Source: Actinomycetota bacterium (GTDB taxonomy: Bacteria; Actinomycetota; CADDZG01; JAHWKV01). Taken from it: a stretch of 37,437 nt of DNA. The notes under the pieces were generated by a model. The model did not search any database. It saw only the letters and a list, made by a program, of their open reading frames with translations, and was not told the origin of the DNA. Positions 1-37,437 of this stretch are shown here, in pieces. Where the stretch lies: assembly GCA_035759705.1 (NCBI GenBank), contig DASTUJ010000224.1:1-37437 (forward strand), written 5' to 3'. The first letter of the stretch is position 1. Every line of letters begins with the position of its first letter. Position numbers and translations under genes: made by a program.

Positions 1-232
1 CGTGAATGCGCAGGCTCTCGAAATCGTTGAACTTGCCGACGCCGGCGAAGGCCATGCGGTCGTAGATCTCGGAGATCTTGTGGAGTGTGCTGGAGGGGTT
101 CTCCGCCACGAACAACACCCCGTCGGCGTAGTCCATCGCCATTACCGACTTACCCCGCTTGATGCCCTTGCGGGCGTAATCGGACTTGTCCTTCATGAAC
201 TGCTCGGGCGATACGTAGAAAGGAAGGCTCAT
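1..232 (-). CDS. prcA: Proteasome alpha subunit PrcA (partial, cut by window edge)
   Basis: This is the first 77 codons of the 20S proteasome alpha subunit, which forms the gated outer rings of the core particle and docks the Mpa/ARC ATPase. The visible N-terminus begins [20 protein letters not shown] and continues with [24 protein letters not shown], closely following the actinobacterial PrcA pattern ([26 protein letters not shown]). The ATG lies directly after the prcB stop codon with no spacer, so the two subunits are probably translationally coupled in the usual prcB-prcA order. The rest of the gene lies beyond base 1. Confidence 0.95.
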
Positions 233-1096
233 CTAGTCCACCACCGGCCTTTCGGCTCCGGGGACCCGCTCCTCGGTGGACTGGCCCAGCTTGGAGCGCT
301 CCTGCAGCAGCTCCTGGAACAGCTCGGCGATGCGGGCGTCACCGTACTCGGTGAACCCGTCGGCCGTTATCGAGGCGATGTTCGGGTAGATGCGCCGCAG
401 CACGTCCGGCCCGCCGGTGCCCACGTCCTCCTCCGAGGCGTCGAACAGGGCCTCCAGGGCGACCTTCAGGGCGTCGTCGGCAGTGATGCCCGGCCGGTAG
501 CGCTTCTTGATCGTGGCCCGGGCGTCGCGGCCGCCGGACCCGGTGGCCCAGTACTCGCTCTCCTCGTAGCGGCCGCCGGTGACGTCGTACTTGAAGATCC
601 TGCCCACTCCGGCGCGGTCGTCGTACCCGGCGAACAGCGGCACGACCACCAGCCCGGCCTGCATGGCGAGCATCAGGTTGGCCCGGATCATCTGACCCAG
701 TTTGTTGGCCTGACCTTCGAGGCTGAGGCGTTCGCCCTCGATCTTCTCGTAGTGCTCGAGCTCGGTCTGGAACAGCTTGGTCATCTCGATTGCAGGACCT
801 GCCGACCCGGCAATGGCGACCGCCGACCAGCGGTCGGTGCGGAAAACCTTCTCGATGGAGCGGTGGGCGATCGAGTAGCCCTCGGTCGCCCGGCGGTCGC
901 CGGCGATCATCACGCCTGTCGCGTGCTTCAGCGCCAGGATCGTGGTGGCGTGGGGCGCCTCCAGGGGTGTGGACCCGCTTAGGTCCGGCATGCCTTCGAC
1001 GTCCATTCGCCTCAGCAGGCTGCTGAAAGAGGAGGAATCCAACGAGGCGCCCGGGGCGGTGTCGAAAGGGAAGTGCGGATAGTCCATCATCGGCAT
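233..1096 (-). CDS. prcB: Proteasome beta subunit PrcB (catalytic)
   Basis: This is the catalytic beta subunit of the 20S proteasome, an N-terminal-nucleophile threonine protease. The sequence reads PLEAPHA then TTILALKHATG, so autoprocessing should expose Thr51 after a propeptide of about 50 residues. Later family signatures include GDRRATEGY, AIAGSAGPAIEM, ELEHYEKIEGE and the YWATGSGG stretch. The start chosen is ATG at 1096 (MPMMDYPHF), which has GGAGG about 10 nt upstream and gives 287 residues; two more in-frame ATGs follow at 1090 and 1087. The frame stays open further upstream, but that extension is low-complexity and runs antisense through the glycine-rich gene, so it was rejected. 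A small hairpin (GCCGGGT/ACCCGGC, 1154-1176) lies in the upstream region. Confidence 0.95.
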   Translation of the reverse strand: MPMMDYPHFPFDTAPGASLDSSSFSSLLRRMDVEGMPDLSGSTPLEAPHATTILALKHATGVMIAGDRRATEGYSIAHRSIEKVFRTDRWSAVAIAGSAGPAIEMTKLFQTELEHYEKIEGERLSLEGQANKLGQMIRANLMLAMQAGLVVVPLFAGYDDRAGVGRIFKYDVTGGRYEESEYWATGSGGRDARATIKKRYRPGITADDALKVALEALFDASEEDVGTGGPDVLRRIYPNIASITADGFTEYGDARIAELFQELLQERSKLGQSTEERVPGAERPVVD

Positions 1097-1191
1097 TCTA
1101 ACCGGCCCTCCGCGGAGTGTTCCCAGCGGCGGACGGGCGTGTCGAGAACTCTCGCCGGGTTCCCAAAAGACCCGGCAGGCGGCTGAGCACC

Positions 1192-1222
1192 AAAAAGGGG
1201 GCCCCAGGAGGGCCCCCTTTTT
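1192..1222 (-). terminator. Rho-independent terminator after the glycine-rich gene
   Basis: A 13-bp inverted repeat (AAAAAGGGGGCCC paired with GGGCCCCCTTTTT, loop CAGGA) ends in a T run on either strand. It sits 13 bp beyond the stop of the minus-strand glycine-rich gene. It should separate that gene from prcB, so prcBA probably has its own promoter in 1097-1191 or depends on read-through. Confidence 0.85.
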
Positions 1223-1235
1223 GTTTTGGTAACGA

Positions 1236-1904
1236 TCAGCAGTTGTTGTTGTTGTCCGCTTCGACGCAGGTGTCGCCGCTGTTGCCGCTGTTGCCCGAGT
1301 TGCCGCTGGCTCCGCCGCTGCCACCGTTGCCGCTGGCTCCGCCGCTGCCGCCGCTGCCACCGTTGCCGGAGACCCCGTTGCCGCCGTTGCCGTTGCCGCC
1401 GCTGCCGCCGGCCGCTGCGCCGCCGCTGCCGCCGCTGCACCCAGTGGTTACTACGCCGCCGGCGTCGCAGGTGCCGCTGCCGCCGTTGCCGCCATCGCCG
1501 CCGCCACCATCGCCGCCACCGGTCGTGGCCCCGGCGTGGTCGCCGCTGCCTCCGGCTGCTCCGCCGCCCCCGCCGTTCCCGCCGTTGCCGCCGGCGTTTC
1601 CGCCGTTGCCTGCCACCGCTGCTCCGCCGTGGCCGCCATCGCCGCTGCCGCCGGTCGCCGCGCCGCTGGCTCCGCCGTTGCCGCCGTTACCTGCGTCGCC
1701 GCTGGAACCACCCTCGCCGCCGTCGCCCGTGCTGCCGGTGTCTCCGGTGTCGCCGGTTTCCAGGTCGAACTCCTGGGAGCACTCGGTCGTGTCGTTGCCC
1801 GGGCCGTTGGCGTCGCAGTTGTTCTCTGCGAATGCCGGCAGGCTCATCGCTGCGATGAGGCCGATTGCCAGGACTGCGCCGGTGATCTTCTTGGTTGCGT
1901 TCAT
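1236..1904 (-). CDS. Secreted glycine-rich low-complexity protein
   Basis: This 222-residue protein of unknown function has a clear signal peptide: KK near the N-terminus, a hydrophobic core, and a likely cleavage site AFA/EN after residue 26. The mature part is almost entirely Gly, Ala, Ser, Asn, Asp and Thr in GGxGG-type repeats, resembling PE_PGRS or other glycine-rich wall proteins in composition only. Six Cys sit in three groups: C30 and C42 near the mature N-terminus, two flanking a short non-repeat island (GTCDAGGVVTTGC), and C213 and C222, the last being the final residue. Disulfide-braced ends are an inference. A good Shine-Dalgarno (AAAGGAG) precedes the ATG. It lies between pup and prcB, which are normally adjacent. 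Confidence 0.8.
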   Translation of the reverse strand: MNATKKITGAVLAIGLIAAMSLPAFAENNCDANGPGNDTTECSQEFDLETGDTGDTGSTGDGGEGGSSGDAGNGGNGGASGAATGGSGDGGHGGAAVAGNGGNAGGNGGNGGGGGAAGGSGDHAGATTGGGDGGGGDGGNGGSGTCDAGGVVTTGCSGGSGGAAAGGSGGNGNGGNGVSGNGGSGGSGGASGNGGSGGASGNSGNSGNSGDTCVEADNNNNC

Positions 1905-2025
1905 TTCGTTTTCTCCTTTATCCCCGCCGGACTCTTTGTTTCGGACAGGGGTAGGAGCAGGACGCGCCGGAATGCTTACGAAAAGTGAAGAAAGAATTTT
2001 GAAGAAGACTTCCGCTGGCTAGGGG

Positions 2026-2214
2026 CTACTGTCCGCCCTTTTGAACATAGCTGCGGACGAACTCCTCGGCGTTTTCCTCGAGGACCTCGTCGATTTCGGA
2101 AATCAGCTTGTCGACTTCCTCGGTGCTGCGGCGTTCGGATTTGGGCGGAGCCTCTACCTCGGCGTCCGTATTCTCTTCCGACCGGCGTCTTACGCGCTTT
2201 TGATCTTCTGCCAT
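2026..2214 (-). CDS. pup: Prokaryotic ubiquitin-like protein Pup
   Basis: Pup is the small, intrinsically disordered tag that is joined through its C-terminal residue to lysines of proteins destined for the proteasome. The 62-residue product has the charged, disordered N-terminal half and the conserved C-terminal block ISEIDEVLEENAEEFVRSYV ending in QKGGQ. The last residue is Gln, so Dop must deamidate it to Glu before ligation. The coiled-coil-forming segment (about residues 36-55) is what Mpa/ARC recognises in known systems. It lies 46 bp after dop on the same strand and is probably cotranscribed with it. Confidence 0.97.
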   Translation of the reverse strand: MAEDQKRVRRRSEENTDAEVEAPPKSERRSTEEVDKLISEIDEVLEENAEEFVRSYVQKGGQ

Positions 2215-2260
2215 TAGATATTCACCTTGTACAGATTGTAGCCTTCCCGGCCGATTTCAA

Positions 2261-3748
2261 TCATGACTGAAGCCGGCGGAGCAGGTCGGCGGCGTCGGTC
2301 GCGGCGTCGAACAGTGCCCCGGTTGCGGCCTTGGTGCCCTTCAAAGGCTCCATCATCGGGACCTTCTGGAGGGAGTCGGCCCCGGTGTCGAAGATCACAG
2401 CGTCCCAGGACGCTGCCGTGACCTGCGACGAGAACCGGCCGAGCGCCCGTCCCCGGAAGTAGGCCCGGGTGTCCTCGGGCGGGTTGGTGATCGCTCGCTG
2501 CACCTCGTCCTCGGAGACCAGAGTCTCAATCTGGCCGGTTTCGACCATCTTGTAGTAGACGCTCTTATCGATCCGGATGTCGTGGTACTGCAGGTCGACC
2601 AGCGCCAGCTTGGGGTCGTCCCACTGAAGGTTGTGGCGATCTTTGTAAGCGTTGATCGTGCTGAGCTTGGCCACCCAGTCCAGCTGGCGGTCGAGCGACA
2701 TCGGGTCGGTTTCCAGCGCAGCCAGGGTCTTCTCCCAGCGTGCTACGACATCGGAAGTCACGTCATCGGTGTCCTGATCGGCCAGGTACTTCTGCGCCCA
2801 GTCGAAGTACTCCCACTGAAGGTCGACCGCGGTCACCGAACGGCCGTCGGCCAGCTCTACCCTGGCTTTGCAGGTGGGGTCGCGGGAGATCGTACGCAGG
2901 GCGGCCACCGGATCGGCGATCCGCAGGTCTGCGGTGATGAAGTTGTCCTCGATCATTGACAGGACGATCGCCGTTGTGCCCACCTTGAGGAAGGTGGATA
3001 TCTCGCTCATGTTGGCGTCGCCGATGATCACGTGGAGCCGGCGGTACTTGTCCGGGTCGGCGTGGGGTTCGTCCCGGGTGTTGATGAGGGGCCGGCGGAA
3101 GGTGGTCTCCAGCCCCACCTCGACCTCGAAGAAGTCCGAGCGCTGGGAGATCTGGTAGGGGACATCCTTGGACGAGGAGGCACCCTCCGAGCCGACCTTG
3201 CCTGCGCCGGTGTAGACCTGGCGGGTAACGAAAAACGGGGTGAGCATGGTGACGATGTTCGGGAACGGCGTCGACCGGCTCATCAGGTAGTTCTCGTGGC
3301 ATCCGTAGGAGTTGCCTTTGCCGTCGGAGTTGTTCTTGTAGACGAGGATCCGGTTCCGGTCGGGCAGCGACCGCCCTGCGGCCTCCAGACTCCCGGCCAG
3401 GATGCGCTCGCCCGCCTTGTCGTGGACTACCAGGTCGCGGGCGTTACTGCACTCCGGGGTGGAGTACTCGGGGTGGGCGTGGTCGACGTAGTATCGGGCG
3501 CCGTTCTCCAGGATCACCGACACCAGGCCGCCGTCGTCCTCCAGCAGCTCAAGCCCGGCCCGCTCGAAGGCGCCGCGGGCGTCCCGGAGTGGGGTCTCCT
3601 CCTCGTAGTCCCACCGGACCCGCTTCAGGCGGGGGGAGACGTAGGAGTTGATCAGCAGGGAGGACGCGAATATCGGGTTGTGCTCCTCATCGCCTTTGCT
3701 GATGATCCCGTATTCGGTTTCGATGCCCATCACTTTTGGAACGGCCAC
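2261..3748 (-). CDS. dop: Pup deamidase/depupylase Dop
   Basis: Dop converts the C-terminal Gln of Pup to Glu and can also remove Pup from substrates; it belongs to the glutamine-synthetase-like carboxylate-amine ligase fold. The N-terminus carries the nucleotide/Mg motif GIETEYGI (E10, E12), followed by RWDYEEETPLRDARG, YVDHAHPEYSTPECS, LYKNN-type VYKNNSDGKGNSYGCHENYL and INTRDEPHADPDKYRRLH. These blocks, including QISQRSDFFEVEVGLETT and NPPEDTRAYFRG, follow Dop rather than the ligase PafA. The start is GTG at 3748 with AGGAG five bases upstream, giving 495 residues, the usual length. The 142 bp before it (3749-3890) contain no gene. Confidence 0.95.
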   Translation of the reverse strand: MAVPKVMGIETEYGIISKGDEEHNPIFASSLLINSYVSPRLKRVRWDYEEETPLRDARGAFERAGLELLEDDGGLVSVILENGARYYVDHAHPEYSTPECSNARDLVVHDKAGERILAGSLEAAGRSLPDRNRILVYKNNSDGKGNSYGCHENYLMSRSTPFPNIVTMLTPFFVTRQVYTGAGKVGSEGASSSKDVPYQISQRSDFFEVEVGLETTFRRPLINTRDEPHADPDKYRRLHVIIGDANMSEISTFLKVGTTAIVLSMIEDNFITADLRIADPVAALRTISRDPTCKARVELADGRSVTAVDLQWEYFDWAQKYLADQDTDDVTSDVVARWEKTLAALETDPMSLDRQLDWVAKLSTINAYKDRHNLQWDDPKLALVDLQYHDIRIDKSVYYKMVETGQIETLVSEDEVQRAITNPPEDTRAYFRGRALGRFSSQVTAASWDAVIFDTGADSLQKVPMMEPLKGTKAATGALFDAATDAADLLRRLQS

Positions 3749-3890
3749 GGTTACTCCTAAACCTTTGGCGATTCGGTCGGTAGACCTTACAGGGGCGCCC
3801 GGGGTTTCGCTTTAATTGAGGCGATTGGGCTGCTCATGGGAACTCCGGAAATCGTCAGCCGGGGCCGCCCATGCGAGGGCGATCCCGGTC

Positions 3891-5645
3891 CTACAGGTAC
3901 TGCCCGGTCTGGATCTGCTCTATCGAGCGGGAGTCCGCCTTCTTCTGCTCGCTGACCAGGGTCCGGACGAAGACGATCCGCTCGCCCTTCTTGCCCGAGA
4001 TCCGCGCCCAGTCGTCGGGGTTCGTGGTGTTCGGCAGGTCCTCGTTCTCGTGGTACTCCTGGTGGATCGACTCGATGAGGTCCGTGGTTCGGATGCCACC
4101 CTCTCCGTTTGCGATCAGGCGTTTGATGGCGATCTTCTTGGCCCTCCGGACTATGTTCTCGATCATGGCTCCGGAGGAGAAGTCCTTGAAGAACAGGACC
4201 TCCTTGTCCCCGTTGGCGTAGGTGACCTCCAGGAACCGGTTGCTGTCGGCAACCGAGTACATCTCCTCGACCGTGACGTCGATCATGGCCTTGATGGCCG
4301 CGTGGACATCGCCGTAGCGCTCGATCTCCCCGGGGCTGATGGGGACCTCGGAGATGAGGTACTTGGAGAAGATGGCCCTGGCGGAGTCGTGGTCCGGCCG
4401 CTCGACCTTGATCTTCACGTCGAGGCGCCCCGGGCGCAGGATGGCCGGGTCGATCAGGTCCTCCCGGTTGGAGGCGCCGATGACGATGACGTTTTTCAGC
4501 TGCTCCACGCCGTCCAGCTCAGATAGGAGCTGGGGGACGATGGTGGTCTCGATGTCGCTCGAGATGCCGGAGCCACGAGTTCGGAACAGCGACTCCATCT
4601 CGTCGAAGAACACGATGACGGGGACGCCCTCCTCTGACTTCTCCTTGGCCCGCTGGAAGATCATGCGGATCTGGCGCTCGGTCTCGCCGACGTACTTGTT
4701 CAGCAGCTCGGGGCCCTTGACGTTCAAGAAGTAGGCCCGCACGTCCTCCCGGCCGGTGACCTCCTGCGTCCGCTTGGCCAGCGAGTTGGCTACCGCCTTC
4801 GCGATGAGGGTCTTGCCGCATCCCGGAGGGCCGTAGAGCAGCACGCCCTTCGGCGGCGGCAGCTGGTAGTCGTTGAACAGGCCGGAGTAAAGGAAGGGGA
4901 GCTCGACTGCGTCGCGCAGGGCCTCGATCTGCTCGTCCAGGCCGCCGATTGCGTTGTAATCGATGTCCGGCACCTCTTCGAGCACCAACTCCTCGACCTC
5001 GGCCTTGGGCAGCTTCTCCATCAGGTAGCCCGACCTGGGGTCCAGCAGCACCGAGTCGCCGGCGTGCAGGACGGTGTCGTCCAGCTGCGCCGACAGGGAG
5101 ACCACCCGCTCGTCGTCGGCGTGGGTGATGACGATGGCGCGGTCCCGGTCGATGACCTCCTTCAAAAGGGCGACCTCGCCCTGCATCTCGTAGCCGCGGG
5201 CCTCAACGACGTTCAGAGCTTCGTTCAGACGGACCTCCTGGCCCTTGACCAGCGTGCCGGCCTCGACGCTCGGGGCGACGTTGACCCGCAGCTTGCGGCC
5301 GCCCGTGAAGATGTCGGCCGTGCCGTCCTCGTAGTAGGTGAGGAAGACGCCGTAGCCGGACGGGGGAGAGGACAGCTTGTCTATCTCCTGCTGGAGGGTG
5401 ACCAGCTGCTCGCGCGCCTGGGCGAGAAGCGTGGCCATCCGTTCGCTTTGGGTCCGGGAGCGGCTGGCTTCGTGGCGGACCTCCGAGAGCTGGCTTTCGA
5501 GCTTGCGAATTTTCAGCGGGGCATCGAGCAGCTTGCTGCGCAGGACCGAGGACTCCTCCTCGAGATCTTTGATGTGCATCTGCAGTTCGCCGACTTCTTG
5601 CTCGAAAGCGGCGATTCTGCGATCGAACTCAGATGATCCGCGCAT
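3891..5645 (-). CDS. mpa: Proteasome-associated AAA ATPase Mpa/ARC
   Basis: This is the hexameric unfoldase that binds pupylated proteins and threads them into the 20S core. Residues 1-90 form a heptad-rich coiled coil that captures Pup in known homologues, followed by OB domains (about 95-210). The AAA module has Walker A GPPGCGKT (272-279), Walker [10 protein letters not shown] (about 343-351) and RPGR (404-407). The protein ends GQYL, the C-terminal motif that docks into the alpha ring. Length (584) is normal. The ATG at 5645 has only a weak, distant Shine-Dalgarno (AAGGA). It lies between trmI and dop on the same strand, the common actinobacterial order. Confidence 0.95.
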
Positions 5646-5763
5646 ATTCAGGCCCGTTCCTTCGAATCAAAGCACCGGGTATCAAAGCATCGCATCCTGA
5701 CCAAGTATAGGGGTCTGACTTTAATGTTCGTCACCTTTCCCCTGCGCATCAAGAGGGCAAACC

Positions 5764-6540
5764 CTACTCCTGAACGGTGATGCGTGCGAACGTCAGGAAA
5801 CCGGTGTGGGCCACCATCCGGTGGTCCGGGCGCACCGACTGGCCCTCGATGTGCCAGGTGCGGGTGAGCGTCTCCTGGCTCCAAACCGACGTCCAGCGGG
5901 GCTGTGCCTCGAGCTCCTCAGTGAGGCGCTGTACCTGGAGGATGGTGGGAAGAAAACAAACCAGTATGCCGCCCGGGCGGAGGGCCGACTCCACCTGGGG
6001 GAGTGCCCGCCAGGGCTCGGGCAGGTCCAGGGAGACGCGGTCGACCTCGGTCGGCTCGATGGGCTCGTAGATGCTGCCCATGCGGACCTCGAGGTTCTCG
6101 ACCTTGCCGAGGAACTCTTCGATGTTGGCGAGGGCGCGCTCGGCGAAGTCCTCCCGCTGCTCGTAAGCGATCACCCGGCCCTCGGGACCGACCGCCCTCA
6201 GGAGCGCCATCGTGGTCGCCCCGGAGCCGAGCCCGGCTTCGAGCACCCGGGCGCCCGGGTAGACGTCGGCCTGCATGAGCATGATCGCGACGTCCTTCGG
6301 ATAGATCACCTGGGCTCCGCGAGGCATCTTCAGGACGTAGTCGGCGTAGGTGGGCTTGAAGACGGTAAGTGTCTCCGAGCCGGTCGAGACCACCCGGCTG
6401 CCATCCGGCAGGCCGATGATCTGGTCGTGCTGGACGATCCCGCGGTGGAAGTGGAAGGATCCTCCCGTTTTCAGGGTGAGCAGGTACCGCCGACCTTTGC
6501 GGTCGGTAAGCAGCGCCTTGTCGCCCGCCTCGAACTTCAT
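5764..6540 (-). CDS. trmI: tRNA (adenine-58-N1) methyltransferase TrmI
   Basis: This class I SAM-dependent enzyme methylates A58 in the T-loop of tRNA as a homotetramer in the cytoplasm. The N-terminal domain (residues 1-70) contains GDKALLTDRKGRRYL and a GIVQHDQIIG stretch. The SAM site is VLEAGLGSGATTMALL (about 99-114), preceded by the family motif PKDVAIMLM. The downstream block VDRVSLDLPEPW matches the catalytic Asp-Pro region. The ATG at 6540 was chosen because homologues begin near this point (MKFEAGDKALL); no clean ribosome site is visible, and the longer frame to 6621 would run through the terminator palindrome. The gene regularly neighbours the proteasome cluster in Actinomycetota. 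Confidence 0.92.
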   Translation of the reverse strand: MKFEAGDKALLTDRKGRRYLLTLKTGGSFHFHRGIVQHDQIIGLPDGSRVVSTGSETLTVFKPTYADYVLKMPRGAQVIYPKDVAIMLMQADVYPGARVLEAGLGSGATTMALLRAVGPEGRVIAYEQREDFAERALANIEEFLGKVENLEVRMGSIYEPIEPTEVDRVSLDLPEPWRALPQVESALRPGGILVCFLPTILQVQRLTEELEAQPRWTSVWSQETLTRTWHIEGQSVRPDHRMVAHTGFLTFARITVQE

Positions 6541-6604
6541 CGCCGGCACCCGTTGAGAGATTTCACCGGGCGATCTTAGCCGCAGGGTGAAAGTAGCGGG
6601 AAAA

Positions 6605-6636
6605 CAAACGGCCGGGCCCATGGGCCCGGCCGTTTG
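6605..6636 (-). terminator. Terminator of glnII: a perfect 32-bp palindrome
   Basis: CAAACGGCCGGGCCCA is followed directly by its exact reverse complement, with no unpaired loop base in the DNA. On the minus strand the hairpin is followed by a T-rich tail (GTTTGTTTTCCC). It begins 13 bp after the glnII stop codon, so it most likely ends glnII transcription before trmI. Confidence 0.8.
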
Positions 6637-6648
6637 GTTCGATAGCGC

Positions 6649-7683
6649 TTAGCCGATTACCGACTCCAACTCCTCGGACTCGGCAAGTGCGCCGCAGCAG
6701 GTCTCCATCAGGAGGCGGCTGACCACGTACGGGTCCATGTTGGCGTTCGGACGGCGGTCCTCCAGCCATCCCTTGCCGGCCTTGGCAACGGCCCACGGGA
6801 TACGGATCGATGCGCCTCGGTCACTGGTGCCGTAGCTGAACTGGTTCCACTTCTGCGTCTCGTGGGCGCCGGTCAGGCGGTCCTGGATGCCGTCGCCGTA
6901 GTTCTCGACGTGCTTCAGCGGGTCCTTACCCAGGGCCTCGCAACAGGCGATGATGGCGTCCCAGCTCTCGCGGGTGCCCTTGGTGGAGAAGTTGGTGTGC
7001 GCACCGGCTCCGTTCCAGTCCCCGGGGACCGGCTTGGCGGCCAGGGTCACGAATACCTCGTGCTCCTCGGCGATCCGGTAGAGGAGCCAGCGGCCCATCC
7101 AGATCTGGTCGCCGATGTCGGGGGCGCCCAAGACGCCGATCTGGAACTCCCACTGGGCCATCATGACCTCGGCGTTGGTTCCCTCGATGGCAAGCCCGGC
7201 GTTGATGCAGGCCAGGGTGTGCTCCTCGATGATGTCGCGGCCGACCATCTTCTGGCCGCCGACGCCGCAGTAGTACGGACCCTGCGGGGCGGGGAACCAG
7301 CCACCGGCCACCGGCCACCCGAGGGGACGGCCGTCCTGCATGAACGTGTACTCCTGCTCGATGCCGAACATCGGCTCCTGGTCGGCGTACCTCTCGGCGA
7401 CCTCGACGCAGGGACGGCGGGTGTTGGTGGGGTGGGGTGTGCCGTCGGGAAGGAAAACCTCGCACAGGACGAGAATGTTGTCGCCGCCGCGGATGGGGTC
7501 GGGACAGATGAACACGGGCTCGAGCACGCAGTCCGAGTTCTCACCCGGGGCCTGGTTGGTGCTGGATCCGTCAAAGCCCCAGGTGCCGGGCTTCTCGCCG
7601 TCGGCAATGACCTTGGTCTTGTTTCGCATCAGGGCTGTCGGCTTCGTGCCGTCAATCCAGATGTACTCGGCCTGATAGCTCAA
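6649..7683 (-). CDS. glnII: Glutamine synthetase type II (eukaryotic-like GSII)
   Basis: This enzyme makes glutamine from glutamate, ammonia and ATP. It is the short GSII form: AEYIWIDG near the N-terminus, WGFDGSSTNQAPGENSDC, the metal/ammonia block FGIEQEYTF, GGQKMVGRDIIEEHTLACINAGL, and NGAGAHTNFSTK. A GTG at 7725 would give a longer frame, but I prefer TTG at 7683 because AGGAG lies eight bases upstream and the product (344 residues) then starts LSYQAEYIW, as homologues do. GSII is decameric and has no adenylylation site. It is divergent from the GSI gene glnA, so the two share a control region. Confidence 0.93.
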   Translation of the reverse strand: MSYQAEYIWIDGTKPTALMRNKTKVIADGEKPGTWGFDGSSTNQAPGENSDCVLEPVFICPDPIRGGDNILVLCEVFLPDGTPHPTNTRRPCVEVAERYADQEPMFGIEQEYTFMQDGRPLGWPVAGGWFPAPQGPYYCGVGGQKMVGRDIIEEHTLACINAGLAIEGTNAEVMMAQWEFQIGVLGAPDIGDQIWMGRWLLYRIAEEHEVFVTLAAKPVPGDWNGAGAHTNFSTKGTRESWDAIIACCEALGKDPLKHVENYGDGIQDRLTGAHETQKWNQFSYGTSDRGASIRIPWAVAKAGKGWLEDRRPNANMDPYVVSRLLMETCCGALAESEELESVIG

Positions 7684-8071
7684 AGTAACTTCTCCTATTT
7701 CTCGGGTCGCGGCCCGTTTGGCCACCCTTTGTGTCTGTTGATTCGGCAGCCTAGCAGCGGCGTGTTACGAGCCTGTTGCGCATTCGTGTCACGGCTACTA
7801 GGTGAAACTTCAGCAGCCGGAGGGGGAATCGAACGCCGGTTGCCGGTTGTCCGGGCAGCTGTCGTAGCGGCCCCGGAGCCAGTAAAAAGCGTAAACGCAG
7901 TTGCGGGATCTTGGAGCGGAAACAGCCCTTGTTAACGCCTTCTTAACAATTCGGAAAACGTACAGACACATTAGGCTTCTAAGTTCTTTGCGAAGTGGGG
8001 GCTTGTCAGCCCGAGTTCCCCGCGCGACGGTTGAAAACAATCAGGAGAAAGGTAGCCAACAGGAGGGCGAT
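7684..8071. promoter_or_regulatory. Shared control region between glnII and glnA
   Basis: This 388-bp stretch holds no convincing gene and must contain the promoters of both glutamine synthetase genes. The clearest pattern is a TTAAC direct repeat at 7932-7936 and 7943-7947, exactly 11 bp apart, followed by GGAAAAC at 7953-7959. An 11-bp register suits OmpR/PhoB-family regulators (PhoP, GlnR), which control glnA in several actinobacteria, but the match to a defined box is loose. The glnA Shine-Dalgarno (AGGAGG, 8061-8066) is at the right end. Confidence 0.4.
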
Positions 8072-9502
8072 ATGCCGCACGTGGACATGAAGGATGCCAA
8101 GCAGGTCCTTTCGCTCATCAAGGACGAAGGTATAGAGCTGGTAGACATCCGCTTTTGTGACCTTCCCGGACTAATGCAGCACTTCACGATGACCTCCGAG
8201 GGCCTCGACGAAGACAGCTTCTTAGAGGGCTTCGGTTTCGACGGCAGCTCAATCCGTGGGTTCCAGAAGATCCACGAGTCGGACATGATCCTGTTCCCCG
8301 ACCCGACCACCGCGTTCGTCGACCCGTTCATGCGGGAGAAGACCCTGGTGATGAACTGCTTCATCGGCGACCCGGTGACCGGGGAGTCGTACTCCCGGGA
8401 CCCCCGCTATGTCGCCAAGAAGGCCGAGGATTACCTCACGGCCAGCGGCGTCGCCGATCAGTCCTACTGGGGACCGGAGGCTGAGTTCTACATCTTCGAC
8501 GACGTCCGCTTCGACCAGACCCAGAACTCCGGTTACTACTTCGTGGACTCCATCGAGGGCATCTGGAACTCGGGAACGGTCACCGAGGGCGGCAACAAGG
8601 GGTACAAGCCCAGGTACAAGGAGGGCTACTTCCCGGTGCCGCCGATGGACCAGCACCAGGACCTGCGGTCGGACATGGTCCTGAACCTGAGAAAGGTCGG
8701 CCTGGACATCGAGGTCCACCACCACGAGGTCGGTACCGCCGGCCAGGCCGAGATCGACCTCGGGTTCGGCCCGCTGCTCAAGATGGCCGACGCCCTGATG
8801 CTCTACAAGTACATCGTCAAGGGGACCGGGATGCGGGTCGGCAAGACCATCACCTTCATGCCCAAACCGATCTTCCAGGACAACGGATCGGGCATGCACG
8901 TCCACCAGAGCCTGTGGAAGGACGGCGAGCCTCTTTTCTACGGCGACGGCTACGCCAACCTGTCGGAGATGGCCATCCACTACATCGGCGGCATCCTGAA
9001 CCACGCACCGGCGCTGCTGGCCCTTTGCGCCCCCACCACCAACTCCTACAAACGGCTCGTCCCGGGGTACGAAGCCCCGGTGAACCTGGTGTACTCGCAG
9101 CGCAACCGGTCGGCGGCGGTTCGGATCCCGCTCTACTCGAAGAGCCCCAAGAGCAAGCGGATCGAGTTCCGGTGCCCCGACCCGTCGTGCAACCCGTACT
9201 TTGCCTTCTCGGCGATGTTGATGGCGGGCCTCGACGGAGTTAAGCAGGGCCTCGTCCCACCGGAGCCGGTAAACCGGGACATGTTCGAGCACGATGGCGA
9301 CGCCGGTCCCGTGCCCACCGTCCCCTCGACCCTGGAACAGGCGCTCGACGCCCTGGAGGAGGACCACCAGTTCCTGCTCGAGGGCAACGTCTTCACCCAG
9401 GACCTGATCGACACCTGGATCGACTACAAGAGGAACAACGAGGCCAAAGAGCTGAGCCTCAGGCCGCACCCGTTCGAGTTCTACATGTACTACGACATTT
9501 AG
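8072..9502 (+). CDS. glnA: Glutamine synthetase type I (GSI-beta) lacking the adenylylation Tyr
   Basis: This is the dodecameric main-type glutamine synthetase. Signatures include [11 protein letters not shown] (54-64), [15 protein letters not shown] (134-148), the ATP-site [11 protein letters not shown] (272-282), and NRSAAVRIP (345-353). The insert around residues 140-170 is typical of the beta subtype, which normally carries a regulatory Tyr in a NLYDLPPEE-like motif. Here that position reads [10 protein letters not shown], with Phe405, and the motif is otherwise eroded, so GlnE-type adenylylation at this site looks impossible. The ATG at 8072 has AGGAGG five bases upstream, giving 476 residues. 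It ends at a strong terminator. Confidence 0.95.
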
Positions 9503-9512
9503 CAGGCAACAA

Positions 9513-9545
9513 AAAAGGCGGGCCCCGTTCGGGGGCCCGCCTTTT
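9513..9545. terminator. Bidirectional terminator between glnA and the RDD gene
   Basis: AAAAGGCGGGCCCC (9513-9526) pairs with GGGGCCCGCCTTTT (9532-9545) around the loop GTTCG. It has T runs on both strands and lies between two convergent genes, so it can end both transcripts. Confidence 0.9.
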
Positions 9546-9558
9546 GTGTCCCGGGTAT

Positions 9559-10014
9559 TTAGGTCTTCACTACCAGCGTCTTGGCGATGATGTCGTGCAG
9601 CGCCTGCTTCTTCGGGGTGAAGGCGGCCATGATGTAGCCGATCATCAGGATGATCCCGGAGAGGATCTCTGAGAAGTAGCGGACCGTTGCGGTGCCTGCA
9701 GAGATCCTTGCTCCGTTCATGTCCGTCACCTTGAGTCCGAGCGCCATCTTCCCGATGGTCGCCTGCCGTTCCGAGCTCTCCATCATGATGTAGTACGCGG
9801 CACCTATCCCGATGGCGACGATCAGCGAGACGACCGTTGTCGGGTTCATGGTGTCGGTGGATGCGCCTGTGGCCATGCGGATCAAAAAGAGCAAGATGTT
9901 CGTGACGATTCCGACCAAAATCCCATCGATCAGCGCTGCGCCGAAGCGAATCCAGAAACCCGCGTAAGCCGCGGTTCCTTCGTTGTATGCAGGAGTTGCG
10001 GGATAACTCGTCAT
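9559..10014 (-). CDS. RDD-family membrane protein
   Basis: A 151-residue inner-membrane protein of the RDD family. The defining start is visible: AGFWIRFGAALIDGILVGI (Arg and Asp in the first helix). Two more hydrophobic stretches follow (VVSLIVAIGIGAAYYIMM and LSGIILMIGYIMAAF), with the conserved loop between them (QATIGKMALGLKVTD) and the C-terminal KKQALHDIIAKTLVV. The function of most RDD proteins is unknown; some are proposed transporters. The ATG at 10014 has GGGGAG six bases upstream; an earlier in-frame Met exists without a ribosome site. Confidence 0.88.
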   Translation of the reverse strand: MTSYPATPAYNEGTAAYAGFWIRFGAALIDGILVGIVTNILLFLIRMATGASTDTMNPTTVVSLIVAIGIGAAYYIMMESSERQATIGKMALGLKVTDMNGARISAGTATVRYFSEILSGIILMIGYIMAAFTPKKQALHDIIAKTLVVKT

Positions 10015-10103
10015 TCTTTCTCCCCTTCCAGTTTCAGCAAAGATACGCTCTCCGGCGAACGCTGAATAGGGCGGGAACTGCACGTGAGAAAGATTTTTTT
10101 GTC

Positions 10104-10952
10104 CTATCCGGCCTCCTGCAGGATCTGGCCGAGGTCCACGAACTCGGCGGGACCGGGCTCGGCGATCTCAACCGTGGCTCCGAAGTCGAAGAACTCCATC
10201 TGGGTGTCGATCGACTCCGCAGGATGTCCCTCCTCACCGGGCAGCGCCATGCTGTACCGGATCCGCCGGACCATGTTGTCCTCGTCCATCCAGGCCTCGG
10301 CGGGGAAGGTGGCGGGCATCTCCTCGAACAGGGGCTTGACCGCCTCGGCCAGGTCCGGCGGCAGGGCAGCGGCCGACGCAGCAAGGTCGACGGTAAAGCG
10401 GTAGTGGGTCGTCGGGGTGTTCCGGACCAGTTCGGTGCCCAGCTCTTCGATGTCGCCACCGGCTCCGCCCAGGAAGCTGACCGGCCCCTGGGGGTCAATC
10501 TGCGTCTGGTCGAACATCGCTGCGATGTCGATTCCCGTCAATTCGCCCATCTGCATCAGGTCGAACTTGACCCAGGTCTTTCCGCCTTCGAGCAACTCGT
10601 TGAAGACAAGGCTCTTCATGTAAATGTTGGTCCCCGCCATGATCTGCTCCATGGCCATAGTTCCGGTGGGGGTCCCCGGTGCGGGCATGGTCATGGTCAT
10701 CCGCAGCTTTTGCCGAGCCATGTCCTGCTCTCCTTCGCCTGAGATCACGCCGAGGCTTGCGCTTTTCATCGACATGGAGAAGCGAAGGGTTTCCCAGCCC
10801 TGGGCCTTGGCCGAGGCCACCTTGAACCGTTCCACAGGGTTCTGCTCTTTTTGAGCCGCCTGCGACGAAGGGTCGGACGACGTGTCCCCGCCGCACGCCG
10901 CAAGGGCGAGGCAGGCGATCAAGGTCATCCCGATCGAGGTGCGTTTGAGCAT
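10104..10952 (-). CDS. Lipoprotein, LppX/LprG-like
   Basis: A 282-residue predicted lipoprotein. The start MLKRTSIGMTLIACLALAAC contains a signal peptide with lipobox LAAC, placing the lipidated Cys at residue 20. The rest has no helix long enough for a membrane span. It reads as a beta-rich fold: QGWETLRFSMSMKSASLGVISGEGEQD, then GTNIYMKSLVFNELLEGGKTWVKFDL. This resembles the LppX/LprA/F/G and LolA-like families that bind lipids outside the membrane, but I cannot prove the family from the sequence alone. Upstream is a candidate FliA/WhiG-type promoter (11015-11042). It is divergent from the LOG gene. Confidence 0.75.
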   Translation of the reverse strand: MLKRTSIGMTLIACLALAACGGDTSSDPSSQAAQKEQNPVERFKVASAKAQGWETLRFSMSMKSASLGVISGEGEQDMARQKLRMTMTMPAPGTPTGTMAMEQIMAGTNIYMKSLVFNELLEGGKTWVKFDLMQMGELTGIDIAAMFDQTQIDPQGPVSFLGGAGGDIEELGTELVRNTPTTHYRFTVDLAASAAALPPDLAEAVKPLFEEMPATFPAEAWMDEDNMVRRIRYSMALPGEEGHPAESIDTQMEFFDFGATVEIAEPGPAEFVDLGQILQEAG

Positions 10953-11014
10953 GTTCCCTGGCCTTTCGTTCGTGAACGGGTGATCCGGACCCCCGTCCGT
11001 TGGACATCTCTTCG

Positions 11015-11042
11015 TTATCGGCACAAAAAAGGCCACGCTGTA
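11015..11042 (-). promoter_or_regulatory. Candidate sigma-28 (FliA/WhiG-type) promoter of the lipoprotein gene
   Basis: On the minus strand TACA (11042-11039) is followed after 16 bp by GCCGATAA (11022-11015), the -10 consensus of sigma-28 factors. Transcription would start about 55 bp before the lipoprotein ATG. The same GTGCCGATAA string recurs before the M15 peptidase gene. Confidence 0.45.
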
Positions 11043-11092
11043 GGACTTCTCAAGGGCTTCGCGATATTCGAATTGCGGAATAAGCTTTTGGG

Positions 11093-11674
11093 ATGAAGCG
11101 ACTGTGTGTCTTCACCGGCTCCAGCCCCGGGGCAAGGCCCGAGTACGCCCGGGCGGCCCAGAACCTGGCCGGGGCGATCGTCGAGCGTGAGCTCACCCTG
11201 ATCTTCGGCGGTTCCCGGCAGGGGCTCATGGGCATCCTCGCCGACTCGGTTATGGAGGCGGGCGGCGAGGTCATAGGGGTCATCCCCGATCGTCTGTTCC
11301 CCAAGGAGACCCCGCACATGGGCCTGACCGAGCTGCACGTAGTCAAGTCCATGCACGAGCGCAAGCAGGTGATGGCCGACCTGTCGGATGGGTTCATCGC
11401 GATGCCGGGCGGGGTGGGAACTCTGGAGGAGCTGACCGAGATCTACACCTGGAGCCAGCTGGGGCTTCACCGCAAGCCCTGCGGTCTGCTCAACGTAGAG
11501 GGGTACTACGACTACCTGACCCAGTTCCTGGACCACGCCGTGCACGAGAGGTTCCTGAAGCCCATCCACCGGGACACCCTGATGGTCAAAGAGGACCCCA
11601 GGGAGCTGCTCGACGAGTTTGCGACTTACCGGGCGCCCCGCCTGGGCAAGTGGCTGGACCGCGCCAGCACCTAG
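11093..11674 (+). CDS. LOG-family nucleoside monophosphate phosphoribohydrolase
   Basis: LOG-family enzymes split the glycosidic bond of nucleoside 5'-monophosphates; in plants and some bacteria they release active cytokinins. The Rossmann-like fold shows the family motifs GGSRQGLMGILAD (39-51) and PGGVGTLEEL (105-114), with the catalytic Arg/Glu region MHERKQVM before the second motif. Length (193) is typical. The ATG at 11093 has no good Shine-Dalgarno. The stop codon abuts the stop codon of the convergent nadE gene, with no base between them. The natural substrate here is unknown; the family is often misnamed lysine decarboxylase. Confidence 0.9.
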   Translation: MKRLCVFTGSSPGARPEYARAAQNLAGAIVERELTLIFGGSRQGLMGILADSVMEAGGEVIGVIPDRLFPKETPHMGLTELHVVKSMHERKQVMADLSDGFIAMPGGVGTLEELTEIYTWSQLGLHRKPCGLLNVEGYYDYLTQFLDHAVHERFLKPIHRDTLMVKEDPRELLDEFATYRAPRLGKWLDRAST

Positions 11675-13405
11675 TTATTCGGGGAGGTACCTGTTGGTGA
11701 TAGGCAGGCGGCGGTCCCGGCCGAAGGCCCTAGAGGTCACCTTGATTCCCGGCGCCGACTGACGCCTCTTGTACTCGGCCCGGTCCACCATCCGGGCGAT
11801 CTTCTTCACCATCTCCCGCTCGTAGCCCAGCGCGGCGATCTCGTCGATTCCCAGGTGGTTCTCCACGTACTCCTTGAGGATGGGGTCGAGGACGTCGTAG
11901 GGGGGAAGCGAGTCGGTGTCCAGCTGCCCCGGGGCCAGCTCGGCGGTGGGGGGTCGCTCGATGATTGCCGGAGGGATGGCCTCCCCCTGGGTGTTGCGCC
12001 ACGCCGACAGCTGGTAGACGAGGGTTTTCGGGACGTCCTTCAGGACGGCGAAGCCCCCCGCCATGTCGCCGTACAGGGTGGCGTAACCCACGGCCATCTC
12101 CGACTTGTTACCGGTCGACAGCAGCAGGCGGCCGGTCTGGTTCGACACGTACATCCACAGGGTGCCCCGGATGCGGGCCTGCAGGTTCTGATCGGCCACC
12201 GAGTACTCGGAGCCGCCGAAGTCCTCCTCCAGGGTCCTACGCATAGCCGCCAGCGGCAGGCCGATGGGCATGGTGACGAGCTTGAGCCCGAGGTTCTCAG
12301 CGAGCTGCTTGGAGTCCTGGGTGCTCTGCGACGAGGTGAACTCGCTGGGGTTCGAGATGCCGAGAACGTTCTCACCACCGATCGCGTCCACCGCAATTGC
12401 GGCAGTCAGGGCGGAGTCGATGCCTCCGGAGATCCCTATCAGGGCCTGCTTGAAGCCGTTCTTCGCCATATAGTCCCGCACCCCGAGCACCAGGGCGCCG
12501 TAGACCTCGGCTGCCGGTTCGAGCTCCTGGGCAATTTGCGGGGTTACCGGCGGCGGGCCGGCATCGGGGTGCCAGGCCAGGCTGACGACCACCACCGTGC
12601 CGGCGGCCTCCTCGTCGGCCTGCAGCTCGGTGGCCGGGTCGTCCGGCTCCTCGGCTCCGCCGGAGGTGTCCTCGCTCTCAGGGTCGAAGTCGAAGACCAG
12701 AAGCTCCTCGGAGAACTGCCCGGCGCGGGCCAGCAGCTTGCCGTCCGGGGATACGACCGACGACTGTCCGTCGAAGATCACCTCGTCCCCGCCTCCGACG
12801 CAGTTCACGTAGGCGATGGCAATCCCGTTGCGCCGGGCCCTCCGGGAGAGCAGGCTGAGGCGCTCCTGCCCCTTGCCGGCGTGGTAGGGAGAGGCATTGA
12901 TGTTGATGACCATCTGAGCGCCGGCCAGCGCGCAGTCGACGTGGGGGCCGTTCTCCAGCCAGAGGTCCTCGCAGACGGTCACCCCGAAGGTCAACCCGTC
13001 GATCTCGGCCAGCACTATCTCGTTTCCGGAGGAGAAGAACCGCCTCTCGTCGAACACCCCGTAGTTCGGCAGGTGGTGTTTTCGGTAGACGCCCCTTATC
13101 TTGCCGTCGGAGACCAGGGCTGCGGCGTTGTAGAGGCGGCCGTTGTTCTCGTCGACAAAACCGATGACCGCTGCAATGCCGAAGGTGGTCGAGGCGATGG
13201 CTTCGAGAGCCGCGTTGGCGTCCGCGATGAACGACTTCTTGAGAAGCAGGTCGTCGGGCGGGTAGCCGGTAATGACCAGCTCGGGAAACGCCACCACGTC
13301 CACGCCGGCGGCCTTGGCCTGCTCGATGTAGCGCTGCACCAGCGCCGTGTTGCCCACCAGGTCACCAATCGTGGGGTTGATCTGTGCCAGTGCGATTCGG
13401 ACCAT
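11675..13405 (-). CDS. nadE: Glutamine-dependent NAD+ synthetase
   Basis: This enzyme makes NAD+ from deamido-NAD+, ATP and glutamine. The N-terminal nitrilase-type glutaminase domain shows the full catalytic triad: Glu42 (FPELVITGYPP), Lys109 (YRKHHLPNYGVFDE) and Cys145 (VTVCEDLW). The C-terminal synthetase domain has the PP-loop ISGGIDSALT (325-334) and later LLLSTGNKSEMAVGYATLYGDMAGGF. An acidic linker (about 242-270, rich in Glu, Asp and Ala) separates the domains and is longer than in many homologues. The 576-residue length suits the two-domain type. The ATG at 13405 lacks an obvious ribosome site. Confidence 0.95.
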   Translation of the reverse strand: MVRIALAQINPTIGDLVGNTALVQRYIEQAKAAGVDVVAFPELVITGYPPDDLLLKKSFIADANAALEAIASTTFGIAAVIGFVDENNGRLYNAAALVSDGKIRGVYRKHHLPNYGVFDERRFFSSGNEIVLAEIDGLTFGVTVCEDLWLENGPHVDCALAGAQMVININASPYHAGKGQERLSLLSRRARRNGIAIAYVNCVGGGDEVIFDGQSSVVSPDGKLLARAGQFSEELLVFDFDPESEDTSGGAEEPDDPATELQADEEAAGTVVVVSLAWHPDAGPPPVTPQIAQELEPAAEVYGALVLGVRDYMAKNGFKQALIGISGGIDSALTAAIAVDAIGGENVLGISNPSEFTSSQSTQDSKQLAENLGLKLVTMPIGLPLAAMRRTLEEDFGGSEYSVADQNLQARIRGTLWMYVSNQTGRLLLSTGNKSEMAVGYATLYGDMAGGFAVLKDVPKTLVYQLSAWRNTQGEAIPPAIIERPPTAELAPGQLDTDSLPPYDVLDPILKEYVENHLGIDEIAALGYEREMVKKIARMVDRAEYKRRQSAPGIKVTSRAFGRDRRLPITNRYLPE

Positions 13406-13503
13406 CGTTAAAGATTAGTCCTTTGAGCATCTGCCATTCCAGGCGCAGGGCTTAAACGGGAAATTTAGTTAGGGCCGTGCGCCTTTGAAGACTGGTTAAC
13501 CCT

Positions 13504-14505
13504 TTAGGCTGCCACTCCCGGCAGCTCCACGACCATGCGGCAGCCCGTCGGCTCCCTCGACTCCACCCGGATGACCCCGCCGTGCAGGTCGACGATCCAG
13601 CGGGCGATGGCGAGGCCAAGCCCGGTGCCCCCCTGGGTCGAGGAACGTGCGGCGTCGGCCCGGTAGAACCGCTCGAACACCCGGCTGGCCTCGTTCTGGG
13701 GAATTCCGGGGCCCTCATCGGCGACCTCGATGGTTACCCGGCGCTCGTTGCCGTAGGCGGAGACGCTGACCTCGGCGTCGTCGGGGGAGTGCCGGATCGC
13801 GTTCTCGATGAGGTTGGCCACCACCTGGTGGACCCGCTCGGGGTCGCCGTCGGCGCTGAGGTCGGCGGGCCTCACGTCCACGGTCAGGTGGATGTTGTGG
13901 GAGTGCAGCTTGGATTCCCGCACGGCCTGCTGGAGAAGGTCCTCGACCCGGAAAGTGACCCGTTGAAGCGGCACCGCCCCGGACTCCAGGCGGGAGAGGT
14001 CCAGCAGCTGCGACACCAGGCGCCCGAGCCGCTTGACCTGCTCGTGCATGGTGGTGAAGGTCACCGGGTCCGGCTCCTCAACCCCGTCGATCAGGTTCTC
14101 GAGGACCGCCTGCAGGGCGCTGATGGGAGTTCTCAGCTCGTGGGAGACGTTTGCTACCAGGTCCCGGCGCATGCGTTCGACCTGCTCCAGCTCCGACGCC
14201 ATCCCGTTGAACGCCCTGGCCAGCTCGCCCACCTCGTCGCGGGAGGTGGCGGTGACCCGTTTGGAGTAGTCGCCCCGAGCCATGGTCTTGGCCGCTGCCG
14301 CCATCTCCCTAAGCGGCGACGTCATGCCATGGGCGAGGAACTGCACCATCAAAAGGGAGAGCGCGCCCGAGGCGACGCCGACCACGAGAAGGGGTATACC
14401 GGCCCGGAGGCCGAGGGTGTGTACCGCCACGGTGACCGCCACCGAGGCGACGATTACTACTCCAAGCTTGGTCTTGATAGAAGAAAGCGGGTCGAGCGGT
14501 CTCAA
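13504..14505 (-). CDS. Sensor histidine kinase (HAMP, HisKA, HATPase)
   Basis: A 333-residue membrane kinase, partner of the response regulator just upstream. Two hydrophobic helices (about 14-31 and 36-57) are joined by a very short outer loop, so there is almost no extracellular sensor domain. A HAMP domain follows (about 58-110), then the dimerisation helix with the phospho-acceptor His122 in VANVSHELRTP. The ATP domain shows NLIENAIRHSP, DEGPGIP and GGTGLGLAIAR. The start is TTG at 14505, preceded by GGGGGA, and overlaps the regulator stop as TTGA. The sensed signal may be membrane or intramembrane in nature, which is inference from the small loop. Confidence 0.92.
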   Translation of the reverse strand: MRPLDPLSSIKTKLGVVIVASVAVTVAVHTLGLRAGIPLLVVGVASGALSLLMVQFLAHGMTSPLREMAAAAKTMARGDYSKRVTATSRDEVGELARAFNGMASELEQVERMRRDLVANVSHELRTPISALQAVLENLIDGVEEPDPVTFTTMHEQVKRLGRLVSQLLDLSRLESGAVPLQRVTFRVEDLLQQAVRESKLHSHNIHLTVDVRPADLSADGDPERVHQVVANLIENAIRHSPDDAEVSVSAYGNERRVTIEVADEGPGIPQNEASRVFERFYRADAARSSTQGGTGLGLAIARWIVDLHGGVIRVESREPTGCRMVVELPGVAA

Positions 14506-15182
14506 ATTCCCCCAGATTCCACTGCGTAGCCGACGCCGTGGACCGTACGAAGCAGGTCCGAGCCCAGCTTACGCCGCAGCGCCCCCACGTGGGAGTCCAC
14601 CGTGCGCCCCCCGAAGCCCTCGCGGTACCCCCACACCTCGGAAAGAAGCTGCTCCCGGGTGAAGACCACCCCCGGCCTGGCGGCAAGCGTGTAGAGAAGC
14701 TCGAACTCGATCGGGGTGAGGTGGATGATCTGCTCCTCGCGGCGGACCTGCCGGCGGGCGGGGTCGACCTCCAGGTCCCCGACCCGGAACGTGGTGTCGG
14801 GAGGGGAGGGGAACTTACGGGCCCGCCGCAGCAGCGCCCGCACCCGGGCGACAAGCTCACGCGGGCTGAAGGGTTTTGTCATGTAGTCGTCCGCGCCGAT
14901 GCCCAGTCCCACCAGCATGTCGGTTTCGGAGTCCCTGGCGGTGAGCATGAGAACCGGAACCGGGCGCTCTCGTTGAATTCTCCGGCACACCTCGAGGCCG
15001 TCGAAGCCGGGGAGCATGACGTCCAGCACCACCAGGTCCGGCCGGGATCGTTCACAAAGCTCGACGCCGGACGGGCCGTCGGGTGCAACCTCTACCTTGA
15101 ATCCTTCCCGCCTGAGGCGGGCGGCCACCGCCGCTGCGATGATCGACTCATCTTCTATGACTGCAATCGTGGCGTAATCCAT
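14502..15182 (-). CDS. OmpR/PhoB-family response regulator
   Basis: The receiver domain has the acidic pocket IEDES, the phospho-acceptor Asp54 (LVVLDVMLPGFDG), Thr81 region (LMLTARD) and Lys103 (MTKPFSP). The C-terminal winged helix includes HLTPIEFELLYTLAARPG, REQLLSEVWGY and the HVGALRRKLG recognition helix. It forms an operon with the downstream kinase (4-nt overlap). Direct TGTAGA repeats spaced 11 and 9 bp lie just upstream (15217-15242), a layout typical of binding sites for this family, so autoregulation is likely. Target genes cannot be read from the sequence. Confidence 0.94.
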   Translation of the reverse strand: MDYATIAVIEDESIIAAAVAARLRREGFKVEVAPDGPSGVELCERSRPDLVVLDVMLPGFDGLEVCRRIQRERPVPVLMLTARDSETDMLVGLGIGADDYMTKPFSPRELVARVRALLRRARKFPSPPDTTFRVGDLEVDPARRQVRREEQIIHLTPIEFELLYTLAARPGVVFTREQLLSEVWGYREGFGGRTVDSHVGALRRKLGSDLLRTVHGVGYAVESGGI

Positions 15183-15216
15183 GTGACCAGTGTAGGAAGG
15201 GTCTGCAGGGAGGGTC

Positions 15217-15242
15217 TGTAGACCGTGTGTAGATTTTGTAGA
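15217..15242. promoter_or_regulatory. Candidate autoregulatory site: TGTAGA direct repeats
   Basis: Plus-strand TGTAGA occurs at 15217, 15228 and 15237 (steps of 11 and 9 bp), within 60 bp upstream of the response regulator start. A related pair GTCTGCAG/GTCTGTAG begins at 15201 and 15214. OmpR-family dimers bind direct repeats of about this spacing. Confidence 0.45.
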
Positions 15243-15261
15243 GATTGACCTGGGAGCGGGC

Positions 15262-16449
15262 TCAGGGGGTGGGCTGGGAGACGAACTCGAAGTGCATACC
15301 GTCCGGGTAGTTCCACCGGCCGCCCCAGCTGAAGCCGTGGCGCTCCATGATCTCCACCAGCTGCGGGTCCATGGTCGGGGGCTGTCCGTACAGGTTGCCC
15401 GAAACGTTGAAGTCGAAGGCTATGCCCCACGCGTGGCGGGAGAGGCCCGCCTCTTTGCCCGACCTTATATAGCGGGGTGAAAAGCAGCCTCCGAAGTCCC
15501 CGGAGCGGACGAGGTGGCCCAGATTTTTGTCCATGACCTCCCGGAACGCGCCCTCGATCTGCGGGATCATCTTCTTGTGGCACCTGAATACCCCCAGCAG
15601 CGGGATGCTGGCCATCTCTGTGTTGGCGTCGATCCATGCCTGGTCGATCCCGATGTTGGCGCCGGCGCCGTTCACCGCCGAGAACTCGCCGAAGATCGAC
15701 TTGATCTCTCCCAGCGAAAGCAGAGGTGACGGTTGGGAGGATGCGCCGCTGCCTTCGGGCCCCCGCACCCTGAAGGTGGCCTCCGGCGGAACCGCGCCCC
15801 GGATCGTCTCCTCCACCTTCTTGCCGGCGGAGAGCTCTTCGAGCCCTATCAAAAGGTAGTCGGCCTCGTTCAGCCCGATTGCGGCGCCGGTGGCGTGGGA
15901 GACGACCACCTCGTGGCGGCGCAGGTAGGCGTCCTCGGCCACCCCGATGACCGGCACCGACGTTGCCCCGAACTGCAGCGTCCCCTTTTCGCCGATTCCT
16001 CGCAGGGCAGCGCCGGTCCGGGAGAGGATCGCTCCGCCGTTGGCGAGCTCGGCGACCTTGGCCTCAAGCTGCTGGGGAACCAGCCGGCGGAAATGCTCCG
16101 GGTCGACCGCCGCGGTGTCCACCGGAACCGACAACCCGGGCCGGGGACCTGAGGGGGCGGCGCTTCCTTCGGCCGCCCACGCGTGCAGCCAGCGGGTCCC
16201 GCTGCGTACCTCCGCCACCCCGGTCACGTCCTCGCGGCCCCTGGCGGCTTCGGAGACCGGGCCGATGAGCTCGAGGGGAGGAGCCGTCACCAGCGCCGGA
16301 AGCGCCTGCGCCGGAGCGTTCGTCGCAACCTTGATCTCGGCATCGGACGCGGGCATGCGAAAACCGGTCAAAGCCAGCAGCATCAGCCCTCCGATCAGGA
16401 AGAGGCCGAGTCCGGGCGCGATTAACACAACAGGTTTTTTCATTGGCAT
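15262..16449 (-). CDS. Membrane-anchored M15-family D,D-/L,D-carboxypeptidase-like protein
   Basis: The N-terminus (MPMKKPVVLIAPGLGLFLIG and onward) is one transmembrane anchor, so the rest is outside the membrane. The C-terminal 80 residues form an M15 peptidase domain with zinc ligands His339 and Asp346 (SRHAWGIAFDFN) and His386 (DGMHFEF), as in VanY-type enzymes that trim peptidoglycan stem peptides. Residues about 110-205 (GGAILSRTGAAL, GTLQFGATSVPVIGV, EVVVSHATGAAIGLNEADYLLIG) resemble the extracellular domain of MacB/FtsX-type permeases; this is a weak, motif-level impression. Start ATG 16449 or 16443; neither has a Shine-Dalgarno. A sigma-28-like promoter lies 38 bp upstream. Confidence 0.82.
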   Translation of the reverse strand: MPMKKPVVLIAPGLGLFLIGGLMLLALTGFRMPASDAEIKVATNAPAQALPALVTAPPLELIGPVSEAARGREDVTGVAEVRSGTRWLHAWAAEGSAAPSGPRPGLSVPVDTAAVDPEHFRRLVPQQLEAKVAELANGGAILSRTGAALRGIGEKGTLQFGATSVPVIGVAEDAYLRRHEVVVSHATGAAIGLNEADYLLIGLEELSAGKKVEETIRGAVPPEATFRVRGPEGSGASSQPSPLLSLGEIKSIFGEFSAVNGAGANIGIDQAWIDANTEMASIPLLGVFRCHKKMIPQIEGAFREVMDKNLGHLVRSGDFGGCFSPRYIRSGKEAGLSRHAWGIAFDFNVSGNLYGQPPTMDPQLVEIMERHGFSWGGRWNYPDGMHFEFVSQPTP

Positions 16450-16486
16450 GGTTTCTGTTGGGAGGTCGGTTGTAACGGACCCGTAC

Positions 16487-16513
16487 TTATCGGCACAGTC
16501 GGCCCGGCGTTCA
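16487..16513 (-). promoter_or_regulatory. Candidate sigma-28 (FliA/WhiG-type) promoter of the M15 peptidase gene
   Basis: On the minus strand TGAA (16513-16510) is followed after exactly 15 bp by GCCGATAA (16494-16487). The -10 is a perfect match to the FliA/WhiG consensus and the -35 differs by one base from TAAA. The predicted start is about 30 bp before the ATG at 16449. Confidence 0.5.
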
Positions 16514-16546
16514 GTCCTGTTTGAAGAACTTTGCGGGAGTATGCGT

Positions 16547-16558
16547 GAACAAATGTTC
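16547..16558. promoter_or_regulatory. Possible LexA/SOS box
   Basis: GAACAAATGTTC is an inverted repeat that fits the GAAC-N4-GTTC core of Gram-positive and actinobacterial LexA sites, including the RNRY centre. It is followed directly by another palindrome, GGTTGCAACC (16559-16568). Both lie between the divergent M15 peptidase and binding-protein genes. A 12-bp match can occur by chance. Confidence 0.3.
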
Positions 16559-16560
16559 GG

Positions 16561-16588
16561 TTGCAACCCAAAAAGTCAGATGTAAAAG
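16561..16588 (+). promoter_or_regulatory. Candidate promoter of the binding protein-phosphatase operon
   Basis: TTGCAA (16561-16566) and TAAAAG (16583-16588) are 16 bp apart and each match four of six consensus bases. Transcription would begin near 16595, at the first base of a hairpin. The -35 overlaps the GGTTGCAACC palindrome. Confidence 0.3.
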
Positions 16589-16594
16589 AAATTT

Positions 16595-16667
16595 CGGGCT
16601 GGAGAGCCCGCGCCGCCGGTAGCTCCAAACCGACTGGACGCGTCCGGGATCGCGTGAAACGCTACCG
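16595..16667 (+). promoter_or_regulatory. Structured 5' leader of the binding protein gene
   Basis: A hairpin CGGGCT/AGCCCG (16595-16610) is followed by a larger element closed by CGGTAGC (16617-16623) and GCTACCG (16661-16667). Inside are GGACG/CGTCC (16636-16645) and a GCGT-GAA-ACGC stem-loop (16652-16662). It ends 30 bp before the binding protein start. I do not recognise a known riboswitch class. Confidence 0.35.
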
Positions 16668-16697
16668 CCTGTGATGGCTCGGCCGCTTTGACCTCGT

Positions 16698-17720
16698 ATG
16701 ACTCCTAACGTGCCAACCGGACCCGGGGCTCGGTGGGCGCCTGCACTCCGTGCCGTCGCGGCGGTCTGCGTGGCGGCCCTCATGTTTGCCGCCTGCGGCT
16801 CCTCGGATGACGACGACGACTCCGGCGTCAAGAAGATCGCGTACCTCCGGTCGGTAGCCACCCCCGACTCGCCCGTGGACGAAGCCTTCATCGATGAGCT
16901 CCTCCAGCGGGGATTCGTAGAGGGCGAAAACCTGGCGATCCTGGGCGGGTCGGGCACCGAGGTGTTCCCGGATCCCGCCAAAGCGACCGAGGCTGTGGAG
17001 GAGTGGGAGGAGGAGGGGGTGGACGTTATCGTCGCCTTCTCGACCTCCGGGGCGGAGATCGCCCGGGATCATGCGCCGGGCGCCAAGGTGCTCTTCCTGG
17101 CTAACGACCCCCAGGCGGCGGGGTTCGTGAAGGACGAACGCCGTCCCGAAGGCAGGATGACCGGTGTCACCTTCCGCATCCCGGCAGACCGGATGCTGTC
17201 GCTCGCCCGCAGGATCATCCCCGGCCTCCGCCGCATCGGTCTGGCCTACCCGCCCGGCGATCCGGCGGCGGTACCGAGCCGGGACCAGTTCGCCCAGGCA
17301 GCCCAGGATCAGGGGCTGGAGCTGATATCCGAGGAGTTCACCGACGCCGCCGACCTGCCCGGGGCGGTGGCGAACCTGGTACAGGAGGGCGGGGTCCAGC
17401 TTCTGCTGGCATCGGTTTCGCCCACCGCAACCCGGGCGATCCCGCAACTGGCGGAGTCGGCGGCGGCCTACCGGATACCCTTCGCGGCCAATGTTGCCAC
17501 CGCCGAACAGGCGCTGCTCACCCTCTCGCCCGACAGCGCCGCTATCGGTTCGCAGCTTGGACGGCAGGCGGCTCGCCTGCTAAACGGGGCCAGCCCGGCG
17601 TCGGTCCCGGTGGAGGACCCGCGTCGATTTCAGATCGGTCTGAGCCAGAAGGTGGCCCTGGAGCTCGGAATTCAACTGCCCGCAGATGTGGTGCGTGAGG
17701 CCGATGTCGTCCGAAACTGA
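16698..17720 (+). CDS. ABC-type substrate-binding lipoprotein (TrpX/ABC_sub_bind-like)
   Basis: A 340-residue lipoprotein with a signal peptide and lipobox FAAC (Cys33), followed by an acidic linker. The mature part follows the pattern of the ABC_sub_bind (TrpX-like) family: [35 protein letters not shown], then [17 protein letters not shown], and [38 protein letters not shown]. No permease or ATPase gene is next to it. Instead, its last 17 bases overlap the start of a sensor phosphatase gene, suggesting that it hands a ligand to that sensor rather than serving transport. The ligand is unknown. Confidence 0.85.
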
Positions 17721-20058
17721 GGCGCCGGAGAGCATCGACCACCGGAGCCCCGGGCCCTCGGTCCTTGCGCGCCTGGTGCTCGCCATGGTGGTTGCCGGCC
17801 TTGTCACCGGCGTAGTCGGCAGCTGGCTCATCGCCAACTCGGCAGGCAAGGCCCTCCGGTCGCAGATCGACCGGCAGAACGAGGCCCAGGCTTTATCGCT
17901 GGCAAAACGACTCGACGACCGGATAGTGACCAGGGCGAACACCCTTCAGGTGGTCGCCACCCGAACAAACATTGCGGGACTCGGCGAGTCGACCGGGAAC
18001 GAACTGAACGTGGTGTTGAAACCGCTGCCCGAGATCGACCGTTTGACGGTCTTCGACGCCAACGGCCTGCCGGTGGCCTCGGCCTCCAATCGCAGCCTGG
18101 TCGACCTACAGAAGCTGGGCGTCCGCACCGGAGTGCTCGAAGGCCTGACGCCGGGTGCCCACAGGACCTCCCTCCTCGGGACCAATCCGCCCACGGTTGA
18201 GCTTTCGGTGCCCATCCAGAACCCTCCCGGCACCGTCGTAGCGGCGCTGGTCGCCGAGATCCCGCTGGAGGAGCTGGCCAGCCACCTGGAGGAGGTGCAG
18301 TCGGGAGGCGCACACACCGCCTTCTTGGTGGACGGCGACGGAACGCTTCTGGTGCACCCCGACCGGGACCGGGTGCTCGAAGGCGAGCGGTTCGACATCC
18401 CGGAGGATCAGGCGGCGTCGGGAGGATCGTTCACCGGGCGGGGGTTCGATTCGGGGCGCTACCTGTTTGCCGCGGACCGCTCCTCCCAGATTCCGGCGTC
18501 GGTGGTCGTCCAGCAGCCCGAGGCGGAGGCGCTGTCTTCGGTCTCGACGTCCACCCGAAACCTGGCCCTGATCCTGTTTGCCGTGATGCTGGTCACGGTT
18601 GCCACCGTGAGCGTGGTGGGACGCTTCCTGCTGGCGCCGCTGCGGGCGATGGCCGGGGCGGCAAGGCGCATCGGACGGGGGGAGCACGGCGCCCGGGTGC
18701 CGGTCGGCGGTTACGGGGAGGTCGGGCGGCTGGGAGCCGAACTCAACCGCATGGCGGACGCCCTGGAGCAACGAATCGCCGAGCTGGAGGAGCGCAAGGC
18801 GGCCGAGGTGGCGCTCCGGGAGCAGAGCAAGCTGGCCGAGACCCTGTACAACGTGGGCAGCGTGTTGACCGCCCAGCTCGACCTCAAGGAGGTCGTGCAG
18901 GCGGTGACCAACATCGCCACCGATCTGACCGGAGCGCAGTTCGGCGCCTTCTTCTACAACGTCGTGGATCGGGAGGGGGAGTCCTACATGCTGTACACGC
19001 TCGCCGGCGTGCCGCCCGAGGCATTCTCGGGCTTTCCGATGCCCAGGAACACCGACATCTTCGGTCCGACCTTCCGTGGGGAGGGCACCGTGCGGCACGA
19101 CGACGTCACCCAGAACCCCAACTACGGACAGAACGAGCCTTACTTCGGGATGCCCGACGGCCACCTCCCGGTGCGCAGTTACCTCGCCTCCCCGGTCGTG
19201 TCGAAGCGCGGGGAGGTGCTGGGCGGCCTCTTCTTCGGGCACGAGGAGGTCGGGGTGTTCACCGAGGGCCACGCCAAGCTGGCCGAGGGAATCGCAGGCC
19301 AGGCGGCCATCGCCATCGACAACGCCCGGCTGTACGCCGCCCAGAGGAGCGCGGCGGAGACCCTGCAGCGCAGCATTCTTCCCGCCCGGCTCCCGCAGCT
19401 CCCCGGCCTGGAGACCGCCGCCCGCTACCGCCCGGCCGAGGTGGGAATCGAGGTCGGAGGGGACTGGTACGACATCCTCGAGCTGGACTCCGGGGCGGTT
19501 GCCGTGGTCGTGGGCGACGTGGTCGGCCGGGGGCTGGCCGCAGCCGGGATCATGGGCCAGCTGTGCCACGCGGTCCGGGCCTACGCCCTTGAGGACCCCT
19601 CGCCGGGAGCGGTGCTGAGCCGGCTTAACCGGTTTATCGAGAAGACCGGCGAGGAGCCCTTTGCCACGGTGGTCTTTGCAGTCTTCGACCCGAAGGCCGG
19701 CACTTTTCGCGTCGCCAACGCCGGCCACCCGCCGGCGCTGATGATGCACACCGACGGTACCGCCGAGTTCCTCGAGCAGAACAGTGGCCCCCCCATCGGC
19801 GCCGTCACCGACAACGAGTACACCGAAGAAGTCGTGACCCTGACCCCGGGCTGCCGTTTGCTCCTCTACACCGACGGCCTGGTGGAGGACCGCCGGACCG
19901 CGCTGAGCGCCGGCCTGGAGAAGCTGAGGCAGGCGGCGATGAAGGGTCCCGACGACATCGAGGAGTTCTGCGACTACGTTCTCGACAGGATGGCGGTGGG
20001 CCGCGACCTGCAGGACGACATAGCGGTTCTGGCCATCGGCGCCGTGCCGCTGGAGTAG
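17704..20058 (+). CDS. Membrane sensor phosphatase: extracellular sensor, HAMP, GAF, SpoIIE/PP2C
   Basis: A 784-residue signalling protein. Domain order: transmembrane helix (about 20-43), extracellular Cache-like domain (about 45-280), second helix (about 287-309), HAMP (about 310-362), GAF (about 385-545) and a C-terminal PP2C phosphatase of the SpoIIE/RsbU type. The phosphatase metal motifs are present: GGDWYD (585-590), GDVVGRG (604-610), AGHPP (673-677), YTDGLVE (722-728) and DDIAVL (771-776). Such enzymes dephosphorylate anti-anti-sigma factors. No anti-sigma partner lies nearby. The ATG at 17704 is preferred over an upstream GTG at 17686 because GAGG precedes it and homologues start similarly. 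Confidence 0.9.
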
Positions 20059-20061
20059 GGC

Positions 20062-21105
20062 TTAAGAAGCGGCTTCGGCTATCAGCTCCGAGGCTTCACG
20101 GGTCGAGAGCTGGTCCGGGGCGATCTTGGCGGCGACGACCTCCACCGCACGCTCCAGCCGGTTGGCGCCTGCGTTCTCGCCCAGGTGCCTGAGCATCATC
20201 GAGGCGGAAAGGATCGCTCCGATCGGGTTGGCCAGCCCGGTCCCGACGATGTCGGGGGCCGAGCCGTGAACCGGCTCGAACATCGACACCTTCCCGGGGT
20301 GCATGTTGGCGCTTCCGACGAACCCGATGCCGCCGACCAGGCCTGCGGCGAGGTCGCTCAGGATGTCGCCGAACAGGTTGTCGGTGACCACCACCTGGAA
20401 TCTCTTCGGCTGGGTGACCATCAACAGGCAGGCAGCGTCGATGTGCTGGTAAGCGGTCTGGACGCCGGGATACTCCGCGCCGATCTCCTTCATTGCCCGC
20501 AGGTACAAGCCGCCGGCGCGCTCCAGGACGTTGGTTTTGTGGACGAGGGTCAGCGTCTGCTTCCGTTGGGCGGCGAGCTCGAATCCGTAACGGACGATCC
20601 GGCTGACCGCCGGCCAGGTGTTCAACGAGACCTCGGTCGAAACCTCCTGCTCCGACCCGGTGTCCGCCGACTCGCCCCGGCCGCAGTAGAGGCCTTCGGT
20701 GTTCTCGCGCACGATCGTGACGTCCAGCTGGTCGGCGTTGCTCAGCACGCTGTTGACCCCGTCGAGCAGCCGGGAGGGGCGCAGGTTGACGTACAGGTCG
20801 AGCTCGCGTCGAAGTCTGAGGAGCAGGCCCTTTTCGAGGATGCCCGGTGGCACCCGGGGGTCGCCGACCGCCCCCAGCAGGACTGCCTCGTGTTCGCTGA
20901 GCCGCTGCAGGTCGTCGTCGGTGAGGATCTCTCCGGACTTGAGGTACCGGTTCGCACCGAGCTCGTAGTTGGTGACCTCAAGGGCGAATCCCTCGGCGTC
21001 GGCCACTGCGTCGAGGGCCATGAGAGCGCCCTCGATCACCTCGGGACCGATGCCGTCGCCCGGGACGACTGCAATGTTGTGCCTGCGCAGCGCGTCGGCA
21101 ATCAA
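20062..21105 (-). CDS. leuB: 3-isopropylmalate dehydrogenase
   Basis: This NAD-dependent enzyme carries out the third step of leucine synthesis. The N-terminus reads RRHNIAVVPGDGIGPEVIEGAL; later blocks include TIVRENTEGLYCGRG, HKTNVLERAGGLYLR, VVTDNLFGDILSDLAAGLVGG and HGSAPDIVGTGLANPIGAILS, covering the metal and cofactor sites. The start is TTG at 21105, overlapping the leuA stop by four bases (TTGA), for 347 residues, the usual length. It is the last gene of the ilvBNC-leuAB cluster. It ends three bases from the stop of the convergent phosphatase gene. Confidence 0.94.
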   Translation of the reverse strand: MIADALRRHNIAVVPGDGIGPEVIEGALMALDAVADAEGFALEVTNYELGANRYLKSGEILTDDDLQRLSEHEAVLLGAVGDPRVPPGILEKGLLLRLRRELDLYVNLRPSRLLDGVNSVLSNADQLDVTIVRENTEGLYCGRGESADTGSEQEVSTEVSLNTWPAVSRIVRYGFELAAQRKQTLTLVHKTNVLERAGGLYLRAMKEIGAEYPGVQTAYQHIDAACLLMVTQPKRFQVVVTDNLFGDILSDLAAGLVGGIGFVGSANMHPGKVSMFEPVHGSAPDIVGTGLANPIGAILSASMMLRHLGENAGANRLERAVEVVAAKIAPDQLSTREASELIAEAAS

Positions 21106-22643
21106 AACGACGGGGCGTCCATGGCTGCCCTGCGGGTGCCGACGTTCGTCGCGCGGTTGACTGCGTTCAGGAACGCCCGGGCGGAGCCCTCCACCACGTC
21201 GGTCGAGACGCCCTTGCCGGAGTAGATGACCCCGTCGACGTTGACCTGAACCGAGATCTCGCCGACTGCGTCGGTTCCCCCGGTCACCGCTCCAACCTTG
21301 AAGCTGAGGAGTTTGGCGTTGATGCCCACCGCCCGCTGGATGGCGCCGCAGGCCGCGTCGATCATCCCGTCTCCTTCGGCCGACTCCTCGTAGACCTCGT
21401 CGCCGGACCGGATCCGGACCTTGGCCGATGGGTGGACGTGTGTGCCCCCGCGGACCTGCAGGTCCTCCAGCACATAGACGTCGGCGGCGCTCGAGATCTC
21501 GTCGGTGACGATTGCCAGCAGGTCGGCCTCGGTCATCTCGATCTTGCGGTCGACGAGGTCCCGAAACCGTGCCCATGCCCGGTTCAGGTCGTCGCCGCTC
21601 AGGTCGTAGCCCATGTCGCCCAGCGTTTTGGCGAAAGCGTGCCTGCCCGAGTGTTTGCCCAGGACGATCCGGTTGGAGTCCCAGCCCACCGAGGTGGCAT
21701 CCATGATCTCGTAGGTGGTCCGGTCCATCAGCACCCCGTGCTGGTGGATGCCCGCCTCGTGGGCGAACGCGTTCGCCCCGACAATCGCCTTGTTCGGAGG
21801 CACCTGGTAGCCGGTCAGCGCCGAGACCAGGCGGGAGGTGCGGACGATCTGCTTGGAGTCTGCCCCGGTGGTGACCCCGAGCGAAGCGCCCCGGGTCTGG
21901 ATGGCCATGATGACCTCCTCGACCGAGCAGTTGCCAGCCCGTTCGCCGATGGCGTTCATCGCGCCCTCGACCTGCCGGGCGCCGGCCCCGACGCCGGCCA
22001 GGGCGTTGGCCACCGCCAGGCCCAGGTCCTGGTGGGTGTGGGTGGACCAGATGACGTCGCCGGCGCCTTCGACGTTCTCGATCAGGTACTTGAACAGTTC
22101 GCCGTACTCGTTAGGCAGGGCGTAGCCGACGGTGTCGGGCACGTTGCACGTCGTGGCTCCGGCCTTGATGGCGGCGCCGAACATCTTCACCAGGAACTCC
22201 GGGTCGCTGCGAGTGGCGTCCTCGGCACTGAACTCCACGTCCGGGCAGTAGCCCCGGGCCCGCTCAACGCCGGCGACGGCAATGTCGTAGACCTGTTCCG
22301 GCGTCTTATGCAGCTTTTTCTCCATGTGGATGGAGGATGTGGCGATGAACACGTGGATCCGGGACTTCTGGGCGTCCTTGATGGACTCCCACGCCCGGTC
22401 GATGTCGTCGAACTGCATCCGGGCCAGGGCACAGATGACCGGGCCCTTGACGTTCTGGGCCACCGATCTCACCGCCTGAAACTCGGACTCCGAGTTGATG
22501 GGGAAGCCCGCCTCGATGATGTCGACGCCCAGCGCCGCCAGCTGATGGGCGATCTCCACCTTCTCTTTGCCGGACAGGTTGATGCCCGGCGACTGCTCAC
22601 CGTCGCGCAGCGTGGTGTCGAAGATACGTACCTGATCTGTCAT
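21102..22643 (-). CDS. leuA: 2-isopropylmalate synthase
   Basis: This enzyme condenses 2-oxoisovalerate with acetyl-CoA, the committed step of leucine synthesis. The TIM barrel begins with VRIFDTTLRDGEQSPG (residues 5-20) and contains STHTHQDLGLAVANALAGVGAGARQVEGAMNAIGERAGN with the metal-binding His residues. HEAGIHQHGVL follows. A C-terminal LeuA regulatory domain (about 390-513) should bind leucine for feedback inhibition. This is the roughly 510-residue bacterial form, not the longer mycobacterial one. AGGAG lies six bases before the ATG. A 171-bp structured gap separates it from ilvC. Confidence 0.95.
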   Translation of the reverse strand: MTDQVRIFDTTLRDGEQSPGINLSGKEKVEIAHQLAALGVDIIEAGFPINSESEFQAVRSVAQNVKGPVICALARMQFDDIDRAWESIKDAQKSRIHVFIATSSIHMEKKLHKTPEQVYDIAVAGVERARGYCPDVEFSAEDATRSDPEFLVKMFGAAIKAGATTCNVPDTVGYALPNEYGELFKYLIENVEGAGDVIWSTHTHQDLGLAVANALAGVGAGARQVEGAMNAIGERAGNCSVEEVIMAIQTRGASLGVTTGADSKQIVRTSRLVSALTGYQVPPNKAIVGANAFAHEAGIHQHGVLMDRTTYEIMDATSVGWDSNRIVLGKHSGRHAFAKTLGDMGYDLSGDDLNRAWARFRDLVDRKIEMTEADLLAIVTDEISSAADVYVLEDLQVRGGTHVHPSAKVRIRSGDEVYEESAEGDGMIDAACGAIQRAVGINAKLLSFKVGAVTGGTDAVGEISVQVNVDGVIYSGKGVSTDVVEGSARAFLNAVNRATNVGTRRAAMDAPSF

Positions 22644-22684
22644 TTGAAACTCCTAGTCTCGGTCTCGTGGTCGCTTTGGTCTGG

Positions 22685-22806
22685 GGCTCGGGCTCCGGGT
22701 CGCACCTTCGCAGCAGCGACCCGAGCCTTCAAAGCGCGAGTAAGAGCACAGTCGGGGGGGTGCCCCCCGACGACCCCCCAAAGACCTCGTTGGAGTTGGC
22801 AGGCAC
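22685..22806 (-). promoter_or_regulatory. Possible leucine leader/attenuation region before leuA
   Basis: On the minus strand a short reading frame starting GTG at 22806 (25 codons) ends in TVLLLAL then TGA at 22731-22729; a shorter GTG at 22749 gives MLLLAL. Its Leu codons include TTA, which is rare in such GC-rich DNA. A strong hairpin GTCGGGGGG/CCCCCCGAC (22751-22771) precedes it. Downstream, two overlapping stems compete: GGGTCGC/GCGACCC (22697-22722) and GGCTCGGG/CCCGAGCC (22685-22727). No T run follows, so it may act on translation or with Rho. Confidence 0.4.
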
Positions 22807-22814
22807 TTTTGGAT

Positions 22815-23810
22815 TCAGTCCTTTCGCAGCCAGGGCATCATCGAGCGCAGCTCTTTGCCGACCGACTCGATCTGCTGGTCGGCCGCTTCGTCGCGCATCT
22901 TCTGGAAGTTGGGGTAGCCGCCCTCGGCCTCCGCGACCCACTCCCTGGCGAAGTTGCCGCTCTGGATGTCGACCAGGATCTTGTCCATGGCCTCCCGGGT
23001 CTCGTCGGTGACAATCTTCTGCCCCCGGGTCAGGTCGCCGTACTCCGCGGTATCGGAGATGGAGTGGCGCATCTTCGCCAGGCCGCCTTCGTAGATAAGG
23101 TCGACGATCAGCTTAACCTCGTGCAGGCACTCGAAGTAGGCGACCTCGGGCTGGTAGCCGGCGTCGACCAGGGTTTCGAAGCCGGTCTGGATCAGTCGGG
23201 TCAGTCCCCCGCAAAGCACGGCCTGCTCGCCGAACAGGTCGGTCTCGGTCTCCTCGCGGAACGTGGTCTCTATCAGGCCGGCCCGGGCCGAGCCGATCCC
23301 GTAGGCGTACGCCAGCGCGTAGTCGTGGGCCTTGCCGGAAGCGTCCTGCTCCACGGCCACCAGGGCAGGGGTGCCGATGCCCTCGGTGAAGGTCCGGCGG
23401 ACCAGGTGGCCGGGCCCCTTGGGGGCGACCATGAAGACGTCGACGCCCGCCGGCGGGGTGACCCGCTTGAAGTGGATGTTGAAGCCGTGGGCGAAGACCA
23501 GCGCGTCCCCGTCGTTCAGGTTTGGGGCGATGGACTCGTCGTAGATCGCCTTGCAGTTCTGGTCGGGGACCAGCAGCATGATGACCTCGGCCTCGGCTGC
23601 GGCTTTGGAGGTCTCCAGGACCTTCAGGCCGGCCGCTTCAGCTTCCGCCCATGAGGAGGAGCCGTCCCTAAGGCCGACCCGGACGTCGAAGCCCGAGTCC
23701 TTGAGGTTCAGGGCGTGAGCATGGCCCTGGGAGCCGAATCCGATGATCGCGATGGGTCGCCCCTTCAAGACCTCGGGATCGGCGTCCTTTTCGTAGTACT
23801 TCGTGGCCAT
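22815..23810 (-). CDS. ilvC: Ketol-acid reductoisomerase
   Basis: This enzyme converts acetolactate or acetohydroxybutyrate to the dihydroxy acid. The Rossmann domain has [17 protein letters not shown] (residues 20-36) and a cofactor loop [12 protein letters not shown], whose Ser residues suggest NADPH use (family knowledge). The knotted C-terminal domain has the metal-binding blocks [12 protein letters not shown] and [22 protein letters not shown]. The length (331) is that of class I. AGGAGG precedes the ATG. It follows ilvN by 28 bp. Confidence 0.96.
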
Positions 23811-23838
23811 GCGTGTTGCCTCCTAGATTGGTTGAGTG

Positions 23839-24351
23839 TTAACCCGCCACCCGCAGCTGGCGGTCTTTGATTGACTTCGAACCCCGGCTGAGCGCCACCC
23901 GGCCGGACTTCACGAGCTCGATTATCCCGTAGACCGCAACCAGGTCCTCAAAGGCCTGGATCTTCTCCGGCGCACCGGTGACCTCGATGGTCATGGAGTC
24001 GGTGCCCACGTCGATGACCTTGCCGCGGAACACCTCGGCCAGCTCGATGATGCGGGCCCTCACCTCGGCGACCGCCCGGACCTTGATCAGCATGAGCTCC
24101 CGCTCGACCGAAAGCTCGGGCTCCAGCTCGATGACCTTCAGCACGTTGATCAGTTTGTAAACCTGCTTCGTCACGTGCTCGAGCGGCCGCTCGGGCAGGT
24201 CGACCACGATGGTCATCCGGCTGACGTTCGGGCTCTCGGTGGTGCCGACCGCCAGGGAGTGGATGTTGAATCCCCGGCGGGCGAACAGCCCGGCGACCCG
24301 GGACAGGACACCCGGCTTGTTCTCGACGAGGACGGCAATCGTATGTTTCAT
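23839..24351 (-). CDS. ilvN: Acetolactate synthase small (regulatory) subunit
   Basis: This subunit activates IlvB and binds valine for feedback inhibition. The N-terminal ACT domain is clear: [38 protein letters not shown] second ACT-like half (residues about 80-160) contains [26 protein letters not shown]. The ATG overlaps the ilvB stop as ATGA, giving tight coupling. The length (170) is typical of actinobacterial IlvN (IlvH-like). Confidence 0.95.
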
Positions 24352-26123
24352 GCTCCATGCTCCTCGTCGTCGCCGTACAGGTGGTCGCCCTGCTCGTGCG
24401 CTACCGGCTCCCTCTCGTACTCGGGGCCGAGAATGATGTCGTCGTTGGAGCTGCCGGCGGCGACCATCGGGTAGCACATCTCGCCCTTGTCGCAGCGGAA
24501 GTCGATGACCACCGGGCGGTCGTTGACCCCCCGGGCCTTCTCGATCGCCGTGTCGACGTCCTGCATGTTCTCGACCCGAAGGCCGATGCAGCCGTACGCC
24601 TCGGCCAGCTTGACGTAGTCGGGGATGTCCCAGCCGAACTCCACCTCGGAGTAGCGCTCGTCGTAAAACAGCTCCTGCCACTGGCGGACCATGCCCAGGT
24701 AGGCGTTGTTGATGATGGCGATCTTGACCGGGATCTTCTCGACCGCCATCGTCGCCAGCTCCTGGCAGGTCATCTGGAAGCAGCCGTCGCCGTCGATGCA
24801 CCACACCTCGTCGTCCGGCATGGCGACCTTGGCCCCCATTGCCGCCGGGACGCCGAAGCCCATGGCGCCCGAGCCGCCGGAGTTGATCCAGGTGCGGGGG
24901 CGCTGGAAGGGGATGAACTGCGACCCCCACATCTGGTGCTGGCCCACGCCGGCGCAGTAGATGGCCTTGCCCTCGGTCAGGGCGGCGATCCGTTCCACCA
25001 CGTACTGAGGCTTCAGGGGACCGTCCTCGGTCTGCGTGTACTTGTAGGGGTAGGCCTTCTTCCAGCCGTTGACCGTGTCCCGCCATGCCGAGTAGTCGGG
25101 TTGCGGATCCTTGCCCCGGCGGGACTCGATGACCTTGATCAGCTCGACCAGGACCGCCTTGGCGTCGCCCACGATCGGGACGTCGGCTTTGCGGTTCTTG
25201 CTGATCTCCGCCGGGTCGATGTCGGCGTGGATGATCTTGGCGTCCGGTGCGAAAGCCGACAGCTTGCCGGTCACCCGGTCGTCGAAGCGGGGGCCGATGC
25301 CGATGAGCAGGTCGCTGCGCTGCAGGGCGGTGACGGCGGTGTAGTTGCCGTGCATGCCGGGCATGCCGAGGCACAGCTCGTGAGTGTCGGGCATGACGCC
25401 GCGGGCCATCAGGGTGGTGACCACCGGGATGCCGGTCATCTCGGCCAGTTGAACCAGCTCGGCCGATGCCCCGGCCTTGATGATGCCGCCGCCGGCGTAA
25501 AGGATCGGGCGCTCCGACTGGGAGATCAGCTTGGCCGCCTCGACGATCTGGCGCTGGTTCGGCTTGGTGGTGGGCTGGTAGCCGGGCAGGTCGACCGGAC
25601 CGGCCGGCTTGTAGGTGAACTTGGCCTGCAGCACGTCCTTGGGGATGTCGACCAGGACCGGGCCGGGGCGGCCGGTGCTGGCGATGTGGAACGCCTCGGC
25701 GATGGTCTGGGCGATGTCGTCCGGCTCCATCACCAGGAACGTGTGCTTGGTGACCGGTCCGGCGATGCCGGTGATGTCCGACTCCTGGAAGGCGTCGTAG
25801 CCCATGGCGGGCCGCGGGACCTGGCCGGTGATGGCAACGACCGGGATGGAGTCCATGAACGAGGACGCCAGGCCGGTGATCAGGTTGGTCGCGCCGGGGC
25901 CGGAGGTGGCCATACAGACCCCTACCTTGCCGGAGGCCTGAGCGTAGCCGTCGGCTGCGTGGGCGGCACCCTGCTCGTGCCGGCAGAGGATGTGTTTGAC
26001 CGTCGAGTCGATCAACGGGTCGTAGGCCGGCAGGATAGCTCCGCCCGGTATGCCAAAGATGTGCTCGACCCCAACTGCTTCGAGCGCAAGGAAGAGGGCC
26101 TTAGCCCCGGTGACCTCGCTCAT
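24348..26123 (-). CDS. ilvB: Acetolactate synthase large (catalytic) subunit
   Basis: This thiamine-diphosphate and FAD enzyme condenses pyruvate with pyruvate or 2-oxobutyrate, the first common step of valine, leucine and isoleucine synthesis. The catalytic Glu50 lies in [30 protein letters not shown] is the family pattern near the active-site tunnel. The ThDP/Mg motif is [29 protein letters not shown]. The 591-residue length is normal. AAGGAGAGG precedes the ATG. It is the first gene of the operon ilvB-ilvN-ilvC-leuA-leuB and has an attenuator in its leader. Confidence 0.96.
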
Positions 26124-26246
26124 AGTTATGTCCTCTCCTTGTGTCTTCTCAGCAGTGGGTCGCAGACGATGCGGAAAGACTCAGTGGACCTGGATCTCGA
26201 CGTCTCGGTCGAGGTAGGGGGAGTCTGCAGTTGTCCGGGAAACAAA

Positions 26247-26269
26247 AAACCTCTCAGTCTGAGAGGTTT
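26247..26269 (-). terminator. Attenuator terminator in the ilvB leader
   Basis: On the minus strand AAACCTCTCA pairs with TGAGAGGTTT around the loop GAC, followed by TTTTTT (26249-26244). It lies between the leader peptide and ilvB. Just before it, GCGCTAC can pair with GTAGCGC at the leader stop codon, offering an alternative structure for ribosome-controlled switching. Confidence 0.85.
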
Positions 26270-26299
26270 CGTAGCGCTCGCCGGAACTGCAGGCGCGCG

Positions 26300-26365
26300 C
26301 TACCGCGATACGAGAAGAAGGAACAGCTGCCCCTGAGGGCTCCTTTCCGTTTCGTAGCGCGTCAC
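26300..26365 (-). CDS. ilvB leader peptide (attenuation)
   Basis: A 21-codon frame starts with GTG at 26365, seven bases after AGGAG (26377-26373). The peptide ends QLFLLLVSR, giving four Leu codons and one Val within six residues, several of them the less common CTT and GTA. It is followed by a stem-loop overlapping the stop codon and then the terminator. A ribosome stalled here when leucine or valine is scarce should prevent termination and allow ilvB transcription, the classic mechanism for branched-chain operons. Function is inferred from layout. Confidence 0.8.
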   Translation of the reverse strand: MTRYETERSPQGQLFLLLVSR

Positions 26366-26395
26366 TGTCAGACTCCTGTTCGTTGCCGTTCCCCA

Positions 26396-26424
26396 ATCTT
26401 GACCGAGGGGCCCGGGGGTGTCAA
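26396..26424 (-). promoter_or_regulatory. ilvB operon promoter
   Basis: On the minus strand a perfect -35 TTGACA (26424-26419) is followed after 17 bp by CAAGAT (26401-26396). Transcription would start near 26389, about 12 bp before the leader Shine-Dalgarno. It is the best housekeeping-type promoter seen in the window. Confidence 0.75.
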
Positions 26425-26460
26425 GCAGTCGGGCGCCGTCCGGCGATCCGTTATGCCGGA

Positions 26461-27543
26461 CTAATCCGGCGCAGTCTCGTCGAGGATCAAGTCGACCACG
26501 TCCTCCATCCGGCCGGTGCGCTCGAACAGCGCCAGCTGCCGGGAGGCTCCGGTCCCGCGCTCGCGGACCTGCGACACCAGGCCCTGGACCTCGTTCCACT
26601 CGTCCCGGTCCTCGAGCACAGGCCTCAGGATCTCGAGCATCGAGGAAACCAGCTCGTATGCGGGCACCAGGCGCTCCTTTTTGGGGTCGATCAGCGTGTC
26701 GGAGTCCCCGTACCGGGCGGCCCGCCAGATAGCCGACTTGATCAGCTCGTCCCGGATCTTGGTGCTGTCCGAGCCCGTCTGCATCTCCCGATAGCAGGTT
26801 TCGCTTATCGCCCTGACCAGCGCGGCCACCAGCAGGGAGTCGTCGAGGTTCGAGCAGGAGTCGGCTACGCGGAACTCGATCGTGTTGAACTTGTTGGAAG
26901 GCCTTACGTCCCAGTAGATCCTGGCCGGGTCGTCGATGCTGTTCGTTGTCAGCAAGGCCTCTTTGAGTGCGTCGTACTCGGCGCGGCTGGAGAAGGAGCC
27001 GGGGATTCCCGCAGTAGGCCAGCGCTGCCAGAGCCGGTTGCGGTAGCTGTGGTAACCCGTTCTCTCTCCCAGCCAGAAGGGCGAGTTCGCCGAGAGCGCC
27101 AGGACCACCGGCAGCCAGGGCCGAACCCGGTTCATGACCTCGATCGCTTCGTCCGGGTCGTCGATGCCCACATGGACGTGGCAGCCGGACAGGATCTGCT
27201 CCCGGGTGAGCTGCTGGTAGTCCTCCTCCAAACGGATGTAGGCGTCCCTCTGGAAGACCTGGGTGCCCCGCCAGTCGGAGAACGGGTGGGTGCCGGAAGC
27301 GGCAATTCTTTTGCCCACCTTGCCGGCAGCCGCCGCCGCTTCCCGGCGGAGCCTGATCAGGTCCTTGCGGACGTCGGCCAGGGTTTCGCAAACCACCGTG
27401 CCGACTTCGACCTGGGAAGCCTGAAGCTCCGCCTCCACCTCGTCGCCGTCGTACTCGGAGAGCACTCTGTCCGCGTCGGGGGCGATCTCCCGGGTATCCG
27501 GGTCGACCAGGTGAAACTCCTCCTCAACTCCGATTGTGAATAT
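26461..27543 (-). CDS. Carboxylate-amine ligase (YbdK/GCS2 family), possible AUA start
   Basis: A glutamate-cysteine-ligase-like enzyme of the GCS2/YbdK family, which joins an amine to a carboxylate using ATP. FTIGVEEEFHLVD at the N-terminus is the first metal/ATP block; ILSGCHVHVGIDD (His pair), RPSNKFNTIEFRVADS and YHSYRNRLWQRWPTAGIP follow. The natural substrate is unknown; glutamate-cysteine ligase activity is weak in YbdK. The reading frame has no ATG, GTG or TTG beside a ribosome site. AGGAGG (27555-27550) points, with six-base spacing, to ATA at 27543, where homologous proteins begin, giving 360 residues. A distant in-frame TTG upstream has no ribosome site. Confidence 0.85.
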   Translation of the reverse strand: MFTIGVEEEFHLVDPDTREIAPDADRVLSEYDGDEVEAELQASQVEVGTVVCETLADVRKDLIRLRREAAAAAGKVGKRIAASGTHPFSDWRGTQVFQRDAYIRLEEDYQQLTREQILSGCHVHVGIDDPDEAIEVMNRVRPWLPVVLALSANSPFWLGERTGYHSYRNRLWQRWPTAGIPGSFSSRAEYDALKEALLTTNSIDDPARIYWDVRPSNKFNTIEFRVADSCSNLDDSLLVAALVRAISETCYREMQTGSDSTKIRDELIKSAIWRAARYGDSDTLIDPKKERLVPAYELVSSMLEILRPVLEDRDEWNEVQGLVSQVRERGTGASRQLALFERTGRMEDVVDLILDETAPD

Positions 27544-27707
27544 GGCCGTCCTCCTTGAGAACGAAGTTCTGCCCTGCCGAAGGCAGGAACCAAACGTGTC
27601 TAGCAAGGTATTGACCGGATCGTGCTGACTGAGCCCAGGTTGGGCCGCCCGAAAAATCAGAAGCGTTCGGCGAATCTTTTGGCCCGAAACCGGAAATAAA
27701 TTGGTCC

Positions 27708-28751
27708 GTGAAACGCACACCGATCAAGATTGCGGTCGCCGGCGCAGGTTACGGGAGAAAGGTGGCCCTGCCGGTCTACCGGGATATCGAGGAGTTCGAG
27801 CCGGTCGCGTGCTGGTCACGAACGCCCGAGCGCGCCGTCAAGCTGGCCAACGAGTTCGGGCTCAAGCTGGGGACTTCGGACTTCGAGGAGATGCTCGACT
27901 TCCCGGGGTTGGAGGCGGTGCACCTGGCGACCCCGGTGGTCACGCACCTGCCGCTCGCTCGCGCAGTGGTCGAGCGCGGCCTGCACCTGTTGTGCGAGAA
28001 GCCTCTGGCCGAGAGCCTCGACCGCGCCCGGCAGATTGCCGGCGCAGTGAAGTCGGCGGGAGTCGTGGGGGCGGTCGACTACTCGCTCAGGATGAAGTCG
28101 ACCCGGCGGCGGCTTATCGAGGTGGCGCAGCAGGTGGTGGGGCGACCCCGCATGGCTCTGATCTCGCTGGTTCACTCGGACCACGCGCATCCCGAGTCCC
28201 GACCGTACACCTGGGTCCACGACGCCGAGCTCGGCGGCGGCCGCCTTCAGGGATACGGGGTTCACGACCTCGACCTCCTCCTCGAGATCTTCCCCCGCGT
28301 GGAGTCCGTGGCGGCCGCACTCGAGGTGGGCGTGCCGGAGCGCTTGGCCGGCGGAGGCGAGATGCGTCCGGTGACGGCCGAGGATGCGTTCGGCATCCTG
28401 CTGCAATTCGAAGCGGGCGGTCTGGGAGTGGTCTCGCTGGTTGCCACCGCGCGGCACGATCGCAGGGACCTCGTGGAGATCTACGGGGACCAGGGAACAG
28501 TAAAGCTGGATTCCGACTACCGGCTGTGGTGGGGCCGGGCCGGCGACGAGCTGCAGGTGGAGGGGCCTCTCAGTAACAGCTCCAACGAGGCTTTTCGCCG
28601 GGTCGCCCGCCGCTTCTGGCTGTCTATCAGGGAGGGCGCACCGCCCGACCCGTCGCTGGAAGAGGCCCTGAGAGTCCAGGCGGTCTACGACGCGATCAAG
28701 CTGGCCGACCGCGAACGGCGCTGGGTGGCGCCCGAGCAGACCGGCGCCTGA
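27708..28751 (+). CDS. Gfo/Idh/MocA-family oxidoreductase
   Basis: An NAD(P)-dependent oxidoreductase of 347 residues. The Rossmann motif is IKIAVAGAGYGRKVALP (residues 6-22) and the catalytic-loop signature is LLCEKPLAES (about 94-103, Glu97-Lys98-Pro99). The C-terminal domain carries GGGRLQGYGVHDLDLLLEIFP with the usual His/Asp substrate pair. The family oxidises sugars, inositols and related compounds; no specific substrate can be read. The start is GTG at 27708 with no strong ribosome site. It is followed after 11 bp by a triosephosphate-isomerase-like gene, so the two probably act on related phosphorylated sugars. Confidence 0.88.
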   Translation: MKRTPIKIAVAGAGYGRKVALPVYRDIEEFEPVACWSRTPERAVKLANEFGLKLGTSDFEEMLDFPGLEAVHLATPVVTHLPLARAVVERGLHLLCEKPLAESLDRARQIAGAVKSAGVVGAVDYSLRMKSTRRRLIEVAQQVVGRPRMALISLVHSDHAHPESRPYTWVHDAELGGGRLQGYGVHDLDLLLEIFPRVESVAAALEVGVPERLAGGGEMRPVTAEDAFGILLQFEAGGLGVVSLVATARHDRRDLVEIYGDQGTVKLDSDYRLWWGRAGDELQVEGPLSNSSNEAFRRVARRFWLSIREGAPPDPSLEEALRVQAVYDAIKLADRERRWVAPEQTGA

Positions 28752-28762
28752 CGGCTGGGGCA

Positions 28763-29512
28763 GTGAAGTACCTGGTTTCGAACTGGAAGATGTACCCCAC
28801 GACCGACGAGGCCGTGACGCTGTTCGCAGAGATCCAGAAGGGTTTGAGGGCAAGAGCCTGCCTGGGGTATTCCCTGCCCACCTGTGTCATCTGCCCTCCT
28901 TTCGTGTCGCTTCCGGTGCTCAAAGCCCTCGCCGATCCGGAATTGGTCAGCCTCGGCGCGCAGAACTGTCACTCGGAGCCGAGCGGGCCTTTCACCGGGG
29001 AGATCTCCGCAGAGATGCTGAAAGGAGTGGCGGAGTTCGTTTTGATCGGGCACAGCGAGCGCCGGGCCGCCGGCGAAACCGACGAGCAGATTGCGTGCAA
29101 GGTGGCAGCCTGTGCGGCCGCCGGGCTGAGGCCGATGCTGTGCGTGGGCGAAGACGAGCGAACCGACGCCGCCGCGTCGCAGGCCGAGGAGCGGTTGATC
29201 GCCGGCATCTCAAGAATCGATCCGACGAGTTGCCCGGTCCTGGTGGTCTACGAGCCGACCTGGGCGGTGGGCGGCGACCAGCCCGCCGACGTGGACTACG
29301 TCTGCCGGCTGGTTGAGCACCTCAAGTGCCGTATGACCGATGCCGGCATGGCCCGGCCAGAGGTCATCTACGGAGGGACCGTCACGCCACGCAACGCCGG
29401 CCAGTTCGCTGCTTTGGAAGTTCTCGACGGCGTCGGGGCCACCCGTGCGGGACTTGATGCCGGGGACTTTCTTGCGCTGGCCGACCGACTGACCGACGCT
29501 TCGGAGCTGTGA
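28763..29512 (+). CDS. Triosephosphate isomerase-like protein (divergent)
   Basis: A TIM-barrel isomerase of 249 residues. The catalytic set is present: Asn7 and Lys9 (SNWKMYPT), His97 (LIGHSERR) and Glu164 (VVYEPTWAVG). Two other signatures are altered. Loop 6 reads PTWAVGGDQP instead of the usual WAIGTGK form, and the phosphate-binding end reads DGVGATRAGL instead of the GGASL form. This suggests a paralogue acting on another small sugar phosphate, although a glycolytic enzyme cannot be excluded. The start is GTG at 28763. It sits behind a Gfo/Idh oxidoreductase, not in a gap-pgk-tpi cluster. Confidence 0.8.
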   Translation: MKYLVSNWKMYPTTDEAVTLFAEIQKGLRARACLGYSLPTCVICPPFVSLPVLKALADPELVSLGAQNCHSEPSGPFTGEISAEMLKGVAEFVLIGHSERRAAGETDEQIACKVAACAAAGLRPMLCVGEDERTDAAASQAEERLIAGISRIDPTSCPVLVVYEPTWAVGGDQPADVDYVCRLVEHLKCRMTDAGMARPEVIYGGTVTPRNAGQFAALEVLDGVGATRAGLDAGDFLALADRLTDASEL

Positions 29513-29583
29513 TGGGAGACGGGAGCGGATTAATCGGCCACACTGGGTGACGGAATCTGGCAGGTCGACTGAGAGGCCCTTTC

Positions 29584-29871
29584 ATGGAGCAAAAGCTCAC
29601 GCCGGGGAAATGGCTGTACGGACTGGCCGCAGGCATCTTCTTTATAGGCGGTAGCGCGTTTTTCATGCTTTGGACGATCGGAACCCAGAACTACCTCCGG
29701 CAAGAGGAGGCCGTTACGGACAACGGTTCTTCGATCCCGCTTATCGCCGCCGGCATGGGAGGACTCGCTCTTTGTCTGGTCTCGGGCATCGTCCTCGGAC
29801 TGGTTGCCTTCTTCCTGCGCCGGAGCCGGCGCAAAGCGGCTGCGCAGCCATCGGGATCCTTCACCGGCTGA
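29584..29871 (+). CDS. Small two-helix membrane protein, unknown function
   Basis: A 95-residue hypothetical protein. Two hydrophobic helices are visible (about WLYGLAAGIFFIGGSAFFML and LIAAGMGGLALCLVSGIVLG), joined by a polar outer loop with NYLRQEEAVTDNG, and a basic C-terminal tail (RRSRRKAAAQ) that should face the cytoplasm. GAGAGG lies upstream of the ATG. It lies between the isomerase gene and ilvD; no functional link is evident. A hairpin CGGAGG/CCTCCG (29878-29896) follows but has no T run. Confidence 0.65.
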   Translation: MEQKLTPGKWLYGLAAGIFFIGGSAFFMLWTIGTQNYLRQEEAVTDNGSSIPLIAAGMGGLALCLVSGIVLGLVAFFLRRSRRKAAAQPSGSFTG

Positions 29872-30013
29872 CGGTTCCGGAGGTGGCTCTCCTCCGTGGC
29901 TGTCATAGGCGCCCAGCTTGAAGACCGGGGTACCTTAGAAGCCGGACAACGGGTGGGGTCCGGATGCGGCTCGTTGTTATGCTCTTTCGAAACCTTCTGG
30001 AGGAGAGACGTTC

Positions 30014-31714
30014 ATGAGCGACGAGCCGAATCTCAAGCCACGCAGCGCCGATGTCACCGAAGGGGCCAAGCGGGCTCCCGCACGGGCGATGTTGCGCGCC
30101 GTAGGCATGAGGGACGGCGACTTCTCGAAGCCGATCATCGGGGTCGCATCGTCGTGGAACGAGGTCACCCCCTGCAACCTGCACCTCGACAAACTGGCCG
30201 ACCGGAGCAAGGCGGGCGTTCACGAAGCCGGCGGCTACCCGCTCGAGTTCACGACCATCGCGGTTTCGGACGGCATATCGATGGGGACCGAGGGCATGCG
30301 CGCCTCGCTGATCTCCCGCGAGGTCATCGCCGACTCGGTTGAGGTCGTCGTCCACGCCGAACGGCTCGACGGAGTGGTCACCATCGCCGGGTGCGACAAG
30401 TCCCTCCCCGGCATGGTCATGGCGGCGGTCCGCCTGAACCTGCCTTCGGTCTTCCTCTACGGCGGCACGATCATGCCGGGCCGTTTCCGCGGCAAGGACG
30501 TGACCATCCAGGACGTTTTCGAGGGGGTCGGCGCCCACGCCGCCGGCAAGATGACCGACGAGGAGCTCCACGAGCTGGAGTCCAGCGCCTGCCCGGGCGC
30601 CGGGTCGTGCGCCGGCCACTACACCGCCAACACGATGGCGGCAGCCGTGGAGGCCATGGGCCTCTCGCTGCCCGGCAGCGCTTCGCCCCCGGCCATCACC
30701 GAGCGCCGGGCCGAGTTCGCCTTCCAAAGTGGGATGGCGGTCGTCGAACAGCTTCGCCGGGGCATCACCGCACGGGACATCGTCACGAAGAAGTCCATAG
30801 AAAACGCCATTACCGTCGTCATGGCCACCGGCGGCTCGACCAACGCGGTGCTGCACATGCTGGCTATAGCCCACGAGGCCGGCCTCGAGCTGGATATCGA
30901 CGAGTTCGACGTCATCTCCCGCCGGGTCCCGCATATCGCCGATCTGCGGCCGGCCGGTCGTTTCGTCATGGCCGACTGGGACCGGGTCGGAGGGGTGCAG
31001 GTCGTCATCCGGGAGCTCCTGGAAGCGGGATTGCTGCACGGCGACTGCCTGACTGCCAACGGAAAGACGCTGGCCGAGAACGCCGAAGGAGCCGGCGAAC
31101 CGGACGGCGACGTCATCCGGCCGATGTCCAGGCCGCTTCATCCGACCGGCGGGACCGTGATCCTCAAGGGGACGCTGGCTCCCGAGGGGTCGGTCTGCAA
31201 AGCGGCCGGCCTGGAGGGCTCCGACGAGATCCGCGGCCCGGCCCGGGTGTTCGACTCCGAGGACGACGCGTTCGAGGCGGTTGTCACCGGCCAGATTCGC
31301 AAGGGCGACGTGGTGGTCATCCGCTACGAAGGCCCTAAGGGCGGGCCCGGAATGCGGGAGATGCTTGCGGTCACCGGAGCCATTTTCGGCGCCGGGATGG
31401 GTAAGGACGTGGCTCTGATCACCGACGGTCGCTTCTCCGGCGCGACCCACGGCTTCTCGGTTGGTCACGTTGCTCCCGAGGCCGCGGACGGCGGGCCGAT
31501 CGCACTGGTCCACGAGGGCGACGAGATCGTCCTGGACATCCCCAACCGCCGGATCGACCTGATGGTGGATGCCGACGAGCTCAGCCGCAGGCTGGCCGCT
31601 CTGACCCAGCCGGCTCCGCGGTACGCCACCGGCGCACTGGAGAAGTACGCCCGCACGGTCGGGAGCTCGGCCCGGGGTGCGGTCACCACCGCCTGGGTGC
31701 CGCAGTCGAGCTAA
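30014..31714 (+). CDS. ilvD: Dihydroxy-acid dehydratase
   Basis: This Fe-S enzyme performs the dehydration step of valine, isoleucine and leucine-precursor synthesis. Cluster ligands are visible as Cys in [16 protein letters not shown] and CPGAGSCAG; other family blocks are [36 protein letters not shown] and [16 protein letters not shown]. The length (566) is normal. GGAGGAGAG precedes the ATG. It lies about 3.9 kb from the ilvB promoter and runs the opposite way, so it has its own control; no leader peptide is visible. Confidence 0.95.
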
Positions 31715-31776
31715 AGAGTTCCCAGGGTTGTCACACCCGGACCTTAAAATCGCCGCATGGATGTAGGAAGACGCCC

Positions 31777-32349
31777 GTGAGCGCTGCAGAGCAGACCTCC
31801 CTGCCATTGGACGCGGTGCAGGAGCTGGCGCCCGCCCACCCGGAAGTCTTCGCCCCCGAGGTCGAGGTGCGCCGGTCCGATCGGCGTCACCGGACCGTGT
31901 CGGCGCGGCTTCGCGAAGGCAAGCTGGTGGTGTACCTGCCCGCCCGCATGTCCCGCGCGGAGGAGGCCCGCTGGGTTGAAACCATGCTCAAGCGGTTCGA
32001 GGCCCGCAGCCTGCGGACCAGGTTGAACTCGGACGGCGATCTTCAGAGGCGGGCCGTGGAGCTGAACCGGGAGTACTTCGGCGGCCGCCTCGAGTGGAAC
32101 TCGCTCAAGTACGTCACCAACCAGAACTCCCGCTACGGCTCCTGCTCACCGGCCGACGCAAGCATCCGGATCTCATCGGCGCTGGCCGAGATGCCCCGCT
32201 GGGTGCGGGACTACGTTCTGGTCCACGAGATGGCGCACCTGGTGGAGGCCAACCACTCGAAGGACTTCTGGGCGCTGGTGAACCGGTACCCGCTTACCGA
32301 GAGGGCCCGCGGCTACCTGATCGCCAAAGGTATGGAGGAAGAGGGTTAG
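31777..32349 (+). CDS. YgjP-like zinc metallopeptidase
   Basis: A 190-residue protein of the YgjP/WSS1-like metallopeptidase group (formerly DUF45). The zinc motif is VHEMAHLVEANHSKDFW, with His140, Glu141, His144 and His150. The upstream block KYVTNQNSRYGSCSPADASIRIS is the family signature (SRWGS-type). The start is GTG at 31777 with AGGAAG upstream. Cellular role is poorly known; relatives have been linked to protein-DNA crosslink repair, which is not shown here. Its stop codon overlaps that of the convergent gene. Confidence 0.88.
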   Translation: MSAAEQTSLPLDAVQELAPAHPEVFAPEVEVRRSDRRHRTVSARLREGKLVVYLPARMSRAEEARWVETMLKRFEARSLRTRLNSDGDLQRRAVELNREYFGGRLEWNSLKYVTNQNSRYGSCSPADASIRISSALAEMPRWVRDYVLVHEMAHLVEANHSKDFWALVNRYPLTERARGYLIAKGMEEEG

Positions 32350-32651
32350 GAAAGGAGCTTTTGCGCTCGCTCCTGGATCAGCGCCCTGGCCTTCCCCTCG
32401 AAACGTCCGGTTCCCGTCGGCATGGTCCCCCGGATCTCAGCGGATGAGTCGTCCACCTCGATTGTCCCCGAGAGTTTGAACATCTTCATCTTCAGGCTGA
32501 AGTCGCACCTGTTGCCGGTCCAGTTCTCGGAGACGTTGCTGACCTGGTTGCCGTACTGGGACTTGAGGTCCGCAACCAGCGACTTGATCCGGCCCAACGC
32601 CTCCTCCTGCGACAGCTTGTGAGGCACCGACACCTCAAACTGTTTGCCCAC
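32346..32651 (-). CDS. PHA-system/PHA_gran_rgn-like small protein
   Basis: A 101-residue protein resembling the polyhydroxyalkanoic-acid-system family (PHA_gran_rgn): FEVSVPHKLSQEEALGRIKSLVADLKSQYG, then WTGNRCDFSLKMKMFKLSGTIEVDDSSAEIRG, ending with an amphipathic helix. Its true function is unclear and no PHA synthase gene is in the window. The start is GTG at 32651 with a GGGGGA ribosome site. Relatives are often of unknown function. Confidence 0.7.
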   Translation of the reverse strand: MGKQFEVSVPHKLSQEEALGRIKSLVADLKSQYGNQVSNVSENWTGNRCDFSLKMKMFKLSGTIEVDDSSAEIRGTMPTGTGRFEGKARALIQERAQKLLS

Positions 32652-32680
32652 TGATTCCCCCTCGGCCTAATGCTCCGGAC

Positions 32681-32723
32681 AAAAAGGCGCCCGCCCGAGC
32701 GTGCTCGAGCGGGCGGTCTTTTT
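32681..32723 (-). terminator. Terminator of the GlsB/YeaQ-like gene
   Basis: CCGCCC (32691-32696) pairs with GGGCGG (32711-32716), with a GAGC/GCTC stem inside. It is flanked by an A run (32681-32685) on one side and a T run (32719-32723) on the other, so it can work on either strand. On the minus strand it follows the gene at 32735. Confidence 0.75.
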
Positions 32724-32734
32724 GAAATCTCAGC

Positions 32735-32998
32735 CTAGACGCGGCGTCTTCCCCCCATGCCGGCCTCTGCGAGACCGATCAGAAGCACGGCGACCACGAC
32801 GGCGATGACAAACCCGAGGAAGTTCAGCTCGGTGAAGCTCCCGGTGCCCAGCAGGCTGGCGATCCATCCACCGGCCAGCGCGCCGACAACTCCGAGAAGC
32901 ATGGTGACTGCGATGCCGAGCGTCTGCCGGCCCGGCTTGATGAGGCGGGCAATCGCTCCGATGATCAGTCCAACAATCAGCAATCCGATGATCTGCAT
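32735..32998 (-). CDS. GlsB/YeaQ/YmgE-family membrane protein
   Basis: An 87-residue membrane protein of the transglycosylase-associated (GlsB/YeaQ/YmgE) family. Three hydrophobic segments are seen: IIGLLIVGLIIGAIARLIKPG, TMLLGVVGALAGGWIASLLG and LGFVIAVVVAVLLIGL, with a basic tail GGRRRV. The first loop RLIKPGRQ is the family mark. Members are stress-associated but their mechanism is unknown. AAGGAG precedes the ATG. Confidence 0.85.
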   Translation of the reverse strand: MQIIGLLIVGLIIGAIARLIKPGRQTLGIAVTMLLGVVGALAGGWIASLLGTGSFTELNFLGFVIAVVVAVLLIGLAEAGMGGRRRV

Positions 32999-33082
32999 GT
33001 TCCGACTCCTTCGCCTAATTAGCCCGAAAACTGCAGGCGACTAAAGGTTCCCCAACAGCCGCAAAACAAACCGTGCCGCTCG

Positions 33083-34687
33083 TTACCTGCGGCTTCGCTT
33101 CCAGTCCCTCCTAGTCATGCCGACAAAGCGCTTGTCATCGCCCGGAATGTTGCGGTGAAGAATGTCCGAGAGGGTGTTAGTGGATTTGATGATCTGCCAG
33201 CCGGCGGGCGAGAACGTGGCCTCGTTGAAGATGCGCGGCGCCAGCAGGGGGTTGGTGAGGGCCTGCGAGAAGGCATCGATTCCCACCATGCGCCCGATCA
33301 ACGAGGGCAACACCGAGTTGGGGCGGATGTCCTCGGCGTAGAGCCCGGGGAAGAACTCGATGTCGTCGACCGTTTTGTAAAGGTCGCTCAGACCTTTCTG
33401 GACTTTGGGGTCTCCCGAGATCTGGTTGAACGCAGTGACCTTCGGGTACCCACATAACTTCCGGTACTCGTTGTAGCTGTCCAGCCGGACCTTTCTGCCT
33501 TTGTTGACACTCCACAGCTGCACCGGTCCCAGGACCGGGTCCGTGTTGAACAGACCGATCTTCCCCGCCGCCTGGTTGGAGGCGTCCTCGAACAGCTGCC
33601 CGAGGCCGTTCCTGGTGAGCAGATCCGTCTCGTACAGGGTCTTCAGGACGGGAACATCATCGCCGGCGATCCGGTAGGTCGGCGGCACCAACGGGTGCCA
33701 TCGGTACACGAGGTTGAACTCCACCGCCATCCAGTTGGGCCGGTACCAGGCGGGGTTCTTAAAGCTCGCCGGGTTGGCCCGGAACTGGAAGTGGTAGGGA
33801 GTGATGTGGTTGATGTACTCCTCGACCACGATCTTGATCAGCAGGACGATCAGGACGTTGCGGGCGGTTTCGAACAGCCGGTCGTCGTCGTCCTTCCACT
33901 CGGGGTACCTGGCGGCCAGCTCCCGTGCCACCCGGTTGTGTTCCCGGAAGAACAGGACGTTCATCAGGACAAACCCGAGCTGCAGGTTGGAGGTATCGCT
34001 TCCGACCGCGAAGAACTTCGACAGGATCTCGGGGGTGAGATTGGGCGCCAGCTTGGTCGGTACGTCGGGGACCAGGGAGTACTCGGGCTTCTTTTCCCCG
34101 TTTGCGTCGTAGGCGTATTCCGGGTACTCCTCTCCGTTGATCATCTGGGACTTGAGCAGGCCCCCTTCGTGCAGACGAAGCTGCTGGGTGACATCCGGGG
34201 TCAGGCCGTAGATCTGCATCAGGTCTATCTCGTGGTTGGTGTCGTTGCGCCTGTCGTCGGGGTCCGGCGCCCGGTCGCTCCGCAGGAATCCGTCGGTGAA
34301 CCATTGGGCGAAGTAGGAGAAGAGCACCGTGGATTTGTCCGACGGAATGAACTTGCCCTCCTCCCGGACGAACAGCTCGGCAACCTTCTCCGCCTCGGGC
34401 AACTCGGGTGCCGACTTACCCGGCGGCAGGTGCCGGCTCCAGTACTTGCGGTCGGTGAGCGAAGACCAGGAGGTGTAGTCCGCAAGGGTGCTGTCCGGGT
34501 TGGGGCGGTACGGCATCTTGGACGACGCGCTGTCGATCAGCTTGCCGTTGACGAATTGTTCGAGCTTGGGCTGACGCTGGACGAGCTTCCACGCCAGGCC
34601 GTAACTCGTCAGAAGTTTTGTCTCCCGGATGTTCTTCCTGCCGTCGGCACTGGTGTCTCTGCCCTTAACTCCTGATTCTTGCGCCAT
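33083..34687 (-). CDS. Cyclooxygenase-like haem peroxidase/fatty-acid oxygenase
   Basis: A 534-residue member of the animal haem peroxidase superfamily, closest in pattern to prostaglandin-H synthase. Shared blocks include FFREHNRVARELA, KIVVEEYINHITPYHF, EFNLVYRWHPLVPPTYRI, NEYRKLCGYP, EFFPGLYAEDIRPNS and DAFSQALTNPLLAP. Tyr328 and His331 (YRWH) match the radical Tyr385 and proximal His388 of cyclooxygenase, and Ser474 matches Ser530. In the distal motif, FAQWFTDG has Asp132 where cyclooxygenase has His207. There is no signal peptide or membrane-binding domain. It follows the P450 gene by 52 bp on the same strand, with AGGAGG before the ATG. A role in oxidising fatty acids is inference. Confidence 0.9.
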   Translation of the reverse strand: MAQESGVKGRDTSADGRKNIRETKLLTSYGLAWKLVQRQPKLEQFVNGKLIDSASSKMPYRPNPDSTLADYTSWSSLTDRKYWSRHLPPGKSAPELPEAEKVAELFVREEGKFIPSDKSTVLFSYFAQWFTDGFLRSDRAPDPDDRRNDTNHEIDLMQIYGLTPDVTQQLRLHEGGLLKSQMINGEEYPEYAYDANGEKKPEYSLVPDVPTKLAPNLTPEILSKFFAVGSDTSNLQLGFVLMNVLFFREHNRVARELAARYPEWKDDDDRLFETARNVLIVLLIKIVVEEYINHITPYHFQFRANPASFKNPAWYRPNWMAVEFNLVYRWHPLVPPTYRIAGDDVPVLKTLYETDLLTRNGLGQLFEDASNQAAGKIGLFNTDPVLGPVQLWSVNKGRKVRLDSYNEYRKLCGYPKVTAFNQISGDPKVQKGLSDLYKTVDDIEFFPGLYAEDIRPNSVLPSLIGRMVGIDAFSQALTNPLLAPRIFNEATFSPAGWQIIKSTNTLSDILHRNIPGDDKRFVGMTRRDWKRSRR

Positions 34688-34739
34688 GAATCTTCACCCT
34701 CCTGGTGCCGTGGCAGTTCCCCGCCTACAAATCGAGTGG

Positions 34740-36032
34740 TTACGCTTGCGCCGGTGACGCTTCTCCGAACCCGAACCAGAAGCTCTCAGGGAACGGGCCG
34801 CCGTGAAAGTCGATCTTTCCCTCGGGCGGGGGCAGCAGGTGGACGTTCGGCCTGAGCAGCACCCTGCGGACCACCTCGGGAATCACGACCGAGCCGACGT
34901 ATTTGCCCAGGCAGGTGTGGTGGCCGTAGCCGAAGTGCAGGCTGAGGAAGTCGGGCCGGTCGGTTCGAAAGGTCTCCGGCTCCTGCAGGACATCCTCGTC
35001 GAAACCTGCGGACGACGTGCACGCAAAGACCAGGGTCCCCGCCGGGATTACGGTCTCCCTGTCGGTCCCCGCAGCGACGGTGTAGTCCTCGACCGACAGG
35101 CGGAAGATCAGCGGGTTGATGGGGTTGAGCCGCAGCCCCTCCCACACGTACTCGTCGAAGGCTGCCGGGTCGTCCGCTTTGGCCGCCTCGGCCGCCTGCG
35201 CGTGAATCTCGGGCTGGAGCAGGATCTGCTCGAGCGACTGGGCGATCGCCTGCGAGGTGGTCTCCCCGGTCCCGACCAGCAAGCCCATGATGTTGGAGAG
35301 CAGCCGCTCGTCGTCGAAGCCGATCTCGGACGGGAACTGCGTGCGCACCAGCCGGCTGAACGTGTCCTGCGGAGCGTCCCCGTTCTTGCCGTAGGCGGTC
35401 TTCCGCTTCTCCGCCAGGAGGCCGGTCAGGTACTCCTTCATCTCCTTGCCGGTCTGGACGGCGGCCTCGTGGATAGCGGGGTCGTTGAGCAGGTTCTTGA
35501 ACATGTTGGTCTGGGTGTTCTTCGACCACCGGTACATCGACTCCAGGTCGGGGCCGGGAAAGCCGAAGTACCCGCCGACGATGCTTATGGGGACGAACCG
35601 GCACAACTTGCTGATTGCTTCGATCTTGCCTTCGGGGGCGGCAGCGTCCAGCGCTCCTTCGGCGAGGCTGGCGGCCATCTTGCGCACACCCGGCAAGTCC
35701 TCCGGCTTCAGCACGGCCTGCATGATGCCCTTTTCCCGCCAGTTGATCGGGGTGGCGTCCCGGGCAAGCATGAACGGGCCGACCACCGGGTCCATGTGCG
35801 GCTGGTAGGGCCTAACCGTGAAGACCTTTTCCCGAGAGAGGACCTCGGTCACGTCCGCGAAACGGGTTACGAAGGTGAAGTTGGGGGTTTTGAGGATCGG
35901 GCGGTTTTCCCGCAACTCCTTGAAGAAGGGGCGCCAGTCGGTCCGGATCCATTTGAGGGCAAGGCCGACTTTGGTCTTGTCGTCTGCAGCATCGTACTGC
36001 TCGAGGTAGCTGGTTGTTGCCGTGTCTGACAA
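34740..36032 (-). CDS. Cytochrome P450
   Basis: A 430-residue soluble P450. The haem loop HFGYGHHTCLGKY gives the Cys374 ligand; the ExxR motif is WEGLRLNP and the I-helix reads LLVGTGETTSQAI, keeping the acid-alcohol pair Glu-Thr needed for oxygen activation. The start is TTG at 36032 with GGAGG six bases before it. It is the first gene of a probable two-gene operon with the cyclooxygenase-like gene. Electron-transfer partners (ferredoxin, reductase) are not adjacent, so it could use a peroxide or hydroperoxide made by the partner enzyme. That last point is inference. Confidence 0.92.
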   Translation of the reverse strand: MSDTATTSYLEQYDAADDKTKVGLALKWIRTDWRPFFKELRENRPILKTPNFTFVTRFADVTEVLSREKVFTVRPYQPHMDPVVGPFMLARDATPINWREKGIMQAVLKPEDLPGVRKMAASLAEGALDAAAPEGKIEAISKLCRFVPISIVGGYFGFPGPDLESMYRWSKNTQTNMFKNLLNDPAIHEAAVQTGKEMKEYLTGLLAEKRKTAYGKNGDAPQDTFSRLVRTQFPSEIGFDDERLLSNIMGLLVGTGETTSQAIAQSLEQILLQPEIHAQAAEAAKADDPAAFDEYVWEGLRLNPINPLIFRLSVEDYTVAAGTDRETVIPAGTLVFACTSSAGFDEDVLQEPETFRTDRPDFLSLHFGYGHHTCLGKYVGSVVIPEVVRRVLLRPNVHLLPPPEGKIDFHGGPFPESFWFGFGEASPAQA

Positions 36033-36119
36033 GAGTGACCTCCCATCCGCCTCGAGCGCATTTGGAATACGCTCGAAGCGCCCAGAGGAGCACCTTTCTT
36101 GACTCCGGCGGACAGATTT

Positions 36120-36147
36120 AGCCTAGAGCTTTCGTGCCGGTGGTCAA
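36120..36147 (-). promoter_or_regulatory. Candidate promoter of the P450-peroxidase operon
   Basis: On the minus strand TTGACC (36147-36142) and TAGGCT (36125-36120) are 16 bp apart. The predicted transcript starts about 80 bp before the P450 start codon. Confidence 0.5.
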
Positions 36148-36165
36148 GAGGCAACTGAGGGAGGA

Positions 36166-36190
36166 AGTACCTAATTAGATGAGAGGTACT
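36166..36190. promoter_or_regulatory. Candidate operator: AGTACCT inverted repeat
   Basis: AGTACCT (36166-36172) and AGGTACT (36184-36190) are perfect inverted arms around an 11-bp spacer that contains CTAATTAG overlapping the left arm. The site ends 19 bp upstream of the P450 -35 element, a position that suits an activator. The TACCTAAT string also occurs twice in direct orientation (36168 and 36190 regions). No regulator gene is nearby. Confidence 0.4.
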
Positions 36191-36192
36191 AC

Positions 36193-36540
36193 CTAATCCT
36201 CTTTGCGTTTCCAGGAGGCCTTGCGCTCCGGGCGGACCCTGATCTGCGACTGCTCGGAGCCGGAGCCCTTGGATATGATTTCTGCCGTCCCGGTGATCAG
36301 CACCCCCCATTTCGGCTTGCCGTAGATGAGGATCGAGACCCTCGGGTCGGCCTCGATGTTGCGCATCTTGGCGGCGTTGGAGTCGGTCTCGAAGCGGATA
36401 GCACCGTCCTCCCACCGGACCCCGACCGGCGCCGCATGCGGGAAGCCGTCCCGGCCGTTGGTCGTCAGGACGCCGACGGTGCGGTCGGTTCTCTCCAGCT
36501 CCCAGTCCTCGAAGACGGGCCCGGTGGCTTCACCCGGCAC
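36193..36540 (-). CDS. PNPOx-like flavin/F420-binding oxidoreductase
   Basis: A 115-residue protein of the pyridoxamine-5'-phosphate-oxidase-like split-barrel superfamily. Visible features are VGVLTTNGRDGFPHAAPVGVRWEDGAIRFETDSNAAKMRNIEADPRVSILIY, the pattern shared by FMN- and F420-binding members in actinobacteria. The cofactor cannot be decided. The start is GTG at 36540, inside the end of the glyoxalase gene (11-base overlap), so the two are coupled. It lies upstream of the P450 operator region. Confidence 0.82.
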   Translation of the reverse strand: MPGEATGPVFEDWELERTDRTVGVLTTNGRDGFPHAAPVGVRWEDGAIRFETDSNAAKMRNIEADPRVSILIYGKPKWGVLITGTAEIISKGSGSEQSQIRVRPERKASWKRKED

Positions 36541-36952
36541 GGGCGATCACCTCCACCTCGTTGCCCTCGGGGTCGTCTACGTAGAAGGTCCGCACGTCCT
36601 TGAGCACCGGGTGGACTCCCTCCCGCACCTCCAGGCCGTAGGTCCGGCAGATTTCGCCGAGCTCCTCGTACCGGCTGGAGTTCACTGCGAACGCGAGGTG
36701 GTGGAGCACCCGGGACGGCTTGTCCCGGGGAAACTCGGGGGAATCCGGGGACTGCGGGAACAGGACGATCATCTGCGGGATTCCGCCCGGCCCCTCGCCG
36801 GCGCTGAGGAACTTGACCCGGAAGTCGGGCTCCGAGATCAACTCCAGCCCGAAAAGATCCCGGTAGAAGCGGAGGGTGGCTTCCATGTCGCGGGTCCACA
36901 ACACGATCTCGGCGAGGCCGAGCACTGTGCGGTCGAGGGAAGGTTCGGTCAA
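36530..36952 (-). CDS. Glyoxalase/dioxygenase-fold (VOC) protein
   Basis: A 140-residue VOC-superfamily protein with paired beta-alpha-beta-beta-beta units. Possible metal ligands are Glu15 (GLAEIVLWTRDMEATLRFYRD), His85 (LHHLAFAVNSS) and Glu near the C-terminus (DPEGNEVEVIA). It could be a glyoxalase, dioxygenase or resistance protein; the substrate is unknown. A TTG at 36952 is used as start; a GTG ten codons on is possible. Its end overlaps the PNPOx-like gene. Confidence 0.8.
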   Translation of the reverse strand: MTEPSLDRTVLGLAEIVLWTRDMEATLRFYRDLFGLELISEPDFRVKFLSAGEGPGGIPQMIVLFPQSPDSPEFPRDKPSRVLHHLAFAVNSSRYEELGEICRTYGLEVREGVHPVLKDVRTFYVDDPEGNEVEVIARAG

Positions 36953-36985
36953 GCTTCAGACCGGGGCTGGGCCGGCGCTTCGGTG

Positions 36986-37126
36986 TTAGTGGCAGCCCTC
37001 GTGACCGCAACCGCACTCGTGGGCTACGTGACCTTCGTGGGATCCGTGCTTCTGGCAGTAGTCGCTGCAGTACCCGTCTTCGCGAGCTTCGCATTTGCAA
37101 CCTTCGTGACCGCACTGCTGAGCCAT
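36986..37126 (-). CDS. Bacterial metallothionein
   Basis: A 46-residue Cys- and His-rich protein with eight Cys (C5, C10, C12, C20, C24, C38, C40, C45) and seven His. The pattern CGHEGCKCEAREDGYCSDYC resembles the BmtA/SmtA family of zinc-binding metallothioneins, including the GxYCSxxC finger and the CGCGHEGC tail. It should sequester Zn or other soft metals in the cytoplasm. The ATG at 37126 has AGGAGG five bases upstream; a longer frame exists but lacks support. The CGHEGC motif occurs at both ends of the protein. Confidence 0.88.
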   Translation of the reverse strand: MAQQCGHEGCKCEAREDGYCSDYCQKHGSHEGHVAHECGCGHEGCH

Positions 37127-37223
37127 AGCTGCCTCCTTCGATTGTCCGTACCCGCTAACGATACGCCGGTTGGCACTCCTGGTCACCCTCGGCAGGGGCG
37201 CGTTTGTTGTTAACCTATCGGAC

Positions 37224-37437
37224 GTGCCCAAAGACGACGGTCTGAAGATCGGTATCTCCCAGTGCCTGCTGGGGGCCGAGGTGCGTTATGACGGCGGCCA
37301 CAAGCGCAACAGCTTCGTGGTCGACCTCCTGGGTGCGGTTTTCTCCTGGGTCCCCGTCTGTCCCGAAGTCGAATCCGGCATGGGCGTGCCCCGGGAGCCG
37401 GTGGAGCTGAAGGCCTCCGATTCGGGCACGAAGATGG
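37224..37437 (+). CDS. DUF523 (TudS-like) protein, partial at window end
   Basis: The first 71 codons of a DUF523-family protein; the rest is outside. The signature ISQCLLGAEVRYDGGHKRN is followed by WVPVCPEVESGMGVPREPV, with the two Cys that would help bind an iron-sulfur cluster. Characterised relatives (TudS) remove sulfur from thiouracil, but most members have no known role. The start is GTG at 37224. It is divergent from the metallothionein gene, with 97 bp between them. Confidence 0.85.
   Translation, partial: MPKDDGLKIGISQCLLGAEVRYDGGHKRNSFVVDLLGAVFSWVPVCPEVESGMGVPREPVELKASDSGTKM

What the first reader, a model, noticed from the sequence alone, without database searches (positions are those of the whole stretch)
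33083..36032. Tandem cytochrome P450 and cyclooxygenase-like genes: a possible bacterial oxylipin cassette
The two genes are on the same strand 52 bp apart with one apparent promoter upstream. Fungal Ppo proteins and plant or animal fatty-acid dioxygenase-P450 fusions pair the same two domain types, with the dioxygenase forming a hydroperoxide that the P450 rearranges. A split version in an actinobacterium, with no redox partner genes beside the P450, suggests that the P450 acts on a peroxide made by its neighbour. The sequence shows the domains and adjacency; the pathway is inference.
Basis: partly seen in the sequence, partly recalled or inferred. Interest (0 to 1): 0.8.

Follow-up and report, generated by a model that had tools for sequence, protein, structure and literature searches.

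The report
Bacterial two-enzyme oxylipin gene pair
An actinobacterium carries, side by side, a relative of the animal cyclooxygenase that should put oxygen onto fatty acids and a cytochrome P450 from a small family that, wherever we looked, sits next to such enzymes of several unrelated folds, which suggests that this P450 family is a portable tool for processing fatty-acid peroxides in bacteria.

Summary
Both genes are real: a P450 (34740-36032, minus strand) lies 52 bp upstream of a cyclooxygenase-like heme dioxygenase (33083-34687). The dioxygenase is not a prostaglandin synthase but belongs to the bacterial family of the Nostoc linoleate 10S-dioxygenase (catalytic Tyr and proximal His kept, distal His replaced by Asp as in Nostoc). 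The Nostoc enzyme works with a catalase-related lyase; here the partner is a P450. The pair is adjacent in two of three congeners and recurs, often with overlapping frames, in Rhizobium and Sinorhizobium plasmids, Thermomonospora, a Solirubrobacterales genome and two cyanobacteria. Searching with the P450 alone found relatives in 17 genomes of three phyla; 16 lie beside, or within two genes of, one of four unrelated enzymes (COX-like dioxygenase, lipoxygenase, RoxA/PA2077-type di-heme protein, DyP-type peroxidase), and one is 4 kb from a COX-like gene. They form one clade apart from ordinary P450s, and several have lost the oxygen-activating acid-alcohol pair. Best reading: an oxylipin cassette whose P450 transforms the hydroperoxide made by its neighbour. 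Activity is untested, and the window's own P450 keeps the acid-alcohol pair, so an ordinary hydroxylase is not excluded. No earlier report was found in the held papers.

The parts
34740..36032 (-). Cytochrome P450 (430 aa, TTG start); proposed hydroperoxide-transforming enzyme. Keeps ExxR (WEGLR), the Cys loop HFGYGHHTCLG and the I-helix E-T pair (VGTGETT); the C-helix HTRLR of ordinary P450s reads NWREK.
   Evidence: Pfam PF00067; own clade with dioxygenase-linked P450s; motif table
33083..34687 (-). COX-like heme dioxygenase (534 aa) of the bacterial 10S-dioxygenase family. Catalytic Tyr328, proximal His331, central Tyr291; distal His of COX is Asp132; Ser530 of COX is Ala472.
   Evidence: PF03098; PDB COX-2 1.4e-69; Foldseek TM 0.84; motif table; 45% identical to a Nostocaceae homologue that matches the published Nostoc enzyme's residue numbering at most sites
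34688..34739 (-). 52-bp spacer with Shine-Dalgarno AGGAGG (34698-34703) for the COX-like gene
   Evidence: sequence; gap sizes in relatives -77 to +82 bp
36039..36044 (-). Shine-Dalgarno GGGAGG supporting the TTG start of the P450
   Evidence: sequence
32735..32998 (-). Small membrane protein gene (87 aa, GlsB/YeaQ-like by eye) downstream, kept in the two congeners; possible end of the transcription unit
32688..32715 (-). Intrinsic-terminator-like hairpin (12 bp stem, T run) after the small membrane protein gene
   Evidence: terminator-like sites were not more frequent than in shuffles (2 found, 3.6 expected), so this is weak

Best explanation
A two-gene oxylipin cassette. The COX-like protein takes up a C18 unsaturated fatty acid (oleate is likeliest in this host), its heme-generated radical on Tyr328 abstracts an allylic hydrogen and O2 adds to give a mono-hydroperoxide, probably at C10. 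The P450 next door binds that hydroperoxide at its heme and splits the O-O bond without NAD(P)H or a redox partner, giving a diol, epoxy-alcohol, allene oxide or chain-cleaved aldehyde. Shown: domains, catalytic residues, operon-like order, recurrence, and repeated change of partner. Inferred: substrate, position of oxygenation, peroxide use and product of the P450, biological role.
For: (1) Dioxygenase: fold and catalytic residues; same subfamily as the proven Nostoc 10S-dioxygenase, which oxidises oleate and linoleate at C10 and hands the hydroperoxide to a catalase-related lyase (PMC13049297); 41 of 91 COX-like loci surveyed have such a catalase-related neighbour. (2) Pairing with this P450 family recurs, usually P450 first, with gaps of -77 to +82 bp. 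(3) P450 relatives found by P450 similarity alone in 17 genomes: 4 beside COX-like genes, 3 beside lipoxygenases, 3 beside or one gene from di-heme RoxA-like proteins, 6 beside or two genes from DyP-type peroxidases, 1 at 4 kb from a COX-like gene. The lipoxygenase is a close relative of the crystallised cyanobacterial enzyme 5EK8. (4) One clade apart from ordinary P450s, while the neighbour label changes at least six times. (5) Acid-alcohol pair lost in several members: E-N in Thermomonospora L120, P-L in L087, P-T or P-Q in the DyP branch. (6) A Tle1-like phospholipase gene lies in 24 COX-like loci, two P450-lipoxygenase loci and one P450-DyP locus, and a fatty acid desaturase beside the mycobacterial COX-like genes. 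(7) The host genome has a fatty acid desaturase.
Against: The window's own P450 keeps the I-helix Glu-Thr pair of oxygen-activating P450s, so peroxide use is not written in its own sequence. Its nearest solved relatives are redox-partner-dependent bacterial P450s at about 20% identity. DyP-type peroxidases are not known fatty-acid dioxygenases. In congener G003 the COX-like gene near the P450 comes from another branch of the family and is 4 kb away on the other strand. The COX-like gene also occurs without any P450 of this family in most genomes. No biochemistry exists.
Confidence: 0.62

Rival explanations
1. The COX-like protein makes a hydroperoxide or hydroxy fatty acid and the P450 is an ordinary O2- and ferredoxin-dependent hydroxylase that decorates it further, with redox partners encoded elsewhere.
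For: Glu-Thr acid-alcohol pair kept; nearest PDB relatives are class I bacterial P450s; bacterial P450s often have unlinked redox partners.
Against: Relatives with the same neighbours have lost Glu or Thr; the same P450 family is tied to four different peroxide-forming or peroxide-using enzymes, which share a peroxide rather than a common hydroxylated product.
Confidence: 0.2
2. The pair detoxifies: the COX-like protein acts mainly as a peroxidase and the P450 removes lipid peroxides formed by oxidative stress.
For: DyP-type peroxidase neighbours in one branch; a small stress-type membrane protein gene downstream.
Against: The distal His needed for the peroxidase cycle of COX is Asp in every member, and the cyanobacterial enzyme of the family is a real dioxygenase (PMC13049297); phospholipase and desaturase neighbours point to supply of substrate.
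Confidence: 0.1
3. The two genes are neighbours through descent or horizontal transfer only and act in separate pathways.
For: COX-like genes often stand without this P450 (37 of 91 loci have neither partner, some on short contigs).
Against: In 46 other COX-bearing genomes only 5 have a P450 of this family, and in 4 of them it is next to the COX-like gene, in the fifth next to a DyP gene; ordinary P450s near COX-like genes occur only at about the chance rate (2 found, about 2.4 expected by hand calculation).
Confidence: 0.08

Closest known systems
Nostoc punctiforme linoleate 10S-dioxygenase with catalase-related 10S-hydroperoxide lyase (Brash et al. 2014, as cited in PMC13049297)
   Same: Same dioxygenase family: Tyr, proximal His, central Tyr, FTD(S/G)F motif with distal Asp, Ala in place of Ser530; two-gene layout.
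   Different: Second enzyme is a P450 instead of a catalase-related protein; the position equivalent to Ile483 is Val468; about 45% identity.
Fungal Ppo / linoleate diol synthase / dioxygenase-allene oxide synthase fusions
   Same: COX-like dioxygenase plus P450 acting in sequence; HxC motif in the P450 Cys loop.
   Different: Two separate genes, no fusion; distal Asp instead of His; no Asn at the I-helix Glu-Thr site in the window (two relatives, L120 and L121, do have Asn there).
Animal COX-1/COX-2 with thromboxane or prostacyclin synthase
   Same: Overall fold (TM 0.84), Tyr385 and His388 equivalents, P450 partner.
   Different: About 29% identity, no distal His, no Ser530, COX-2 match begins only after its first 60 residues; no reason to expect prostaglandins.
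Pseudomonas aeruginosa oleate 10S-dioxygenase / 7,10-diol synthase PA2077-PA2078 (di-heme)
   Same: Bacterial oleate oxylipin pathway; di-heme proteins of the RoxA-like group lie beside relatives of this P450.
   Different: No P450 and no COX-like protein in that pathway; whether the neighbours seen here are dioxygenase-like or diol-synthase-like is not settled (CxxCH spacing mostly 236, against 245 and 235).
CYP74 clan (plant and Methylobacterium nodulans hydroperoxide lyase / allene oxide synthase)
   Same: P450s that rearrange fatty-acid hydroperoxides.
   Different: Canonical P450 Cys loop and I-helix here; family membership not indicated.

Membership tests
Bacterial 10S-dioxygenase (NpDOX) family | Catalytic Tyr and proximal His in FxxxYRWH | tested here: met
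   Tyr328, His331; invariant in alignment A3 of 34 proteins
Bacterial 10S-dioxygenase (NpDOX) family | FTDxF motif at the distal heme face, YIxxI(T) central motif and DAFxQA terminal motif | tested here: met
   FTDGF, YINHIT, IDAFSQA, against the motifs in PMC13049297
Bacterial 10S-dioxygenase (NpDOX) family | Makes 10S-hydroperoxides of oleate and linoleate | not testable with these tools
   needs enzyme assay
Cyclooxygenase (PGHS) | Distal His207 | tested here: not met
   Asp132 in QWFTDGF; Asp in every bacterial member with this stretch
Cyclooxygenase (PGHS) | Ser530 (aspirin serine) | tested here: not met
   Ala472
Fungal Ppo/LDS dioxygenase-P450 | Both domains in one polypeptide | tested here: not met
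   two ORFs with separate starts and Shine-Dalgarno sites
Fungal Ppo/LDS dioxygenase-P450 | P450 groups with Ppo P450 domains in a tree | not tested
   no fungal sequences in the collections
CYP74 clan | I-helix groove unlike that of monooxygenases, Cys loop with insertion (from memory) | tested here: not met
   VGTGETT and HFGYGHHTCLG are canonical
CYP152 peroxygenases | Arg-Pro in place of the acid-alcohol pair (from memory) | tested here: not met
   Glu-Thr in the window; some relatives have Pro but no Arg
Dioxygenase-linked P450 clade described here | One clade apart from ordinary P450s | tested here: met
   100/100 support against 3 host P450s and 2 PDB P450s
Dioxygenase-linked P450 clade described here | C-helix HTRLR replaced, NWREK-like in the window's branch | tested here: met
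   motif table

The most novel reading that the evidence does not exclude
One bacterial P450 family, outside CYP74 and CYP152, is a portable redox-partner-free hydroperoxide-transforming module that has been joined repeatedly to unrelated lipid oxygenases (COX-like, lipoxygenase, di-heme, DyP-type), and the unfused COX-like plus P450 operon resembles the type of bacterial ancestor proposed for the fungal dioxygenase-P450 fusions.
Probability: 0.4. Interest if true: 0.85.

Novelty: new variant of a known kind. Interest (0 to 1): 0.72.

Why it matters
Bacterial oxylipin pathways are few and their second enzymes mostly unknown. A P450 family that keeps changing its oxygenase partner gives a direct, testable route to new hydroperoxide chemistry, and it supplies candidates for the bacterial dioxygenase-P450 ancestor that has been postulated for the fungal fusions (PMC13049297). 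It also lets one predict fatty-acid oxygenases among uncharacterised neighbours, such as the DyP-type proteins.

Tried and rejected
Prostaglandin-type cyclooxygenase: rejected on the distal Asp and Ala472. CYP74 or CYP152 membership: rejected on motifs. Counting congener G003 as a conserved operon: rejected, since its COX-like gene is from another branch, 4 kb away and on the opposite strand. An iterated catalase profile was contaminated by an out-of-frame ORF overlapping COX-like genes; those hits were dropped and single-sequence hits used. AlphaFold model of the P450 (pLDDT 70, Cys loop unresolved) is too weak for active-site reading; Foldseek returns ordinary bacterial P450s at TM about 0.6. 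Control search for NF040606 did not ring in a Pseudomonas genome, so direct comparison with PA2077/PA2078 was not possible. The Planctomycetota sample gave no P450 relative. The 2014 Nostoc paper is not held; its content is taken from PMC13049297.

Full report
WHAT IS THERE. Two minus-strand genes lie at the stated coordinates: a P450 (34740-36032, 430 aa, TTG start with a good Shine-Dalgarno site) followed 52 bp later by a COX-like protein (33083-34687, 534 aa). Pfam confirms both domains. Upstream on the same strand are a PPOX/F420-type protein (36193-36540) and a glyoxalase-fold protein (36530-36952); downstream is a small membrane protein gene (32735-32998) and a terminator-like hairpin. 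The host is an actinobacterial genome of 2.99 Mb, 96% complete.

THE DIOXYGENASE. Its best PDB matches by sequence and by fold are COX-2 and COX-1 (1.4e-69; TM 0.84 with a model of pLDDT 84). The catalytic Tyr (Tyr328), proximal His (His331) and central Tyr (Tyr291) are kept. The distal His207 of COX is Asp132, and Ser530 is Ala472. Aspartate at the distal place is found in every bacterial homologue whose sequence covers it, and the published motif of the Nostoc punctiforme 10S-dioxygenase is FTDSF (PMC13049297). A 542-aa Nostocaceae homologue (L075) agrees with the published residue numbers of that enzyme at F143, F147, Y305, T310, Y342, I483 and A487 with no offset, differing at 469 and 490; the window protein is 45% identical to it. 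The gene therefore belongs to the bacterial 10S-dioxygenase family rather than to the prostaglandin synthases. The Nostoc enzyme oxidises oleate and linoleate to 10S-hydroperoxides, which a separate catalase-related lyase cleaves (PMC13049297).

HOW OFTEN THE PAIR OCCURS. In the genus, G001 and G002 have the same order with the genes overlapping by 1 bp or 49 bp apart. In G003 the P450 is kept (74% identity), but the COX-like gene 4 kb away is on the other strand and belongs to another branch of the family. Outside the genus the pair is adjacent in Rhizobium etli, Rhizobium gallicum and Sinorhizobium medicae plasmids, Thermomonospora echinospora (one intact pair, one with a truncated P450), a Solirubrobacterales genome and two cyanobacteria, with gaps of -77 to +82 bp. 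Among 91 COX-like loci, 41 have a catalase-related neighbour, 12 a P450 of this family (the G003 case and the truncated copy counted), one an ordinary P450, and 37 neither, some on short contigs. In 46 other COX-bearing genomes only five have a P450 of this family at E below 1e-25: in four it lies beside the COX-like gene, in the fifth beside a DyP-type gene. By hand calculation, about 2.4 ordinary P450s are expected by chance near the 80 COX-like loci; two were seen.

THE P450 AND ITS NEIGHBOURS. To avoid conditioning on the neighbour, the P450 alone was searched in samples of Actinomycetota (5 of 397 genomes), Cyanobacteriota (4 of 292), Pseudomonadota (8 of 399) and Planctomycetota (0 of 246). 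All 17 matches were read in context. Four are next to a COX-like gene and G003's is 4 kb from one. Three cyanobacterial ones are next to a lipoxygenase; the one tested in the PDB is a close relative of the crystallised cyanobacterial enzyme 5EK8. Three are next to, or one gene from, a di-heme protein of NF040606/PF21419, the RoxA-like group to which P. aeruginosa 10S-dioxygenase PA2077 and diol synthase PA2078 have been assigned (PMC4496055). Six are next to, or two genes from, a DyP-type peroxidase. On plasmids, 10 of 11 records show the same neighbours (three COX-like, five di-heme, two Skermanella records with a DyP-type gene, of which one was scanned and one judged by position and size); the eleventh begins at the P450.

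ONE FAMILY. A tree puts all 28 of these P450s in one clade apart from three P450s of the host genome and two from the PDB (100/100), with the COX, di-heme and DyP labels each split, and the lipoxygenase label nested beside a COX-linked cyanobacterial P450. The partner has changed repeatedly. The whole clade lacks the usual C-helix HTRLR; the window has NWREK. The I-helix acid-alcohol pair is Glu-Thr in the window and most COX- and di-heme-linked members, but Glu-Asn in L120, Pro-Leu in L087, Asp-Asn in L121 and Pro-Thr or Pro-Gln in the DyP branch. Loss of a feature needed for O2 activation argues that the family uses a peroxide. Asn near this site is a feature of prostacyclin synthase, plant allene oxide synthase and fungal diol synthases (PMC13049297).

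LIPID CONTEXT. A Tle1-like phospholipase gene lies in 24 COX-like loci (22 of them with a catalase-related gene), in two of three P450-lipoxygenase loci and in one P450-DyP locus; the mycobacterial COX-like genes sit by a fatty acid desaturase. The host has one fatty acid desaturase of PF00487, so monounsaturated substrates are plausible. This is inference.

MECHANISM. Best reading: the COX-like enzyme makes a fatty-acid hydroperoxide (probably at C10) and the P450 splits its O-O bond without redox partners. The first half rests on family membership with a characterised enzyme; the second on the change of partner, on motif loss in relatives and on the absence of redox partners among the nearest genes. 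The strongest point against is the Glu-Thr pair in the window's own P450. The product cannot be predicted.

NOVELTY. The kind is known (Nostoc dioxygenase plus lyase; fungal fusions). The P450 version in bacteria and the neighbour-changing P450 family were not found in the held papers; subscription papers are missing from that library, so priority is not proven.

Noticed in passing
G000 contig C177, 4538-6202 (L013): A second COX-like gene (45-49% identical) in the same genome, of a cyanobacterial-like branch, with no P450 or catalase-related gene near it; G003's COX-like gene is its relative.
   Followed up: partly
L112, L121, L140-L144, L153: P450s of the clade beside DyP-type peroxidases, several with a further protein family (558 aa in Skermanella) without any Pfam match; a candidate new lipid-peroxide enzyme system.
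   Followed up: partly
L021:2207-6617 (Paracoccus yeei plasmid): A distant RoxA-like di-heme protein, a catalase-related protein and a COX-like dioxygenase in a row.
   Followed up: no
L045:4856-5890, L128:4592-5602 and about 25 other loci: Tle1-like phospholipase gene in COX-like/catalase-related and P450/lipoxygenase loci; possible supplier of free fatty acid.
   Followed up: partly
L086:4008-8896 and other mycobacterial loci: Mycolicibacterium COX-like genes with conserved order: malate synthase, solute-binding/VWA protein, COX-like, fatty acid desaturase.
   Followed up: no
L031:5664-5975: Thermomonospora carries a truncated P450 relic directly in front of a second COX-like gene.
   Followed up: no
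window 36155-36200: Short repeated GTACCT / AGGTAC elements in the 160-bp gap before the P450, possibly an operator; not tested.
   Followed up: no
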